NCBI GenBank assembly: GCA_015064415.1
Contig: SVSG01000007.1
Span: 17,858 to 81,857, forward strand
DNA length: 64,000 bases
From: Oscillospiraceae bacterium
Lineage (GTDB): Bacteria > Bacillota > Clostridia > Oscillospirales > CAG-272
Direction of reading: 5' to 3'
Positions within the stretch are counted from its first letter, which is position 1; each line of letters opens with the position of its first letter. The translations under genes and the position numbers were made by a program. Below, one piece after another: positions 1 to 64,000 of this stretch. The notes under the pieces were generated by a model. It saw nothing but the letters and a program-made list of their open reading frames with translations. It was not told where the DNA came from and did not search any database.

Positions 1-998
1 ATGACGATGACGGAAACACTAGCAAGAATATCCAGACGCAACTCCGCGCCGCTGAGCACGAAGAAGAGCACGAAGATGGGTGCCGTCCACTTGTCGGCAC
101 GCTCCATAATGTCGGCAGAGAAGTCACACAGATTGCAGAACACGGTGCCAAGCATCATGCATACAAGCAAAGAGGAGAAGCCGATATGTACCTCACCGAT
201 GTGGAATTTAAGCATCGAGAGTGCCACGGTGAGCAGTACAAAGGTGATGGAAAGCGCCATACGCTTCGAGCCGGAGTGGAAGAAGCGCTCGCAAACCGTG
301 AAGAGATAACCCATCACGAAACCGAGCAGCAGCGAGAGCACGACCTCCAGAATGGGGTTGACAAGCACGGAAATAATGCTGATACCACCCTCACTGACAA
401 GCGCCTTGGCTACGCCAAAGGAGATAGAGAACACCACAAGACCCACGGCGTCATCCAGTGCGACGATGGGGAGCAAAAGGTCGGTGAGCTTGCCCTTTGC
501 CTTGTACTGGCGCACGACCATCAAGGTGGCGGCAGGAGCCGTGGCAGTAGCGATCGCACCGAGGATAATGGCGACGGGAATGGTCAGCACGTCGGGCATC
601 GCGAAGTGAAGCGCGATCAGCGCGCCGTCCACAAGCACTGCGGCGGCAATCGCCTGCAGGATGCCGATGACGGTTGCCTGCTTGCCAATGTGCTTCAGCT
701 CGGACAAACGGAACTCGTTGCCAATGGCAAAGGCGATGAAGCCGAGCGAGACGTTGGCAAGGATCTCAAAGGCGACGTTGGGCTCGCTCCCATCGATGCC
801 GAAGTCGGCCGCCGAGAAGCCGATGTGATCGATCGGCAATCCCAGAGCGGAAAGATCGATGGCACCAAGCAGGAAGGGGCCCACGACAAGACCCGCCAGC
901 AGATAGGCCGTGACGGCGGGGAGGTTGAAGAGCTTCGTGAGACGCGTCATCAGAAGTCCTGCCAGCATGGCAATGGAAATGGTGATCAGAAATTGCAT
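1..998 (-). CDS. cation:proton antiporter (CPA2/Kef-like membrane domain), truncated by window edge
   Basis: Minus-strand reading from ATG at 998 gives MQFLITISIAMLAGLLMTRLTKLFNLPAVTAYLLAGLVVGPFLLG..., multi-TM with the LxLPxVxxYLLxGxxxGP motif; open through position 1. The + strand ORFs here are antisense. Confidence 0.85.
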   Translation of the reverse strand, partial: MQFLITISIAMLAGLLMTRLTKLFNLPAVTAYLLAGLVVGPFLLGAIDLSALGLPIDHIGFSAADFGIDGSEPNVAFEILANVSLGFIAFAIGNEFRLSELKHIGKQATVIGILQAIAAAVLVDGALIALHFAMPDVLTIPVAIILGAIATATAPAATLMVVRQYKAKGKLTDLLLPIVALDDAVGLVVFSISFGVAKALVSEGGISIISVLVNPILEVVLSLLLGFVMGYLFTVCERFFHSGSKRMALSITFVLLTVALSMLKFHIGEVHIGFSSLLVCMMLGTVFCNLCDFSADIMERADKWTAPIFVLFFVLSGAELRLDILASVSVIV

Positions 999-1124
999 GA
1001 TAAGTCACTCTCTTTTCTATAAGTATATATTATAATAGAACATACTTTTTTATTATACTCCCGCGCGCGCGCCTTGTCAATAGCGTTACAAAAAAGTAAC
1101 AAAGTAAAGAGCACAACAAAAAAA

Positions 1125-1152
1125 GGAGCTGTCGCCCACGGGCGACAGCTCC
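1125..1152 (-). terminator. intrinsic terminator of the NCS2 permease gene
   Basis: GGAGCTGTCGCCC-(AC)-GGGCGACAGCTCC hairpin followed by a U-tract on the minus strand. Confidence 0.85.
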
Positions 1153-1168
1153 TTGGAGATTTTTTGAA

Positions 1169-2665
1169 TTAAACGACGGGAACGAAGAAGTAAACAAGGA
1201 AGAGTGCGGTGACCACAAGAGCCACGATGGAAACGTTCCACTGGGGCTTTTCGGGAGCTTCCTCACCCTCGCCCTTTTTGGAGAGTGCGTACTTGATCCA
1301 GTCAGCACCGTAAGCGATAGCGGACATCACGGTGAAGGAAACCATACCGATACCGATGCCCTTGGTGATGGAGTAGGAAAGCACCATGACCACAATGGTA
1401 AGGAAGGCGGTGGTGGCGTTGATCGCATTGCCGAAGTCCACGTTCTTGACGTTGTTCTTCATCATCAGCACGCCCACGTAAATAAGGGCTGCGGCGGTAG
1501 CGGCAGAGGGAATCATGGCAAACACGGGCATAGCGAAGATGGCAAGCAGGAACATGCAAGCGGTGGTGAAGGCGGTAAGACCGGTACGGCCGCCTGCGGA
1601 AACGCCGGCACCCGACTCCACAAAGGTGGTAACGGTGGAGGTGCCGAGCATAGCGCCTGCACAGGTCGCCACCGAGTCGGCGATCATGATCTTGCCGTAG
1701 TTGTGGGGCTTATCGTTCTCATCGGAGAGCACGCGGTTGCCGCTGCAGCATCCCACGATGGTGCCCATCGTATCAAACATATCGATCATGCACATGGTGA
1801 TGATCAGCATAATGACGGTGAAGATAGAGCCGGCAGGGAAACCGTCGGAGAAGACGGAGGTGAAGGAAGCGAATACACTGTCGTCACCCATGCTGAAGAA
1901 GTTGGAGAAGTTCTCCCAGAACTTCCAGGAAACGCCCTCGGAGCCGGTGATGATCTTGACGTTGGTCACGCCGAAGGGGATGCCGACGATGGTGGCACCG
2001 ATGATGCCGAGAATGACGGAGCCCTTGACGTTGAGCTTATCGAGAATGGCAATCAGGAACAGGCCGATCAGCGCCACAAGCGCAGGCTTGCAGGTGTCCC
2101 AGTTGGTGAAGTCGGCAAGAGCGACCTGGGTGTACTGGTTGGCCACGATCACGCCGGCATTCTGGAAGCCGATGTAAGCAATGAACAGACCGATACCCAC
2201 GGAGATGGCGGTACGAACGGGCAGGGGCATGCCGTCAAATACCAGCTCGCGGAAGGTCTTGCCCTTGATGGAGATCACGGACAAAAGCAGGAAGATCACG
2301 CCGGAGATCAGCACCATCATGAAGGCCTGACCAAGCGAGAAGCTGAAGCCGTAGGCATAGAAGCCGATGCCGCCGCCGATGATGCTGCCGACAAGGGAGT
2401 TCAGACCCATGCCGGAGGCCTGTGCCAGGGGCATCTTGGCCAGGAACGCCATCAGAAGCGTGCCGATGATCGCGCCGAACGCCGTAGCGATGAACAGCGA
2501 GGACCATCTGGGGTCTGCCGTGCCTGCGTACAGAATTTGGTTGGGGTTGACCGTCAGGATGTAAGCCATCGCAAGGAAGGTAACGATACCCGCGATGATC
2601 TCAGTCTTGACGCTTGTCTGCTTCTCTACGGGATCAAAGCCCAGAAGCTGTGCGAATTTCTTCAT
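1169..2665 (-). CDS. NCS2 family nucleobase (adenine/guanine/hypoxanthine) permease
   Basis: MKKFAQLLGFDPVEKQTSVKTEIIAGIVTFLAMAYILTVNP; RBS AGGAGG upstream. The tracked 2740 start is too close to the promoter TTGAAA-N17-TATAAT. Confidence 0.92.
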   Translation of the reverse strand: MKKFAQLLGFDPVEKQTSVKTEIIAGIVTFLAMAYILTVNPNQILYAGTADPRWSSLFIATAFGAIIGTLLMAFLAKMPLAQASGMGLNSLVGSIIGGGIGFYAYGFSFSLGQAFMMVLISGVIFLLLSVISIKGKTFRELVFDGMPLPVRTAISVGIGLFIAYIGFQNAGVIVANQYTQVALADFTNWDTCKPALVALIGLFLIAILDKLNVKGSVILGIIGATIVGIPFGVTNVKIITGSEGVSWKFWENFSNFFSMGDDSVFASFTSVFSDGFPAGSIFTVIMLIITMCMIDMFDTMGTIVGCCSGNRVLSDENDKPHNYGKIMIADSVATCAGAMLGTSTVTTFVESGAGVSAGGRTGLTAFTTACMFLLAIFAMPVFAMIPSAATAAALIYVGVLMMKNNVKNVDFGNAINATTAFLTIVVMVLSYSITKGIGIGMVSFTVMSAIAYGADWIKYALSKKGEGEEAPEKPQWNVSIVALVVTALFLVYFFVPVV

Positions 2666-2882
2666 GAAATCCTCCTTTTTTTGATGCTTTTCAGCATATT
2701 TTGACGGTGCGACGAATGCCGCCTCACCATTCTTCATCATTATATCACAAATTTTTCACTATTTCAACATAGATTGCAAAAAACTTTGTTTTTTAGCGTG
2801 TTTTTTGCGCGTCGATCAGGCGCGGCGGCACTAAGGCACGCGCTTTCGCGAAGCAGAAGCGACGTGCTCGCATCGCGCTTCG

Positions 2883-3415
2883 CGCGGGCGAGGACAACCG
2901 CCCTACGGGTTTGTGCATACCCGCATTACGCATCGCGGATGCGGGCCATTCGTGAATGGCCCCTACGGATTTGTGCGTAGACGGTTATGTATCGCGGATT
3001 GCGACGGGTTTGTGCGCTGATTTTCCGCTGAAGCGCGTGGCTATATTTGGCTCCCTTGTGCAAAGGGAGCTCCCGCGTAAGCGGGTGAGGGATTGTCGGC
3101 GCTTTACAATCCCTCCGCCTCCCCCGCCACGCCTGCGGCGAGCCGAGCTCGGCACCTCCCTTTACACAAGGGAGGCGTTTTGTAAGTGCGAACAATGCAG
3201 CATTACCGTTCTATGGGTTGTGCGTAGAAGGTTGTGCGTCGGGGATGGCGGGCCATTCGTGAATGGCCCCTACGGTTTGTGCGATTTCCCGCCAAACGGT
3301 GCGGCTTCCCGCGAACCGGTAGGGGCTGGCGCCTCGACAGCCCGTTTGTGTGTCAGGGATGGCATCCTCACCCGTCTCGCTTCGCGAGCTAGGTCGCCCC
3401 TACGGGTTTGTGCAT
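2883..3415. repeat. cluster of GTAGGGGC-type short palindromic repeats
   Basis: GGGCCATTCGTGAATGGCCCCTACGG occurs identically at 2943-2968 and 3250-3275; related copies near 2885, 3320 and 3385. Confidence 0.75.
3051..3174. repeat. MITE-like element with 19-bp terminal inverted repeats
   Basis: CTCCCTTGTGCAAAGGGAG (3051-3069) versus CTCCCTTTACACAAGGGAG (3156-3174): 18/19 complementary; internal AGGGATTGT...ACAATCCCT. Confidence 0.7.
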
Positions 3416-3447
3416 TTACCCGCCAAACGGTATGAGTTTTTCAAGTA

Positions 3448-3535
3448 AAAAAGGATGCACCATGAGATGCACCCCTGTTTGTGTAAGGATTTTGGAAGGG
3501 GTGCGGGGGAACTTTTTCTAAAAAAGTTCCCCCGC
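3448..3535. repeat. dispersed 3'-end stem-loop repeat (copy E1)
   Basis: AAAAAAGGATGC...TTTGTGTAAGGATTTTGGAAGGGGTGCGGGGGAACTTTTT-cta-AAAAAGTTCCCCCGC; 15-bp perfect stem at 3503-3535. Confidence 0.75.
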
Positions 3536-3550
3536 ATATCTCCTTCCCCC

Positions 3551-4354
3551 TTATTTCTCCACAGCGCGGCGGATGTTCCAATCGTTGGCTTCCAGCGCCG
3601 CGATGGCGGTCTGCTCGTCGCAGTCAAGAATGGCGCTGGTGATACGGATCACGCGCCCGCGCAACTTGATGTTGGAGGGCTTTAAGTTGATCATCATATT
3701 CTCGTACACCTTGCCCGTCTGGGTCATGGCGCAGGTGGTCAGCATGTTCATCACCATCTTGTGCGCGGTGCCTGCCTTGAGGCGCGTGGAGCCGGTGATG
3801 ACCTCCGCACCCGTGTCGGTGATGATGGTCACGTCGGCGCATTTTTCGATGGGTGTGTCAAAATTCGAGGTCAACGCTACCGTCTTTGCGCCACGCGCGC
3901 GGGCCTCGTTGAGGGCCCCCACCACGTAGGCGGCACCGCCCGCGACAGAGACGCCCACCAGCACGTCACCCGCGCCGATGCCCGCGTTTTGCACGTCGGC
4001 CATGCCCTTTTCCTCCTTGTCCTCCTCACCCTCGCCGGCGGTGAACATGCGTTCCTTGCCGCCCGCAATGATACCCTGTACCATGTCGGGGGAAACGCCG
4101 AAGGTGGGGGGACACTCGGCGGCATCCAGTACACCAAGGCGACCCGAGGTGCCCGCACCGATAAAGAACAGACGGTGCCCGTTTTGGAAGGCCTCGGCCA
4201 CCAGATCCACGGCCTTGGCGATCTCGGGCGCGGCTTTCTCTACGGCAAGCACGGCGTTCCGGTTTTCGCGGCACATCGCCGCCACTTGCTCGGCAGAGCT
4301 CATTTTGTCAAAATGCATCGTATAGGGGTTTCTCATTTCTGTTTTCAGCATCAT
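3551..4354 (-). CDS. murQ: N-acetylmuramic acid 6-phosphate etherase
   Basis: FFIGAGTSGRLGVLDAAECPPTFG and SIS-domain motifs; C-terminal UBA-like tail. Confidence 0.95.
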   Translation of the reverse strand: MMLKTEMRNPYTMHFDKMSSAEQVAAMCRENRNAVLAVEKAAPEIAKAVDLVAEAFQNGHRLFFIGAGTSGRLGVLDAAECPPTFGVSPDMVQGIIAGGKERMFTAGEGEEDKEEKGMADVQNAGIGAGDVLVGVSVAGGAAYVVGALNEARARGAKTVALTSNFDTPIEKCADVTIITDTGAEVITGSTRLKAGTAHKMVMNMLTTCAMTQTGKVYENMMINLKPSNIKLRGRVIRITSAILDCDEQTAIAALEANDWNIRRAVEK

Positions 4355-4356
4355 TT

Positions 4357-5505
4357 TTACTCCTTTGTGATCTCAGCGTAAGTGCTTTCAAAATTTTTCT
4401 CGAAGGTCTGCGCCGGCTCGCCCAGCATCCGCGCGGCATAGTGGCACGCGCCGAAGATGGGGGGCAGGGTGGGGATAATAAACTCGTACCCGCTCCCCTG
4501 TAAAAGCTCCATTACAATGTCGCGGTCGCGCGTAAGCCCGCCTGCCAGAATGACGCGGTTGCCCGTGTCGTAGAGGGTGGTGGCGCTGTCCAGCGTTTGC
4601 ATAAGGATGTCGGCGCGGATCCGCAGAATGCGCCGTGCGATCCCGTCCCCTTTGCGATAGGCATCAAACACGGTCTTTGCAAGGGCGGCGATCTTTTCCA
4701 TCGGGAGCGCGTACAGCTTGGTAATGTTGTCGAAGATGCCGCCGCCAAGCTCCGCTTGCAGCATGGGGAGAAGGGTGGTGGGCGGTCCCAGGCGATCCTC
4801 GGCGGCAAGTGCCTCCATAATGCCGTCTCTTGCAATGGCGAAGCCGCTGAAGCCGTCGTCAAACAGGTATCCCCAGCCGCCAAAGCGCACAAATTCGGTC
4901 GGCGTTTTGGCAAAAACCGAGGAGCCCGTGCCCATGATGGCCATCACGCACCGCTCGAAATACGGCGTGCTGTAAATGACGTTGTAGGCGTCGTTTCGCA
5001 CCTCGATGCGCACGCCGGGATAGGCCTTTTTGAGGAAGGAGAGCACCGCGCGGCGGTTGCTTTCCACCCCGCAGCCGGCAATGCCCGCAAAGATGGCGGA
5101 AATGCCGTTTTCTCGTACCGTCAGGGCATCAATTCCTTGTTTCAGGGTGGTTTTGGCGGCCTCTATGCCGTAGACGTTGGGGTTGGTGCCGCTCAGCTTT
5201 TCGCGCGCCAGCACGTGTCCGTTCTCGTCGAAAAGGACGAACTCGGTCTTCGTGCCACCGCCGTCAATGCCGATCATCAGCTTGCCCTTGTCGGGGCTTT
5301 GGGCGCCAAGCAGCCGATCTACCGAGACGCCCAGTGCCTCGGCCAGCAGACAGAGGTTGGAGACGTCGGGCGAGGAGAGCCCGTTTTCCCATTTGGAAAT
5401 GTTTTGCGGGGTCAGATACAGCTTTTGTGCCAGCTCCGATTGTGTCAGACCCAACGCCTTTCTGAAATGGCGGATGTTTTCGCCTAAGCGATCGGGGGTG
5501 TGCAT
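4357..5505 (-). CDS. XRE-type HTH fused to BadF/BadG/BcrA/BcrD-type (GlcNAc/MurNAc kinase-like) ATPase
   Basis: N-term LGENIRHFRKALGLTQSELAQKLYLTPQNISKWENG (HTH_3), then MIGIDGGGTKTEFVLFDENG (ASKHA kinase). AAAGGAGGG RBS before ATG 5505; 2 nt from murQ. Confidence 0.92.
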   Translation of the reverse strand: MHTPDRLGENIRHFRKALGLTQSELAQKLYLTPQNISKWENGLSSPDVSNLCLLAEALGVSVDRLLGAQSPDKGKLMIGIDGGGTKTEFVLFDENGHVLAREKLSGTNPNVYGIEAAKTTLKQGIDALTVRENGISAIFAGIAGCGVESNRRAVLSFLKKAYPGVRIEVRNDAYNVIYSTPYFERCVMAIMGTGSSVFAKTPTEFVRFGGWGYLFDDGFSGFAIARDGIMEALAAEDRLGPPTTLLPMLQAELGGGIFDNITKLYALPMEKIAALAKTVFDAYRKGDGIARRILRIRADILMQTLDSATTLYDTGNRVILAGGLTRDRDIVMELLQGSGYEFIIPTLPPIFGACHYAARMLGEPAQTFEKNFESTYAEITKE

Positions 5506-5535
5506 GCGATCCCTCCTTTGCACGTTGTCACCTTT

Positions 5536-5564
5536 ATTATATCGCACCTTGGTGGAATTTTCAA
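5536..5564 (-). promoter_or_regulatory. sigma-A-like promoter TTGAAA-N17-TATAAT for the XRE-kinase/murQ operon
   Basis: attata at 5536-5541 and tttcaa at 5559-5564 (minus strand), spacer 17; CACC-NN-GGTG dyad in the spacer. Confidence 0.8.
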
Positions 5565-5620
5565 GTGCATGTTCGGATATTTGCACAAAAATACAACCTC
5601 TGGTTGAATTTTGCAAAAAA

Positions 5621-5650
5621 GAAACGGGATGCCGCGCGGCATCCCGTTTC
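5621..5650 (-). terminator. intrinsic terminator of the DUF1508 gene
   Basis: GAAACGGGATGCCGCGCGGCATCCCGTTTC palindrome with U-tract on minus. Confidence 0.85.
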
Positions 5651-5659
5651 TGATCCATA

Positions 5660-6382
5660 TCAATCATCCATATCCTTGCTGATCTCGATGCGGCCCTCGC
5701 AGTTGGTGATCACGCTTTGAATGCCGTTTTTGCAGCTGGACTTTTGCGTGTAGCCCTGCGTGCAGGCAAGCAGCTGTTGACCGTTCGAGGCGAACAGACG
5801 GAAGCGGTACTTGCCGCCCTTGTCCATGTAAAGCTCAAACTTGGGGAACTTCAGCGTGGTGGTGTTGACCAGCGTCTGATCCTCCACGGGTACGCTCTTG
5901 GCGATCTTGGCAACGCTTTCCACGGCGCTGCGGCAGGTGGCGGCGGTGGCGTAGGTCTGTGCGCCCTTGGCGATGACCTCCTTGTTGCCGGCAACCACTA
6001 CGTAAACGAAACGTCCGTCCTTGGTGGGCTTGACGACCATGTAACCCTTGATGGCGGCAATACGGTCCTTTTCCGCTTGCTCGGCGGCCAGGCGCTCCTG
6101 CTCGATACGCTCCTGCTCGGCCTTGTTGGCGGCTCTGGTCGCGGCGGCCTTTTTGGCGGCATCCGAGCGCTTTTGCGCGGCGGCCTGCTCCTCAGCGGCC
6201 TTGGCGGCTTCTTCCTGCTTTTTGCGTTCTTCCTCGGCGGCCTTTTCAGCGGCCAGCTTCTTGGCGGCGGCCAGCGCAGCGGCCTTGCGCTCAGCTTCGG
6301 CCTTCTCAGCGGCGGCCTTTTCGGTGGCAGCGCGTTCCTCGGCCTCTACTTGTGCTTTTTTCTTTTTTCCGGAAAATAACAT
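5660..6382 (-). CDS. Ala/Lys/Glu-rich coiled-coil protein with two C-terminal DUF1508 (YegP-like) repeats
   Basis: KAAAEKAEAERKAAALAAAKK... then GYMVVKPTKDGRFVYVVVAGNKEVIAKGAQTYATAATC and FELYMDKGGKYRFRLFASNGQQLLACTQGYTQKSSC. Confidence 0.75.
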   Translation of the reverse strand: MLFSGKKKKAQVEAEERAATEKAAAEKAEAERKAAALAAAKKLAAEKAAEEERKKQEEAAKAAEEQAAAQKRSDAAKKAAATRAANKAEQERIEQERLAAEQAEKDRIAAIKGYMVVKPTKDGRFVYVVVAGNKEVIAKGAQTYATAATCRSAVESVAKIAKSVPVEDQTLVNTTTLKFPKFELYMDKGGKYRFRLFASNGQQLLACTQGYTQKSSCKNGIQSVITNCEGRIEISKDMDD

Positions 6383-6483
6383 AGGTGGAGTCCTCCCTTT
6401 TCATATATGATACTATCATTTTATCACGAAATCGGGGCAAACGCAACACTTTTTCGACATTTTTTTATACAAAAGGTAAAAAA

Positions 6484-6507
6484 GTCCCACACCCGCGGGT
6501 GTGGGAC
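6484..6507 (-). terminator. intrinsic terminator of the sodium-dependent transporter gene
   Basis: GTCCCACACCCGCGGGTGTGGGAC perfect palindrome, U-rich on minus. Confidence 0.8.
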
Positions 6508-6516
6508 GAGGTGAGA

Positions 6517-7896
6517 TCAGATCTTGACAATGCCAAAGGCGTCCAGCACGGAGGAAATCAGGATCGCCAACAGAAAAACGGGGGCCACGTAGCGGATGGT
6601 GACGGTAAACAGGCGCCGCCAGCCGAACTTGCCGGAGCACTCGATCTCCTCCACCACGGTGGAGGGCTTGATCACGAAGCCCACGAACACGCAGGTGATC
6701 AGCGCAAGGAGCGGCATCATGATGCTGTTGGAAATAAAGTCAAACAGATCCAGTATCTGCATGCCAAGCACCTTGAAGGAGCTCCACGCGCTGTAACCGA
6801 GCGAGGAGGGAAGCCCCAACAAAAGGCAGACGCCAAGCACGGCAAGGCAGCAGAGCTTGCGATCCCACTTGAATTTGTCCATCAGGGTAGAAACAACCGT
6901 TTCCATGAGGGAGATCGAGGAGGTCAGCGCCGCCAGAAGGACGGTCACGAAAAAGACGAAGCCGATGACACCGCCGCCCGGCATGCGTTCAAAGACCTGC
7001 GGCAGTACCCCGAACATCAAGGACGGCCCCTTGCCGAGCGCGGCGGGATCGCCGCCGCTGAAGGCATAGCAGGCGGGAACGATCAGAAGCCCCGCTAAGA
7101 TCGCCACGCCCGTGTCGAAAATTTCGATCTGGTGCACCGATCTTTCAATACTGATCTCCTTTTTCATATAGGAGCCGTAGGTGATCATGATGCCCATGGC
7201 CAGCGACATCGAGTAAAAAAGCTGTCCCATGGCGGCGACCACGGTCATGACGGAAAACTTGGAAAAGTCGGGCTTGAGGTAGTATGCGACGCCCGCGCCC
7301 GCCCCGTCGGTGGTGGCAAGCATGTAGATCACGATGAAGATCATCAGCATGATCAGCACCGGCATCATGAATTTGCTGACCTTTTCCACACCCTTTTGCA
7401 CGCCAAAGAGCACCACAAGGGCAGTGAGGGCGACAAACAAAAGGAACCACAGGACCGGCTCAAACGGCTGTGAAATAAAGCCGCCGAAGTAGGTTTCCTT
7501 CGCCATTTCGCCGCCCTCGCCCAAAAGAAACCCAAAGGCGTATTTGGTGACCCAGCCGCCGATGACCGAGTAATAGGGCAGGATGATGGCGGGGATGGCG
7601 GCGGCCAGATACCCAAGGAAGGCGAAACGGTGATCAAGAGACTTGAAGGCGGAGACGGGGCTTTTGCCCGTTTTGCGCCCGATGGCGATCTCCGCGATCA
7701 TCAAAGAAAAGCCGAAGGTGAGGGAAAGCAGGATATAGACAAGCAGGAAAATGCCGCCGCCGTACTTGGCGGCAAGATAGGGGAAGCGCCAGATGTTGCC
7801 CAGCCCCACAGCGGAGCCCGCCGCGGCAAGGACAAAGCCGATCTTACCCGTAAAGGAGCCGCGCTTGGTGGCGGCATGCGGCGTTGTTTCGTTCAT
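6517..7896 (-). CDS. sodium-dependent transporter, NSS/SNF family
   Basis: GKIGFVLAAAGSAVGLGNIWRFPYLAAKYGGGIFLLVYI hallmark. Confidence 0.95.
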   Translation of the reverse strand: MNETTPHAATKRGSFTGKIGFVLAAAGSAVGLGNIWRFPYLAAKYGGGIFLLVYILLSLTFGFSLMIAEIAIGRKTGKSPVSAFKSLDHRFAFLGYLAAAIPAIILPYYSVIGGWVTKYAFGFLLGEGGEMAKETYFGGFISQPFEPVLWFLLFVALTALVVLFGVQKGVEKVSKFMMPVLIMLMIFIVIYMLATTDGAGAGVAYYLKPDFSKFSVMTVVAAMGQLFYSMSLAMGIMITYGSYMKKEISIERSVHQIEIFDTGVAILAGLLIVPACYAFSGGDPAALGKGPSLMFGVLPQVFERMPGGGVIGFVFFVTVLLAALTSSISLMETVVSTLMDKFKWDRKLCCLAVLGVCLLLGLPSSLGYSAWSSFKVLGMQILDLFDFISNSIMMPLLALITCVFVGFVIKPSTVVEEIECSGKFGWRRLFTVTIRYVAPVFLLAILISSVLDAFGIVKI

Positions 7897-7988
7897 ATAA
7901 ACCTCTCTTTGAATTTCACATAATATATTATTATACCACAAAGGCGTACACTTTGCAACAGAAAAACGCCCTCCTGCGGGAGAGCGTT

Positions 7989-8576
7989 TCAAATAGGCGG
8001 GAGCGCGGCGGCCGCGCGCGCGAATTCCTCGCGTGTGGCGATGACGTTGAGTGCGGCTAAAAGGGCGTTGGGCGTCATCCCTGCGGGCAGGGCAAACGCC
8101 TTTGCCAGCGCGTCGCGCCGCGCGGCGCTGTTTTGCGCACCCGTAAGGCCGTATTCAAACAGATCGGTCTTGGTGATCGGCTCGCGTTGGGGGAGCGTGT
8201 CGGCGGCAAAAGGGGAGAGCAGATCGTAAAGCAGCTGTTGTTCCTGCCCCTCCACGCCAAGGAACCCTTCGGCGGAGGGCTCTTGCTTGCGCCGTTCTTT
8301 GCCCGCAATTTGCGGCACGTATAGGGGGATAATGCGCTCTTTTGGCACAGCGGAGCCGATGTGCGCGCGGATCAGCTTGCCCGCCCCGTCGGGGTCGGTC
8401 AGTACGATAAGGGGGGATCTTTGCGCCAGCGCGCGAAAGAGCGCCAGCTTCTCCTTTTGCTTGAAGATGCCGAAGCCCTGTGTGCAAAGGATCTGTCCTT
8501 CCATCACGCAAAGCAAGCGCAGTCGGTCGTATTTGCCCTCCACGATCACGGGATAGGCGATTTTCAGTTTTTCCAT
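7989..8576 (-). CDS. rnmV: ribonuclease M5 (Toprim)
   Basis: PVIVEGKYDRLRL...GFGIF...LIVLTDPDGAGKLIR Toprim motifs. Confidence 0.9.
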   Translation of the reverse strand: MEKLKIAYPVIVEGKYDRLRLLCVMEGQILCTQGFGIFKQKEKLALFRALAQRSPLIVLTDPDGAGKLIRAHIGSAVPKERIIPLYVPQIAGKERRKQEPSAEGFLGVEGQEQQLLYDLLSPFAADTLPQREPITKTDLFEYGLTGAQNSAARRDALAKAFALPAGMTPNALLAALNVIATREEFARAAAALPPI

Positions 8577-8737
8577 AGTGTTCCTATCCTTTCGGGAAGA
8601 TTACCCTTGGCATAGCCGAGGGGAGCGGTCTGTTTTGCGGGCGAACACTATTCGCCTCTACAATATTGCAGGATGCCGCACCGTTTGACGGGGATGGCAT
8701 ATATCTTTTTGCAAGCAAAGCGGCTGTGCGCCAATTC

Positions 8738-8798
8738 CTTTTATGTAAAAGTTTTGAAAGGGTCATAGGGAAAACTTTTTTAAAAGTTTTCCCTATAC
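8738..8798. repeat. dispersed 3'-end stem-loop repeat (copy E2)
   Basis: TTTTATGTAAAAGTTTTGAAAGGGTCATAGGGAAAACTTTT-tt-AAAAGTTTTCCCTAT; perfect 15-bp stem 8765-8796. Confidence 0.7.
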
Positions 8799-9602
8799 TG
8801 TCCCCAAAAGCACCACAACGCCAAGCGCGATGCGGTAGATGCCGAAGGCACGGAAGGTGTGGCGCTTGACGAAATCCAGCAGCGCGCGGATGACAACAAG
8901 CGACACCAAAAACGCGGTCAGCGTGCCCGCCGCAAGCATCACCCACTCGGTGCGAGAGAGCACGTTGCCCTCCCAAAAGAACTTCGCGCACTTGAGCGCC
9001 GAGGCGCCGAGCATCGTCGGGATGCCGAGGAAAAAGGAGAACTCCGCCGCTCCCGTGCGGGGAAGCCCCAGAAGCGTGCCGCCCAGCATCGTCGCACCCG
9101 AGCGCGAGGTGCCGGGGATGAGGGCAAGCAACTGAAAAAGCCCCACGCCAAGCGCGGTCTTTTTCGTAATTTGCCCTCCGAACGGTACGAGTTTTGGCCG
9201 CTTTAAGGGGAAAAGAAAGGCGATGCCGTAAAGGATCAGCATGGCGGCCACGGTTGGCACGTTGTAAAGGTGTTCGTCCAAAAAATCGTCAAGGAGAAGC
9301 CCCACAATAGCCGAGGGGAGTGCCGCAAGGAGCACCAAAGACCAAAGACGCCACGTGCCGCGTCGCTCGACGGGCGTTTTTTGCCTCGCGAACGGGTTGA
9401 GCTTTTGAAAGTAGAGCACCACCACGGCAAGGATCGCGCCGAGCTGGATCACGACCTCAAAAATTTCAAAAAAAGCGGGACGTACCTCAAATTTGACGAC
9501 ATTTTCCAGTAAAATGAGGTGGCCCGTGGAGGAGATCGGCAACCATTCGGTCACTCCCTCCAGCACACCGAAAAGCATGGCAAGCAAAAGCGCGGGAAGC
9601 AA
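8793..9602 (-). CDS. uppP: undecaprenyl-diphosphatase
   Basis: GVLEGVTEWLPISSTGHLIL and IPGTSRSGATMLGG motifs. Confidence 0.95.
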   Translation of the reverse strand: MLPALLLAMLFGVLEGVTEWLPISSTGHLILLENVVKFEVRPAFFEIFEVVIQLGAILAVVVLYFQKLNPFARQKTPVERRGTWRLWSLVLLAALPSAIVGLLLDDFLDEHLYNVPTVAAMLILYGIAFLFPLKRPKLVPFGGQITKKTALGVGLFQLLALIPGTSRSGATMLGGTLLGLPRTGAAEFSFFLGIPTMLGASALKCAKFFWEGNVLSRTEWVMLAAGTLTAFLVSLVVIRALLDFVKRHTFRAFGIYRIALGVVVLLGTV

Positions 9603-9631
9603 ACGTACCCCTTTCTACGGGGCGCCCCCCG

Positions 9632-10891
9632 TCACTGGCGCGGCTTGCCACCCTCCGTACGGATCTTTTGCGCGAAGGCGGCGGCCGCTTGCTCGGTTTT
9701 GTTCTCTCCGAAATGATAATACGTCCGCCCGCGCAGGTCGTCGGGCAAATATTGCTGCTGCACGAAATGACAGGTGTACTCGTGCGGGTACTTATAGCCC
9801 TTAAAAAGGGGGGATTGCAGGTGTACGGGGGCCACGTTGCCCTTGCCCGCCTCCACGTCGGCCATGGCGGCGGCCAATGCCTCGTAGGCGGAGTTGGACT
9901 TGGGTGCGGTGGCAAGCGTCAGCGCCGCGTTGATGAGGGGAATACGCGCCTCGGGGAAGCCGAGCTCCATCGCGCTTTCGCAGCACGCGCGCGTGATGAC
10001 GGCGGCCTGCGGGTAGGCAAGCCCCACATCCTCGCTGGCGATCACCTGTAGGCGGCGGCACAGCGAAATGAGCTCTCCTGCGGCGCACAGCTTCGCCACG
10101 TAAAAGGCGGTGGCGTCGGGGTCGGAGCCGCGGATCGACTTTTGCAGGCAGGAGAGCAGATCGTAGTGCGTATCGTTGTTGAAGTTGCCGACGGGCACGT
10201 GAAAATCCTCGATATTTTCGCGCGTGATCGCACCCGCTCGGGGGGTAATGCCCTCCTCGCCTGCGGCAAAATAGGCGTTTTCCAGAAGCACGATGCCACG
10301 GCGCACGTCACCGCGCACCTGCGCGGCAACGTAGGTAAGCAGCTCCGCGTCGGCGGTGATGGCGGTGCCGTTTTCCTCGTTCAGATACGCCAGCGCGCGT
10401 GTGAGCGCGGGCAGCATCTCGGCGGGCTTTACGGGCTTGAACTCAAAAAGAGAGGAGCGCGAGATGATCGCGTTATAGATATAAAAATGCGGATTTTCCG
10501 TGGTGGAGGCGATCAGGGTGATGCGCCCGTCCTCCATGTACTCTAAAAGCGATTGCTGCTGCTTGCGGTTGAAGTATTGCAGCTCGTCTAAATACAGTAA
10601 TATGCCGCCCGAGCCGAAAATATTAGAGGTTTCGGCCAGAACCTCCTTCACGTCGGAAAGCGAGGCGGAGGTGCAGTTGAGACGGCGGAATTCCATCCCC
10701 GAGCGCGCCGCGATCACGGATGCCGCCGTGGTCTTGCCCGTGCCGGGAGGGCCGAAGAAGATCATGTTGGTGATGCGGCCGCTTTCCACCATGCGGCGCA
10801 CCGCGCCGCGCGGGCCAAAAAGGTGCTGCTGACCCACGATGCCGTCGAAATCGACGGGGCGCATCATATCTGCTAATTGCTGATTTCTCAT
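9632..10891 (-). CDS. rarA: replication-associated recombination protein A (AAA ATPase)
   Basis: FDGIVGQQHLFGPRGAVRRMVESGRITNMIFFGPPGTGKTTAASVIA. Confidence 0.93.
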   Translation of the reverse strand: MRNQQLADMMRPVDFDGIVGQQHLFGPRGAVRRMVESGRITNMIFFGPPGTGKTTAASVIAARSGMEFRRLNCTSASLSDVKEVLAETSNIFGSGGILLYLDELQYFNRKQQQSLLEYMEDGRITLIASTTENPHFYIYNAIISRSSLFEFKPVKPAEMLPALTRALAYLNEENGTAITADAELLTYVAAQVRGDVRRGIVLLENAYFAAGEEGITPRAGAITRENIEDFHVPVGNFNNDTHYDLLSCLQKSIRGSDPDATAFYVAKLCAAGELISLCRRLQVIASEDVGLAYPQAAVITRACCESAMELGFPEARIPLINAALTLATAPKSNSAYEALAAAMADVEAGKGNVAPVHLQSPLFKGYKYPHEYTCHFVQQQYLPDDLRGRTYYHFGENKTEQAAAAFAQKIRTEGGKPRQ

Positions 10892-10908
10892 ACCGTTATA
10901 CGTCCTTT

Positions 10909-12156
10909 TTATTCTCCTGCGCGCAAAATGTCGCCTGCTTCGGCCTCATGCGGCAGTCTGGTGTAAAACTCCATCAAGGGGTGCGGTGCGCTTTCCATGG
11001 GCGCACCGTCCGCGTCGTAAAGCTCCGTCACGAGAAGCGGAATGCCAACGCGCGAGGGGGTGAGGAGCTCCGCCTTGTCGAAAAGCGACACCTTGTTGCG
11101 CTGGCGCAGTCGGCAAAGCACGCCTTGCTCGTTTTCTGCGACAAGTCCTGCGGGCGCGTTGCCGCGCTCCACCACCGTGGCGAAGTATGCTTTTTCGCGG
11201 ATGTAGCCGTTCTCGGTGCAAAGCTGGGGCTCTTTTTTGGGGTCATCAAACCAAAAGCCCGTGGCGTACTCGCGGTGCGAAACGCTTTCCACCTCGCGGT
11301 ACCAACGTTCGTCAAACTCATACCCGTTCGGGTCTTTTTTGTACGCGTCGATCGCCATACGGTAGGCATTTGTGACCACCGCGGTGTAATACGCGCTCTT
11401 CATTCTGCCCTCGATCTTGAAGGAGCTGACACCCGCTTCGATGAGCTCGGGCACGTGGCGCAGCATGCACATATCCTTGGAGGACATGATGAAGGTGCCG
11501 TGCTCGTTTTCGATGACGGGGAGCGCCTCGTCGGGACGCTTTTCCTCCACGATGGTATAGTTCCAACGACAGGGCTGGGCGCATGCGCCGCGATTGGCGT
11601 CGCGGCCGGTAAACTCGTTGGACAGCATACAGCGCCCGCTGTAAGAAACGCACATCGAGCCGTGGATGAAGGCCTCCAGCTCCACCTCAGGGGGCAGGGC
11701 CTCGCGGATGCGCTTGACCTCGTCCAGCGTGAGCTCGCGCGCCAGCACCAGACGCTCCGCACCGAGAGACGCCCACGCGCGCGCGGCGGCAGGGCTGACG
11801 ATGCTGGATTGCGTGGAGACGTGGATCGGCATATCGGGCAACAGCTCCTTGACGGTCGCCATCACGCCAAGGTCGGTCAAAATGATACCGTCCGGGGGGT
11901 AATGGGCGATTTTTCGCAAATATTCGCGCAGTGCGGGGTACTCGTATCCGTGGGGCATCGTGTTGACGGTAAGGTAAATTTTCTTGCCGCGCGCGTGGAC
12001 GTATTCCACGGCGGCGGCCAGCTCCTCGTCTGTGAAGTTGTCGGCGGCGGAGCGCATTCCGAAAAGCTGTCCCGCCAGATATACCGCATCCGCGCCAAAA
12101 CGCAGTGCGGCTTGCATTTTTTCAAAATTTCCCGCGGGGGAAAGTAATTCTGTCAT
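10909..12156 (-). CDS. U32 family peptidase / tRNA hydroxylation-type protein
   Basis: MTELLSPAGNFEKMQAALRFGADAVYLAGQLFGMRSAADNF; FIHGSMCVSYSGRCMLSNEFTGRDANRGACAQPCRW. Confidence 0.92.
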   Translation of the reverse strand: MTELLSPAGNFEKMQAALRFGADAVYLAGQLFGMRSAADNFTDEELAAAVEYVHARGKKIYLTVNTMPHGYEYPALREYLRKIAHYPPDGIILTDLGVMATVKELLPDMPIHVSTQSSIVSPAAARAWASLGAERLVLARELTLDEVKRIREALPPEVELEAFIHGSMCVSYSGRCMLSNEFTGRDANRGACAQPCRWNYTIVEEKRPDEALPVIENEHGTFIMSSKDMCMLRHVPELIEAGVSSFKIEGRMKSAYYTAVVTNAYRMAIDAYKKDPNGYEFDERWYREVESVSHREYATGFWFDDPKKEPQLCTENGYIREKAYFATVVERGNAPAGLVAENEQGVLCRLRQRNKVSLFDKAELLTPSRVGIPLLVTELYDADGAPMESAPHPLMEFYTRLPHEAEAGDILRAGE

Positions 12157-12275
12157 AGTGGGCGCTCCTTTGCATATCGTTTACCATTATTATAATAGTT
12201 TTTTGCCCCCGCGTCAAGGGCAATCTTCCTTAAAATATATACGCGCGCGCACACGCAAGAAAAGAAAAAATATTT

Positions 12276-12350
12276 TTAGAATTATTCTAAAAAATTTCTA
12301 AAAAGCTATTGACAAACACGAAATCTTGTGCTAAAATAGAATTGTTCCAA
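12276..12350 (+). promoter_or_regulatory. promoter TTGACA(12309)-N17-TAAAAT(12332) with PerR-like boxes at 12276-12290 and about 12336-12350
   Basis: TTAGAATTATTCTAA is a perfect 15-nt inverted repeat resembling the PerR box TTATAATNATTATAA; ATAGAATTGTTCCAA matches it at 12/15. Confidence 0.82.
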
Positions 12351-12410
12351 AAACAGTGCGAATGTGAGGAACGAAAAACGAAATTTTTTATCTTAAAGGA
12401 GATTATGATA

Positions 12411-12965
12411 ATGAAAAAGTGGAAATGCTCTGTATGTGGTGAGATCGTTGAGTCCGAGAACCGCCCCGAAAAGTGCCCCCTTTGCAAGGTGCCGGGCGAA
12501 AAGTTCAATGAGATCGTGGAGACCGAGAACGCCGCTTGGGCAACCGAGCACGTGATCGGCGTTGGCAAGGCCGCTGAGGTTCCTGCTGAGATCATCGAGG
12601 GCCTGAAGGCAAACTTCATGGGCGAGTGCACCGAGGTCGGTATGTATCTGGCTATGGCTCGCGTGGCTCATCGCGAGGGCTATCCCGAGATCGGTCTGTA
12701 CTGGGAAAAGGCCGCTTGGGAAGAGGCAGAGCATGCCGCTAAGTTCGCTGAGCTGCTCGGCGACGTGGTGACCGACTCCACCAAGAAGAACCTGGAGATG
12801 CGTGTCGAGGCCGAGAACGGCGCTTGCGAGGGCAAGTTTGAGCTGGCCAAGATGGCAAAGCAGCTGAATCTTGACGCGATCCATGACACCGTGCACGAGA
12901 TGGCAAAGGACGAGGCCCGTCACGGCCGCGCCTTCGAGGGCCTTCTGAACCGTTACTTCAAGTAA
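12411..12965 (+). CDS. reverse rubrerythrin (N-terminal rubredoxin domain + ferritin-like domain)
   Basis: [32 protein letters not shown] then [19 protein letters not shown]...[14 protein letters not shown]. Alternative start 12405. Confidence 0.93.
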
Positions 12966-13009
12966 TTCCAAATAAGCACCAAGGGCGCAACGCCCGAAAG
13001 GAGGACGAC

Positions 13010-13372
13010 ATGACACAAAAACGTGCCGCCATCCTGCAGATCCTGCGCGAGTCCGAGGGACACCTGTCCGCCGACGAGATCTTTCGCCGTGCAAAGGAGA
13101 AATACCCCGGCATCGTGCTTGCTACCGTGTATAACACGCTGCATTATCTGACGGAGGAGGGGCATATCTTGCACATCCGCACCGCGGATGGCCCCGACTT
13201 TTATGACAAAACCCCAAAAAAGCACGAGCACGCGTTCTGTTCCTCGTGCGGACGGGTGCTGGACGTGGATCTCGGCGATCTTGCCGCCGAGTTCACCAAA
13301 CGCACGGGTATTGAGATCGATTCTTACGAATTGATCCTGCACACCCGTTGCTCTCACTGTCAAACAACTTAA
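13010..13372 (+). CDS. Fur/PerR family transcriptional regulator
   Basis: MTQKRAAILQILRESEGHLSADEIFRRAKEKYPGIVLATVYNTLHYLTEEG; CxxC pairs CSSC and CSHC. Confidence 0.92.
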   Translation: MTQKRAAILQILRESEGHLSADEIFRRAKEKYPGIVLATVYNTLHYLTEEGHILHIRTADGPDFYDKTPKKHEHAFCSSCGRVLDVDLGDLAAEFTKRTGIEIDSYELILHTRCSHCQTT

Positions 13373-13384
13373 AGGAGAATGATT

Positions 13385-13918
13385 ATGAATTTGAAGGGTA
13401 CCAAGACCGAGCAAAATCTGATGACCGCGTTTGCCGGCGAGAGCCAGGCACGCAACAAGTACACCTACTTTGCCAGCGTGGCAAAGAAGGAGGGCTATGA
13501 GCAGATCAGCGCCCTGTTCACCAAGACCGCCGACAACGAAAAGGAGCACGCCAAGATGTGGTTCAAGCTGCTTGGCGGACTTGGCAACACGGCACAGAAT
13601 CTGGCCGACGCTGCCGCAGGAGAGAACTACGAGTGGACGGATATGTACGCCACCTTTGCCAAGGAAGCCGATGAAGAGGGCTTCCATGACATCGCCGCAA
13701 AGTTCCGCGCTGTGGCCGAGATCGAGAAGTCTCACGAGGAGCGCTACCGCAAGCTGCTTTCCAACGTGGAGCTGCAGCAGGTGTTCGAGAAGGGCGAGAT
13801 GACCATGTGGGAGTGCCGCAACTGCGGCCACCTTGTGATGGGCAAGAAGGCCCCCGAGGTCTGCCCCGTATGCGTGCATCCGCAAAGCTACTTTGAGGTT
13901 CACGCAGAGAACTATTGA
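13385..13918 (+). CDS. rubrerythrin
   Basis: [31 protein letters not shown]...[31 protein letters not shown]. Confidence 0.95.
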
Positions 13919-13934
13919 TCCGGCTATCCGCATA

Positions 13935-13963
13935 AAAAGAGCAGGGAAACCTGCTCTTTTTTG
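13935..13963 (+). terminator. intrinsic terminator of the rubrerythrin operon
   Basis: AAAAAGAGCAGGGAAACCTGCTCTTTTTTG. Confidence 0.85.
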
Positions 13964-14143
13964 CATCACGGAGCCGTATTTGGAAAAACCAAGGAACTGT
14001 AATCGGACAAAACAAGAAAATTATTCCGAATAGCTGGAAAAAATATGAAATAAATTGGAAAATGATCGAAAAAGCCGCGCAAAACAAAATAAGGCCGCGC
14101 CCCCGACGGGCGCGGCCCTTTTGCTTTTTATCCTAATAATATG

Positions 14144-15628
14144 TCAGCCGTGGTACAGCTTTTTGGTCTGATACTGCGGCTCGCAGGTCAGCTGCACGCC
14201 AAGCTTCTTGAGCGTGGACTCATCCACCTGCGAGAGTATCACGGTGGAGTGCGCGTCACAGTGGTTCAGCTTGTCCAGGCATCCCAGTGCCTTGCGTGCC
14301 AGCTTGTCGTTCACAGCACAAATGGAAAGCGCGATCAGTACCTCGTCCAGATGCAGTCGCGGGTTCTTGTTGCCAAGGCGCTTGATCTTAAGGTTGGAGA
14401 CCGGCTTGAGGATCTCGGGGGAGATGAGCTTGGTCTCACGCGGAATGTCGGCCAGCGCCTTGAGGGCGTTGATGGTCGCGGCGGAGACGGCACCAAGCAA
14501 CTTGGAGGTCTTGCCCGTGATCACGCGGCCGTCGGGGAGCTGCAGCGCCACGGCGGGGGACTCGGTCTCGGCGGCACGCTTGCGCGCGGCCTCGATGACG
14601 GGGCGGTGGCTTTCGTCCAGACCGCTCTTGGCCATCAGCATTTTGATCTTGTCGACCTCCGCGCCATCGCTCTCCGCTTTGCGCTTGCGGCAAAGTGCGG
14701 CGAAGTAGCGGCGCAGGATCTCGTCTCTTGCACCCTCGCGCACGGCCTCGTCATCGACGATGCAATTTCCGACCATGTTCACACCCATGTCGGTGGGGGA
14801 TTTGTAAGGACATTCGCCGTAGATGTGCTCGAACATGGTTTTCACCACGGGGAAGACCTCTACGTCTCGGTTATAGTTCACGGTGGTCACACCGTAAGCG
14901 GTGAGGTGGAAGTGATCCACGATGTTCACGTCGTTGAGATCGGCGGTGGCCGCCTCATAGGCAAGGTTCACGGGGTGATCCAGCGGCAGGTTCCAGACGG
15001 GGAAGGTCTCAAACTTGGCGTAGCCCGAACGGATGCCGCGCTTGTTATCATGATAGAGCTGAGACATGCAAGTTGCCATCTTGCCGGAGCCGGGGCCGGG
15101 AGCCGTGACCACCACCAGCGGGTGGGAGGTCTCGATGTACTCGTTTTTTCCGTAGCCCTCGTCACTGACGATGGTCTTGACGTCCATGGGGTAACCGGGG
15201 ATGGGGTAGTGGCGGTAGACCTTAAGGTCAAGCCCCTCCAGCTTCTTCTGGAATGCTTCGGCTGCGGGCTGGCCCGTGTAGCAGGTCAGCACCACGCTGC
15301 CCACGTACATCCCAAAGCTGCGGAACGCATCGATCAGGCGCAGCGCCTCCTGATCGTAGGTGATGCCGAGATCGCCGCGGACCTTATTTTTCTCAATGTC
15401 GGAGGCGTTGATGGCGATGACGATCTCCGCATCGTCGGCCAGACGCGAGAGCATGCGGATCTTGCTGTCCGGTGCAAAGCCCGGCAGAACGCGCGCGGCA
15501 TGGAAGTCATCAAACAGCTTGCCGCCAAACTCCAGATAAAGCTTGCCGCCAAACTGCGCGATCCGTTCCTCGATGCGCTTCGATTGTGTTTCGATGTACT
15601 TTTCGTTGTCAAACCCGATTTTAAACAT
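14144..15628 (-). CDS. DUF1846 family protein
   Basis: MFKIGFDNEKYIETQSKRIEERIAQFGGKLYLEFGGKLFDDFHAARVLPGF is typical of DUF1846. Confidence 0.9.
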   Translation of the reverse strand: MFKIGFDNEKYIETQSKRIEERIAQFGGKLYLEFGGKLFDDFHAARVLPGFAPDSKIRMLSRLADDAEIVIAINASDIEKNKVRGDLGITYDQEALRLIDAFRSFGMYVGSVVLTCYTGQPAAEAFQKKLEGLDLKVYRHYPIPGYPMDVKTIVSDEGYGKNEYIETSHPLVVVTAPGPGSGKMATCMSQLYHDNKRGIRSGYAKFETFPVWNLPLDHPVNLAYEAATADLNDVNIVDHFHLTAYGVTTVNYNRDVEVFPVVKTMFEHIYGECPYKSPTDMGVNMVGNCIVDDEAVREGARDEILRRYFAALCRKRKAESDGAEVDKIKMLMAKSGLDESHRPVIEAARKRAAETESPAVALQLPDGRVITGKTSKLLGAVSAATINALKALADIPRETKLISPEILKPVSNLKIKRLGNKNPRLHLDEVLIALSICAVNDKLARKALGCLDKLNHCDAHSTVILSQVDESTLKKLGVQLTCEPQYQTKKLYHG

Positions 15629-15789
15629 GCCATCACTCCTTTTCAAAAAAATACTATATTATTATAGCATATTAAGGGGGATAAGAGCAAGACCTTTTTC
15701 GAAAATTTTTGCGATTTTTGCCTTTTGTGTATAAGCTATCCGTTTCGGGCAAAAATAAGAGCGACAGAAAAAAGAAAAGGAGTAAAGCC

Positions 15790-16539
15790 ATGCAAAAAAA
15801 GAATCTGTTTGTAAAATTGAAGGAGGATAAGAGCGCCCGCGCCATCGCCCTCACCGTCACGGTGATGCTGATGGTGCTGACGGCGATCATCATCACCACG
15901 GTGGTGGCCAACCGCGCCGCGAAAAACAACGCCGCTCTTCCCACGCCCGATGACAGCACGCAGGCCGGCATCAACGATCCCGCGCCCGATGACACCCCCG
16001 ATCTTCCCGACACCCCTGACAAGCCCGATACTCCCGCACCTCCCGTGGAGGAGGACAAAAACGCCGCCGCCCTTCCCGAGCGCTTTTTGTTACCCGTTTC
16101 GGGGGTATTGCAAAAAAATCACGATGCCAGCGTGCAGGTGTTCTCTCCTACCATGGGGGATTACCGCGTGCATCTTGGCATTGACATCGGTACCGTTGCG
16201 GGCGCCGCGGTCAGTACGATGGCCGACGGCGTGATCGCACAGGTGTGGGAGGACGTTTCGATGGGGCAGTGCGTCGCCGTCAAGCACGGGGGCGAATGCT
16301 ATACCGTTTATAAAAATCTTTCCGCCGACCTGCCCGAGAACGTGGTGGTCGGTGCCGCCGTGAAGGCGGGTGACGTGATCGGCCACGTGGGCGAGAGCGC
16401 CATGGTGGAGGTGGCAGAGGAGCCGCACCTGCATTTGGAAATGACTGTGAACGGGCTGCAGGTCGACCCCACGGACTACCTGGACGAGGATGCCAAGGCC
16501 ACGCTGATGGAGGACGCAAATTACGAGGACGTTTCCTGA
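15790..16539 (+). CDS. membrane-anchored M23/LytM peptidase (SpoIIQ-like)
   Basis: Single N-terminal TM, Pro/Asp-rich linker, VHLGIDIG...HLHLEM LytM signature; AAGGAG RBS before 15790. Confidence 0.8.
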   Translation: MQKKNLFVKLKEDKSARAIALTVTVMLMVLTAIIITTVVANRAAKNNAALPTPDDSTQAGINDPAPDDTPDLPDTPDKPDTPAPPVEEDKNAAALPERFLLPVSGVLQKNHDASVQVFSPTMGDYRVHLGIDIGTVAGAAVSTMADGVIAQVWEDVSMGQCVAVKHGGECYTVYKNLSADLPENVVVGAAVKAGDVIGHVGESAMVEVAEEPHLHLEMTVNGLQVDPTDYLDEDAKATLMEDANYEDVS

Positions 16540-16854
16540 AATTGACCAAAACGCCGCCATACGGTGGCGTTTTTTGTTGTCATTTCCAAGAAAATACAGC
16601 ATGGCGTTGCGTGCGCTTTTTTTCTTTTTTTGACCCGCAACGGGCGCATATATAAAAAAAAGGATAATTTCCGCTTGCGGCGAAAAAAAGAAAATAAAAA
16701 AAATTTTTTCGTGACAGCGTTTCTTCTGCCCGGAGGCCGTCGAAAAAAAGCGCAAGAGGGAGAAAAACGTGCAAAAAACGCCCATAATGATAAATCATTA
16801 TGCCCTGCCCAAAATTTGGAATAAAAAAAATTATTATTAATATTAAACTAACTC

Positions 16855-16883
16855 TTGACAAACCCCCCATCATATGCTATAAT
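16855..16883 (+). promoter_or_regulatory. consensus promoter TTGACA-N17-TATAAT with about 175-nt leader before the 1290-aa lipoprotein
   Basis: ttgaca 16855-16860, tataat 16878-16883. Confidence 0.85.
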
Positions 16884-17064
16884 AATCCCAACTGGAGTGG
16901 ATTTTTTGTCGTGATTTGCTAAAACTCCAAACTTTTTACACGGGAGGTGCGAGGGTCGAATAATCGCCGATTGGGTTATTCAAGTCAGAGGACAATCGGA
17001 AGCAGACACGGCAAATTTTTGATTTTTGTTTTTTATTATTATTAATTAAAGGAAGGAAACGCAC

Positions 17065-20000
17065 ATGAAAAACACGAAGACATGGGTAAAAGTGTTGCTG
17101 TTGGCATTCTGCCTTGTGTTTGTTTTCTCCAGCCTGATCGCCTGCGGAACTGACGAGAAGATCGCCAATCTGCAGCAACAGCTGGACGACTTGAAGAACA
17201 AGGGCGACGAGACCGCAACCGACCTGGACGCCAGCGAGGCAGTGATTGCCGAGCTCAAGACTCTCCTTGACGCTGTCAAGAAGACCGCCGACGCTGCTGC
17301 TACCGCAGCAAAGTTGGAGGAGGCTGTAGCCGCTCTTACCGCTGCTGACACCACCAACGCCGCAGCTCTTACCGCTGCTGAGGCCGCTATCAAGAACCTG
17401 ATTGCTGACAATGCTACCGCTGATGCAGCAACCAAGGCCGCTCTTGAGGCAGCTGACGCTGAGATCAAGGCACTGGCTGAGGCCGCTGCCACCAAGACCG
17501 AGTTCAACGAGGCTGTGAAGACTCTGAACGACACTCTTGCCACCAAGAAGGCACTTGAGGAGGCCGATGCCGCTCTCAAGAAGCTGATCGCTGACGGCGA
17601 CGCTGAGGCCGCCAAGAAGTTGGCCGAGCTGAAGGCGACCGTTGACGAAGAGGTTGCCGCTAAGATCAAGGCCGTTGAGGATGCGATCAAGGCAAACGGC
17701 GAGAACGATACTAAGGTCCAGACTGCTCTTGAGGCTGCCGACAAGGCCATCGCTGAGAGAGTTACCGCTCTGGAAGGCACCATGACCGAGGTTCAGAAGA
17801 CCCTCACCGCTCTTGGTGAGAAGGACGCTGCTCTTGAGGCACGGATCAACACGATCCTTGACACCAAGGCTGACAAGGAGACCGTTGAGGCCGCTATCGA
17901 GGCAGTAAAGGCCCAGATCAATGAGGACATCGCTACCAAGCTGTCTGCTCTTCAGACTGATGTTGCCAACTTCAAGACCGAGGTGAACGAGAAGATCACC
18001 GCTCTGCAGACCGAGCAGGCCGCTATCGCAGAGAGAGTGACCGCTCTTGAGAGCAAGACCACCGCTCTTGAGACCACCCTTGAGGCAGTTAAGACCGCTC
18101 TTGCTGCTATCGAGGAAGAGGACTTCGCCGGCAATTACGATGCTGCTACCAAGGAGCTTCGTGAGGGCGAGTACTCCCTTGCCGCCTTCGAGGAGAAGGT
18201 CAATGCTGTTGACAAGGCACTCTACACCGACGAGGATTACGCTAAGTTCGTGAAGAAGGCAGACGACATTCGCTTCTTCCTGACCCGCGCTATCTCCGTT
18301 CAGCAGATCAAGGATTACTTTGAAATGCTGGATGAGGCTGTTGCTGAGATGCCCACTCTGGTTGAGAGCCTGAAGGCCGAGATCGAGTCGATCTATGCGA
18401 ACAAGTCTATCAACCTTACCGTTGCCGAGGACGGCGCTACCTGCCTGACCAAGCTGACCGGTATCTACAATAAGATTCAGGACAAGACCGTTCTTGACAC
18501 CGAGAAGGTGACTGTGAACGAGGCCGAGACCTCCCTTGCACAGGCATACAACACCATTGTTGCCGCTTACGACAACCTCTACGCCGCTGTGAACGGTTAC
18601 ACCGCTCCCGAGGGCGCTGAGGACACCAAGACCGATGCTGTTGAGGCAACTGCTACTCTGAACGCTGTCGTTCTTGACGGTACCGTTGGCATTCTTTACA
18701 AGCAGAGCGATGCTTCCGTTGCTGAGGCGCGTGCCGCATTCAACAAGTTTGCTGCTGATTTCTTCACCAACACCGCTTACACCGTGCTTTACAGCGAGGA
18801 TTGCAACGAGGCATCCGAGGTGTTCGCCGGTTACGAGACCCTTACTACTTACGAGGCACGCGTTGCACAGCTCAAGCAGGCCGCTTCCGTGAAGCCCGCC
18901 CTGTCTGAGGATGCTTACGATTACCTCACCTTCGAGACCACCAGACCTCTGTTCTCTGATTTCGAAGTTCTTAACACCTTTGTAAACACCACCATTGCTA
19001 ACTGGAGAGCCAACGCTGAGGGTGGCTTCAACATCGACGATGTGAACTACCAGCTGATCTTCACCTCCACCTACACGGAGACCATCCCCAATGAGGAGGA
19101 TCCCGAGGCAGAGCCCGATACCAGAGAGGTTACCGTTTACGAGTACGACCTGCTTGCTAAGTCCTATGACTACGCAAGTGCTATGAAGAGAATTTACGAC
19201 CGTTACGTTCTGGTTATCGAGGTCACTGATCTTGAGACCGGCGAGACCGCTGTTGCATTTGACCTGGTTACTCTGATGACCGAGCTGTGCGCTAAGGAGA
19301 AGGTTCTTTACACCGACCTTGCACTGGTTCAGGGTGAGACCAGCTACCGTGCAAAGCTTGACGAGATCAAGGCACTTATCGTTGCTGTTGAGAACTACAA
19401 CGAAGAGGCATGCGGCAACTACGAGGCAATGATCGGCACAGAGCTGCTTGCTAAGTTCGCTAAGGTTGAGGAGACCATGGAGGTTCTTGTCAATGCTGAG
19501 CTTGCTATCGAGGCACTGACCGCGGAGATGAACGCTATGGTTGGCAAGGTTACCTTCGGTGACTATGACACGATCGTTGGTTACGCCAACACGATCAAGA
19601 CCATTTGCGAGCGCGCTCACATCGAGATGAACGAGAACGATCCTAACTACGTATCCCTGATTGCTGATGCACAGGCACTGCAGAAGGGTCTGTACGAAGA
19701 GTACCTTGAGCTCACCGCTGAGGTTGCAAGAATCTACCTCATCGTTGAGGGCATCATGGACGGCAAGACCTGGAAGCTTTCCGACGGTAAGGATGTTAAT
19801 ACCATCGACGATCACCTTGCTGAGATCGTTCTGAGACTGGGTGTTGACAACATCGACCTTGACCTGACTCTGGTTTACAATGCCGGTGAGGAGAACGAGT
19901 ACACCGAGGAGACCAACCTGAAGACTCTGTGGTTGAACTGGAACTCCGTTGCTGCTCAGTACACCAAGCTTGCTGCCGATGCTCAGGCTGATGCAGAAGC

Positions 20001-20937
20001 TGTGAACGCCGCTATCAATGCTCTTGCTACCTTGAGCACCGACGACGTTAAGAACAACGCTCAGATCGTTGAAGCTTGGAACCTGTTCACTACTTGGGCT
20101 ACCAAGTACCTTGGCCTGGATATGACCACCGCTACCGATGACGAGATCGCCGCTGCCGTTAAGGCCGTTCAGGGCGTCAAGGTTATTGGTGAGGTTGACA
20201 CTCTGTATGTATTCGTATCCGAGGAGAACTTCGCTGCTCTGAATGCTAAGTACGATGCATCCATGGCACAGCTTGCAGCAGCCGCTGACAAGTGGACTGA
20301 GGTAAGCGCTCAGATGAACGCTCTGATCACCGAGTGGAACATCCACTCCGACTTTGCAACCGTTCTGGCTGCTTACAACGCATATGTTGCTGACTTCTAC
20401 TCTGGCAGCATCGCTGCTGATACTCAGCTGAATGAGGAGTACGATCTGTACACTACCTTCGCTGGTGTCATGAGCACCTACGAGGATACGCTTGATGATG
20501 CTAAGGCCGCTGCTGCTGCTATCAAGAACGCTATCAACGCTCTGCCCGCAGTTACCACTGCAAACGCTGCTGAGGTGATTGCTAAGGTTGCAGAAATCCG
20601 TGATCTGGTTGCAGATTACGAGGATACTTACCGTTGCGCTATCCTGACTCCTTGCACGCAGTGCGGTATCACCGCTGACGAAGTGCTGGCTCTGGAGAAG
20701 GCAGACGCTAAGTCCGCTTACACCAAGGCATGCGCTGACTTCATCGCAGCCAATGGCCTGACCGAGGATACTGCTGTTAAGGCAAGCGACGTTAACTTCG
20801 CTCTTGCTGCTGCTAACGGCCAGTTGAACCGTGCTACCACTGCTGATCAGGTGAAGGACGCTAAGGGTATCGTCGAGTCCACTCTCGCCGAGTACCAGGC
20901 AATCCTTGACGCTGCTAACGCAACGCCTGCTCCCTAA
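17065..20937 (+). CDS. giant secreted lipoprotein, N-terminal Ala/Glu-rich coiled coil (1290 aa), function unknown
   Basis: MKNTKTWVKVLLLAFCLVFVFSSLIAC lipobox; AAAGGAAGG RBS; heptad-like TALESKTTALETTLEAVKTAL; strong codon bias. Confidence 0.88.
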   Translation: MKNTKTWVKVLLLAFCLVFVFSSLIACGTDEKIANLQQQLDDLKNKGDETATDLDASEAVIAELKTLLDAVKKTADAAATAAKLEEAVAALTAADTTNAAALTAAEAAIKNLIADNATADAATKAALEAADAEIKALAEAAATKTEFNEAVKTLNDTLATKKALEEADAALKKLIADGDAEAAKKLAELKATVDEEVAAKIKAVEDAIKANGENDTKVQTALEAADKAIAERVTALEGTMTEVQKTLTALGEKDAALEARINTILDTKADKETVEAAIEAVKAQINEDIATKLSALQTDVANFKTEVNEKITALQTEQAAIAERVTALESKTTALETTLEAVKTALAAIEEEDFAGNYDAATKELREGEYSLAAFEEKVNAVDKALYTDEDYAKFVKKADDIRFFLTRAISVQQIKDYFEMLDEAVAEMPTLVESLKAEIESIYANKSINLTVAEDGATCLTKLTGIYNKIQDKTVLDTEKVTVNEAETSLAQAYNTIVAAYDNLYAAVNGYTAPEGAEDTKTDAVEATATLNAVVLDGTVGILYKQSDASVAEARAAFNKFAADFFTNTAYTVLYSEDCNEASEVFAGYETLTTYEARVAQLKQAASVKPALSEDAYDYLTFETTRPLFSDFEVLNTFVNTTIANWRANAEGGFNIDDVNYQLIFTSTYTETIPNEEDPEAEPDTREVTVYEYDLLAKSYDYASAMKRIYDRYVLVIEVTDLETGETAVAFDLVTLMTELCAKEKVLYTDLALVQGETSYRAKLDEIKALIVAVENYNEEACGNYEAMIGTELLAKFAKVEETMEVLVNAELAIEALTAEMNAMVGKVTFGDYDTIVGYANTIKTICERAHIEMNENDPNYVSLIADAQALQKGLYEEYLELTAEVARIYLIVEGIMDGKTWKLSDGKDVNTIDDHLAEIVLRLGVDNIDLDLTLVYNAGEENEYTEETNLKTLWLNWNSVAAQYTKLAADAQADAEAVNAAINALATLSTDDVKNNAQIVEAWNLFTTWATKYLGLDMTTATDDEIAAAVKAVQGVKVIGEVDTLYVFVSEENFAALNAKYDASMAQLAAAADKWTEVSAQMNALITEWNIHSDFATVLAAYNAYVADFYSGSIAADTQLNEEYDLYTTFAGVMSTYEDTLDDAKAAAAAIKNAINALPAVTTANAAEVIAKVAEIRDLVADYEDTYRCAILTPCTQCGITADEVLALEKADAKSAYTKACADFIAANGLTEDTAVKASDVNFALAAANGQLNRATTADQVKDAKGIVESTLAEYQAILDAANATPAP

Positions 20938-20984
20938 TAGCTAACCGCTATTAACCTGTAAGCCGCAAGGTTTACAAAACAAGG

Positions 20985-21015
20985 ACACCCCCCGCGAAAG
21001 CGGGGGGTGTTTTTC
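20985..21015 (+). terminator. intrinsic terminator of the 1290-aa lipoprotein gene
   Basis: ACACCCCCCGC-GAAA-GCGGGGGGTGT + TTTTT. Confidence 0.9.
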
Positions 21016-21079
21016 GCTTGTTCGGGATGATGCAAGGAAAGAGAAAAATTTTAGCTTCCTAAAAATGGCGCACGGATCC

Positions 21080-21165
21080 GTAGGGGTCATTCACGAATGA
21101 CCCGCCATCCGCGATGCACAAACGGACAGTCGGGGACGCCTGTCCCTACAATGTTTGCAGGATGC
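21080..21165. repeat. GTAGGGG-type palindromic repeats
   Basis: GTAGGGGTCATTCACGAATGACCCGCCATCC and ACAGTCGGGGACGCCTGTCCCTACAATG; the tail CTACAAT(G)TTTGCAGGATGCCGCACCG is shared with the copy at about 8640-8690. Confidence 0.65.
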
Positions 21166-21230
21166 CGCACCGCATTGCGGCAATTTCCGATACCCATGGA
21201 AACGCGCTTATAATTTCGTGCCCCTCTAAA

Positions 21231-21326
21231 GAAAAAAGGATGCGCCATGTCAGCACATCCTATTTTGTGTAAAAGCTTTTGGGAGGGGGTAAGGGGGAGG
21301 CCTTTTTGCAAAAGGCCTCCCCCTCA
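21231..21326. repeat. dispersed 3'-end stem-loop repeat (copy E3)
   Basis: AAAAAAGGATGCGCC...TTTTGTGTAAAAGCTTTTGGGAGGGGGTAAGGGGGAGGCCTTTTTGCAAAAGGCCTCCCCCT. Confidence 0.75.
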
Positions 21327-21366
21327 CGTCTTCCACGCGTTCTCCCTCGCGTCCCCATCGCGTCTC

Positions 21367-22092
21367 TCACTTCACAAACTTCAAGCTCGCCTGATACAGC
21401 GCGTTGTTGTCATCCCCCACGATGAGGGCGTGCCACTCTGCGGTGGTGCCGCAAAAATAAACGGTTGAGAGCGTGTGGCACTCCGCAAAGGCACCCGCCA
21501 CAATGCGGCGGAGCCCCTCGTGCAGGTGCAGATCCTTGGCGGTACGGCCCGCAGGGCAGTAAAGCAGAGTGCGCCCGTCGGCTGTGTAAAGCGCGCCGTC
21601 ATGCTCGGAGAAAGCGGTGTTTCCCTCCGAGACCCGAATGTAGGAAAGCCGCGTGCACCCCTCAAAGGATGCGGCGGAAAGCGTGGTGAGGCCGCTCGGC
21701 AGCTCGATCGCGCCCACCGTGCTGTTGCGAAAAGCACCGGGTAAGATCTCCACCACCGTGTCGCCTAAAGGGCTCTTGGGTGGGATCAGCACACACGCCG
21801 CCGTGCAGGTGCCAAGGCCCGCCACGGCGCAACTTCCGTCTCCGTTACTGCGGAATAAGAGCCCCGTGCTGTATGTTTTTTCCACCGTAGTCGAGCTCTC
21901 CGGGGGCGTTTGCGGCTGTGTTTCTTCCTCTGTTTTCTCCTCGTTTTGTTCTTCCTTTGGTGTTTCGTTTTGCAATACGTTGTTGTCCTCGGGCGTCTTT
22001 GCGGCCGCCTCGGCACTTTGTCCAAGTACAATACAACCGCAAATGATGACGACCAAAAGTCCCAGACATCCTGCCAATTTCCAAATCTTCAT
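21367..22092 (-). CDS. secreted/membrane-anchored BspA-type leucine-rich repeat (LRR_5) protein
   Basis: TVVEILPGAFRNSTVGAIELPSGLTTLSAASFEGCTRLSYIRVSEGNTAFSEHDGALYTADGRTLLYCPAG. Confidence 0.85.
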   Translation of the reverse strand: MKIWKLAGCLGLLVVIICGCIVLGQSAEAAAKTPEDNNVLQNETPKEEQNEEKTEEETQPQTPPESSTTVEKTYSTGLLFRSNGDGSCAVAGLGTCTAACVLIPPKSPLGDTVVEILPGAFRNSTVGAIELPSGLTTLSAASFEGCTRLSYIRVSEGNTAFSEHDGALYTADGRTLLYCPAGRTAKDLHLHEGLRRIVAGAFAECHTLSTVYFCGTTAEWHALIVGDDNNALYQASLKFVK

Positions 22093-22312
22093 TTTTTCTC
22101 CTCCTTTTCTCCGCTTGGCGGGTAATTTAGATGGTAGCACAAAATATGCGTGCGGTCAAGCCCCATTCGCTCGTCCAAAAGTGACACGCACATGGGAAAA
22201 GGCGTCGCTTTTGCGCAGATGCGGCAGGAGCGAGGGGGAAGGAGCGGGATTTTGCGATGGAAATTTGGCACAGATCTGATTTTCGACAGGGTGTAAAAGC
22301 GCGCGCAGGGGG

Positions 22313-22349
22313 TTGACTTTGCGCCGTTTTTATGTTATGATGTAACATA
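22313..22349 (+). promoter_or_regulatory. promoter TTGACT-N17-TATGAT overlapped by palindrome TATGTTA-TGATG-TAACATA
   Basis: -35 22313-22318, -10 22336-22341, dyad arms 22331-22337 and 22343-22349. Confidence 0.75.
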
Positions 22350-22373
22350 TACGCGAGAACAGGGGACGAAAAA

Positions 22374-23018
22374 ATGAAAATTTTATTTATCGGAAACAGC
22401 CATACGTATTATAACGCGATGCCACAGATCGTGCAGGAGCTTTTCTGCGCCACGGGGCAGAAGCCGCACGTCACCATGCTGGCGCTCGGGGGCAAAAATC
22501 TTTGCTATCACGCGGCCTCCACCAACGTACCCTTCAACATCCGTTTCGGGGGATATGACGTGGTGATCGCGCAGGAAAAGGCGGGCGGATTTGACCCCGT
22601 TTCCTTCCGCGAGGGCGCGAAGGCGATCAAGGATATGGCGGATGAGGCGGGCTCCGCGTTTTATCTGTACATGCCCTGGACAAGCAAGGAAAACCGCGCC
22701 GCGCAGAACGATATGACCGACGTATATCAAAGCTTTTGCCGCGCGAACGGGTGCTTTTTTGCCCCTGCGGGTGAGGTGTTCGGGCGTATGCTGTTGACTG
22801 AGCCCGCGGACGCGCTGTACCGCGAGGATGGCTCGCACGCCACGCTGTTCGGCTCTTACGTGGCGGCCGTGACCGTTTTTTATACCATCACGGGCCGTAA
22901 GCGTATCATGAAGGTGGCGGATATCGAGGATCCGGGTGTGAAGCTCGGCTTTCCCGTGGAGCTTTGCCAACGCGTACATACCGAGGCGTGCCGCACCATG
23001 CGCCTTTTTAACGGCTGA
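22374..23018 (+). CDS. SGNH/GDSL-type hydrolase-like protein
   Basis: MKILFIGNSHTYYNAMPQIVQELF block I and DGSHATLFGSYVAA block V. Confidence 0.8.
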   Translation: MKILFIGNSHTYYNAMPQIVQELFCATGQKPHVTMLALGGKNLCYHAASTNVPFNIRFGGYDVVIAQEKAGGFDPVSFREGAKAIKDMADEAGSAFYLYMPWTSKENRAAQNDMTDVYQSFCRANGCFFAPAGEVFGRMLLTEPADALYREDGSHATLFGSYVAAVTVFYTITGRKRIMKVADIEDPGVKLGFPVELCQRVHTEACRTMRLFNG

Positions 23019-24037
23019 TGGCACCCTTGAAGATCGGAACGCTGTGCCTGCCGCACGGCTTGTTGCTGGCGCCCATGGCGGGGGTGGCGGATACCTCTTT
23101 TCGGGAGATCTGTCGCGCGCTGGGGGCGGAGTATACCGTCAGCGAAATGGTGTCCGCCAAGGCACTTTGCTTTGAGCAGCGGGCACGTGGCAACGCGCCC
23201 GTGCGCACGGCGGCGTTGGCCAACATCACACAAAAGGAATCACCGATGGCGGTGCAGATCTTCGGGCGCGAGCCGCAGTATATGGCTGAGGCCGCGCGGC
23301 TGATCGCCGAGGGGAGCTATCGTGGCGCCGTACAGGCCGCACCGCCTGCCGCCATTGATATCAATATGGGGTGTCCCGTGCCCAAGGTGGTCTCCAACGG
23401 CGAGGGAAGTGCCTTGATGCGCGAGCCCGAGCTTGCCGCCGACATTGTACGCGCGGTGAAGGATGCGGTGAAGATCCCCGTAACCGTGAAGATCCGCGCG
23501 GGCTTTAGTAACGATAACAAAAATGCACCCGAGATGGCCAGAATGCTGGAGGCGGCGGGCGCTGATCTGATCTGCGTACACGGAAGGACGCGCCAGCAGT
23601 TCTATGCGCCATACAGCGACAATGGCATTATCGCCGCCGTCAAGCGCGCGGTCAGCATTCCCGTTGTGGGGAACGGCGACCTGAACAGCGGCGCGGACGC
23701 GATCAGAATGTTAGAGGAAACCGATTGCGACGGGCTGATGATCGCGCGCGGCGCGCTGGGAAATCCGTGGCTCTTTGCCGAGGTGCAGGCCGCCCTTGCA
23801 GGGCGGGAGTATGAAGCACCCGACGTGGAAACGCGCTTGGCGCAGGCCTTGGCACATGCCGCCGATATGGTGGAGCGCAAGGGCGCGCGTGTGGGATTGC
23901 CCGAGGCGCGCAAGCACATGGTCTGGTATTGCAAGGGATTGCGCGGTGCCGCCGCGGCGCGCGGTGCCTTGATGCAGGCGGAAAGTCTGGAGGGCGTACG
24001 GCTTGTTTTTGATGAGCTGCTCGCGCAAAACGTATGA
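23018..24037 (+). CDS. dusB: tRNA-dihydrouridine synthase
   Basis: LLAPMAGVADTSFREICRALGAEYTVSEMVSAKAL; DINMGCPVPKVVSNGEGSALM; HGRTRQQFY. Confidence 0.93.
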   Translation: MAPLKIGTLCLPHGLLLAPMAGVADTSFREICRALGAEYTVSEMVSAKALCFEQRARGNAPVRTAALANITQKESPMAVQIFGREPQYMAEAARLIAEGSYRGAVQAAPPAAIDINMGCPVPKVVSNGEGSALMREPELAADIVRAVKDAVKIPVTVKIRAGFSNDNKNAPEMARMLEAAGADLICVHGRTRQQFYAPYSDNGIIAAVKRAVSIPVVGNGDLNSGADAIRMLEETDCDGLMIARGALGNPWLFAEVQAALAGREYEAPDVETRLAQALAHAADMVERKGARVGLPEARKHMVWYCKGLRGAAAARGALMQAESLEGVRLVFDELLAQNV

Positions 24038-24597
24038 GTGTAGCCATCTTTTCGCAGGACGCGACGTTGGCGCGCATGCTCTTGCTGGAGGCGAGACGCT
24101 GTGGCTTGCAGGAGGTGCCTCCCGCGCAGGCGCGCGTGTGGCTGTTGGATCTGGATCACCTGCCAACGCTCCCTCGGGAGGGCGGTGCCCTTTTGCAGAT
24201 CGGCTTTTCTGCACACCCCGAAGAGGTGAAAAACTCGACCCGTTCGGGGCTTTATGCCATTTTGGAGCTGCCTTTTTCCGCTCGCGAGCTGGATGCGATT
24301 TTGCAACAGCGTGAGCTGTTGCCTGCCGCGCGCCTATTGCGCGAGGGCGGCGAGCTCTGGCTGGCGGGGAAGAAACTGCACTTTAGTAAGATCGAAAACC
24401 GAATATTGTCTTTACTTTATGAAAATCGCCACCGCACAGTCGCCGTGGCGGAAATCGAAGCTGTCCTTGGAGAGAATGCCAAAAAATCCAATGCGGCGGC
24501 GGTATATCTTTACCGCCTGCGGCGTAAACTGGAAACAGACGGCATTGCGCGCATCCGCACAAGGCGGGGCGCGGGCTACCAATGGATAGGAGAGTAG
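24034..24597 (+). CDS. atypical response-regulator-like protein: degenerate receiver + OmpR-type winged helix
   Basis: VWLLDLDHLP partial receiver; C-term KLHFSKIENRILSLLYENRHRTVAVAEIEAVLGENAKKSNAAAVYLYRLRRKLETDGIARIRTRRGAGYQW. 4-nt overlap with dusB. Confidence 0.8.
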   Translation: MSVAIFSQDATLARMLLLEARRCGLQEVPPAQARVWLLDLDHLPTLPREGGALLQIGFSAHPEEVKNSTRSGLYAILELPFSARELDAILQQRELLPAARLLREGGELWLAGKKLHFSKIENRILSLLYENRHRTVAVAEIEAVLGENAKKSNAAAVYLYRLRRKLETDGIARIRTRRGAGYQWIGE

Positions 24598-24599
24598 AG

Positions 24600-25430
24600 A
24601 TGGAAAATATCGAAAAAAACGCACCCGTTATGCCACTTATGGAACAAAAGGCGGCAGGGGAGCGGGAAGGTCTCCCCATTGCCGTGATGGATTCCGGCGT
24701 GGGGGGACTTTGTGTTTTGCGGGAGATCCGACGTCAGTTGCCGCGCGAGGAGCTGCTTTATTTTGGGGATAGCGCCAACGCACCGTATGGCGAGCGCAGT
24801 AAGGAGGAGCTTTGCCCCTTGATCCTATCGCATGCGGAGCGGCTTTTGACAGAGGCGAAAGCGTTGGTGCTGGCGTGCAACACCGCCACTGCGCTGGTAG
24901 CAGAGGAACTGCGGGCGCGTCACCCCGACGTGCCGATCATCGGCATGGAGCCCGCGCTGAAGCCGGCGGTGTCGGTGAAGGAAGATCCTCGTGTTTTGGT
25001 GCTGGCAACCGAGGTCACTTTGCGCGAGGGAAAGTTCGCCGCGCTTTTGAAAAAGTACGCAAAAGTCGCACACGTAGTGCCGATTTGCGCACCGGGGATC
25101 GTCAGAATGGTGGAGGAAGGCGCGCAGAGCTCGCCGCGGATGCGGTCGTATTTGCAGGAGCTGTTGGCGCCGCATCTTTCAAAGGGGGTGGACGCCGTGG
25201 TGCTGGGATGCTCGCATTTTCCCTTTGCAAAAGGCGCAATTTCTCATACCGTTGGGGGGGATATTCCAATTTTCGACGGTGTGGAGGGCACTGCCCGCCA
25301 GCTTAACCGGCGGCTTGGTGCGGCGGGGCTGCTCAACCCCAGTCCGACGCGAGGCGCGGTGCGCTTGACCTCCTCGTTGCCGCGCATGCTGCCGCATTAC
25401 GCGCGCCTTTTGTTCGGCGACGGGTATTGA
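24600..25430 (+). CDS. murI: glutamate racemase
   Basis: IAVMDSGVGGLCVLREIRRQLPREELLYFGDSANAPYG; CNTATA; LGCSHFP. Confidence 0.95.
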   Translation: MENIEKNAPVMPLMEQKAAGEREGLPIAVMDSGVGGLCVLREIRRQLPREELLYFGDSANAPYGERSKEELCPLILSHAERLLTEAKALVLACNTATALVAEELRARHPDVPIIGMEPALKPAVSVKEDPRVLVLATEVTLREGKFAALLKKYAKVAHVVPICAPGIVRMVEEGAQSSPRMRSYLQELLAPHLSKGVDAVVLGCSHFPFAKGAISHTVGGDIPIFDGVEGTARQLNRRLGAAGLLNPSPTRGAVRLTSSLPRMLPHYARLLFGDGY

Positions 25431-25478
25431 CGTGTCGAGATTTGCGGTAAATTTTTTCTTTTTTTGCTGCGAGGGGCA

Positions 25479-25507
25479 TTGACAAAACCCCTCGCATCGG
25501 CTATAAT
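25479..25507 (+). promoter_or_regulatory. tRNA-Gly promoter TTGACA-N17-TATAAT
   Basis: The -35 lies in the loop of TGCGAGGGG-CATTGACAAAA-CCCCTCGCA. Confidence 0.85.
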
Positions 25508-25518
25508 ATTACTGTTAT

Positions 25519-25592
25519 GCAGGCGTAGTCTAGTGGTAAAACCTCAGCTTCCCAAGCTGATGCTGCGGGTTCGATTCCCGTCGCCTGCTCCA
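25519..25592 (+). tRNA. tRNA-Gly(CCC), CCA encoded
   Basis: GCAGGCG...CGCCTGC acceptor stem; anticodon stem TCAGC-TTCCCAA-GCTGA; GGTTCGATTCC T-arm; TCCA end. Confidence 0.95.
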
Positions 25593-25641
25593 AAGCAAAA
25601 GGGGCGCCAAACGGCGCCCCTTTTGCTTTGGAGCAGGCGAC
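25580..25641. repeat. 29-bp perfect inverted repeat spanning the tRNA-Gly 3' end and its terminator
   Basis: GTCGCCTGCTCCAAAGCAAAAGGGGCGCC - AAAC - GGCGCCCCTTTTGCTTTGGAGCAGGCGAC. Confidence 0.95.
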
Positions 25642-25940
25642 CCACAAGCGCCCCGGTTTGCGCGCGAGAGAAATTGCGCCATTCGATATGCAACGGTGCG
25701 CGCGAACGCGGGTGCGCACACTCCGCCCGAAGATCCGGGAGCTTGCTCACGAGGCGCAGGGCGTGAGTGTATTCGCCAAAGGCGAAATACCCGTCGGGTC
25801 GAAGCACGTCGGGCTTTTCTTTTTTGCAAAAAAGCGAAAAAAGTCAGGTGATGGCAGCTTTTACAATCGGTTTACACACACCGCATACAAAAGTGTGATT
25901 TTTGCCCAAAAAAATAAAAAGTTTTTGTACAATAATACGA

Positions 25941-25969
25941 TTGCAAAATATACTGTAAAGTATTATAAT
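25941..25969 (+). promoter_or_regulatory. promoter TTGCAA-N17-TATAAT of the large CxxC lipoprotein, with ATACT-GTAA-AGTAT dyad in the spacer
   Basis: Read directly; AAGGAG RBS follows before ATG 25998. Confidence 0.75.
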
Positions 25970-25997
25970 GAAATTAATTCAAAAGAAAGGAGAGATT

Positions 25998-28900
25998 ATG
26001 ATGAAATTCAAGCATTTCAACAAATCTTTTTTCGCAGTTCTGTTGGTGATCGCCATGCTGCTTTCCGCTTGCGCGATCTTCGCTTCCTGCAGTGATGATC
26101 CGGAGCCCAACCAGAACGATCCGGGCACCAATCCGCCTACCTTGTCGAATTGCACGCATGCGCAAACGACAAAGAAAAATCAACGCGCCGCCACCTGTAC
26201 CGAGGCGGGCTATACCGGTGACGACGTCTGTACCGCGTGCGGTGCCGTTGTCAAGACGGGTGAGGCCATCGCCGTTCTGGCACACGCGTGGGATGCGGGT
26301 CAGATCACCAAGGATCCCACTTGTATCGAGCAGGGTGTGAAGACCATCACCTGCACCGGGTGTCTGACGACCAAGACAGAAAGCGTTCCCGTGGTGGCGC
26401 ATCGCGATGAATATCATGATGCACTGGACGGCACGCACTCGCACACCTGTACCACCTGTACGATGAGCGAGTTCAAGGAGCACACCCCCACCGATGCCGG
26501 TAAAGTCTATGCCGCCACCTGCACAACCGATGCTTACACTGAGTACACCTGCTCGGTATGCGAGGGCGTTTACCGCGTATACAGCACCACCGAAAAGGCC
26601 ACCGGCCACGCGTGGGGCGAATGGAGCACCGTTGCCGCCACCTGCATTGCCGCCGGTAGTAAGACCCGTGAGTGCGGTACTTGTGGCGAGGATGAGGTGC
26701 TGACCATTGACGTCGTTCCCTCGGCTCACAATTACGTGGAGGTCGGCCAGCGCAAGCTTGCCACCTGCGTGGCTGTCGGTACCATTTACTACCAGTGCAC
26801 GCACTGTGAGGGCACGACCACCAAGGAAATTCCGATCAATCATAACGCGCACGCGCTGAGTGCCGCCGTACAAAGCGGCAGCTTTTTGCGCCAGGAATGC
26901 GCACTGTGCGACTTTGAGGTCTCCAAGCTGGTGGCTACCTCCACCAACGCCACGGTGAGTGCAGGGGATATTGAGACAGGCCGCGCGCTGGAGATCGAGA
27001 CCACCGACGCCAGCGTGCAGTTCCCGAAGGACGTTGTTTCCCAGCTGACGGGCAACAAGGATGCTACGGTTGCGGTGAGCGCCGGCGTTGCCGCTGATAA
27101 GGCGGGCATTCTGAACAAGGCCCAGAACCTCACGCAGGAGCAAAAGGACCGCCTTAGCTCCGACGGCGTGGATATTTACGATTTTGGCGTGACGGTGGGC
27201 GGCGATCCGCTTTCCCAGTTTGATTCCACCATTACCGTTGTACTTCCTTACACCCTCAAGGAGGGCGAGGATCCCAACGGCATCGTGATCTGGTACGTGG
27301 CCGAGGATGGCAGCATCGAGCAGTATCCCGCCGTGTACGAAAACGGCACGGTGACCTTCCAGACCAAGCACTTCTCCTACTACGCGATCGCGTATGAGGA
27401 AACACAGGAGTCCAAGTGCCGTCGCGGCATCCACAGATGGATGGAGAACCCCTACGTTCTGGAGCCCACCTGCCAGCATCTGGGCTATACCAGAAACGAA
27501 TGTGACACCTGCCACACGGTCGAGCTGCACAACGTGCAGGAGCGTCTGGAGCACGAGTACGGCGAGCTGATCCAGCCCACCGTCAACTGCACCGAGGGTG
27601 GCTTTGTGCACAAGATCTGCGCCAAGTGCGAGCACGTGCTGGAGCTGACCTACGTGCGCGCCACCGGCCACACCCTGACCACCGTTGCCACCTGTACCAC
27701 CGGTGCTTACTGCGACGTGTGTGAGGAGCTGGTACGTCCTGCCACCGGCCACAACTGGTCTGAGTGGACCGTGGTGGTGGAGCCGAGCGAGACCACCGTT
27801 GGCCTGCGCCGCCGCAACTGCCCCAAGTGCGGCACTGTGGAGAACGTCAATATCGCCTACACGGGCAATATTGAAAAGCTGCAGTTCAACTCCTATGATG
27901 ACATTGCCAACTTCCTTGTCACCGACGTGCTGAACATGGAAAACGGCAAGATCTCGCTTGGTACGGTCATCACGGAGCACGCGAACGGCCCCTACTACCT
28001 GAATATTGATTTCACCATCAATAAGGAAGGCGAGTCCTACGCGATGCTGATCGATTATCGCATGTCCGAGTCGGAGAACGATCCGTTTGCGGATCACGTG
28101 CAGATCCTGTATCGCAACGGCGTGGCGCTGATGCTGGAGGATTATTCCGCGTGGGATGTGGACACCCTGCTTCTTCTCACGGGTAACGTTTTCGAAGGCA
28201 TGTTCGAGATGCCTTTCGTCAACTTCCGCGAGATCGCAGACAAGACGTTTGACTCCGTGGCTCCTACCTTTGAGCCCGTGATCGACAATCTCGGCACGCT
28301 GTTTGAGGTGCTTGACGCCCTCTTTGCCGAGGAGGTGGACGCGGCGCTTGCCAATGCGGACAGCACCTACACGGTGGGCAAGCTGGCCTCCGCTTATCAA
28401 CAGATCAAGAACACGTACGCATACTGGGCGTACAAGATGGGCTTCCAGACGGGGCTTTCCTATGACGGCACCGTCAACGTTGTGACAAGACAAGAGATCC
28501 TGGATACACTTTCCCATTTTATGACGGTGGAAAAGGATGCCACGGGCACCCATTACACCTGGGATTGCACCGAGCTGATGGAGGCCGTTGACACGGTGCT
28601 TGACTGGTTCCAGGAAAACGAGAAAAAGACGATGGCAGAGCTCCTCTGGCAGGAGTTCGGCGCAGACGTGACCGCCAAGTATCCCGACGTCAAGAGCTTT
28701 GAGGATGCAATGCAGGCACTGCGCGACGCCTTCCCCGGCACAACTCCCATGAAGGACGTGCTGGATGACCTGATCGCCTTCCTTGACGGGAAGAAAGCAG
28801 GTGCCACCGCTTCGCTTTACGCGATGGTGGATGCCATTGCCAAGGTGTTTATGGCCGGTGGGACCGAGTTTGACAGCGAGGAATATCTGCTGTCCATGGT

Positions 28901-31900
28901 GGAAGAGGGCACGCTGGACGATCTGGCTGCCATGATCCTCAAGGAAGAGGAGGCCACCGTTTCCGATCTCTTCGACAATCTTGAGGGTATGCTGACCGGC
29001 ATGACGCTGGGCACCGCTTACAGCAGAAGCGCAGAAAACGAGCAGGGCGAGCGCGTGACCATTACGCTGGCGGACTACGTCAAGACGGCGCGCGAAGCCA
29101 TTGACCGCATCACGATGACCGATGCGCTTTCCTTCTCGCTGGACGCGAAGGGCGATCTGACGGCATTTAGCTATGACAACAAGCTTGAGTACGCTGTCGG
29201 TGAGGAGGGCAATACCAAAAACGTCACCTTTGAACAGAGCACGCTGACCGTCACCCGCGACGAAAGCGTGAAGATCGAGCTCCCCGAGGCGCTGCAGAGC
29301 GCGGTCGCGGACAAGGTCACCGCCACCTTCAACGAGCTGGGTCAGCTTGTGGTGAAGGTGCCTGCCGGCTATGATATGGATTTCCGTGTGGAAAGCATCC
29401 GCAATCTGAACCCGCAGCTTTCCGACGTGCTGGAAAAGGACGAGGAAATGAGCCGGGAGCTCGGCGTTGACGTTTACGTGACCAAGGAAGCGTACTGGCA
29501 GAACCAAGGCATGTATTCTTCCTCCATCTATTACAAGGTAGACGGTGTATACTACAAGAGATGGGACAACTTTGGGGAAAAGAACAACTACGAAAAGATC
29601 GTCTCTCTGGCAGAGCTGCAGAAAAATCCCTCCGTGCTGTTGCCGGATGAGGAGGATTTCGTTGGCTACTACGTCGAGGGCGATAACGAGTACCGCGTTT
29701 ACCGCACCGCCCTGCTCAGCGAATACGGCAACTACTTTGCCTTTTTGCTTGACGGCGAGTGGTATCTGAAGAAGCAGATGCGGGATTATGCCGACTATTC
29801 GGGCGACACGCGCAAGGAATGGGATGCCACGACGGGGCAGATGGTCAGTAAGGAATACGTCAGCTTCCGCGAGGAGGTCGAGCTTGTATCCTTTAACAAG
29901 GTGTTCTCCAACGTTGAGATCAGCAGCATCGAGAAATGGCGCGATGGCATTCTGGTCGACGGCGTGGAGCGCGATCTGCTGCAGCTGTACGTCTCCCTGG
30001 ATATTTCCACGTGGGGCACCACTACGATGACGGCATACGGCTACATAGATTACGAGGACAACATCAACTTCTGTCGCTATGCGGACAAGGGCAGCGCGAC
30101 CACGCTGATCCCCTTCAAGGGCACGCCCGAGGGAACGTGCACGAGCTACTACGCCGCCGACATCGAGCGCGAGTTCTGTTTTGCGGACGGCACCAAGGTG
30201 CAGAGCAAGGTATACGTGGTGGAATTTGAGATCACGGAAAAGACTCGCGAGCCCCGTTACTACGCGAAGGTCGGCGGAGAGCTTTACGTTGATATCAGCT
30301 ATCTGGTCACCAATCCCGCACACCGCCATCTGAAAAATACGCTCACATTGCCCGACGGCAACGTGATGTACGTGCTTGGCGAGCGCGCTGAGGGCGGCGA
30401 GTTCTTTGGCAAGGAATACGATGATTACGCATTCGGTTATATCAAGCTGAGCGACGGGCTGTTCACCGAGGTGATCGCCCTGCGCGCAGGCGGCGAGGTC
30501 GTGGACGTTCGTTACCGCTACGCCACGGACACCTATATGGGTGTGGAATCCTGGCTGGAGCTTGAGGATTATATGGTAAAGGCAGACGATACCACCTATA
30601 TCTTCGCCAAGGAGCTGTTCACCCTGTTGCAGGGACTTTGCAAGGAAGAGGGCGACGGCTATACGCTTCGTGCAAACGGTTACAAGTGCACGGACAACAT
30701 GCAGATCAGATTGAAGGCAAGTCTTGCTTGCTATGTGCTGACACCGGATCAGATCGCCTTCGGCGGCATGGAAACGGAGCGTGACTTCGATTGGGATTCG
30801 ATGTTCTACAACATGGAAAACCAGCCCGCCTTCCGCATCATGACAAATAAGGAAGGCACGGTCAGCATCTATTTCGATGCGGGCGCCGAGGTCGAGGTTT
30901 GGGAATACGAGCTGGATGACCGCTATCCTGCCGACTCCTACATGGTGAAGGATCAGGCCATGAGCAACCAATACGGCCTGAACGTATACAGCTACTCCTT
31001 CGACTTCATGAAGGATCAAAGCTACTCCGAGTACGTTTACAAGGACGGCAAGTATTATCCGCTTGATTGGGATTACGTCTACGATTTTGAGTATGCGTCC
31101 TCTCTTGCCGCTTGCTTTAGCGACGCGTGGGTGCTGGAGGATATCTACTTCCGCTATACCATTCCCGCTGCGGACATCACGGGCGGCAAGGAGCTGCGCG
31201 CTTACCACTCCTGGTTGCACTTCTATGCGGCACCGAATGATGCGATCAGCGTTTACTTCACGGTGAAGGACGGCGTGCTGATGGCACTGCTTGGCGCAGA
31301 GGAGGAAAGCGAGCGCGTGCTTCGCTTTGAGAGCATGATGCCCTTCAGCGATTATATCGCGATGTTGATCTCCTCCGTCACGGAAAACGAGGATTACGGC
31401 TCCTTCGTGGAGGATCAGTTCCTTTACGTGGACGGCGAATACTATGCGGAAGAGTATCAGTACGTGAACATGACCGAAAGAAACGAGGCGGGCGAGGTGA
31501 TCAGAGAGCACCTGCTTTGCGTGCGCTTCTTCGAGAAGGACAGCGTGAAGAAGTACGCCAAGAACGTGCTGAACAAGGGCCGCTACCTCTTCTTCGACGA
31601 GGAGAGGGCTCTGGATGCACTTCCCGCATATGATGAAATTTACGAGGAAGAGGAGACCTTCTACAACGGCCTGTATACCGTGAGCGAATTGGTGCATTAC
31701 GAAGAGCACAAGGATTACGCCGTGAAGCTGGCGGGCAAGTACTACGATCTGGAATATTACATGGAGAGCTACGGCCCCCGTATCACCGAGTATGAATTCC
31801 GTGAGCGTATGTCCGAGAGCGAGGAGATCTACTTCATCCAATTGCCCAACGGCACGAACAAGTACTACAGCCGCGTGGATATCGAGTACGGCGAATGGGA

Positions 31901-32492
31901 TTCGTACGGCGTTCTGAGCGATCCGATCGATGAAGAATACGCCAACCGTATCGAGCTTGGCACGTATGCTCCGCTCAGCGTGTCCACAGAGAAGGGCGAG
32001 CAGATCTACTGCTTCTACGGCTATCTGGCCACCGAGTGGGATCTGGTCGAGGAGCCGCAGGGCGACGGCACGGTGTTCTATCACCGTGAGGGCCTGACCA
32101 AGGGCTATCTCAAGGATCAGAAGGGCTATTACGTCCGCGCCTCGAAGATCGTGGCGGATGACGGCAGCAGCTATATTCTGTGCCACACAACGCAGGTCAG
32201 CATCGACGATTATTACATCGATGAGATCGGTGCTTTTGCGGATTTTGTGACCTTCAACCGTGACGAAACGGTTGTGACGATCTCGCGCGAGCTTCTGGAA
32301 TGGATCGAGCAAAAGGATCTGGAAAAGTATTTCGTCATCAGACTGCGCTCCTATGACCGTTACGGCGAGCACTTCGTCACGCTGAATTACTATCAGCTGG
32401 CGGCGTGGCTGGAGCTTGCCGATGCGGGTGAGCTGGTTCCCGGCGATGCCGGTGACCCCACCCTGCAGTCGGACAACGGCTACTGGAACTAA
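25998..32492 (+). CDS. giant lipoprotein with N-terminal CxxC repeats (about 2164 aa), function unknown
   Basis: MMKFKHFNKSFFAVLLVIAMLLSACAIFASC signal/lipobox; about 11 CxxC repeats such as TCTEAGYTGDDVCTACGA and GHAWGEWSTVAATCIAAGSKTRECGTCGED; long Tyr/acidic-rich C-terminal region. Confidence 0.9.
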   Translation: MMKFKHFNKSFFAVLLVIAMLLSACAIFASCSDDPEPNQNDPGTNPPTLSNCTHAQTTKKNQRAATCTEAGYTGDDVCTACGAVVKTGEAIAVLAHAWDAGQITKDPTCIEQGVKTITCTGCLTTKTESVPVVAHRDEYHDALDGTHSHTCTTCTMSEFKEHTPTDAGKVYAATCTTDAYTEYTCSVCEGVYRVYSTTEKATGHAWGEWSTVAATCIAAGSKTRECGTCGEDEVLTIDVVPSAHNYVEVGQRKLATCVAVGTIYYQCTHCEGTTTKEIPINHNAHALSAAVQSGSFLRQECALCDFEVSKLVATSTNATVSAGDIETGRALEIETTDASVQFPKDVVSQLTGNKDATVAVSAGVAADKAGILNKAQNLTQEQKDRLSSDGVDIYDFGVTVGGDPLSQFDSTITVVLPYTLKEGEDPNGIVIWYVAEDGSIEQYPAVYENGTVTFQTKHFSYYAIAYEETQESKCRRGIHRWMENPYVLEPTCQHLGYTRNECDTCHTVELHNVQERLEHEYGELIQPTVNCTEGGFVHKICAKCEHVLELTYVRATGHTLTTVATCTTGAYCDVCEELVRPATGHNWSEWTVVVEPSETTVGLRRRNCPKCGTVENVNIAYTGNIEKLQFNSYDDIANFLVTDVLNMENGKISLGTVITEHANGPYYLNIDFTINKEGESYAMLIDYRMSESENDPFADHVQILYRNGVALMLEDYSAWDVDTLLLLTGNVFEGMFEMPFVNFREIADKTFDSVAPTFEPVIDNLGTLFEVLDALFAEEVDAALANADSTYTVGKLASAYQQIKNTYAYWAYKMGFQTGLSYDGTVNVVTRQEILDTLSHFMTVEKDATGTHYTWDCTELMEAVDTVLDWFQENEKKTMAELLWQEFGADVTAKYPDVKSFEDAMQALRDAFPGTTPMKDVLDDLIAFLDGKKAGATASLYAMVDAIAKVFMAGGTEFDSEEYLLSMVEEGTLDDLAAMILKEEEATVSDLFDNLEGMLTGMTLGTAYSRSAENEQGERVTITLADYVKTAREAIDRITMTDALSFSLDAKGDLTAFSYDNKLEYAVGEEGNTKNVTFEQSTLTVTRDESVKIELPEALQSAVADKVTATFNELGQLVVKVPAGYDMDFRVESIRNLNPQLSDVLEKDEEMSRELGVDVYVTKEAYWQNQGMYSSSIYYKVDGVYYKRWDNFGEKNNYEKIVSLAELQKNPSVLLPDEEDFVGYYVEGDNEYRVYRTALLSEYGNYFAFLLDGEWYLKKQMRDYADYSGDTRKEWDATTGQMVSKEYVSFREEVELVSFNKVFSNVEISSIEKWRDGILVDGVERDLLQLYVSLDISTWGTTTMTAYGYIDYEDNINFCRYADKGSATTLIPFKGTPEGTCTSYYAADIEREFCFADGTKVQSKVYVVEFEITEKTREPRYYAKVGGELYVDISYLVTNPAHRHLKNTLTLPDGNVMYVLGERAEGGEFFGKEYDDYAFGYIKLSDGLFTEVIALRAGGEVVDVRYRYATDTYMGVESWLELEDYMVKADDTTYIFAKELFTLLQGLCKEEGDGYTLRANGYKCTDNMQIRLKASLACYVLTPDQIAFGGMETERDFDWDSMFYNMENQPAFRIMTNKEGTVSIYFDAGAEVEVWEYELDDRYPADSYMVKDQAMSNQYGLNVYSYSFDFMKDQSYSEYVYKDGKYYPLDWDYVYDFEYASSLAACFSDAWVLEDIYFRYTIPAADITGGKELRAYHSWLHFYAAPNDAISVYFTVKDGVLMALLGAEEESERVLRFESMMPFSDYIAMLISSVTENEDYGSFVEDQFLYVDGEYYAEEYQYVNMTERNEAGEVIREHLLCVRFFEKDSVKKYAKNVLNKGRYLFFDEERALDALPAYDEIYEEEETFYNGLYTVSELVHYEEHKDYAVKLAGKYYDLEYYMESYGPRITEYEFRERMSESEEIYFIQLPNGTNKYYSRVDIEYGEWDSYGVLSDPIDEEYANRIELGTYAPLSVSTEKGEQIYCFYGYLATEWDLVEEPQGDGTVFYHREGLTKGYLKDQKGYYVRASKIVADDGSSYILCHTTQVSIDDYYIDEIGAFADFVTFNRDETVVTISRELLEWIEQKDLEKYFVIRLRSYDRYGEHFVTLNYYQLAAWLELADAGELVPGDAGDPTLQSDNGYWN

Positions 32493-32497
32493 GCAAA

Positions 32498-32530
32498 AAG
32501 GACACGGCGGGAGCATTCCCGCCGTGTCTT
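32498..32530 (+). terminator. stem-loop after the giant lipoprotein gene (weak U-tract; possible attenuator or processing site)
   Basis: GACACGGCGGGA-GCAT-TCCCGCCGTGTC followed by TTATC. Confidence 0.6.
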
Positions 32531-32560
32531 ATCAATTCACGGAAAGGAGGCACGGGAAGG

Positions 32561-33805
32561 ATGATCGTGCGACGCATCATGTTGCTTTTGTTGGCGCTTT
32601 TGTTGCTGACGGGTTTTGTTTCCTGTGCCAAGGAGCCGGTGCAAGTGCCCGCAAGGCGGTTGGAGATCGAGCAGACGCCCCCCACCTATTCCCCCACATT
32701 TCTTGACACGCTAAAAAAGGATCTTGTCAGCGTGACGGAGCGTTGGCTTTTGGTGGCGCGTGGAGTAAAGGCGGGGGAGAGCGAGCGCGCCGCGCTTCGC
32801 ACGCGTGTGGAGCGGGACGTATTGCCCATTTTGCTTGGCGTTTCCCTGTATGAAGAGGAGTGCGCGGGCGTTCTTGCGGCCATGCACGCCTATTGCGACG
32901 CGCTGGAGGCGGGTGAGGTGTCGGCGTTTGCGGCTTCCTGCCATTTTTACAGTACGCTCGTCTCGCTCTTTGGAACGGCGCGCGCGGGCGAGATGGCTAA
33001 GCGCGCTATGGCGGTGTACCTCAGCGACCGTGTGGTCGTATACGAGGAGCGCTACCGCACCTACGGCTACGAGTGGTATCTGGCGGATGCCGAGCGCTAT
33101 CGCGCGCTGCTTGGCACCCTTGACACGGAGCTTGCCGCAAGCGATTTTGCGGCGGCGATGTCCGTGCTTTCACTTTGCGACGTGGTGGACCTGCAACAGG
33201 GTGTTGCGGGGTGGCCTGCGGGGCTTTTGCTTTCCGTGTGGCAATGGCAGGCCGCGCATTTCGACGCCCCCGCGCTTTGTGCCCGAAAGTGGGAGCTGAT
33301 GGGGGAGATGCTTTCTGACGTGCAACCGAGCAAGCGCGACACCGCCCTTAAGGCGGAGATCGGCATTTTGCAGGACGAGGGCAGATTTTCCCGCCTTTGC
33401 GCGGCCATGCCGGAGCTTTTGGAGCTGTATTGTGCCGCCGTCGGGCGGCTGGACAAGGCGGAGCTTTCCGTACTTCTGAAGGGGAGCGAGCAGGAAAGGG
33501 CGGCAGGAATATGCCGCGCGTTGCTTGCTTGCGAAAAGGAGTTTTTCGCCTTTACCGCGCGCTTGGAGACGCTTTCGATAAAGGAGAGCGCGGCGGAGCC
33601 AAAGGCGATCAAGTCCTTGGGGCTTTTGGCGGATTGCGATGCGTTTTTGTCGGCCACCGCACCGCTTTCGGCGCGGGAGCTGTGGAGCGCGCTTGCCGCG
33701 TGCGCCGCGGACGGCGACGCCAAGGCCGTATGGGCGGCGCAGATCGGATATTTGCGGGGCGTGATGCCCTATCTTGCCTATGCCATTCATCACGAGGGGG
33801 GATAA
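32561..33805 (+). CDS. lipoprotein of unknown function
   Basis: MIVRRIMLLLLALLLLTGFVSCAKEP lipobox; 4 nt before the ABC ATPase. Confidence 0.8.
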   Translation: MIVRRIMLLLLALLLLTGFVSCAKEPVQVPARRLEIEQTPPTYSPTFLDTLKKDLVSVTERWLLVARGVKAGESERAALRTRVERDVLPILLGVSLYEEECAGVLAAMHAYCDALEAGEVSAFAASCHFYSTLVSLFGTARAGEMAKRAMAVYLSDRVVVYEERYRTYGYEWYLADAERYRALLGTLDTELAASDFAAAMSVLSLCDVVDLQQGVAGWPAGLLLSVWQWQAAHFDAPALCARKWELMGEMLSDVQPSKRDTALKAEIGILQDEGRFSRLCAAMPELLELYCAAVGRLDKAELSVLLKGSEQERAAGICRALLACEKEFFAFTARLETLSIKESAAEPKAIKSLGLLADCDAFLSATAPLSARELWSALAACAADGDAKAVWAAQIGYLRGVMPYLAYAIHHEGG

Positions 33806-33808
33806 AGC

Positions 33809-34465
33809 ATGCTGAGTGCCAAAGGGCTGTATAAAAGCTATGGGGAGCACGAGATCCTGCATGGCGTGGACTTGCAGGTGGAAAAGGGAGAGTTTGTTTC
33901 CATCATGGGGGAAAGCGGCAGCGGCAAGAGTACGCTGCTTGGCGTCCTTGCGGGCAACCTGCGCCCCGACGCCGGTGAGGTGTGGCTGGACGGGCTGCAG
34001 ATCTCGGCCCTTTGTGAGAGGGAATTGGCGAAATTCAGACGGACGTCCCTTGGTTTTGTGTACCAAAGCTTGAATCTGGTCTCCACCCTGCAGGCAAGGG
34101 ATAACATCCTTTTGCCGCTGATCCTTGACCGCGCGGATCTGTCTGCAGGCGAGAAAAGGATGCAGACGCTTGCGGAATATTTGCACGTGGCGCACCTACT
34201 GGAGCGCTATCCCGCTGAGATGTCGGGGGGCGAGCGACAGCGCGTGGCGATCGCCAGGGCGCTTTTGCACGATCCCGAAATTCTGATGCTGGACGAGCCC
34301 ACGGGCAGTCTTGACAGCGCCACCACTGCGCAGGTGATGGAGCTTTTGGTGGACATCAACAAGCGCTTCGGCGTGACCGTTATTCAGGTCACGCACAGTG
34401 CGGCCGCCGCGACCTACGGCGGCCGCATCGTGGAGCTTTGCGACGGGCGTGTGATCGAAAAATGA
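33809..34465 (+). CDS. ABC transporter ATP-binding protein (LolD/MacB/FtsE-like)
   Basis: GESGSGKSTLLGVLAGNL Walker A; MSGGERQRVAIARALLHDPEILMLDEPTGSLD. Confidence 0.95.
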   Translation: MLSAKGLYKSYGEHEILHGVDLQVEKGEFVSIMGESGSGKSTLLGVLAGNLRPDAGEVWLDGLQISALCERELAKFRRTSLGFVYQSLNLVSTLQARDNILLPLILDRADLSAGEKRMQTLAEYLHVAHLLERYPAEMSGGERQRVAIARALLHDPEILMLDEPTGSLDSATTAQVMELLVDINKRFGVTVIQVTHSAAAATYGGRIVELCDGRVIEK

Positions 34466-36759
34466 AGCTGTTTTTGAAGCATATATGGCGCTCGATCTGC
34501 AAGGCACCCCTCCAGCCGCTTTTGATCTGCCTTGCGGCCGGCGTTTCCGTGGCGGTCTGTGTGGCGGCGTTTTGCCTTGCCGATCTGTTTGCGGAGCACG
34601 CGGCACAGCAGGCGTCGCTGGAAAAGGAGCTGGGGGATATTCTGATCACGCCGCGCGCGGACAGTGACTCGCATCTTCTGTTCAAGGAGGACGCCGCGCA
34701 CGTCCTCGGCGACGGGGCGAAGGTCTTCGGTGAGTTTGCCGTCAGCGGCTTTACCGAGCGCGACAATGATACAGAGCTGCTGCGGGTGTCGGCGGCCGAT
34801 CTGCTTGCGGCTGATGATTTTTACCGTTTTTCTTACGTGGAGTACGACGTGTTCACCACGCAAAATCTGAACAGCGCCGCCATCCTTTCAACGGAGGCGG
34901 CAAGGCGCCTGGGCCTTCGCATCGGAGAGAGCTTCACCGTGCGCATCTGGGAGAGCGAGCATACCTATACGGTGCGCGCCATTGCGGAGCCCACGGGGCT
35001 TCTGGCGCAAAGCGATATGCTGGTCTCGCTGACGGGGCTTTTGCAAACGCTTTCTGCAAGAGTACCCTTGCTTGCCTCTCTTGGCAAGGATTTTTCCCCT
35101 GCCACGCGCTTGATGATCCGCGCCGACGGCCTTGAAACGGGGGAGGCGTATAAGCGCCTGCTTGCGGCAGAGGCCTTCTCAAAGGCATCGGTCACGCTGA
35201 GTGTGCGCGAGGGGCAGATGGACTATATGACCACCTTTCAGCTGGTGTTCGTGCTTGTGCTTTTGCTGTTGCTTTTGGTGCTGGCCGCCTTTGTGATCTG
35301 TACCGCGCTTGCCATTTTGCACGAGCGGCGCGCGACGGAGTACGCCGTGTTTGCCTGTGCCGGGGCGTCACCCGCGCAGATCGCGGCGCTGACTTATCTG
35401 GAAAGCTTTGTGTACGCTCTTGTTTGCGGCGCCCTCGGGGTGGCGCTTTCCTATCCCGCGCTTTTTTTTGCTGGGGGCTTTTATTCCTGGAACGATACCC
35501 CTCTGCGTCCCGGAATCGCGGGTACGTTATTGGGTTTTGCGGCATCCTTCTTGTTGATCGGGCTTTGCACCGCGTTGCATTTGCACCGCGTCAAGCGGGT
35601 GGATGGGCAAAAGCGTGCCGCGCGTTTTGTGCGGATCTTGCCGCTTTGCTTGCTGATCCCCATGCTGGTGCTTTGCTATTCGTTACCCGTTGCTTACCGT
35701 TTTTATCCCTGCCTTTTGGCACTGCCGCTTGCCGTATGGGCGCTCTTTTCTCTCTCGCCCGTCCTTTTGCGCATGCTTGCAGGGGGCGCCGAGCGCGTAC
35801 TTGCGCGGGCGCTTCCGTCCTTGCTGTTGGCGGTCAAAAATCTGCACCGTCACGTGATGCTGCGCTACGTGGCCCGCTTACTTGCGGTGCTGCTTGCGCT
35901 GGTTTTGGCGATCCTGATCTGCGCCGGCAGAATGGGAGAGCAGCTGGAAACGATGACCGAGGAGCTGCCCTTTCATTTCGTGGTGTTGGGCGTGGACGGG
36001 GAGCGCGGCGCGGAGATCGCGAAGGACCCCGCCGTCGCGGCCTCGATGCATATGATCTATGACGCGGGCGTGGAGCTGCCGAACGGCACCAACGCCTATG
36101 CCATTTCCTTTGCGGGGGATCTTGCGGCGTGCGTGCCGCAGGAGTGGAGCACCGAGCGCTTGCCGAAGGGCAACGAGATCCTGCTTTCCGAGGGGCTGCT
36201 TTTGCGCAGCGGCTGCAAGGTGGGTGACGTGCTGGCACTTTCGATCGGCGGCGTGTCACGCGATTTTGTGATTGCGGGCAGTATGCCGATGACCATGAAC
36301 TGTCTGTATTTCGATGCCGACGGCATCGGGGTGGAATGGAATATGCTGTGCATTCAACTGACCGAGCAGGCACGTGTGGACGCGGGGGAGACGGAGCGCC
36401 TTGGCGCCGTGCTGGAGTCCAAGGGCGGCATTATGGCACCCGCCAAGCTGGCCTTCGGTGCGCTGCCCGATACGCTTGGCGGGCACCTGAAGCTGGCGCG
36501 CTTTTCGGTGTATATCGCGCTTTTGCTGGGGCTTTCCGGCTGTGCGAACGTGCTGGTACAGCAGTACGATGCGCGCCGCCGCGAGCGAAGGATCCTGCGC
36601 GACTGCGGCATGACGCGTGCCACGCTTTGCGGGATGTACCTTTTCGAGCTTGCTTTCGTGGCACTTTTTGCCGCGCTGTGCGCGGCGCCCACGGCGGCAC
36701 TTTTGTGCCATCTGGTCGACCTCGGCGTGCGCTCCTTTGGCATCGTGCTGTTTTTGTAA
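34462..36759 (+). CDS. FtsX/MacB-like ABC transporter permease
   Basis: Multi-TM, two FtsX-like TM bundles with extracytoplasmic domains; ATGA overlap with the ATPase. Confidence 0.88.
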   Translation: MKLFLKHIWRSICKAPLQPLLICLAAGVSVAVCVAAFCLADLFAEHAAQQASLEKELGDILITPRADSDSHLLFKEDAAHVLGDGAKVFGEFAVSGFTERDNDTELLRVSAADLLAADDFYRFSYVEYDVFTTQNLNSAAILSTEAARRLGLRIGESFTVRIWESEHTYTVRAIAEPTGLLAQSDMLVSLTGLLQTLSARVPLLASLGKDFSPATRLMIRADGLETGEAYKRLLAAEAFSKASVTLSVREGQMDYMTTFQLVFVLVLLLLLLVLAAFVICTALAILHERRATEYAVFACAGASPAQIAALTYLESFVYALVCGALGVALSYPALFFAGGFYSWNDTPLRPGIAGTLLGFAASFLLIGLCTALHLHRVKRVDGQKRAARFVRILPLCLLIPMLVLCYSLPVAYRFYPCLLALPLAVWALFSLSPVLLRMLAGGAERVLARALPSLLLAVKNLHRHVMLRYVARLLAVLLALVLAILICAGRMGEQLETMTEELPFHFVVLGVDGERGAEIAKDPAVAASMHMIYDAGVELPNGTNAYAISFAGDLAACVPQEWSTERLPKGNEILLSEGLLLRSGCKVGDVLALSIGGVSRDFVIAGSMPMTMNCLYFDADGIGVEWNMLCIQLTEQARVDAGETERLGAVLESKGGIMAPAKLAFGALPDTLGGHLKLARFSVYIALLLGLSGCANVLVQQYDARRRERRILRDCGMTRATLCGMYLFELAFVALFAALCAAPTAALLCHLVDLGVRSFGIVLFL

Positions 36760-36773
36760 GATCGAGACAAATA

Positions 36774-36807
36774 AAAAAATTGCCAAGCAAACGCTTGGCA
36801 ATTTTTT
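36774..36807. terminator. bidirectional intrinsic terminator
   Basis: AAAAAATTGCCAAGC-AAAC-GCTTGGCAATTTTTT. Confidence 0.88.
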
Positions 36808-36908
36808 ATTGTATAACGAAAGCCACGCCATAGTGGCGTGGTAGAAGAAAGGCTATTGCCGATGAGGAGAATATAAACAAAAGAAAAACGCAGGATGTTA
36901 TGTGAAAA

Positions 36909-37093
36909 GGCTCCCTCCGGGAGGGAGCTGTCAGTTGTAGACTGACAGAGGGAGCCCGCGCAACAAAGGAAAAGCGTTTGTAAAAGGGCGTGTCGAGTTG
37001 TCAAAAGCAAAATTTCGAAGTGACGCAGGCTCCTTGTGTCACACCACCTCGCTTGCGCGAGCTGCGCGTGCCACCTCCCTCTCGGAGGGAGGC
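36909..37093. repeat. MITE-like element (CTCCCT...AGGGAG TIR type)
   Basis: GGCTCCCTCCGGGAGGGAG at left; CTCCCTCTCGGAGGGAGGC at right; same TIR style as 3051-3174. Confidence 0.65.
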
Positions 37094-37163
37094 TTTTTGT
37101 TAGCCCCATTATAACACAAATCGGCAGAGAAAACAACATCTCTGCCGAAATTTATGTGTATCC

Positions 37164-37211
37164 GTAGGGGAGACCTGCGGTCTCCCGCGGGCGAACACAG
37201 TTCGCCCCTAC
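37164..37211. repeat. double GTAGGGG-type palindromic repeat
   Basis: GTAGGGGAGACCTGCGGTCTCCCGCGGGCGAACACAGTTCGCCCCTAC, terminal GTAGGGG/CCCCTAC. Confidence 0.75.
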
Positions 37212-37262
37212 CATATTCCCAAAACATCCTTATGAGAAGGAGCGTAACGCTTGGCAATTTTT

Positions 37263-38162
37263 TCATTTCAGCGTGAAAAATCCAAGGCCGACGGCGGTTT
37301 TCTCGCCCCGTTTGACCCTTTGTGCATAGGCGCGGCGCAAGGAGCTGTCCTGCGGCAGGGCATCGGGGTCGCCCGTGTATTGGCAATCGAACAGCCGCCA
37401 GAGCTGTGAGTAATCCGGGCATTCTTCTGTTTCTACGATCTCAAAATCGCGGATGAAGGCGGCAAGATTTGAGTCGGGGCGAAGCACCGTGAGGTTCCAC
37501 GGATCCAGAAGCCAGGAATGGCAGGTGAACAACGTGGGTGCATCCTTGAAGGCATCCGCAAAGAACTCTTTCGCCTTGGCATAGGACTCCAGCACCTCAT
37601 CGTGGTCCAGTCGCGTGCCCGTGCGCGGGATGTGAATATTGATGGCTGTTTGCCCCTCCGTGACCTGAAAATCGGCACACGTATAGGACTTTTTCGCCCG
37701 TGTCAGCTCAAATTGCAGTCTGCCAAGGGCAAAACGCTCCAGCTTGAAAAAGCCGGAAAACCACATCCCGACAAAGGAGCCGTTGATGCCGTGCACCAGG
37801 CGGCACTCCTCTAATTTGTAGGCAAGATCTGCCATCGCGGCCCAAAACAGCCCTTCGTCGATCCCGCGCGCAAGATAATGCGCGCGCAAGGGCTCTGCCA
37901 GCGAAACATAAAGCAAAAGCTTGCCCGTGTAAGGGTGAACGCCCACCGCCTCGCACAGGGCTTGGTTTTCCTCCTGCAGGGGGGTGAAATGGATGGCGCA
38001 GTCCTTGCGGTATGCCTCCAATATGGCGCAAAAACGCGAAAAACTCGTACCGTTTGCCGCTATTTTGTCAAAAGCGGCCAAAAGATCGCTTTGCGCGTCA
38101 GCGGGGAAGCTCAGCGCTTCCATATAGTATTTTGCGCGTGCGCGCAGGGTGCTTGCGTCCAT
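37263..38162 (-). CDS. acyltransferase-domain (GNAT-like, DUF5596-type) protein of unknown function
   Basis: MDASTLRARAKYYMEALSFPADAQSDLLAAFDKIAANG...; ESYAKAKEFFADAFKDAPTLFTCHSWLLDP. Confidence 0.6.
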   Translation of the reverse strand: MDASTLRARAKYYMEALSFPADAQSDLLAAFDKIAANGTSFSRFCAILEAYRKDCAIHFTPLQEENQALCEAVGVHPYTGKLLLYVSLAEPLRAHYLARGIDEGLFWAAMADLAYKLEECRLVHGINGSFVGMWFSGFFKLERFALGRLQFELTRAKKSYTCADFQVTEGQTAINIHIPRTGTRLDHDEVLESYAKAKEFFADAFKDAPTLFTCHSWLLDPWNLTVLRPDSNLAAFIRDFEIVETEECPDYSQLWRLFDCQYTGDPDALPQDSSLRRAYAQRVKRGEKTAVGLGFFTLK

Positions 38163-38370
38163 TGGAGATCCCCTCCCGTTCGTATTTTCTTCATTATACC
38201 ACAAAACGGTGGGGGATGGCTGTGCTTTTTGAAAAAAAGCAAAATTTTGCTATAATTGCACTGCCTTTTGTGATATAGTAAGGTCCATATTCTCGAAAAG
38301 GAAAGAAAAGCCTCCCTTTTTCAAAAGCTTTAACCAAAAGAAAACGCATAACGTATGTCGCCGTGAAAAT

Positions 38371-38467
38371 AAAAAAAGGATGCGCTGTGAAACGCATCCT
38401 GTTTTTTTGTTTGAATGGTTTTGGGTGGGGGTGCGGGGGAGCCCTTTTGTCAAAAGGACTCCCCCGC
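38371..38467. repeat. dispersed 3'-end stem-loop repeat (copy E4)
   Basis: AAAAAAGGATGCGCTGTGAAACGCATCC...GGTTTTGGGTGGGGGTGCGGGGGAGCCCTTTTGTCAAAAGGACTCCCCCGC. Confidence 0.75.
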
Positions 38468-38478
38468 CTATACACACA

Positions 38479-39669
38479 TCAAATCTTCGGAATTTTGATC
38501 TCAACCTCGCGGCCTGCGGCGGCGGACTTGGCGATGCCGTCGATGATGGCCTGGTTGTAAAGGATCTGGGAGGAGGGAACGGGGGCGGTGCCGCCCTCCT
38601 TCACAGCGTCCACGAAGGAGCGGATCTTGAGGTCAAACAGGGAAATGCCCTGCTTTTCCTCGGCGGAGACGATGATCGGGATCTCGGTCACGGTCTGCTG
38701 ACCGCAGACCTCGTGATACAGCTTCATGGGGCCGCCGACGGAGCCGTTCCAGCAGTCGGTAGAGGGGATGCGCAGGCCGCCCTTCTTACCCAGGATCAGG
38801 GTGTCACCGGGGGTGTCGATGTTCATGGCCCACGCGATGCGGAAGTCGAGAATGATGCCGCCCTCCAGACGGATGAATGCGGCGGCGAAATCGTCCACGC
38901 CGAACAGCTTCGCGTATTCGGGGTGACCGGTCTTGACGTAGTTGCAGTAGTTCGGGTCGGTGCCGAAGAAGTTCGACTTGTAGCCGCTGACGGTAAGGGG
39001 CTTCGGGTAGCCGATGGCGTTGAGCACCATATCAAGCGAGTAGCAGCCGATGTCACCGAGCGCGCCGATGCCGGCGGTCTTGTCCTCGATAAAGGTGGTG
39101 CCGAAGGGGGTGGGAATGCCGCGACGGCGGCCGCCGCCCGTCTGAATGTAGTAGACCTCGCCAAGGGCGCCGGACTCGACGATCTTCTTGATCATCTTCA
39201 TGTTCGCGTCCATACGGGGCTGGAAGCCGATCGACAGGATCTTGCCGCTCTCCTTTTCGGCGCGGCAGACCTCAACGGCCTCGTCCAGCGTTACCGTGAA
39301 GGGCTTTTCCAAAAGGACGTGCATACCCTTCTTCAGCGCATAGATGGCGGGCTCGGCGTGCTGACGGTTGTAGGTGCAGATGGTGACGGCGTCAAGCTGC
39401 AGACTCTCGTCATCCAGCATCTCCTTGTGGTCCTTGTAATCGGTCTTGACGCCCTCGACCTCGTATTTTTCAAAGAAGGCCTTTGCCTTGCCGGGGATGA
39501 GGTCACAGCCGGCAACGATCTCTACGTCCGGCTGCTTTTTGAAGGACTTGACGTGACTTTGTGCGATCCAGCCGCAGCCGATAAAGCCGATGCGCAGCTT
39601 GCGGTTGGTGTCGATCTCCTTTTTCTCGTGGTTCTCCTGGAAGGCGAACAGATCTTTGTTTTCTGCCAT
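38479..39669 (-). CDS. Gfo/Idh/MocA family oxidoreductase
   Basis: KLRIGFIGCGWIAQSHVKSF; HVLLEKPFTVTLDEA. Confidence 0.95.
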   Translation of the reverse strand: MAENKDLFAFQENHEKKEIDTNRKLRIGFIGCGWIAQSHVKSFKKQPDVEIVAGCDLIPGKAKAFFEKYEVEGVKTDYKDHKEMLDDESLQLDAVTICTYNRQHAEPAIYALKKGMHVLLEKPFTVTLDEAVEVCRAEKESGKILSIGFQPRMDANMKMIKKIVESGALGEVYYIQTGGGRRRGIPTPFGTTFIEDKTAGIGALGDIGCYSLDMVLNAIGYPKPLTVSGYKSNFFGTDPNYCNYVKTGHPEYAKLFGVDDFAAAFIRLEGGIILDFRIAWAMNIDTPGDTLILGKKGGLRIPSTDCWNGSVGGPMKLYHEVCGQQTVTEIPIIVSAEEKQGISLFDLKIRSFVDAVKEGGTAPVPSSQILYNQAIIDGIAKSAAAGREVEIKIPKI

Positions 39670-39683
39670 GTTACGATACTCCT

Positions 39684-40502
39684 TTACCAAGTAATAGATT
39701 TGAGGTATTGAATGCTCTTTTCGGCGCAGCCAAGCTCGTCAAGCCCCATCGAGGGGGAATCCTGCTCGACCACGACCCACTCGGCGCCCGCGTCCTCCGC
39801 GGCGGCGAGAATGGCGGGGAAGTCCTGCTTGCCGTGCCCCACGGGGCGGAACTCAAAGCCCTCGGGACGCTTGGGGGGCGCGACCGTCTTTTCGCCGATC
39901 AGCTCGTACATATTCTCGGTCTTCTCGCCAAAGAAATCCTTGAGGTGCACCACGGGGGCGCGCCCTGCGTACTTGCGGACGAAGTCGGCGGGGTTCTCGC
40001 CGCCCACGTTCACCCAGCAGGTATCCAGCTGTGTTTTAAGCAGGTCGGCGCTGACCGTCTCGTAGATCTTGTCGATGCCGTAGGTACCGTCCAGCTTGAC
40101 AAACTCGAAATCGTGGTTGTGATAAAGCAGCGTGATGCCGTGCTTGTTGGCAATGGCGCCGAACTCCTTGATCTTTTCCAGCACCTCGTCAAACCTTTCC
40201 TTGCCGGGGCGGTATTCCTCGGGCAAGCTGGGGATGGCGACGAAGCGCATACCGATGGCGGCGTATTTTGCAAAGGTCGCCTCGGCGTCCTTGAACATTT
40301 CGTTGATGCTGACGTGCGCGGAGATCGGCACAAGGCCCACCTCTTCGCAAAGCGCCTTGATCTCAGCGGGGGAGCGGTCGAAAAGTCCCGCAAATTCCAC
40401 ACCGTCATAGCCCATCTCTTTTACTTTTTTCAGCGTGGCGGCAAGATCCTTTTTCATCTCGTTGCGCACGGAATACAGCTGTAATGCAATCGGCAAAGCC
40501 AT
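39684..40502 (-). CDS. sugar phosphate isomerase/epimerase (xylose isomerase-like TIM barrel)
   Basis: MALPIALQLYSVRNEMKKDLAATLKKVKEMGYDGVEFAGLF. Confidence 0.93.
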   Translation of the reverse strand: MALPIALQLYSVRNEMKKDLAATLKKVKEMGYDGVEFAGLFDRSPAEIKALCEEVGLVPISAHVSINEMFKDAEATFAKYAAIGMRFVAIPSLPEEYRPGKERFDEVLEKIKEFGAIANKHGITLLYHNHDFEFVKLDGTYGIDKIYETVSADLLKTQLDTCWVNVGGENPADFVRKYAGRAPVVHLKDFFGEKTENMYELIGEKTVAPPKRPEGFEFRPVGHGKQDFPAILAAAEDAGAEWVVVEQDSPSMGLDELGCAEKSIQYLKSITW

Positions 40503-40692
40503 AAAAGCACCTCCTAAGGGTAAGTTGTTAGTTTCATTATAAGACAATTTGTGTGCAAAGGCAAGTCAGAATTTGGTGCATAGTGGACAAAAATTGCTCT
40601 TTTAAACGTGCACGCGTTTTTTTGAAAAACAACTTGATTATTTGGGCACTTCGTGGTAAAATGGAGGTATCATTGGAACAGGAGCTTGTGCT

Positions 40693-41844
40693 ATGGAAAG
40701 TTACGTTGTGAATTTGCGCCGTGAGCTGCACCAACATGCAGAGATCGGCTTTGATCTGCCCGAAACGCTGGCGATTCTGCGCCGCGAGCTGGATGCGCTG
40801 GGTGTTCCGTACACCGAGCAGTACGGCAAAAGCAGTATCGTGGCAACGGTGAATCCCGAAAAATCGCATTTTACCATCGGCGTGCGCGCCGATACGGACG
40901 CTCTGCCCATCGAGGAGCAGAACGACGTCCCCTATAGATCCTGCCACAAGGGCATCATGCACGCTTGCGGACACGACTCGCACGCCGCTATCGTGATGGA
41001 GACGTTGCGCCGCGTGTGGGCGATGCGTGAGCAGATCGGTTGCTGTGTGAAGTTCATCTTCCAGGCGGCGGAGGAGTACGCTCCCTCGGGCGCGATGCTG
41101 ATGGTGAAGGACGGCGTGATGGAGGATATCGACTGCATCGTCGGTATGCACTGCGACACCAACTTCCCCGCAGGGCATCTGGCGATCACCGAAGGACCGC
41201 AGAACGCCACCAGCGACGGCTTTATGCTGGATTTTTACGGCGTGTCTGCGCACGCCGCAAGACAGCACGCGGGCGTGGATGCCAACGTGATGGCTCTGCG
41301 CGCCTTTATGGATATTGAGCTGATGATCGCCAAGGAGATCAACGCCAAAAAGCCCGTGATCTTCAACGTGGGCGCGATCCACGGCGGCAGCGCCAATAAC
41401 ATCATATGCGACCATTGCTCTATGTTCTGCACCCTGCGCACCTGGGAGGACGGGGTGGCAGAGTACGTGCTGGATAAGGTGAAGCGCATCATCGAGGCGG
41501 TGGCAAGCACCGCAGGCGGCAGCGCGACCTTTACCCTCAAAAAGCATTATCCCATCATTCAGAACGACAAGAAGATGACCGCGCTTTTCCGCGCCGCGGG
41601 TGTCAAGACCGTGGGCGAGGAAAATATGCACGAGAACGCGCGCGGCATGGGCGGCGAGGACTTTTCCTACTTTGCCAACGAAAAGCCGGGTGCCTTCATG
41701 CGCTTTGGCGTGCGCAACGAGGAAAAGGGCTATACCATCGGCGTGCACAACGACCGCTTTATGTTGGACGAGGACGCGCTGGAGTACGGTGTGCGCACCT
41801 TCGTGCAGTTCATTCTGGATAATCAAAACGGCATCGAATTTTAA
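40693..41844 (+). CDS. M20 family amidohydrolase
   Basis: LRRELHQHAEIGFDLPET; RADTDALPIEEQN; HACGHDSHAAI; GGEDFSYF. Confidence 0.95.
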   Translation: MESYVVNLRRELHQHAEIGFDLPETLAILRRELDALGVPYTEQYGKSSIVATVNPEKSHFTIGVRADTDALPIEEQNDVPYRSCHKGIMHACGHDSHAAIVMETLRRVWAMREQIGCCVKFIFQAAEEYAPSGAMLMVKDGVMEDIDCIVGMHCDTNFPAGHLAITEGPQNATSDGFMLDFYGVSAHAARQHAGVDANVMALRAFMDIELMIAKEINAKKPVIFNVGAIHGGSANNIICDHCSMFCTLRTWEDGVAEYVLDKVKRIIEAVASTAGGSATFTLKKHYPIIQNDKKMTALFRAAGVKTVGEENMHENARGMGGEDFSYFANEKPGAFMRFGVRNEEKGYTIGVHNDRFMLDEDALEYGVRTFVQFILDNQNGIEF

Positions 41845-41890
41845 TTTAGTGCCCAAACGGTATGAAAAAAGCCGCCGAAAGGCGGCTTTT
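41843..41890. repeat. terminator-containing repeat, copy 1
   Basis: AATTTAGTGCCCAAACGGTATGAAAAAAGCCGCCGAAAGGCGGCTTTT; begins at the M20 stop codon. Confidence 0.9.
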
Positions 41891-41893
41891 TTG

Positions 41894-43237
41894 TTATACT
41901 ATGACGGCGAGGTCGCCTTCCTTTCCTTTTTCCAGCTTCAAGATTGCGGTAGCGTCGCCCACGGTGAGCGCGTAATTGCCAAAGAAGCCGCGGAAGGAAA
42001 GATAGCCGTCCGCATCGGTCATGGCAGTGAGGTTGGTGCACCATTCCTCCTCAAAGAGGTGTTTTAGCATCAAGGCGCTCTTTTTGGGTGTCATATCCTT
42101 GTGGAAAAGGCCTCCGCGACAGCGGTTTTCGTCGTATTCCGCACCAAGCGTGTAGCCGTGGCCGTCTGCCGTGTTCCAGTAAACGATGGTATCCATCAGC
42201 GGATGCGAGAAGTATGCGGAGTACCACAGCTTCAGCATATCCGCCTGCAGCTGCTCGAATTCCTCGCCCTCACCGAAGGTGGGAATGGTGATCTCTGTGA
42301 TCTCCAGCGGGAGATCGAATTGGCCGAGAATGTCGAGCGTGTGCAGCATCTCGCACACGTTGCCGCGATCCACAAGCTCGCGGGCGCTTTGCTCATACTG
42401 CTCCGGTGTTTGCGCCTTGTAGCCCACGAACAGATGCGACTGAATGCCGATCTTGTCCATTGTGACACCCTTCAAAAGCGCGTTTTCCAAAAGCAACGGG
42501 TATCTGTCCGTAACACCGTATTGCTTAAAGCGGTGCCAACGAACCGTTTCGTTAAAGACGAGCTTGTTATTGGGGAAAAATTTGCGCGCGGTTTCCCATG
42601 ACCATGTAATAAGATCGGGAGAGTGGGCAAGGGCAGAGGTGCGGCCCTTCCAGGTCGGGATGCAAAGCACCTCGTTGATGACCTCCACCTCGTACAGCTT
42701 ATCCGCATAGCGCTCGGCGATCTCGGCAAAGCGCTTTTCGTAGGCGGCCTTGACCTCGGCAAGCGGCAGCGATTTGATCCATTCCGGCATATATGCCTCG
42801 TACACAAGACAATGGAGCTTCGCATCGATGCCCTTTTCGCGGCAGTACTCTATGCAAAGATCGGGCGCGGGGCGGCGGTAGATCTTTTCGCTGTCTGCGG
42901 CAAAGCGCGGCTTGCCGCGTTCCGGCTCCAGCGTGTTCCAATAAAAGGGGACGGTGGTAAGGTTGAAATATCGATGGAACGTATCGCGGTAGCGCACATT
43001 CAGCTCCTTTTCCTTGAACTCATCCAGCATAAAGATATTGGCACCGTAGCGGAAGGCGTGCGCGGTCTGTTTGATCTCCACACGCGTGTTTGCAAGCGGC
43101 TTTCCGACAGCATCCGTCACGCGCACGCGACAGTCCCCCTTGCGGTTTTGCTCGATGCCGTCGGCAATGCGCTTTTGCAGGGCGGCATCGGTTGCATACG
43201 GCTCGTAGTAAAGCTTATAAAAATCCGAATAGGTCAT
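41894..43237 (-). CDS. GH10 family endo-1,4-beta-xylanase-like hydrolase, no signal peptide
   Basis: FNLTTVPFYWNTLEPERGKPRFAADSEK; YEVEVINEVLCIPTW (acid/base region); LEITEITIPT nucleophile region. Confidence 0.85.
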   Translation of the reverse strand: MTYSDFYKLYYEPYATDAALQKRIADGIEQNRKGDCRVRVTDAVGKPLANTRVEIKQTAHAFRYGANIFMLDEFKEKELNVRYRDTFHRYFNLTTVPFYWNTLEPERGKPRFAADSEKIYRRPAPDLCIEYCREKGIDAKLHCLVYEAYMPEWIKSLPLAEVKAAYEKRFAEIAERYADKLYEVEVINEVLCIPTWKGRTSALAHSPDLITWSWETARKFFPNNKLVFNETVRWHRFKQYGVTDRYPLLLENALLKGVTMDKIGIQSHLFVGYKAQTPEQYEQSARELVDRGNVCEMLHTLDILGQFDLPLEITEITIPTFGEGEEFEQLQADMLKLWYSAYFSHPLMDTIVYWNTADGHGYTLGAEYDENRCRGGLFHKDMTPKKSALMLKHLFEEEWCTNLTAMTDADGYLSFRGFFGNYALTVGDATAILKLEKGKEGDLAVIV

Positions 43238-43275
43238 AAGGCGCTCTCCTTTGTGTTGATGAATTCATTATAATA

Positions 43276-43346
43276 GATTTTCGCTATGAAATGAAGGTGA
43301 AAATTGATATAATACACTTGATTTTCGCTACCGCGCGTGATATACT
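43276..43346. promoter_or_regulatory. divergent control region with direct repeats GATTTTCGCTA at 43276-43286 and 43320-43330
   Basis: Repeat 1 abuts the minus -10 (TATAAT) of the xylanase gene; repeat 2 overlaps TTGATT-N17-TATACT upstream of araC. Confidence 0.75.
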
Positions 43347-43366
43347 GAAAAAAAGGAGGGGTGAGA

Positions 43367-44122
43367 GTGAGTGAAAAATTGAAGCTATCTTTGCGCGAGG
43401 TGTTGGTGTTTGCGCAGAAACGCGAAAAGGCTCGACAGGGCGCGCGCCCCTTTTCTGCGCTTTCCTTTAAGGCGAGCGCAGGCGGCGCTTACGTAGTGAA
43501 CGGTGAGCGCATCCCCTATGAAAAGGGGGCGATCTGCTTGGTTCCCGCAGGCGTGGCGTACCGCCGCGAGAGCGAGCGGGAGGATATTTTCGTGCTCCAT
43601 TTTGATGCAGACGGTATTTTGCCGCAGACCGTACGTATCGTACAGGTCACGGATATCGGGGCGTATCAAGAGAAATTTGCCGCCGCACTTGCATTTTGGC
43701 AACGAAGGGAGCCGGGGGATCATTATCGCGCGAGTGCAATTTTATATGAGCTTTTTGCTGAAGTGATCGCGCCCGACGAGCAAGCGACAAGAGAGGGTGA
43801 CTATCTTGCGGAAAGCGTGCGATATATGGAGAAAAAGCTTTCGGATCATACCCTTACGGTGGGGAAATTGGCCGCGCGCGCCTTTGTCAGCCCTGCGAAT
43901 TTCCGTCGCCGCTTTGGGAAACGTTACGGGTGCTCACCAAAGCAATATTTGGATCACTTGCGCATGAGCTATGCGCAAAGCTTGTTGCAAACGGGCTATT
44001 ACAGCGCCGAGGAGGTTGCCGAGCGCTGCGGCTTTGTCGACGCGGGCTATTTTTGCACCGCCTTTCGCCGCCACACGGGCGAAAGCGTGACACAATTTCG
44101 TCGCAAGCACCTTGAAAAGTAA
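43367..44122 (+). CDS. AraC family transcriptional regulator (GTG start)
   Basis: C-term LTVGKLAARAFVSPANFRRRFGKRYGCSPKQYLDHLRMSYAQSLLQTGYYSAEEVAERCGFVDAGYFCTAFRRHTGESVTQFRR. Confidence 0.9.
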   Translation: MSEKLKLSLREVLVFAQKREKARQGARPFSALSFKASAGGAYVVNGERIPYEKGAICLVPAGVAYRRESEREDIFVLHFDADGILPQTVRIVQVTDIGAYQEKFAAALAFWQRREPGDHYRASAILYELFAEVIAPDEQATREGDYLAESVRYMEKKLSDHTLTVGKLAARAFVSPANFRRRFGKRYGCSPKQYLDHLRMSYAQSLLQTGYYSAEEVAERCGFVDAGYFCTAFRRHTGESVTQFRRKHLEK

Positions 44123-44170
44123 ATTTAGTGCCCAAACGGTATGAAAAAAAGCCGCCGAAAGGCGGCTTTT
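44122..44170. repeat. terminator-containing repeat, copy 2
   Basis: AATTTAGTGCCCAAACGGTATGAAAAAAAGCCGCCGAAAGGCGGCTTTT; one-nucleotide indel from copy 1. Confidence 0.9.
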
Positions 44171-44666
44171 ATTTGTCGGTATAAAGCTTGTTGAAATGCC
44201 ATTTGAGGGGATTTTCATAAATGTATTTTGCGTGCTCTTCGTAATCCTGACGGTTACGGATAACGTGATCGATGAAGCGCTTTTGCCATATAGAACGCCC
44301 GATTTTTTTGGTGATATATCCTTTCATTTGCCGCATTAGCCGATCTGTTGTAGGGGCGACCATTGGTCGTCCGTGCTCGTCTGCGCGAACGATCAATAAA
44401 ATATGAATGTGATCCGGCATAATGACATAATGATCCACTGCTATGACAGGATAGATTTTTGAGATTTTGCAAATGGCTTCTTCCACAATTTCGCCGTAAG
44501 GGGATAATGCAATATCTTGCGGACGACCAATGGTCGCCCCTACGGTATATGCGGGATCCCAAAAATAATTTTTCCTTTCCTTTGTGCATACGGTAAGGAA
44601 ATATGCTCCGGGTGAACTGTAATCAAAATGTTCTAAGCGGATATTTTTTCTCTTCGGCAGATCCAT
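44169..44666 (-). CDS. REP-associated tyrosine transposase (RAYT, Y1/HUH family)
   Basis: RKNIRLEHFDYSSPGAYFLTVCTKERK; HYVIMPDHIHILL (HUH); QDYEEHAKYIYENPLKW. Confidence 0.92.
   Translation of the reverse strand: MDLPKRKNIRLEHFDYSSPGAYFLTVCTKERKNYFWDPAYTVGATIGRPQDIALSPYGEIVEEAICKISKIYPVIAVDHYVIMPDHIHILLIVRADEHGRPMVAPTTDRLMRQMKGYITKKIGRSIWQKRFIDHVIRNRQDYEEHAKYIYENPLKWHFNKLYTDK
44350..44543. repeat. 23-bp exact inverted repeat pair inside the RAYT ORF
   Basis: GTAGGGGCGACCATTGGTCGTCC at 44350-44372; exact reverse complement at 44521-44543. Confidence 0.95.
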
Positions 44667-44667
44667 T

Positions 44668-45378
44668 TTATGCCTTCCCTGCAAGCTCTCGTATCACCTC
44701 GCTGGCAAGGACAAGGCCTGCGGCGGCGGGGACGAAGGAGATCGAGCCCGGTGCGTGGCGGCCGTGGCCGTCTGCGAGCGTCGCACCCTGCGGTTGCTCG
44801 GTGGAGTACACCACTTTCACGCCCCGTATGCCCTCTTTTTTGCAAAGATTGCGGATCGTGCGCGCGAGGGGGCAGGTGTCGGTCTTTTCGATCTTCGCCA
44901 CGCGAAAGGCGGTGGGATCCAGCTTGTTGCCCGTGCCCATCGAGCAGATGATCGGCACGCCCGCGGCACGCGCGCGGCGGATCAGCTCCATTTTGGCCGC
45001 CACCGTGTCGATGGCGTCCACGATGTAATCATATTGCGACAGGTCAAATTCCTCCGCGTTTTCGGGCAGGTAAAAGACGTTATGGCAATGCACCGTGGTA
45101 TCGGGGTCGATGTCGCGCACACGCGCGGCGGCGGCTTCTGTTTTTTGCATGCCGATCGTGCTTCGCAGCGCGATGATCTGGCGGTTGAGATTGCTTTCAC
45201 TCACCGTGTCGTTGTCAAAAAGCGACAGCGTACCAACCCCTGCGCGGGCAAGCGCCTCAACGACGTAGCCACCCACGCCGCCGATGCCGAACACCGCCAC
45301 GTGCGCGCGGCGCAGGCGGGCAACGCCCTCCTCTCCCAGCAGCATTTCGGTGCGGACGTATTGCTCTTTTGATGCCAT
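44668..45378 (-). CDS. ThiF/TcdA-type tRNA threonylcarbamoyladenosine dehydratase-like protein
   Basis: HVAVFGIGGVGGYVVEALARAGVGTLSLFDNDTVSESNLNRQI; DYIVDAIDTVAAK. Confidence 0.92.
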   Translation of the reverse strand: MASKEQYVRTEMLLGEEGVARLRRAHVAVFGIGGVGGYVVEALARAGVGTLSLFDNDTVSESNLNRQIIALRSTIGMQKTEAAAARVRDIDPDTTVHCHNVFYLPENAEEFDLSQYDYIVDAIDTVAAKMELIRRARAAGVPIICSMGTGNKLDPTAFRVAKIEKTDTCPLARTIRNLCKKEGIRGVKVVYSTEQPQGATLADGHGRHAPGSISFVPAAAGLVLASEVIRELAGKA

Positions 45379-45408
45379 AACGGGTCTCCTTTTTGTGGAA
45401 TGATGTGA

Positions 45409-45568
45409 CTACCCCACCACCGCAAGCGGTCCCCCTCCCCTCGCAAGGGGCGGACAGGTTTGTGCGAACAAAGCGAATAAAGCATAAAGCTTTTATTGTC
45501 AGCAATGCGGCTACACAGTCCTCCCCTTGAGAGGGGAGGGGGACCAACGAATGTTGGTGGTGGGGTAG
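45409..45568. repeat. MITE-like element with 13-bp perfect TIRs
   Basis: CTACCCCACCACC...GGTGGTGGGGTAG; inner GGTCCCCCTCCCCTC region inverted at the right end. Confidence 0.75.
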
Positions 45569-45607
45569 TAAGGATAGAATTTTTATCTAAAGTTAAGCGA
45601 GAATGGT

Positions 45608-47524
45608 TTACTCCAGCTCAAACGCGCCGGTGTAAAGCTGGTAATAGGTGCCTTTTTCAGCAATCAGCTTTTCGTGATTGCCGCGCTCGATGATGCGGCC
45701 GTGGTCAAGCACCATAATGACGTCGGAGTCCATGACGGTGGACAGGCGGTGCGCGATGACGAACACCGTGCGTCCCTCCATCAGCTTATCCATACCACGC
45801 TGTACGATCGCCTCGGTGCGGGTGTCGATGGAGGAGGTCGCCTCGTCCAGGATCATCACGGGCGGGTCAGCTACGGCGGCACGCGCGATGGCGATCAGCT
45901 GGCGCTGACCCTGCGAGAGGTTCGCGCCGTTGTTTTGCAGCTCGGTCTCATAGCCACCGGGCAAGCGGGTGATGAAATCGTCCGCACCCGCCAGCTTCGC
46001 GGCGGCGATGCACTCCTCGTCGGTGGCATCCAAACGCCCATAGCGGATGTTGTCCATCACGCTGCCCGTGAACAGGTTGGTCTCCTGCAGCACAAGGCCA
46101 AGCGAACGGCGCAGATCGTTTTTCTTGATCTTGCCGATATTGATGCCGTCATAGCGTACCTTGCCGTCGGCAATATCGTAAAAGCGGTTGATCAGATTGG
46201 TGATGGTGGTTTTGCCCGCGCCCGTGGCACCCACGAACGCGACCTTCTGGCCGGGCTCCGCGTACACGGTGACGTCGTGCAGAACGGGCTTGCCCTCCTC
46301 GTAGGCGAAATCCACCTCGCTAAGGCGCACGTCACCCTTCAGCTCGGTGTAGGTCAGCGTGCCGTCGCCGTGGGGGTGCTTCCACGCCCACAGCCCCGTG
46401 TGCTCGGCGGTCTCGGTCAGGTTGCCGTTTTCATCGCGCTTGGCGTTGACCAGCGTGACGTAGCCCTCGTCGGGCTCGGGCACCTCGTCCATCATTTCAA
46501 GCACGCGCGCGCCGCCCGCCATGCCCATGACCACGGCATTGATCTGCTGGGAGGCCTGGTTGACGTTGCCCGTGAACTGCTTTGCCATATTGAGGAAGGG
46601 AACGACGATCGAAATGGTGAAGACGGAGAAGGGGCCGATGGCCACGTTCGGGACGTTTGAGAGCAGGAAAATGCCGCCCGTCACCGCCATCACGACGTAC
46701 AGAATGTTGCCGATGTTGCCGATGATGGGCCCCAGCGTGTTTGCGAAGGCGTGTGCCTTGGCGCTGTCCTCAAACAGGGCGTTGTTCACCTTTTCAAAGT
46801 CCTCAGCGGCCTTTTTTTCGTGGTTAAAGACCTTCACGACCTTTTGGCCGTTCATCATTTCCTGGATAAAGCCCTCGGCACGGCCCATCGCCTTTTGCTG
46901 ACGGATGAAATACTTGGCAGAGCCGCCGCCGATCTTTTTGGAAACGAGCACCATAAACACCACGCCGCAAAGCAGCACCAGCGTCATCCAGACGCTGAAA
47001 TACAGCATTACGAAAAGGACGGCCAGCAGCACCACCACGCACTGCAAAAGCGAGGGGAGTGCCTGCGAAACCAGCTCGCGCAAGGCGTCGATATCGTTGG
47101 TGTAATGCGACATGATGTCGCCGTGCTTGTGCGTGTCGAAGTAGCGGATGGGCAGATCCTGCATCTTGTCGAACATCGTGCGGCGGAATTTGCAAAGGAA
47201 CCCTTGCGTGATGACCGCCATCAGCTGCGTTTGCAGGATGATGGCCGCCCAGGAGATCGCGTAAAAGACGCCGAGCAGCACGACCTTGGGGATGATGATG
47301 GCGGAGGCCTTATCCCAGCCGTAGGCGTTTTCCACGGCGGTCTCGATCTCGGCAATGACCTGCTGCATAAACACGGGCGGGAGTGCCGCCGTGACGGCGG
47401 AGATCAGGATGCACAGAATGGTAAGGGGCATCAGTACGGGGTAATAGGAGAAAAGCATTTTCATCACGCGGATGAGTACGCGGGGGTTGGCCTTCGGGCG
47501 GCCGTTCATTTGCGGCTTACTCAT
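45608..47524 (-). CDS. multidrug-type ABC transporter, fused permease/ATPase
   Basis: FVGATGAGKTTITNLINRFYD Walker A; NLSQGQRQLIAIARAAVADPPVMILDEATSSID. Confidence 0.95.
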   Translation of the reverse strand: MSKPQMNGRPKANPRVLIRVMKMLFSYYPVLMPLTILCILISAVTAALPPVFMQQVIAEIETAVENAYGWDKASAIIIPKVVLLGVFYAISWAAIILQTQLMAVITQGFLCKFRRTMFDKMQDLPIRYFDTHKHGDIMSHYTNDIDALRELVSQALPSLLQCVVVLLAVLFVMLYFSVWMTLVLLCGVVFMVLVSKKIGGGSAKYFIRQQKAMGRAEGFIQEMMNGQKVVKVFNHEKKAAEDFEKVNNALFEDSAKAHAFANTLGPIIGNIGNILYVVMAVTGGIFLLSNVPNVAIGPFSVFTISIVVPFLNMAKQFTGNVNQASQQINAVVMGMAGGARVLEMMDEVPEPDEGYVTLVNAKRDENGNLTETAEHTGLWAWKHPHGDGTLTYTELKGDVRLSEVDFAYEEGKPVLHDVTVYAEPGQKVAFVGATGAGKTTITNLINRFYDIADGKVRYDGINIGKIKKNDLRRSLGLVLQETNLFTGSVMDNIRYGRLDATDEECIAAAKLAGADDFITRLPGGYETELQNNGANLSQGQRQLIAIARAAVADPPVMILDEATSSIDTRTEAIVQRGMDKLMEGRTVFVIAHRLSTVMDSDVIMVLDHGRIIERGNHEKLIAEKGTYYQLYTGAFELE

Positions 47525-49253
47525 TTTCCTTACCTCCCTTCGTCTGCTGCTCGTAGATCTCGCGGTAAATATCCGAGCTTGCAAGCAGCTCCTCGTGTGT
47601 GCCCGCGTTCGCCACGCGGCCGTTCTCCATCACAAGGATGAGGTCCGCGTCCTCCACGGAGGCCACACGCTGGGCAATGATGATCTTGGTGGTCTCGGGA
47701 ATATAGGCTTTGAAGCCCGCACGGATGAGCGCGTCGGTCTTGGTGTCCACCGCGCTGGTGGAATCGTCCAGAATCAGGATCTTCGGCTTTTTGAGTAGGG
47801 CGCGTGCAATGCAAAGGCGCTGCTTCTGACCGCCCGACACGTTGGTGCCGCCCTGCTCGATGTAGGTGTCGTATCCGTCGGGGAAGGAGCTGACGAAATC
47901 GTGCGCTTGCGCCAGCTTGCAGGCCTCGATCAGCTCCTCGTCGGTGGCTTGCTCGTTGCCCCAGCGCAGGTTTTCCTTGATCGTGCCCGAGAACAAAAGG
48001 TTCTTTTGCAGCACCATTGCCACCGCGTCGCGCAGCACAACAAGGTCATATTCCTTCACGTTCACGCCGCCGACCTTGACACACCCCTCGGTCGCATCGT
48101 AAAGGCGGGGGATGAGCTGCACGAGCGACGTCTTGCCCGAGCCCGTGCCGCCGATCACGCCCACGGTCATGCCGGAGCGGATGTGCAGATCCACGTCGGA
48201 GAGGGAATTGCGCTTTGCCTTTTGGGAGTATTTGAAGTTGACGTTTTCAAAATCGATCGAGCCGTCTGCCACAACGGTGACGGCGTTTTCGGGGGAGTGC
48301 AGGGAGGATTCCTCGGACAGCACCTCGTAAATACGCTTCATCGATTCGGTGGACATGGTGAGGATGACGTAGATCATCGACAGCATCATCAGCGACATCA
48401 AAACCTGCATGCCGTAGGTCAGCATCGCGGAAAGCTCGCCCACGCCAAGCTCGCCCACCGTGATGATGAGGCGAGAGCCGACCAGCAGCACGAAGATCAT
48501 GTTGAAGTACATGCAGAACTGCATGATCGGGCGGTTCCACGCCACGATGCGCTCGGCACGCGTGAAGTCACCGCGGATGTTCTCGGCGGCGGCACCGAAC
48601 TTTTCCTTTTCATATTCCTCACGGGAAAAGCCCTTGACCACGCGCATGCCGCGCACGTTTTCCTCGATCGACTCGTTCAGGCGGTCGTACTTGCGGAACA
48701 CGCTGCGGAAGGCGGGCAGCGCCTTGCGCCCCACCATCCAAAGTCCAATGCCAAGCACAGGAATGATGACCACAAAGGTCATGGCGAGCGTGCCGCCCAT
48801 CACAAAGGACATAATGACCGAGAAGATCAGCATCAGGGGCGCGCGGATCGCCGTGCGGATGATCATCATGTAGGACATCTGCACGTTCTGCACGTCGGTC
48901 GTCATACGCGTGACAAGCGAGGTGGAGGAGAATTTATCCACGTTTTCAAAGGAGAATGCACCGATGCGATCGTACAGATCGTGGCGCAGATTCTTCGCGA
49001 AGCCCGCGGATGCACGCGCACAGCAAAAGCCCGCGATGCCACCGCAAGCAAGCGACGCGAATGCCATCACGGCAAGCACCACGCCGATCTTGATGACCTC
49101 GGGTAGCCCGGCACCTTCTTGGATCTTGTTGACAAGATCGGCGGTGATGAAGGGGATCAGCGTTTCGATGATGGATTCCCCAATGATAAAGATCAGCGTA
49201 AGGATCGTGGGCTTTTTGAACTCCCTTACGCATCCCAGCAGTCGTTTGAGCAT
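47517..49253 (-). CDS. multidrug-type ABC transporter, fused permease/ATPase (heterodimer partner)
   Basis: GGTGSGKTSLVQLIPRLYD; NVSGGQKQRLCIARALLKKPKILILDDSTSAVD; overlaps the downstream partner. Confidence 0.95.
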   Translation of the reverse strand: MLKRLLGCVREFKKPTILTLIFIIGESIIETLIPFITADLVNKIQEGAGLPEVIKIGVVLAVMAFASLACGGIAGFCCARASAGFAKNLRHDLYDRIGAFSFENVDKFSSTSLVTRMTTDVQNVQMSYMMIIRTAIRAPLMLIFSVIMSFVMGGTLAMTFVVIIPVLGIGLWMVGRKALPAFRSVFRKYDRLNESIEENVRGMRVVKGFSREEYEKEKFGAAAENIRGDFTRAERIVAWNRPIMQFCMYFNMIFVLLVGSRLIITVGELGVGELSAMLTYGMQVLMSLMMLSMIYVILTMSTESMKRIYEVLSEESSLHSPENAVTVVADGSIDFENVNFKYSQKAKRNSLSDVDLHIRSGMTVGVIGGTGSGKTSLVQLIPRLYDATEGCVKVGGVNVKEYDLVVLRDAVAMVLQKNLLFSGTIKENLRWGNEQATDEELIEACKLAQAHDFVSSFPDGYDTYIEQGGTNVSGGQKQRLCIARALLKKPKILILDDSTSAVDTKTDALIRAGFKAYIPETTKIIIAQRVASVEDADLILVMENGRVANAGTHEELLASSDIYREIYEQQTKGGKENE

Positions 49254-49288
49254 ATAACCTGCCTTTCCGTTGCCCTTGCGGCAACCTT

Positions 49289-49314
49289 AATAGTTAGTAA
49301 CCTAACTATTATAA
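49289..49314 (-). promoter_or_regulatory. palindromic MarR-type operator over the -10 of the ABC pair
   Basis: AATAGTTAG-TAAC-CTAACTATT (49289-49310) overlaps the minus-strand TATAAT (49308-49313). Confidence 0.75.
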
Positions 49315-49380
49315 CAGAAAATGGGTGAAAAAACAAGACGTAAAATGTGAATATTAGGTGATAGAGGGGAAAGAAAAAGG

Positions 49381-49592
49381 GCGGGGAAAACATTTTTGCA
49401 AAATTGTTTTCCCCGCACCCCTTTCAAAAAAGCTTTTACAGCAAGGGAGAGTGGCACAGCCGCATTGTTTGCGGAATCGGCATTGTGCCGCCGCAAAGGC
49501 GCAGCGCATTTTGTTTGCATTTGGCCTCAAAATGATTTAAGGATTTTGAAAGGGGGTGCGGGGGAGGACTTTTATCAAAAGTCCTCCCCCGC
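49381..49592. repeat. inverted pair of dispersed stem-loop repeats (copies E5 and E6)
   Basis: E5 GCGGGGAAAACA...TGTTTTCCCCGC + ACCCCTTTCAAAAAAGCTTTTAC; E6 GGATTTTGAAAGGGGGTGCGGGGGAGGACTTTT-atc-AAAAGTCCTCCCCCGC. Confidence 0.75.
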
Positions 49593-49606
49593 ATCATTCA
49601 TCCTTC

Positions 49607-50206
49607 TCACTCATAAACCGCCCTTGGGCCGCCGATGTATTTGGGGCGGGTGCGGGCGCAGAGAATGTTGGCCTCGCCGATCTTGTCAAGCGTGAGGCGC
49701 ACGGGCACCGCCACGGCGCGCAGATGCATGCCGATGAGCGTGCCGCCGATGTCGATTCCCGCGTGTGCGCGTACGGTTTCGACGGCAACGGGTTGCTCTA
49801 AAGCGTTAAAAACGGCGGTGGCAAAGGAGCCGCCCGCCTTGGGCGCGGGGCGCACCGAGACCACGTCAAGTCCGTATTTTTCCGCGCAAGCGGCTTCCAT
49901 GATAAGGGCACGGTTGAGGTGCTCGCAGCACTGCGCGGCAAGAAAGACACCGCGCTCGCGCACCACGGGGTAAAGCCCCGCAAGCAACGCCTCGGCCACG
50001 GCGGGGATGGAGGCCTTGCCGATGGTGTGCCCCGCGACCTCGGAGGTGGAGCAGCCCACCACCAGAATGTCGCCCGCCCTCAGCGTGGCGGTATCCAACA
50101 GCTCGCGCGCGGCGCGTGCGGCCTCGGTCTTTACCTTATTTAAAAAGCTTTGATCGGTGGCCAGCAGCTCGGCTGTGCCATCCGCGTTTTTCTTGATGTT
50201 TTCCAT
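49607..50206 (-). CDS. TIGR01440/DUF436 (UPF0340, YwlG-like) family protein
   Basis: LVVGCSTSEVAGHTIGKASIPAVAEALLAG; AQCCEHLNRALIMEAACAEKYGLDVVSVRP. Confidence 0.9.
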   Translation of the reverse strand: MENIKKNADGTAELLATDQSFLNKVKTEAARAARELLDTATLRAGDILVVGCSTSEVAGHTIGKASIPAVAEALLAGLYPVVRERGVFLAAQCCEHLNRALIMEAACAEKYGLDVVSVRPAPKAGGSFATAVFNALEQPVAVETVRAHAGIDIGGTLIGMHLRAVAVPVRLTLDKIGEANILCARTRPKYIGGPRAVYE

Positions 50207-50214
50207 AGATTACC

Positions 50215-50841
50215 TCACTTGTCGCGTGATTCGATGATGTAAAGCCCGCCCTTTTTGACCTCAACCAAGGCGCAGTTGCCCGTGATCTCGTTGCTGACGG
50301 CGTACTGATGGGTGTTTTTCAGCTTCGCATTTTTGAGGGGGTATTTGCACCCCTGCACCTCCACGCCCTTGACCTGCGGGTCGGCGGCAATGAGGGAAAG
50401 ATAGGTGAAGCCCTCGCGCGGGATGAGCGCGCCGCTGTTGCGGATAAAGCGTGCGCGATTTTGCCCGTCGGTCATGATGGCGTGTACCTTTTTTTCCTGC
50501 AGATGCGCAAGGATGGCAAGGTTGGAGAGCGTGTGGTCAAGCCGCCCTGAAAGCCCACCGATGATGACGATCTCGGTGGCGCCGCGCGTGAGCGCCAGCT
50601 CCACGGCAAGCTGAGTGTCGGTGAGGTCCTTTTCTGCGGGAACCTGATAGATTTCGGGCCCGTCGGGCAGATTCTCCTTGCCCAGCGAATCAAAGTCGCC
50701 AAGCAGGATATCGGGTGTGATGCCAAGCGCCCGCGCGTTATTCCAGCCGCTGTCCGCGGCAATGCGCAGATCCCTCTCGAGGGGGCGCTCGGTGATGGCG
50801 GCGGCATCGATATTGCCGCCCGTGTAGATGTAAGCACGCAT
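50215..50841 (-). CDS. thiN: thiamine diphosphokinase
   Basis: AADSGWNNARALGITPDILLGDFDSLG; EKDLTDTQLAVELAL; GGLSGRLDHTLSNL. Confidence 0.93.
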   Translation of the reverse strand: MRAYIYTGGNIDAAAITERPLERDLRIAADSGWNNARALGITPDILLGDFDSLGKENLPDGPEIYQVPAEKDLTDTQLAVELALTRGATEIVIIGGLSGRLDHTLSNLAILAHLQEKKVHAIMTDGQNRARFIRNSGALIPREGFTYLSLIAADPQVKGVEVQGCKYPLKNAKLKNTHQYAVSNEITGNCALVEVKKGGLYIIESRDK

Positions 50842-51824
50842 TATTTTTTGCTCCATTCGTGTTTGTTCTTCAGTGCATCAAACATCGCCACGTAGCTTTG
50901 ATGGCGGCTTTTGGCGATCTTGCCCTCGTGCACGGCGGCAAGAATGGCGCACCCCTGTTCCTTGGTGTGCGAGCATTTGGTGAAGCGACACTCGCCTATG
51001 TAGGGCTCAAACTCGCGCATCGTGCCGACAAGGTCGTCGCGCGTGAAGAAATCGAAGCGCACAAAGTCCAGCATACTAAAGCCCGGGGTGTCGGCAATAT
51101 ACGCATTTTCCATACCGTCTATGGGGTAAAGCTCCACGCGGCGGGTGGTATGCTTGCCGCGCGAGATGCGGTGACTGATCTCTCCCGTCTGCAGAGAGAG
51201 CGTGGGGAAAAGGGCATTCATCAGCGTGGATTTGCCCACGCCGGAGGCACCCGCAAAGGCGGCAGTTTTGCCCGCCATCTCGCGTGCGAGATACTCGCGA
51301 AGGGGCGCGATGCCCTCGCCCTCCTTGGCGGAAAGCAAGAAGACGGGGAAGCCCGCCAGCTCGTAAATTTCCTTGAGCGTTTTGGCGTTTTCGGGGTCTA
51401 CGTCACATTTGCCGATGACAAGCACGGGCTCGATGCCGTTGAATTCCGCGATCGAGATCAGCTTGTCAATGGTCTCGGGCACGGGGGTGGGCTCCGCCGC
51501 CGCCACGGTGATAAGCAGCAGGTCAAGATTTGCCATCGGAGGGCGGATCAGCGCGTTTTTGCGCGTGAGGATCTCGGCGATGACGGCGCCGCCGCCGTCG
51601 CTTGCACGCATAAGCTCCCCTTGCTCGTCCTTTGCGCACGCGCTTTCGTCAAACAAAAGGCGCACGCGGTCGCCGGGCAGAGGGGTGACCCCCTCGTGAC
51701 GGAAGTTCCCCTTGGCACGCGCGGCAACAGAGCGCCCCGAAAGCGGCGTTTTTCCCGCATCCAGCGCGATCTCGAAAAGCCCGCCCACACCGCGGATCAC
51801 TTTTCCCGTTTCTTCATATTGCAT
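50841..51824 (-). CDS. rsgA: ribosome small subunit-dependent GTPase A
   Basis: Circularly permuted GTPase: VIGKCD; AGASGVGKSTLMNAL; DTPGFSML; CRFTKCSHTKEQGCAI zinc motif. Confidence 0.95.
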   Translation of the reverse strand: MQYEETGKVIRGVGGLFEIALDAGKTPLSGRSVAARAKGNFRHEGVTPLPGDRVRLLFDESACAKDEQGELMRASDGGGAVIAEILTRKNALIRPPMANLDLLLITVAAAEPTPVPETIDKLISIAEFNGIEPVLVIGKCDVDPENAKTLKEIYELAGFPVFLLSAKEGEGIAPLREYLAREMAGKTAAFAGASGVGKSTLMNALFPTLSLQTGEISHRISRGKHTTRRVELYPIDGMENAYIADTPGFSMLDFVRFDFFTRDDLVGTMREFEPYIGECRFTKCSHTKEQGCAILAAVHEGKIAKSRHQSYVAMFDALKNKHEWSKK

Positions 51825-51923
51825 ACGGCAGACCTTCCTCCTTGTTGAAAATAGATGGCTCCTCACCCGCTTGGCGGGAGGCAAACGGTGTCGACACCGT
51901 TGGGGGGGGGAGATGGCAAAGGG

Positions 51924-52079
51924 TCAAAAGAAAAAGGCGAAAATGCTGCCAAGCAGCCCGAGAGCCCAGAGCACCGTGACGCTGATCGTCACCAGCGCAA
52001 GGGTGGCGACAAGGTTTGCGACAAGCAGGCGCTTTATCGTGGTCGGCTTTTTCTTTTTTGGAACGTTTTTCTTTTTCAC
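51924..52079 (-). CDS. 51-aa single-TM small protein (GTG start), not in supplied ORF track
   Basis: MKKKNVPKKKKPTTIKRLLVANLVATLALVTISVTVLWALGLLGSIFAFFF; GGGAGG RBS 8 nt upstream; fills the rlmN-rsgA gap. Confidence 0.72.
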   Translation of the reverse strand: MKKKNVPKKKKPTTIKRLLVANLVATLALVTISVTVLWALGLLGSIFAFFF

Positions 52080-52135
52080 GGCGTGATCCTCCCGACGGGG
52101 AATTTTGCCGTTATCTTGCCCCGTTTGGGGGCTTT

Positions 52136-53200
52136 TTATGAATTTTGCTTCAGATCCTCGCGACGCAGCTGTCCGCAGGAGGCGTTGATGTCAGAGCCCA
52201 GACGACGGCGAACGGTGGCGCGGATGCCGTTTTTTTCCAAGGTCGCGGCAAACTGCTTGATCGCTTGCGCCCCGGCGCGCTTAAAACCGGTCTCCTCGAC
52301 CTCGTTGACGGGGATGAGGTTGACGTGAATGGGCATCGTCTCCGTGCGGGTGCGCAGGGCGCGGTTGAGCACCAGCGCAAGCTTCGCGGCCTGCTCACGG
52401 CTGTCGTTTTTGCCCGCAATCAGCGTGTACTCAAAGGAGATGCGCCGCCCCGTCGTTTTGTAATAGCGCAGGCACGCCGAGAGCAGCTCCGCCACGGGAT
52501 AGGCGCGGTTGACGGGCATGATGGTGTCGCGCGTTTCATCGTCTGCCGCGTGCAGCGAGATCGACAGCGTGATCGGCAGCTTGTAGGTCGCCAGCTTGTC
52601 GATCTGGGGCACAAGGCCGCAGGTGGAAAGCGAGATGTGGCGGTAGCCGATGTTCACGCCGCCCTCCGCGTTCACCAGCGTGAGAAAGCGCAGTACGTTG
52701 TCAAAATTATCCAGCGGCTCGCCAATGCCCATCATCACGATGCCGTCGATGCGCTCGCCGCTGTCCTTGGCGGCGGCAATGACCTGCCCCAAAAGCTCTG
52801 CGGGCGTGAGATTGCGCACCTTGCCCCCGATGGTGGAGGCGCAGAACTTGCACCCCATCGCGCATCCCACCTGACTGGAGATGCAGATGGTGGTGCCGTG
52901 GTCATAGTGCATCACCACGCTTTCCACGGCGTGCCCGTCGGAAAGCTCGAACAGATATTTCACGGTGCCGTCGATGGCGGACACCAGCTTGCGCTTGACG
53001 CGCGGCAGATAGTAGGTTGCGACCTCGGCAAGCTTTGCACGCGTGGTTTTGCCGATATTGGTCATTTCCTCGGGGGAAAGACCCTTGTGTAATTGCGGGA
53101 AGATCTGCCCCGCGCGATAGCGCGGCTCACCGATGGAAAGGAGCAGCTCCTCCAGCTCTTCCTTCGTCAGCGACAGCAGTTCTTTTTTCGTATTTTCCAT
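52136..53200 (-). CDS. rlmN: 23S rRNA (adenine2503-C2)/tRNA methyltransferase
   Basis: CISSQVGCAMGCKFCASTIGGKVRNLTPAELLGQV radical SAM CxxxCxxC. Confidence 0.95.
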   Translation of the reverse strand: MENTKKELLSLTKEELEELLLSIGEPRYRAGQIFPQLHKGLSPEEMTNIGKTTRAKLAEVATYYLPRVKRKLVSAIDGTVKYLFELSDGHAVESVVMHYDHGTTICISSQVGCAMGCKFCASTIGGKVRNLTPAELLGQVIAAAKDSGERIDGIVMMGIGEPLDNFDNVLRFLTLVNAEGGVNIGYRHISLSTCGLVPQIDKLATYKLPITLSISLHAADDETRDTIMPVNRAYPVAELLSACLRYYKTTGRRISFEYTLIAGKNDSREQAAKLALVLNRALRTRTETMPIHVNLIPVNEVEETGFKRAGAQAIKQFAATLEKNGIRATVRRRLGSDINASCGQLRREDLKQNS

Positions 53201-53205
53201 ACCGT

Positions 53206-54492
53206 TCAGCATCCTTTTTGCATTTTTGCCACGAAAAAGCCGTCCGTGCCGTGCACGGCGGGGGTGAGGGTGATCATTCCGTCCGTGTGCAGCTCGCCCA
53301 CCGAAAAGGGCAGGAGCGAGAACTCCTTGTGTGCCGCAAGGAACGCGCCCACCAGCTCCTCGTTTTCTGCGGGGAGCACCGTGCAGGTGGAGTAAACGAG
53401 AATGCCGCCCGCCTCCACGCACGTGGCGGCGCGCTCCAGGATCTCGCGCTGAATGCGCGGCAGTCCCTCGGCACTTTTCACGTCCTTATAGCGGATGTCC
53501 GGCTTTTTGGCAAGCACGCCGAACCCCGAGCAGGGCACGTCGCAAAGCACGCGGGGATAGGTGCCCGTTTTTTCGGACGAGGCGGTCTTGGCATCCTGCG
53601 CGGCGGCGGTGAGGTTTTCGATGCCGAGCGTTGCGGCACCGCGGCGGATGAGCGAAATTTTGTTTTCATGTAGGTCAAAGCTGTGCACCTCAGCGGCGCC
53701 GTCCAGGGCGGCCCCGAAGGACTTGGAGCCGGGCGCGGCGCAAAGGTCCAGCACGCGCTGTCCGCGCGCGTCCAACGCGGCCACGCAGATCTGCGAGGCC
53801 GCGTCCTGCACGAAGCAAAGCCCTTCCGAAAGGGCTTTTTTCAGCACCTCGCCATCCGTGAAGCGCACGCCGTGCGGCGCGAACTCTGTGGGGGTGCCGC
53901 CAAAGCGCGCGAGCCAGTCCTCGCGCGTGAGCTTTTTTGTGTTGATGCGCACCGTGACGTCGGGCACGCGGGAGAACGCGATCAGCTGTTTTTCCGCACC
54001 GTTCAGCCCCCAAATGCGCAAAAAGGCCTCGGCAAGCTCCTCCGAGATCGAGTAGGCAAGCGAGAGGTAGCGCACGGGCTCCTTGGTCTTATCGGGCAGG
54101 GGAAATTGCCCTTTCGCGCGTAAAAAACCTCGCAGAATGGCGTTCACAAAGCCGCGCGAGCGCGTGGGAACAAGCGACACGCTTTCGTTGATGGCGGCGT
54201 GGTCGGGGATGCGGTCAAAATAAAGCAGCTGACAAAGCCCCAGCCGCAGTGCCGCGCGCACGCGCGGCTCGATCTTGGAGGCAGGGAGCTTGGAATAGGT
54301 GTCGATCACGTGGTCAAGCGTGAGTCGGTGCTCGGTCACGCTGTAAAAAAGCGCGGTGAAAAGTCCGCGATCCGCGCCCGTGAAGTGCCCGCGCGAGAGC
54401 GCGGTGTCAAGGGCGATGTTGCTGTATTGCCCCGCCGCCTCACAGCGAAGCAGAAGCTCGCAGACGGCGGCGCGCAGAGTTTGCTCTGCCAT
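53206..54492 (-). CDS. rsmB: 16S rRNA (cytosine967-C5)-methyltransferase
   Basis: VLDLCAAPGSKSFGAALDG; VLCDVPCSGFGVLAKKPDIRY; VYSTCTVLPAENE. Confidence 0.93.
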   Translation of the reverse strand: MAEQTLRAAVCELLLRCEAAGQYSNIALDTALSRGHFTGADRGLFTALFYSVTEHRLTLDHVIDTYSKLPASKIEPRVRAALRLGLCQLLYFDRIPDHAAINESVSLVPTRSRGFVNAILRGFLRAKGQFPLPDKTKEPVRYLSLAYSISEELAEAFLRIWGLNGAEKQLIAFSRVPDVTVRINTKKLTREDWLARFGGTPTEFAPHGVRFTDGEVLKKALSEGLCFVQDAASQICVAALDARGQRVLDLCAAPGSKSFGAALDGAAEVHSFDLHENKISLIRRGAATLGIENLTAAAQDAKTASSEKTGTYPRVLCDVPCSGFGVLAKKPDIRYKDVKSAEGLPRIQREILERAATCVEAGGILVYSTCTVLPAENEELVGAFLAAHKEFSLLPFSVGELHTDGMITLTPAVHGTDGFFVAKMQKGC

Positions 54493-54493
54493 A

Positions 54494-55426
54494 TCAGTGG
54501 AGCAGGTCGCCCACACACAGGCGGCGACCGCGGATATAGTCGGCGGCGGACATTCTGCCCTTGCCCTCGGGCAACAGGCGATGCAGCTCGATGGCGGTGC
54601 CCTCACCGCAAGCGACGGTCACACAGCCGTCCAGCGCGATCACCGTGCCGGGGGCGGCGTTGGTCACCGTTTTTGCAATACGTGTCTCGATAACCTTCAA
54701 CAATTTGCCGTCGGGCGTGTGCGTGAAGGAGAGCGGAATGGGCGAGAGGCCGCGCGCGAGATCATGTACCGTTTGGGCGTTTTTCGTGAAATCAAGCAGG
54801 CAATCCTCTTTGAGGATTTTGGCGGCGTAGGTCGCCTTGCTGTCATCCTGCTTTGTGGCAACCAGCGTGCCTGCGCGAAGCGCATTGACGGTCTCCAAAA
54901 GGGCCTCGGCACCCGCCGCACCCAGCGCATCGTGAATATCCTCAAAGTTATCGTTTTCCTTGATTGGTACGCGGCGTACGATCAGCATGTCGCCCGTGTC
55001 CAGCCCCTCTGCCATCTGCATGGTGGTGACACCCGTTTCCTTACAGCCGTCGATGATGGCGCGTTGCATCGGCGCGGCACCGCGGTATGCGGGCAAAAGC
55101 GACCCGTGCACGTTCACACAGCCGTATTTCGGGAACTCCAGCACGTAACGGGGCAGAATTTTGCCGTATGCCACCACCACGATGAGGTCGGGGGCAAGTG
55201 CCTTCAGCTCGTTTTCAAACGCGCCGTCCTTGAAGGTCTCTGGCTGATAGACGGGGAGCCCTTGCTCCTCGGCATACACCTTGACAGGGGGCGGCTGGAG
55301 CGCGTAGCCGCGCCCTTTGGGTTTATCGGGTTGGGTGACAACGCCCACGATATTTTCACCTGCTTGCACCAATGCCTTGAGGGTGAAAAGCGCGAAATCG
55401 GGGGTGCCCATAAACAAAATGCGCAT
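54494..55426 (-). CDS. fmt: methionyl-tRNA formyltransferase
   Basis: MRILFMGTPDFALFTLKALVQ; VVAYGKILPRYVLEFPKYGCVNVHGSLLPAYRGAAPMQRAI. Confidence 0.96.
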   Translation of the reverse strand: MRILFMGTPDFALFTLKALVQAGENIVGVVTQPDKPKGRGYALQPPPVKVYAEEQGLPVYQPETFKDGAFENELKALAPDLIVVVAYGKILPRYVLEFPKYGCVNVHGSLLPAYRGAAPMQRAIIDGCKETGVTTMQMAEGLDTGDMLIVRRVPIKENDNFEDIHDALGAAGAEALLETVNALRAGTLVATKQDDSKATYAAKILKEDCLLDFTKNAQTVHDLARGLSPIPLSFTHTPDGKLLKVIETRIAKTVTNAAPGTVIALDGCVTVACGEGTAIELHRLLPEGKGRMSAADYIRGRRLCVGDLLH

Positions 55427-55890
55427 CAAAGCTCCTCCTCGTCCAGCATGCGGGTGACCTTTTCCAGATACAGATGTCCGTCCAGATGGTCGATCTCGTG
55501 GCAGAAGGCACGCGCGAGAAAATCATGCGCGGTGACCTCGTATTCCTCTCCGTGGCGGTTGGTGGCACGTACCGTGACGTGCTTGGGGCGCGTGACAAGC
55601 CCGTAGCGGCCGGGGACGGAAAGACAGCCCTCCGCGCCCTCCTGCTCGCCGCTGTAGGCAATGATCTTGGGGTTGATCAGCTCATAGACCTCGCCGGGCT
55701 CGGTCTCGACCACGGCGATGCGGCGCAAAATGCCCACCTGCGGGGCGGCAAGGCCCACGCCGTCGGCGGCGCGCATCGTCTCGGTCATATCGTCAAGTAA
55801 GGTGAGGATGCGGGGGGTGATTTCCTCGACGGGGCGGCAGACCTTGCCAAGCACCTCGTCACCCACCTTGCGGATGTTCAGTTTAGCCAT
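55426..55890 (-). CDS. def: peptide deformylase
   Basis: DGVGLAAPQVG; EGCLSVPG; FCHEIDHLDGHLY. Confidence 0.97.
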   Translation of the reverse strand: MAKLNIRKVGDEVLGKVCRPVEEITPRILTLLDDMTETMRAADGVGLAAPQVGILRRIAVVETEPGEVYELINPKIIAYSGEQEGAEGCLSVPGRYGLVTRPKHVTVRATNRHGEEYEVTAHDFLARAFCHEIDHLDGHLYLEKVTRMLDEEEL

Positions 55891-55913
55891 AGGGAAAATC
55901 TCCTTTTCAGTTA

Positions 55914-58391
55914 TCAAAGGTTTGTGGGGTTGAAATCTATCGAAAGCTGCGGCAGGGAATGGCCGCTTTGCTGAAATTGCGTGAGGATGGCGCGGAAGAG
56001 CGCACGGGTGCGCTTTTGCAGACGGCACTTGATGACGATGCGCATCCGATACCGCCCCTCGGCGCGGTAGATGGGGGCCTCAAAGGGGCCGAAGGCAAGC
56101 AGCTTGACGTCGCTGTATTCTCCCTCGATGGCGGCCTTCAGCTGCTCGGTGAGCTGTTTGGCGCCCGCGAAGAGCGTTTGCTCGTTTTTGTGCGAGATCG
56201 TAAGCAGGGCGATATCGCAGAAGGGCGGGAACACAAGCAGTTGGCGCAAGCGGATCTCGCGCTCATAAAACGCCTCGTAGTCCTGCCTGCAGGCGAGACG
56301 GATGACGTCGTGATCGGGGTTGCAGGTCTGAATGATGGCGCGTCCCGCCTTGCCCGCGCGCCCTGCGCGGCCCACCACTTGTGTCAGCATCGAGAAGGTG
56401 CGCTCGGCGGCGCGGTAATCGTCCAGATACAGCGAGGTGTCTGCCATCAGCACACCGACCAGCGTGACGTCGGGGAAATCATGCCCCTTGGTCACCATCT
56501 GCGTGCCAAGCAGCACGTCCGCCTCGCGGCGGCGGAAGGCACCCAGCATCTTTTCGTACGCGTGGCGCGTGGAGGTGGTGTCGGTATCCATGCGCAGCGT
56601 TTTGCCGTCCGGCAAAAGGTTGCCAAGCTCCTGCTCGACGCGCTGCGTGCCGTAGCCAAGGCGCGCAAGATGCTCGGATTTGCAGGAGGGGCACACCTGC
56701 GGCAGGGATTGGCGGCGGCCGCAAAGGTGGCAGATCAGCTCACCCGTATCATAGGTGTGGGGCTTTGTGTGATAGGTCATCGACACACTGCACGCGGGGC
56801 AGGTCACGGGCTTGCCGCAGGAGCGGCAGGAGACCACGTGATTGTAGCCGCGGCGGTTCAGAAACAGAATGGATTGGTTGCCGTTTTTCAAGTTGTCGGA
56901 AAGCGCGGCCGTCAGCTCCGCACCAAGCGGTGAGAGATTGCCCGCGCCCGGCTCTGTGCGCATGTCCGCGACGGTGACCTCCGGCAGGATCGACCCCGCG
57001 GGCCGCTTTTTGAGCGTGAGCAGGGTGTAGCGTCCCGCCTTGGCGCGTTGATAGCTTTCCAAGGACGGGGTGGCGGAGCAAAGCAACAAAATCGCCTTGT
57101 TGTACGCCGTGCGCCAGCGCGCCACGTCGCGCGCGTGATATTTGGGGTTCATATCGGATTTGTAGGTGTGCTCGTGCTCCTCGTCCATGACGATAAGCCC
57201 GAGATTTTTGACGGGGGCAAACACCGCGGAGCGCGTGCCGACCACCACGTCGGCCTCGCCCGAGGCGATGCGCGTGTAAGCGTCCAGTCGCTCGCCTTGC
57301 GAGAGCCCCGAGTGCATCACTGCCACGCGCTCGCCGTATCGGGCGCAGAAGATGGAAAGTGACTGTGGCGTGAGGGCGATTTCGGGCAGCAGCACGATGA
57401 CGCCGCGTCCGCGTTCCAGCATACCGTCAATGGTTTTCAGCATCACATAGGTCTTACCCGAGCCCGTGACGCCATGCAAAAGGATCGCGTGCCCCTCGCC
57501 ATCCGCGGCAAGGCGGTCGATCTCGCCAAGCGCCGCCGCCTGCTCGTCACTCAACGGGTGCTCGACGCGGCGCACGTCGGTCTTGGCGGTCAGCTCCAGA
57601 TCGCGGTACACGCGCGTGGCGCGCACGCAGATCAGCTCCTTTTGCAAAAGCGCGTCGGTCTGCGATTTGCTGCAGCCCGCCTCGCGCAGCTCGTCTGCGG
57701 TCTTTTCTCCTTCTAACAGAAGGGAAAGCACCAATTTTTGCTTGTCGCCCATGCGCCCCTTGACCGCGCCCGACAGGATGGCCTCGGCATGCTCGCGTGT
57801 GACGTTCAGGGAAAAATGCAGCACTTCCTTCGCGGCGGAGGCGTTTTTTTGCACCAGCTCGCGGCGCACAAGCTTCAGGCGGATCAGGTGCTCCAGCATT
57901 TCCTGCACGCTCGCGCCAAAGCGCGTGCGCAGGGCCTCCTCCGAGCACTCGCCCTCGTCGCGCAGGTGTGCGTAAAGGAAGGCCTCCTCTGTGGAAAGGC
58001 GGCGCACGTCACCCACGGGACGGTCGGTCACACGGTAGCGCGCCGTAAGCCCCGACAGCACCCCTGCGGGGAGCATGGTGTGCACGGCCTCACCCGTGGT
58101 GCAAAGCGTTTGCTCGCGCAAAAACTCCGCAAGCCCCAGCATCTCGTCGGTAAGGCGCACGTGCGGCGTGGGAACGGCCAGCACGGGCTTGATCTGTGAC
58201 GAAAGGGCAGGATCACGCTCCGCGCGCGCCAGTATCAGCGCGTTGTGCGGGCGGTTGCCGCCACCGAAGGGAACGGTGACAAAGCCGCCGGGTGTCACGG
58301 CGGCGTCCAGCGTCAAGGGCACGCTGTAGGTATATTCCCGATCGAGAAAGGAGGGCGCATCCAGCAGCCGCACTTTCACGTCCTTTGGCAT
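55914..58391 (-). CDS. priA: primosomal protein N' (helicase)
   Basis: ILLHGVTGSGKTYVML; MDEEHEHTYKSDMNPKYHARDVA; CRSCGKPVTCPACSVSMTYH zinc motif. Confidence 0.96.
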   Translation of the reverse strand: MPKDVKVRLLDAPSFLDREYTYSVPLTLDAAVTPGGFVTVPFGGGNRPHNALILARAERDPALSSQIKPVLAVPTPHVRLTDEMLGLAEFLREQTLCTTGEAVHTMLPAGVLSGLTARYRVTDRPVGDVRRLSTEEAFLYAHLRDEGECSEEALRTRFGASVQEMLEHLIRLKLVRRELVQKNASAAKEVLHFSLNVTREHAEAILSGAVKGRMGDKQKLVLSLLLEGEKTADELREAGCSKSQTDALLQKELICVRATRVYRDLELTAKTDVRRVEHPLSDEQAAALGEIDRLAADGEGHAILLHGVTGSGKTYVMLKTIDGMLERGRGVIVLLPEIALTPQSLSIFCARYGERVAVMHSGLSQGERLDAYTRIASGEADVVVGTRSAVFAPVKNLGLIVMDEEHEHTYKSDMNPKYHARDVARWRTAYNKAILLLCSATPSLESYQRAKAGRYTLLTLKKRPAGSILPEVTVADMRTEPGAGNLSPLGAELTAALSDNLKNGNQSILFLNRRGYNHVVSCRSCGKPVTCPACSVSMTYHTKPHTYDTGELICHLCGRRQSLPQVCPSCKSEHLARLGYGTQRVEQELGNLLPDGKTLRMDTDTTSTRHAYEKMLGAFRRREADVLLGTQMVTKGHDFPDVTLVGVLMADTSLYLDDYRAAERTFSMLTQVVGRAGRAGKAGRAIIQTCNPDHDVIRLACRQDYEAFYEREIRLRQLLVFPPFCDIALLTISHKNEQTLFAGAKQLTEQLKAAIEGEYSDVKLLAFGPFEAPIYRAEGRYRMRIVIKCRLQKRTRALFRAILTQFQQSGHSLPQLSIDFNPTNL

Positions 58392-58427
58392 TTTGCACCC
58401 TCCTTCCTTTTTCGTATTGCGTGGACG

Positions 58428-58733
58428 TCAGTCCTCGATCTCGCTTTCCTCCGGCTCGGTCTCTTCCTCCACGGGCGCGTCTACGATCTCATAGTCGCCG
58501 CGGTGCATGCTGTCGATGGCGTTCTTCACGGCCTTCTCATTGGCAAGCACGGGGTCGATCATGGAGGCGATGGTGGAGCCGCCCTCCTTGGTGCCGGCCA
58601 GCGTGGTCTCGGCATTGGTGCGCTGCTTGACGTACTCGTCAGTGATCAGTCGCGCGCACTTGGCGGTGGCCAGCGTCAGCTGATAGCGGTTGAATTCTCC
58701 CTTGGTAAGCTCTGCAATGGTGGGGTAGATCAT
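58428..58733 (-). CDS. rpoZ: RNA polymerase omega subunit
   Basis: MIYPTIAELTKGEFNRYQLTLATAKCARLITDEY; KAVKNAIDSMHRGDYEIV. Confidence 0.88.
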   Translation of the reverse strand: MIYPTIAELTKGEFNRYQLTLATAKCARLITDEYVKQRTNAETTLAGTKEGGSTIASMIDPVLANEKAVKNAIDSMHRGDYEIVDAPVEEETEPEESEIED

Positions 58734-58774
58734 GTTCGTTCTCCTTGTCTATAATTTAAGATGTATGTTCAAAA

Positions 58775-59395
58775 TTATTCGGCAAAATAGTGGGCGGCGG
58801 CATCCTTGTTGCGCAGGACGCGCAGTGCCTCCGCGCGCACGATGGCGTAAATATCCTCCGCCACGGCGCCGATCTTGCCGTCGCGGTTGTAGACCACGTA
58901 ATCGTAGCCCTCCAGCTGCGTGAGCTCCTCACGCGTGCGCGCCAAGCGCGCCTGGATCTTTTCCTCGGTCTCCGTGCCGCGGCCGCGCAATCTGGCCTCC
59001 TGTACGGCGAAGGAGGGGGGCAACAGCATGATGGTGACGGCCTCAGGGTAGACGCGCTTGACGTTCATCGCGCCCTCGACCTCGACCTCCAGCACCAGAT
59101 TTTGTCCGCGCTCCAGCACCGCCTCGGTCTCCTTTTTCAGCGTGCCGTAGTAGTTGCCGCAGTACTCGGTGTATTCGAGCAGGTCGCCGCGCGCGATGCG
59201 CGCCTCAAACTCCTCACGCGAAAGGAAGTGATAGTTGACGCCGTCCACCTCGCCGGGGCGGGGGGCACGCGTGGTGGCGGAAACCGAAAAGGTGTACTTT
59301 TTGCCGTGCTTGGGGCTTGCGAAAATATGCTTGAGTGTGGTGCCCTTGCCGCTGCCTGCAGGGCCGGAGACCACGATCAAAAGTCCTTGCTTCAT
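58775..59395 (-). CDS. gmk: guanylate kinase
   Basis: LIVVSGPAGSGKGTTLKHIF; FSVSATTRAPRPGEVDGVNYHFLSREEF. Confidence 0.96.
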   Translation of the reverse strand: MKQGLLIVVSGPAGSGKGTTLKHIFASPKHGKKYTFSVSATTRAPRPGEVDGVNYHFLSREEFEARIARGDLLEYTEYCGNYYGTLKKETEAVLERGQNLVLEVEVEGAMNVKRVYPEAVTIMLLPPSFAVQEARLRGRGTETEEKIQARLARTREELTQLEGYDYVVYNRDGKIGAVAEDIYAIVRAEALRVLRNKDAAAHYFAE

Positions 59396-59399
59396 ACTC

Positions 59400-59672
59400 T
59401 TACTCCTCGTCCTCGGGCACGTCCATGCTGCTGTCATCGTCATTTTCAAGGCGGCCCGCAATGGTCTCGGCCTGGATGGCGGAAAGAATGACGTGCTCGC
59501 TGTCTGTGATGATGACGGCGCGGGTGCGGCGTCCGCAGGTCACGTCGATGGTGCGTCCCTCGTCCTTGGCGTCCTGAATGAGGCGCTTGATGGGGGCGGA
59601 ATCCGGGCTGACCAGGGCCACCATGCGGTCCACGGCCACCATATTACCGAAGCCGATGTTGATGAATTTCAT
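59400..59672 (-). CDS. remA: RemA/DUF370 family regulator
   Basis: [58 protein letters not shown]. Confidence 0.92.
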
Positions 59673-59720
59673 ATGTTTCTCCCTCTGCGGGCGCACGCGC
59701 CCAATAATTATACAGAATAT

Positions 59721-59749
59721 ATTATAATACAAAAAAACGATTTTGTCAA
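59721..59749 (-). promoter_or_regulatory. consensus promoter TTGACA-N17-TATAAT of the remA-gmk-rpoZ-priA... operon
   Basis: tgtcaa 59744-59749, attata 59721-59726. Confidence 0.88.
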
Positions 59750-59909
59750 CGCGCCGCGCCGATTTTGCGAAAAAAACGCAAAAAAATCAAAGGATTTTAA
59801 AAAAAATTACAAAAACCCCTTGCAAACTGCGCCATTATAAGGTAAAATAAAGTGTAACGAAAAACCAAGGGGCAATTCTGCCCAAAACAAAATTCGGAGG
59901 ATTTTAACA

Positions 59910-60470
59910 ATGGTAGTAGCAGGCGATTTCAAAAACGGTATCACCTTTGACGACGGCCAGGGCAACGTTCTGCAGGTCGTAGAGTTCCAGCACGTAAAGC
60001 CCGGCAAGGGCGCCGCATTTGTGCGTACCAAGCTGAAGAACGTGATCACCGGTGCCGTGATCGAGAAGACTTTCAACCCCACTGACAAGTTCGAGAACGC
60101 TTATATCGAGCGCAAGGAGATGCAGTACTCCTACAACGACGGCGATCTGTATTACTTCATGGATATGGAAAGCTTTGACATGATGCCCCTGAACGCAGAC
60201 AAGCTTCCCGAAAGCTTTAAGTTCGTGAAGGAAGAGATGATGTGCAAGATCGTGTCCTACAAGGGCAACGTGTTCGGTGTTGAGCCCCCCACATTCGTGG
60301 ACCTCACCGTTACCCAGACCGATCCCGGCTTTGCCGGCAACACCGCCACCAACACCCTCAAGCCCGCAACGCTTGAGACCGGTGCCGTGGTAAAGGTTCC
60401 GCTCTTCATCAACGAGGGCGACGTGCTGAAGATCGACACCCGTACGGGCGAGTATCTCTCCCGCGCATAA
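59910..60470 (+). CDS. efp: elongation factor P
   Basis: [50 protein letters not shown]. Confidence 0.97.
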
Positions 60471-60491
60471 TTGAAACAAAGGAGAACAGCT

Positions 60492-60938
60492 ATGAAGATT
60501 ACCGAAAAGGCAGCATACCTCAAGGGTCTTGCAGACGGCCTTGAGATCGATAACACCACCAAGGAGGGCAAGCTGATCGCCGCTCTTGTGGATATGGTGG
60601 ACGCCCTTGCCAAGAAGGTTAACGAGCTGGACGGCGACGTGCAGGAGCTGAACGACTACTGCGAGGAGCTGGACGAGGATCTGGGAGAGGTCGAGGAGTA
60701 CCTTTGTGAAGAGGACGAGTGCGATTGCTGTGAGGACTGTGAGTGCGACGGCGATTGTGACGAGTGCGACTGCGAGGGTGACTGCGACGAGTGCGACTGC
60801 GGTTGCGATTGCGAGGAGACCTACGAGATCGAGTGCCCCAAGTGCGGCGACACCATCTGCTTTGACGAGAGCGTGGATCCTGAGGATCTGATCTGCCCCG
60901 CTTGCGGTGCCAAGGTAGCGCTTACCGCTGAGGAATAA
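60492..60938 (+). CDS. CD1247-N-terminal-domain-like protein with Cys/Asp/Glu-rich insert and C-terminal zinc ribbon
   Basis: MKITEKAAYLKGLADGLEIDNTTKEGKLIAALVDMVDALA; DECDCCEDCECDGDCDECDCEGDCDECDCGCDCEE; CPKCGD...CPACGA. Confidence 0.8.
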   Translation: MKITEKAAYLKGLADGLEIDNTTKEGKLIAALVDMVDALAKKVNELDGDVQELNDYCEELDEDLGEVEEYLCEEDECDCCEDCECDGDCDECDCEGDCDECDCGCDCEETYEIECPKCGDTICFDESVDPEDLICPACGAKVALTAEE

Positions 60939-60949
60939 TTTTTAAGAAA

Positions 60950-60993
60950 TAAGAGCGATTACTCGTACCGTTATGGGGGTAATCGCTCTTTTT
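60950..60993 (+). terminator. intrinsic terminator with long loop containing the AACGGTACGA motif
   Basis: AAGAGCGATTAC-tcgtaccgttatgggg-GTAATCGCTCTTTTTG. Confidence 0.8.
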
Positions 60994-61050
60994 GCTCTTG
61001 CAAAGGGCGCAAAAAAGGTCGAAAAATCAAGAATAAGGACGGAAAAAACA

Positions 61051-62826
61051 ATGTTGAAAAAGCTTTCTGCAAAGCAGATCGCCCTGATGGTTGCGGCCGT
61101 GGTCATCGTGGTACTGATGATCGTGGCGGGCGTTACCGGGGGCTCGCTTGGTACGGTAGAATGTATGGATTGCCACGCAACGGGCGAGATGACCTGTGAC
61201 GCGTGTGGCACGGGGGAGGGAGACACGCCCCCCGCTGAATGTAAAGCCTGCGAGGGAACACAGATCGTGGATTGTGAGACCTGCGGGGGTGAAAAAGAGG
61301 TGCGCGGCACCTTCTGGGCGCTGATCCCGCCCATCATCGCCATTGGTCTTGCGCTGATCACCAAGGAGGTTTACAGCTCGCTGTTCATCGGTGTGCTTTC
61401 CGGTGCGCTCCTGTACGCCAACTTCTCCTTTACGGGCAGTATGGATGCCCTGATCGGTGACGGTCTGATCTCCGCCGTGTCGGATACCGCGGGTATCTTC
61501 ATCTTTTTGGTGGAGCTTGGTATTCTGGTGGCGCTGGTCAATCACGGCGGCGGCTCCGCGGCGTTCGGCCGTTGGGCACAAAAGCACATCAAAACGCGCG
61601 TGGGTGCCATGTTCGCCACCTTCGTGCTTGGCGTGTTGATCTTTATTGACGATTACTTCAACTGTCTTACGGTGGGCTCTGTGATGCGCCCCGTGGCACA
61701 GGGGCACAAGGTCTCCCGCGCCAAGCTTTCCTATCTGATCGACGCCACCGCCGCTCCCATTTGTATGATCGCACCGATCTCCAGCTGGGCGGCCGCCGTG
61801 TCCGCGTATGCGGAGGACGGCAAGGGTCTGGATCTCTTTATCACGGCCATTCCTTTCAACTTCTATTCGTTGCTCACGCTGGTGTTCGTGTGTGCCATTA
61901 TCTTCCTTGGATATGATTACGGCGCGATGAGAAAGCACGAGTTTATCGCGATGACCACGGGCGATCTTGGGGAAGCGGGAGACAATAGCCACGTCGAGAC
62001 GTTGCCCACTAATGAGCGCGGTCGCGTGTTCGATCTGATCGTACCGATCGCCACGCTGATCGTGGCCTCCGTCTTTGCGCTTCTGTACGTGGGCGGCATC
62101 ATGGACGGCGAGAGCTTTGTGGATGCGTTTGCCAACACCGATGCCACCGTGGGTCTGCCTTGGGGCGGTCTGATCGCGCTGGTCGTGACCGTGATCTACT
62201 TTGTGGCGCGCAGGAATATCACCTTTGAAAAGGCGATGAAGTGTGTGCCCGACGGCTTTATCGCCATGGTGCCCGCTATTCTGATCTTGAGCTTGGCGAC
62301 CGCCCTGAAGAATATGACGGGTGCGCTTGGTGCCAAGTATTTTGTGGGCGATCTGATGAACGGCGCCGCCGCAGGGCTGGATAATTTCCTGCCTGCCATC
62401 ATCTTTGTGGTGGCTTGCGTGCTGGCGTTTGCTACGGGTACCTCTTGGGGTACGTTTGGCATCCTTATTCCGATCGTGACCTATCTGTTTGCGGATACCC
62501 CCGACGCGACCATTATGATCATCAGCATGTCCGCGTGCCTTGCGGGTGCCGTGTGCGGCGACCATTGCTCGCCTATTTCGGATACCACCATCATGTCCTC
62601 TGCGGGCGCGGATTGCAACCACATCAACCACGTGTCCACGCAGCTGCCCTACGCCCTTACCGTGGCGGGCATCTCCTTCGTGATGTACGTGATCGCGGGC
62701 TTTGTCCAGAACGCCTGGATCTGCCTGCCCATCGGTATCGTGCTGACGGTCGGCACCGTCTTTGTGCTCAAGAAGCTTGGCGACAAGCGCGAAGCTAAGG
62801 CGCAGGTCGAAGAGCAAGCACAGTAA
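61051..62826 (+). CDS. NhaC-family Na+/H+ antiporter with N-terminal DnaJ-like CxxC zinc-ribbon insertion
   Basis: TM1 then CMDCHATGEMTCDACGTGE...CKACEGTQIVDCETCGG, then a full NhaC-like transporter (FIDDYFNCLTVGSVMRP; CGDHCSPISDTTIMSSAGADC). Confidence 0.9.
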   Translation: MLKKLSAKQIALMVAAVVIVVLMIVAGVTGGSLGTVECMDCHATGEMTCDACGTGEGDTPPAECKACEGTQIVDCETCGGEKEVRGTFWALIPPIIAIGLALITKEVYSSLFIGVLSGALLYANFSFTGSMDALIGDGLISAVSDTAGIFIFLVELGILVALVNHGGGSAAFGRWAQKHIKTRVGAMFATFVLGVLIFIDDYFNCLTVGSVMRPVAQGHKVSRAKLSYLIDATAAPICMIAPISSWAAAVSAYAEDGKGLDLFITAIPFNFYSLLTLVFVCAIIFLGYDYGAMRKHEFIAMTTGDLGEAGDNSHVETLPTNERGRVFDLIVPIATLIVASVFALLYVGGIMDGESFVDAFANTDATVGLPWGGLIALVVTVIYFVARRNITFEKAMKCVPDGFIAMVPAILILSLATALKNMTGALGAKYFVGDLMNGAAAGLDNFLPAIIFVVACVLAFATGTSWGTFGILIPIVTYLFADTPDATIMIISMSACLAGAVCGDHCSPISDTTIMSSAGADCNHINHVSTQLPYALTVAGISFVMYVIAGFVQNAWICLPIGIVLTVGTVFVLKKLGDKREAKAQVEEQAQ

Positions 62827-62834
62827 TTTGCGCA

Positions 62835-62872
62835 CAAAAAAGCGGAAGCCGTTCGGCTTCCGCTTTTTTGCG
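62835..62872 (+). terminator. intrinsic terminator of the NhaC gene
   Basis: AAAAAAGCGGAAGCCGTTCGGCTTCCGCTTTTTTG. Confidence 0.9.
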
Positions 62873-62899
62873 TCATCATGGCATTTCCTGTATTTGCGC

Positions 62900-62928
62900 T
62901 TGACAAAAGCGCGAAAATATGGTATCAT
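62900..62928 (+). promoter_or_regulatory. tRNA-Leu promoter TTGACA-N17-TATCAT
   Basis: The -35 lies inside the inverted repeat GCGCTT-GACAA-AAGCGC. Confidence 0.8.
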
Positions 62929-62981
62929 ACCTATGTTTGCGAGGTGTGCTCCGATCGCGCCACACTCCGCAAGCTACGCAT

Positions 62982-63066
62982 GCGGGCGTGGCGGAATTGG
63001 CAGACGCATAAGATTTAGGATCTTACGCCATTCGGTGTGCAGGTTCAAGTCCTGTCGCCCGCACCA
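62982..63066 (+). tRNA. tRNA-Leu(UAG), CCA encoded
   Basis: GCGGGCG...CGCCCGC acceptor; anticodon stem TAAGA-TTTAGGA-TCTTA; variable arm; GGTTCAAGTCC T-arm. Confidence 0.95.
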
Positions 63067-63070
63067 ACAA

Positions 63071-63110
63071 AAACAGAACATTTGTCTACCGACAAATGTT
63101 CTGTTTTTGT
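63071..63110 (+). terminator. tRNA-Leu terminator
   Basis: AAAAACAGAACATTTGTC-TACC-GACAAATGTTCTGTTTTT. Confidence 0.9.
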
Positions 63111-63114
63111 TTAT

Positions 63115-63293
63115 CCAAGCCGCAGGCTTGGCATATCATCACGACGCAGTCGTGTATATCATCAAGGGCGCATTGCGCCCTTGTATCTCATCACGCGCCA
63201 GCGTGTATCTCCCTGCGGCTTGATGATATACAACACTTCGTGTTGATGATATGCAATTCCTGCGGAATTGATGATATACAAGGCTTCGCCTTG
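63115..63293. repeat. array of 7 short variable palindromes separated by conserved TATCATCA/TGATGATA linkers
   Basis: H1 63115-63131, H2 63140-63154, H3 63163-63183, H4 63192-63205, H5 63231-63245, H6 63254-63270, H7 63279-63293; all arms perfectly complementary; linker orientation flips between H4 and H5. Confidence 0.93.
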
Positions 63294-63342
63294 ATTTATT
63301 TACAGAAGTGTGGTATAATAAACACACAAAGGCGGTGATTTT

Positions 63343-63978
63343 GTGAATGCAAAGAACAAGTCAAACAGTGAAATTGAAAGCTTGATTACGGACGCATCGT
63401 TTTCGTATAAACAACCTTGGTTTTATAATCACCCTTTTGCACTCAGATGTGAATTGGGGATAGGCGATTCCAATCGTGTATATTTAAAAAAAGCCAAGAA
63501 ACGAGCTTTTGAAATATTTGATATTCTTTTTCAAAATCCGCCCGATGCTATATTTTTTGATCATTATATTGAAGATGTTTCTTCGTGGGATGGAATTAAC
63601 GTCAATAATACCATTAGATATTTCAAACGGAATATAAAATTTCTTGCACAGCATGTAAACAAATATGAAAACACCATCGTATTCAACATTCCGCTTGACG
63701 AAGATGAAAAAGAAAATAATGTTCAAAAAAATCGTATTATATGCTATGCAGATTCCAAGTATCCTTACAAAAAAAGAGCAATAGAAAATTTTTCATGGGG
63801 ATCAAGAACAGTACATTTTGTGTCTTTTGAAAACGAATGCATTTTAAGCATTTATGACGATAGAGGTTGTGATATTGTTTTTGCGACAAAAGAAAAAATG
63901 CGAGAATTTTATAACAAATTGAAACCGTATTTTCTCGAATATGATGCAGAAGAAATGTCGAGGCGTTTTAATGATTAA
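63343..63978 (+). CDS. DUF3885-like hypothetical protein, AT-rich
   Basis: FYNHPFALRCELGIGDSNRVYLKKAKKRAFEIFDILFQNPPDAIFFDHY; GTG start; promoter TTGATT(63291)-N17-TATAAT(63314). Confidence 0.7.
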   Translation: MNAKNKSNSEIESLITDASFSYKQPWFYNHPFALRCELGIGDSNRVYLKKAKKRAFEIFDILFQNPPDAIFFDHYIEDVSSWDGINVNNTIRYFKRNIKFLAQHVNKYENTIVFNIPLDEDEKENNVQKNRIICYADSKYPYKKRAIENFSWGSRTVHFVSFENECILSIYDDRGCDIVFATKEKMREFYNKLKPYFLEYDAEEMSRRFND

Positions 63979-64000
63979 ATGCTGATGACATACCAGACAC

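Follow-up and report, generated by a model that had tools for sequence, protein, structure and literature searches.

What kind of sequence places a row of small, perfect hairpins between a tRNA gene and a protein gene? The question is raised by a locus at the right-hand end of the window (the whole stretch of DNA that was analysed, 64 kb). Its parts are as follows.

62982–63066, plus strand: tRNA-Leu(TAG), the host target, identified with ARAGORN; the element begins at the CC|A end of this gene
63066–63111, no strand assigned: H0, a 46-nt palindrome, AACAAAAACAGAACATTTGTC.tacc.GACAAATGTTCTGTTTTTGTT, the left boundary of the element, resembling a bidirectional terminator
63115–63131, plus strand: H1, CCAAGCC.gca.GGCTTGG, whose 5' arm and loop also pair with 63212–63222
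63140–63154, plus strand: H2, CACGAC.gca.GTCGTG, from the hairpin scan
63163–63183, plus strand: H3, CAAGGGCGCA.t.TGCGCCCTTG, from the hairpin scan
63192–63205, plus strand: H4, CACGC.gcca.GCGTG, from the hairpin scan
63212–63222, plus strand: the mid strand, CCTGCGGCTTG, complementary to the 5' arm and loop of H1, with which it covaries; centre of the inversion
63231–63245, minus strand: H5, CAACAC.ttc.GTGTTG, with a GNA loop on the minus strand
63254–63270, minus strand: H6, CAATTCC.tgc.GGAATTG, from the hairpin scan
63279–63293, minus strand: H7, CAAGGC.ttc.GCCTTG, whose last bases form the -35 box
63291–63319, plus strand: putative element-supplied promoter, TTGATT (63291–63296), 17 nt, TATAAT (63314–63319), read from the sequence and recurring in other copies
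63343–63978, plus strand: cargo gene of 211 aa, DUF3885 (PF13021; Pfam E = 1e-19), which travels with the array
63992–64000, plus strand: right end RE-A, of which these are the probable opening bases (..CCAGACAC); the contig stops here, at the base where locus L157 is also cut off

All seven hairpins that the first-pass annotation had placed between 63115 and 63293 were confirmed, as was a complement of H1 (AAGCCGCAGG) at 63212–63221, and the linkers and their inversion between H4 and H5 (ATATCAT becomes ATGATAT after H4) are present as it described. Its formula of variable palindromes with constant spacers is correct, the constant part being linkers of 8–10 nt and the variable part the hairpins; the constant repeats with unique non-palindromic spacers of a CRISPR array were not found. 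When perfect stems of at least 5 with a short loop were counted, the 179-nt array contained seven hairpins, as against a mean of 0.83 (maximum 4) in 1000 dinucleotide shuffles, and 94 of its nucleotides were paired, as against a mean of 8.9 (maximum 46). The array lies within the densest stretch of perfect hairpins in the window, with no equal outside this region. RNA folding of its plus strand gave z = -7.2 and DNA folding of the minus strand from 63067 to 63300, H0 included, gave z = -14.9, none of 200 shuffles being as good in either case. The array matches no catalogued element in Rfam: no family covers its region, tRNAs alone exceeded the gathering score in the window, and the sub-threshold matches there look like chance.

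Similar arrays recur both in the source genome, which has at least seven array loci, and in its relatives, so that array matches were found in 25 of 59 genomes of the order, the source genome included. The pattern of the two linkers was found in at least 120 stretches, most of them in metagenome-assembled genomes (MAGs) of Clostridia/Oscillospiraceae from ruminant and other gut samples; the few matches in unrelated phyla probably arose by chance. Arrays are carried by about 100 further MAG contigs, and nearly all genomes in our sample are MAGs. A class-wide pattern scan for a 4-nt H1 loop matched 6 of 392 genomes, with some copies in other orders, a figure that gives no estimate of frequency because the scan misses copies with a 3-nt loop, including the one in the window. 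Plasmid and phage collections gave no match at blastn sensitivity. Three IMG/VR contigs (L349, L361 and L364) carry real arrays, at least one of them (L349) beside a tRNA-like end; these arrays probably belong to the host flanks of prophage contigs.

We collated 95 distinct elements, 78 of which have a recognisable H0. This long palindrome nearly always stands directly 5' of H1, usually separated from it by the three bases TAT; it opens with AAAAAA or AACAAAAA and closes with the matching T-run. Its sequence differs among copies yet remains palindromic (70 of 85 are perfect), and seven H0 types were each found beside two to five different flanks, which indicates that H0 belongs to the element. 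The upstream palindrome was therefore not, as the first-pass annotation had it, a separate tRNA-Leu terminator of the host: identical H0s occur next to a number of different tRNAs and flanks, and CC|A is where the element starts, so that H0 is an eighth, longer variable palindrome of the element itself. Of the 95 elements, 44 have a complete tRNA gene immediately 5' of them, with 15 isotypes represented; others come after an incomplete tRNA 3'-end copy or after the right end of a different element. In 35 of 40 measurable cases the first A of H0 is the A of the tRNA CCA, and the tRNA remains intact at the junction.

The other boundary is best seen in RE-A, a right end of about 55 nt in which CGTTNTTACC lies between two CACCTTTT motifs and which ends in GCC or similar; copies read ...CCAGACACCTTTTG. 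In nearly all of its 11 matches, RE-A is followed directly by a terminator palindrome or by the H0 of the next element. A complete, two-ended copy of 873 bp, L242, has the form tRNA-Arg-end..GCC|H0...RE-A..AAGCC|ATAACAAAAAGCCCC. It is flanked by ..GCGCC and ATAACAAAAAGCCCCAC, the latter being a tRNA-Arg terminator, and the uninterrupted version of the same site is found beside the tRNA-Arg itself as GCGCC|ATAACAAGAAGCCCCAC, i.e., CC|ATAACAAGAAGCCCC. The tRNA-Leu loci of sister species were examined as empty sites, and nearly all carry other inserts; since they offered no simple empty allele, the duplicated tRNA-Arg site of L242 was used instead. No long duplication was found at the junctions of L242, the cleanest copy. 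As read at these junctions, the right end, with CC or C before the next terminator, regenerates the CC|A site, so that elements stack in tandem (L233, L142 and L207). Right ends are not uniform: a clear RE-A is present in a minority of copies, L002 ends in a tRNA-end repeat, and others differ. We rejected the direct repeats around some copies as target-site duplications of constant length, since their lengths vary from 13 to 32 nt; tandem elements with repeated right ends account for some of them, and a second family of inserts at tRNA ends for others. An end-like sequence, GTTCGAATTCATACGCAAAACTGCCGAAAATATCTTTTTTGTAGCCCATAG, with a T-loop-like GTTCGAAT, also recurs near arrays (L074, L129, L161, L022, L146 and L030).

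The unit also occurs at unrelated places. Over 939–961 bp the H0–array–DUF3885 unit of the window is 93% identical to that of L157 in genome G059, in a comparison of a single pair whose contigs both end at the same nucleotide. The unit of L157 stands behind a tRNA-Trp-like end and that of the window behind tRNA-Leu. Apart from the tRNA, no other part of 3 kb on the side of the window matches G059, and the gene flanking L157 has no close match in the source genome. The window/L157 pair, with one unit at different sites in two lineages, and the clean L242 insertion show what is expected of mobile elements in general. Both contigs of the pair stop at ..CCAGACAC, the probable start of RE-A, and a break there would be expected if RE-A is a repeated sequence that assemblies fail to cross. 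Many arrays lie less than 200 bp from contig ends (in G015, G019, G033, G055 and G058, and at the end of the window), suggesting that arrays and RE-A probably break short-read assemblies and are hence under-counted.

Read at the level of sequence, the collated copies show an element with the order H0, hairpin array, promoter, S23 and/or other cargo, and right end, located immediately 5' of a terminator hairpin at a CC|A junction, for which the tRNA 3' end is the commonest place. The array is real, non-random and, as the comparison of genomes indicates, mobile. We consider it probable that a small mobile element of the cassette kind, about 0.6–1.3 kb long, has the array as its left end; this element would be moved by an enzyme acting on folded single strands. 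Among the meanings first offered for the array, a substrate of recombination or transposition fits best, and a structured non-coding RNA is weakened.

In the arms of the hairpins, sequence varies and pairing is kept. In 90 parsed arrays we found 90 different arm sequences outside H1, and 234 of 285 linker-bounded units (82%) had no mismatch. The prediction that pairing is maintained was borne out, since both the arms and the long-range strand covary among copies. The H1 type CCAAGCC is paired with the mid strand CTGCGGCTT when its loop is GCA, with TGTCGGCTT when it is GACA and with TATCGGCTT when it is GATA; likewise, CCAAACC-GCA is paired with CTGCGGTTT, CCAAGTC-GCA with CTGCGACTT, CCATTAC-GGA with CTCCGTAAT and CCATTGC-GAAA with TTTCGCAAT. 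At least six H1 types thus have a cognate mid strand, and none was found for the type CCAATCC-GAA. The covariation includes the loop, and the mid strand lies 90 nt away from the 5' arm and loop of H1. Own H1/mid pairs match at 9.26 of 12 positions, as against 7.13 (maximum 8.16 in 2000) when pairs were permuted, a kind of test that relatedness among copies inflates.

The two halves of the array have opposite strand polarity. Loops closed by C-G are G..A in 182 of 285 hairpins of the left half and T..C, its complement, in 148 of 218 hairpins of the right half. Imperfect pairs in distinct left-half units were G-T in 22 cases versus A-C in 4 (p = 0.0005); the right half has one G-T and four A-C, and these five mismatches are too few to test alone. 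Each unit looks selected for folding on a single strand, which is the top one for the left half and the bottom one for the right half, since a strand-wide mutational bias would affect both halves alike. Unusual stability in single-stranded DNA is a known property of C(GNA)G mini-loops. We favour a role of the array at the DNA level, because the polarity misfits a single transcript and because, given H0 and where the promoter lies, the cargo mRNA does not include the array. Linker arrays of one orientation, with 4–10 hairpins and neither H0/H1 nor inversion, were also observed (L077, L100, L105, L127 and L145) and are possibly degenerate or expanded halves.

We infer both a mobility step and a role for S23 in the element, and for the enzyme, for S23 and for the strand logic we put forward the following hypotheses. 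A recombinase or transposase acting in trans would recognise the array by shape, each unit, a TATATCAT linker with a C-GNA-G hairpin, being read as a folded single strand, on the top strand for left-half units and on the bottom strand for right-half units. Such reading would explain why arm sequence is free while pairing is kept, and why linkers and loop polarity are fixed. H1 can have either of two partners, its 3' arm or the mid strand, and the two exclusive end structures that result could mark an exposed, processed end. S23, an Avd-related four-helix-bundle protein, would be the best candidate for binding the folded strands, and the other cargo genes would use the promoter in the last unit of the array.

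In the window and many other copies, the 3' arm of the last hairpin together with ATT forms the putative -35 box TTGATT, 16–18 nt from TATAAT. S23/23S_rRNA_IVP (PF05635) is the next gene in about 15 elements, in place of which the window copy has DUF3885; other genes after arrays are NUDIX, ASCH, beta-lactamase-like, GH43, ion-channel and HAD genes or have no recognised domain. The S23-bearing copies are homologous from H0 through the S23 stop codon and diverge beyond it, and some downstream genes, such as the ksgA-like gene behind S23 in L245, are probably host neighbours. Cargo is firmly shown only in L242, L233, L122, L072 and L146 and in the window/L157 pair, where a right end or transfer bounds it.

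S23 is described as functionally uncharacterised and homologous to Avd, a protein of diversity-generating retroelements (DGRs) (PMC10053308), and is encoded in rRNA insertion sequences (PMC11270868). The intervening sequence (IVS) of Coxiella encodes S23 with tandem heptamers just upstream of the reading frame, and this IVS class was once proposed to be mobile, its reading frame serving mobility (PMC4990558). Our array copies of S23 are under strong purifying selection (dN/dS of 0.03–0.09 where dS was measurable), and the nearest solved structure by sequence is 2RLD. Among 40 S23 genes of other subfamilies across the order, hairpins cover 0.16 of the 250 nt upstream, versus a background of about 0.03, and a 7-mer is repeated at least five times within 500 nt upstream in 27 of the 40, versus 8 of 126 control stretches. 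The 7-mers differ among subfamilies (AATGATG, ACATCAC, ATATCAC, ACTTCAC, CAATTCA, AATATAA and others), and the full plan of tRNA, palindrome, array with inverting linkers, promoter and S23 is present in several loci of other subfamilies. Three further loci, L198–L200, have S23 genes bracketed by simple repeats (ATTATGCATTATG, TCTGCATTCTGCA and AGATACAAGATACA) rather than hairpin arrays.

Several other explanations were weighed. That the array is a structured non-coding RNA or attenuator, made by plus-strand read-through from the tRNA and acting on the downstream gene or in trans, would suit its very stable fold, its covarying long-range helix with two alternative, riboswitch-like folds, and the excess of G-T pairs on the plus strand of the left half. 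However, a bidirectional terminator precedes the array: H0 should stop transcription 3 nt before H1, with no room for a promoter, and the cargo promoter comes after the array, which leaves the array outside the cargo mRNA. The right half, moreover, has the opposite loop polarity and, on few data, opposite wobble pairs, and a single transcript cannot favour both halves; together with the lack of an Rfam family, this makes an RNA function of the array improbable. A retroelement that inserts through target-primed reverse transcription, and in which S23 has the part that the accessory protein Avd plays in DGRs, is suggested by the homology of the two proteins (PMC10053308), by an element end at a terminator U-run, by direct repeats of 19–32 nt that flank some copies, and by tRNA-end copies of about 18 nt. 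We regard this as scarcely probable, since RVT_1 (PF00078) was found neither in the source genome nor in the array-rich genomes G009, G013, G019, G030, G055 and G058, all of them incomplete, since L242 shows no long duplication, and since some of the repeats have the other origins given above. Priming of reverse transcription by the tRNA, which had been considered because of the 18-nt tRNA-end copies, was dropped with this result.

Mobilisation of REPIN/BIME-like repeats by a RAYT (REP-associated Y1 tyrosine transposase) would account for small, dispersed palindromes in inverted arrangement, and RAYT-sized Y1 proteins occur in some array genomes. Yet Y1 proteins were found in 14 of 25 genomes with arrays versus 15 of 34 without, i.e., with no association over the 59 genomes, and none was found in the source genome or in the array-rich G005, G009 and G058. 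REP arms are conserved in sequence and array arms are not, and to our knowledge REPs neither carry genes nor target the CC|A of tRNAs; a RAYT origin is thus very unlikely. It is hardly credible that the arrays are functionless, i.e., palindromes perfected by quasi-palindrome template switching at terminators and spread by chance recombination: the perfection of 82% of the 285 units and the common fold-back copies of tRNA ends at sister loci agree with such an origin, but it leaves unexplained the conserved linkers and fixed loop polarity, the excess of G-T over A-C that follows unit orientation, the fixed placement, the promoter, the linkage to S23 and the horizontal spread. Hairpin-templated repair, offered earlier, may be a helper but likewise leaves placement and spread unexplained. 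The remaining alternative, integron-like cassettes moved in trans by a tyrosine recombinase on folded, attC-like single strands, is a special case of our preferred explanation. It shares the cassette logic of a regenerated site, tandem stacking and variable genes, and the recognition of structure rather than sequence; tyrosine recombinases occur in all 59 genomes, and one lies beside an array on contig C20 of G009. Nevertheless, the TIGR02249 cut-off was reached in none of the 59 genomes, and the ends consist of many mini-hairpins instead of one hairpin with extrahelical bases (PMC3053210), so that we judge this special case rather unlikely. The recombinase gene on C20 (3877–4095) ends beside array L036 (3500–3695) and is the only such neighbour noticed.

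The preferred explanation, a cassette-like element with the array at its left end, can be placed among known systems. With integron gene cassettes it shares small units that bear genes and line up in tandem at a favoured site, variable cargo, and palindromic ends in which pairing outweighs sequence; in contrast, no integron integrase was found, the site is CC|A before a terminator, the end is made of about seven mini-hairpins with constant linkers, and the promoter is inside the unit. Compared by eye with an attC site, which has R/L boxes and extrahelical bases on the 3' side of the gene, the structure here is an array of mini-hairpins 5' of the gene. The 23S rRNA IVSs have in common the S23 family (PF05635), short hairpin-forming inserts in stable-RNA genes and a sporadic, presumably mobile distribution, but our elements lie beside tRNA genes and terminators and have an array, a promoter, extra cargo and, in some copies, defined ends; insertion inside a 16S or 23S rRNA helix was not found, the sites being tRNA 3' ends, terminators and right ends of other elements. 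REP/BIME/REPIN sequences are likewise dispersed extragenic palindromes in inverted arrangement, from which our elements differ in variable arms, constant linkers, gene cargo and no correlation with Y1 transposases. S23 has been described as homologous to Avd (PMC10053308), although no reverse transcriptase tracks with the arrays. MITEs are also short, non-autonomous, multicopy inverted-repeat elements, but the ends here are unlike each other (array and RE-A) with neither terminal inverted repeats nor a short, constant target duplication. The element is outside every family tested and behaves like a gene cassette with a shape-coded end.

A broader possibility, which we offer tentatively and think doubtful, is that S23 and the hairpin array serve as the mobility module for bacterial cassettes that make up a large, as yet undescribed class. 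In single strands folded into arrays of GNA-loop mini-hairpins, S23 oligomers would recognise the units with a linker code that is specific to each subfamily and would direct insertion at the CC|A of tRNAs, and the rRNA intervening sequences would be a branch that entered rRNA. We found no published description of such arrays in the open-access literature, an absence that is weak evidence. The occurrence of S23 genes beside arrays with family-specific linkers, at a fixed tRNA nucleotide, gives S23 a testable substrate; what S23 does and where rRNA intervening sequences come from have been questions since the 1990s. The arrays are also a natural experiment in shape recognition, in which the arms are free and pairing, loop type and linker are constrained. 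If they are cassettes, they would give gut Clostridia a way of exchanging genes that present-day annotation misses, because their ends resemble ordinary terminators and intergenic DNA.

We also observed the second insert family directly behind tRNA genes. Its terminator palindrome often continues as an inverted acceptor-end copy and is followed by hairpins and then by a direct 18–22 nt copy of the tRNA 3' end from the T-loop, sometimes in tandem. The family was found at tRNA-Leu loci of sister species (L253–L264, L266, L267, L269 and L270) and at L017, L020, L034, L035, L157 and L182. In the window itself, a tRNA-Gly at 25519–25640 likewise has a terminator palindrome behind it that reaches into the acceptor end of the tRNA, with GTCGCCTGCTCCAAAGCAAAAGGGGCGCC and an inverted copy of it.
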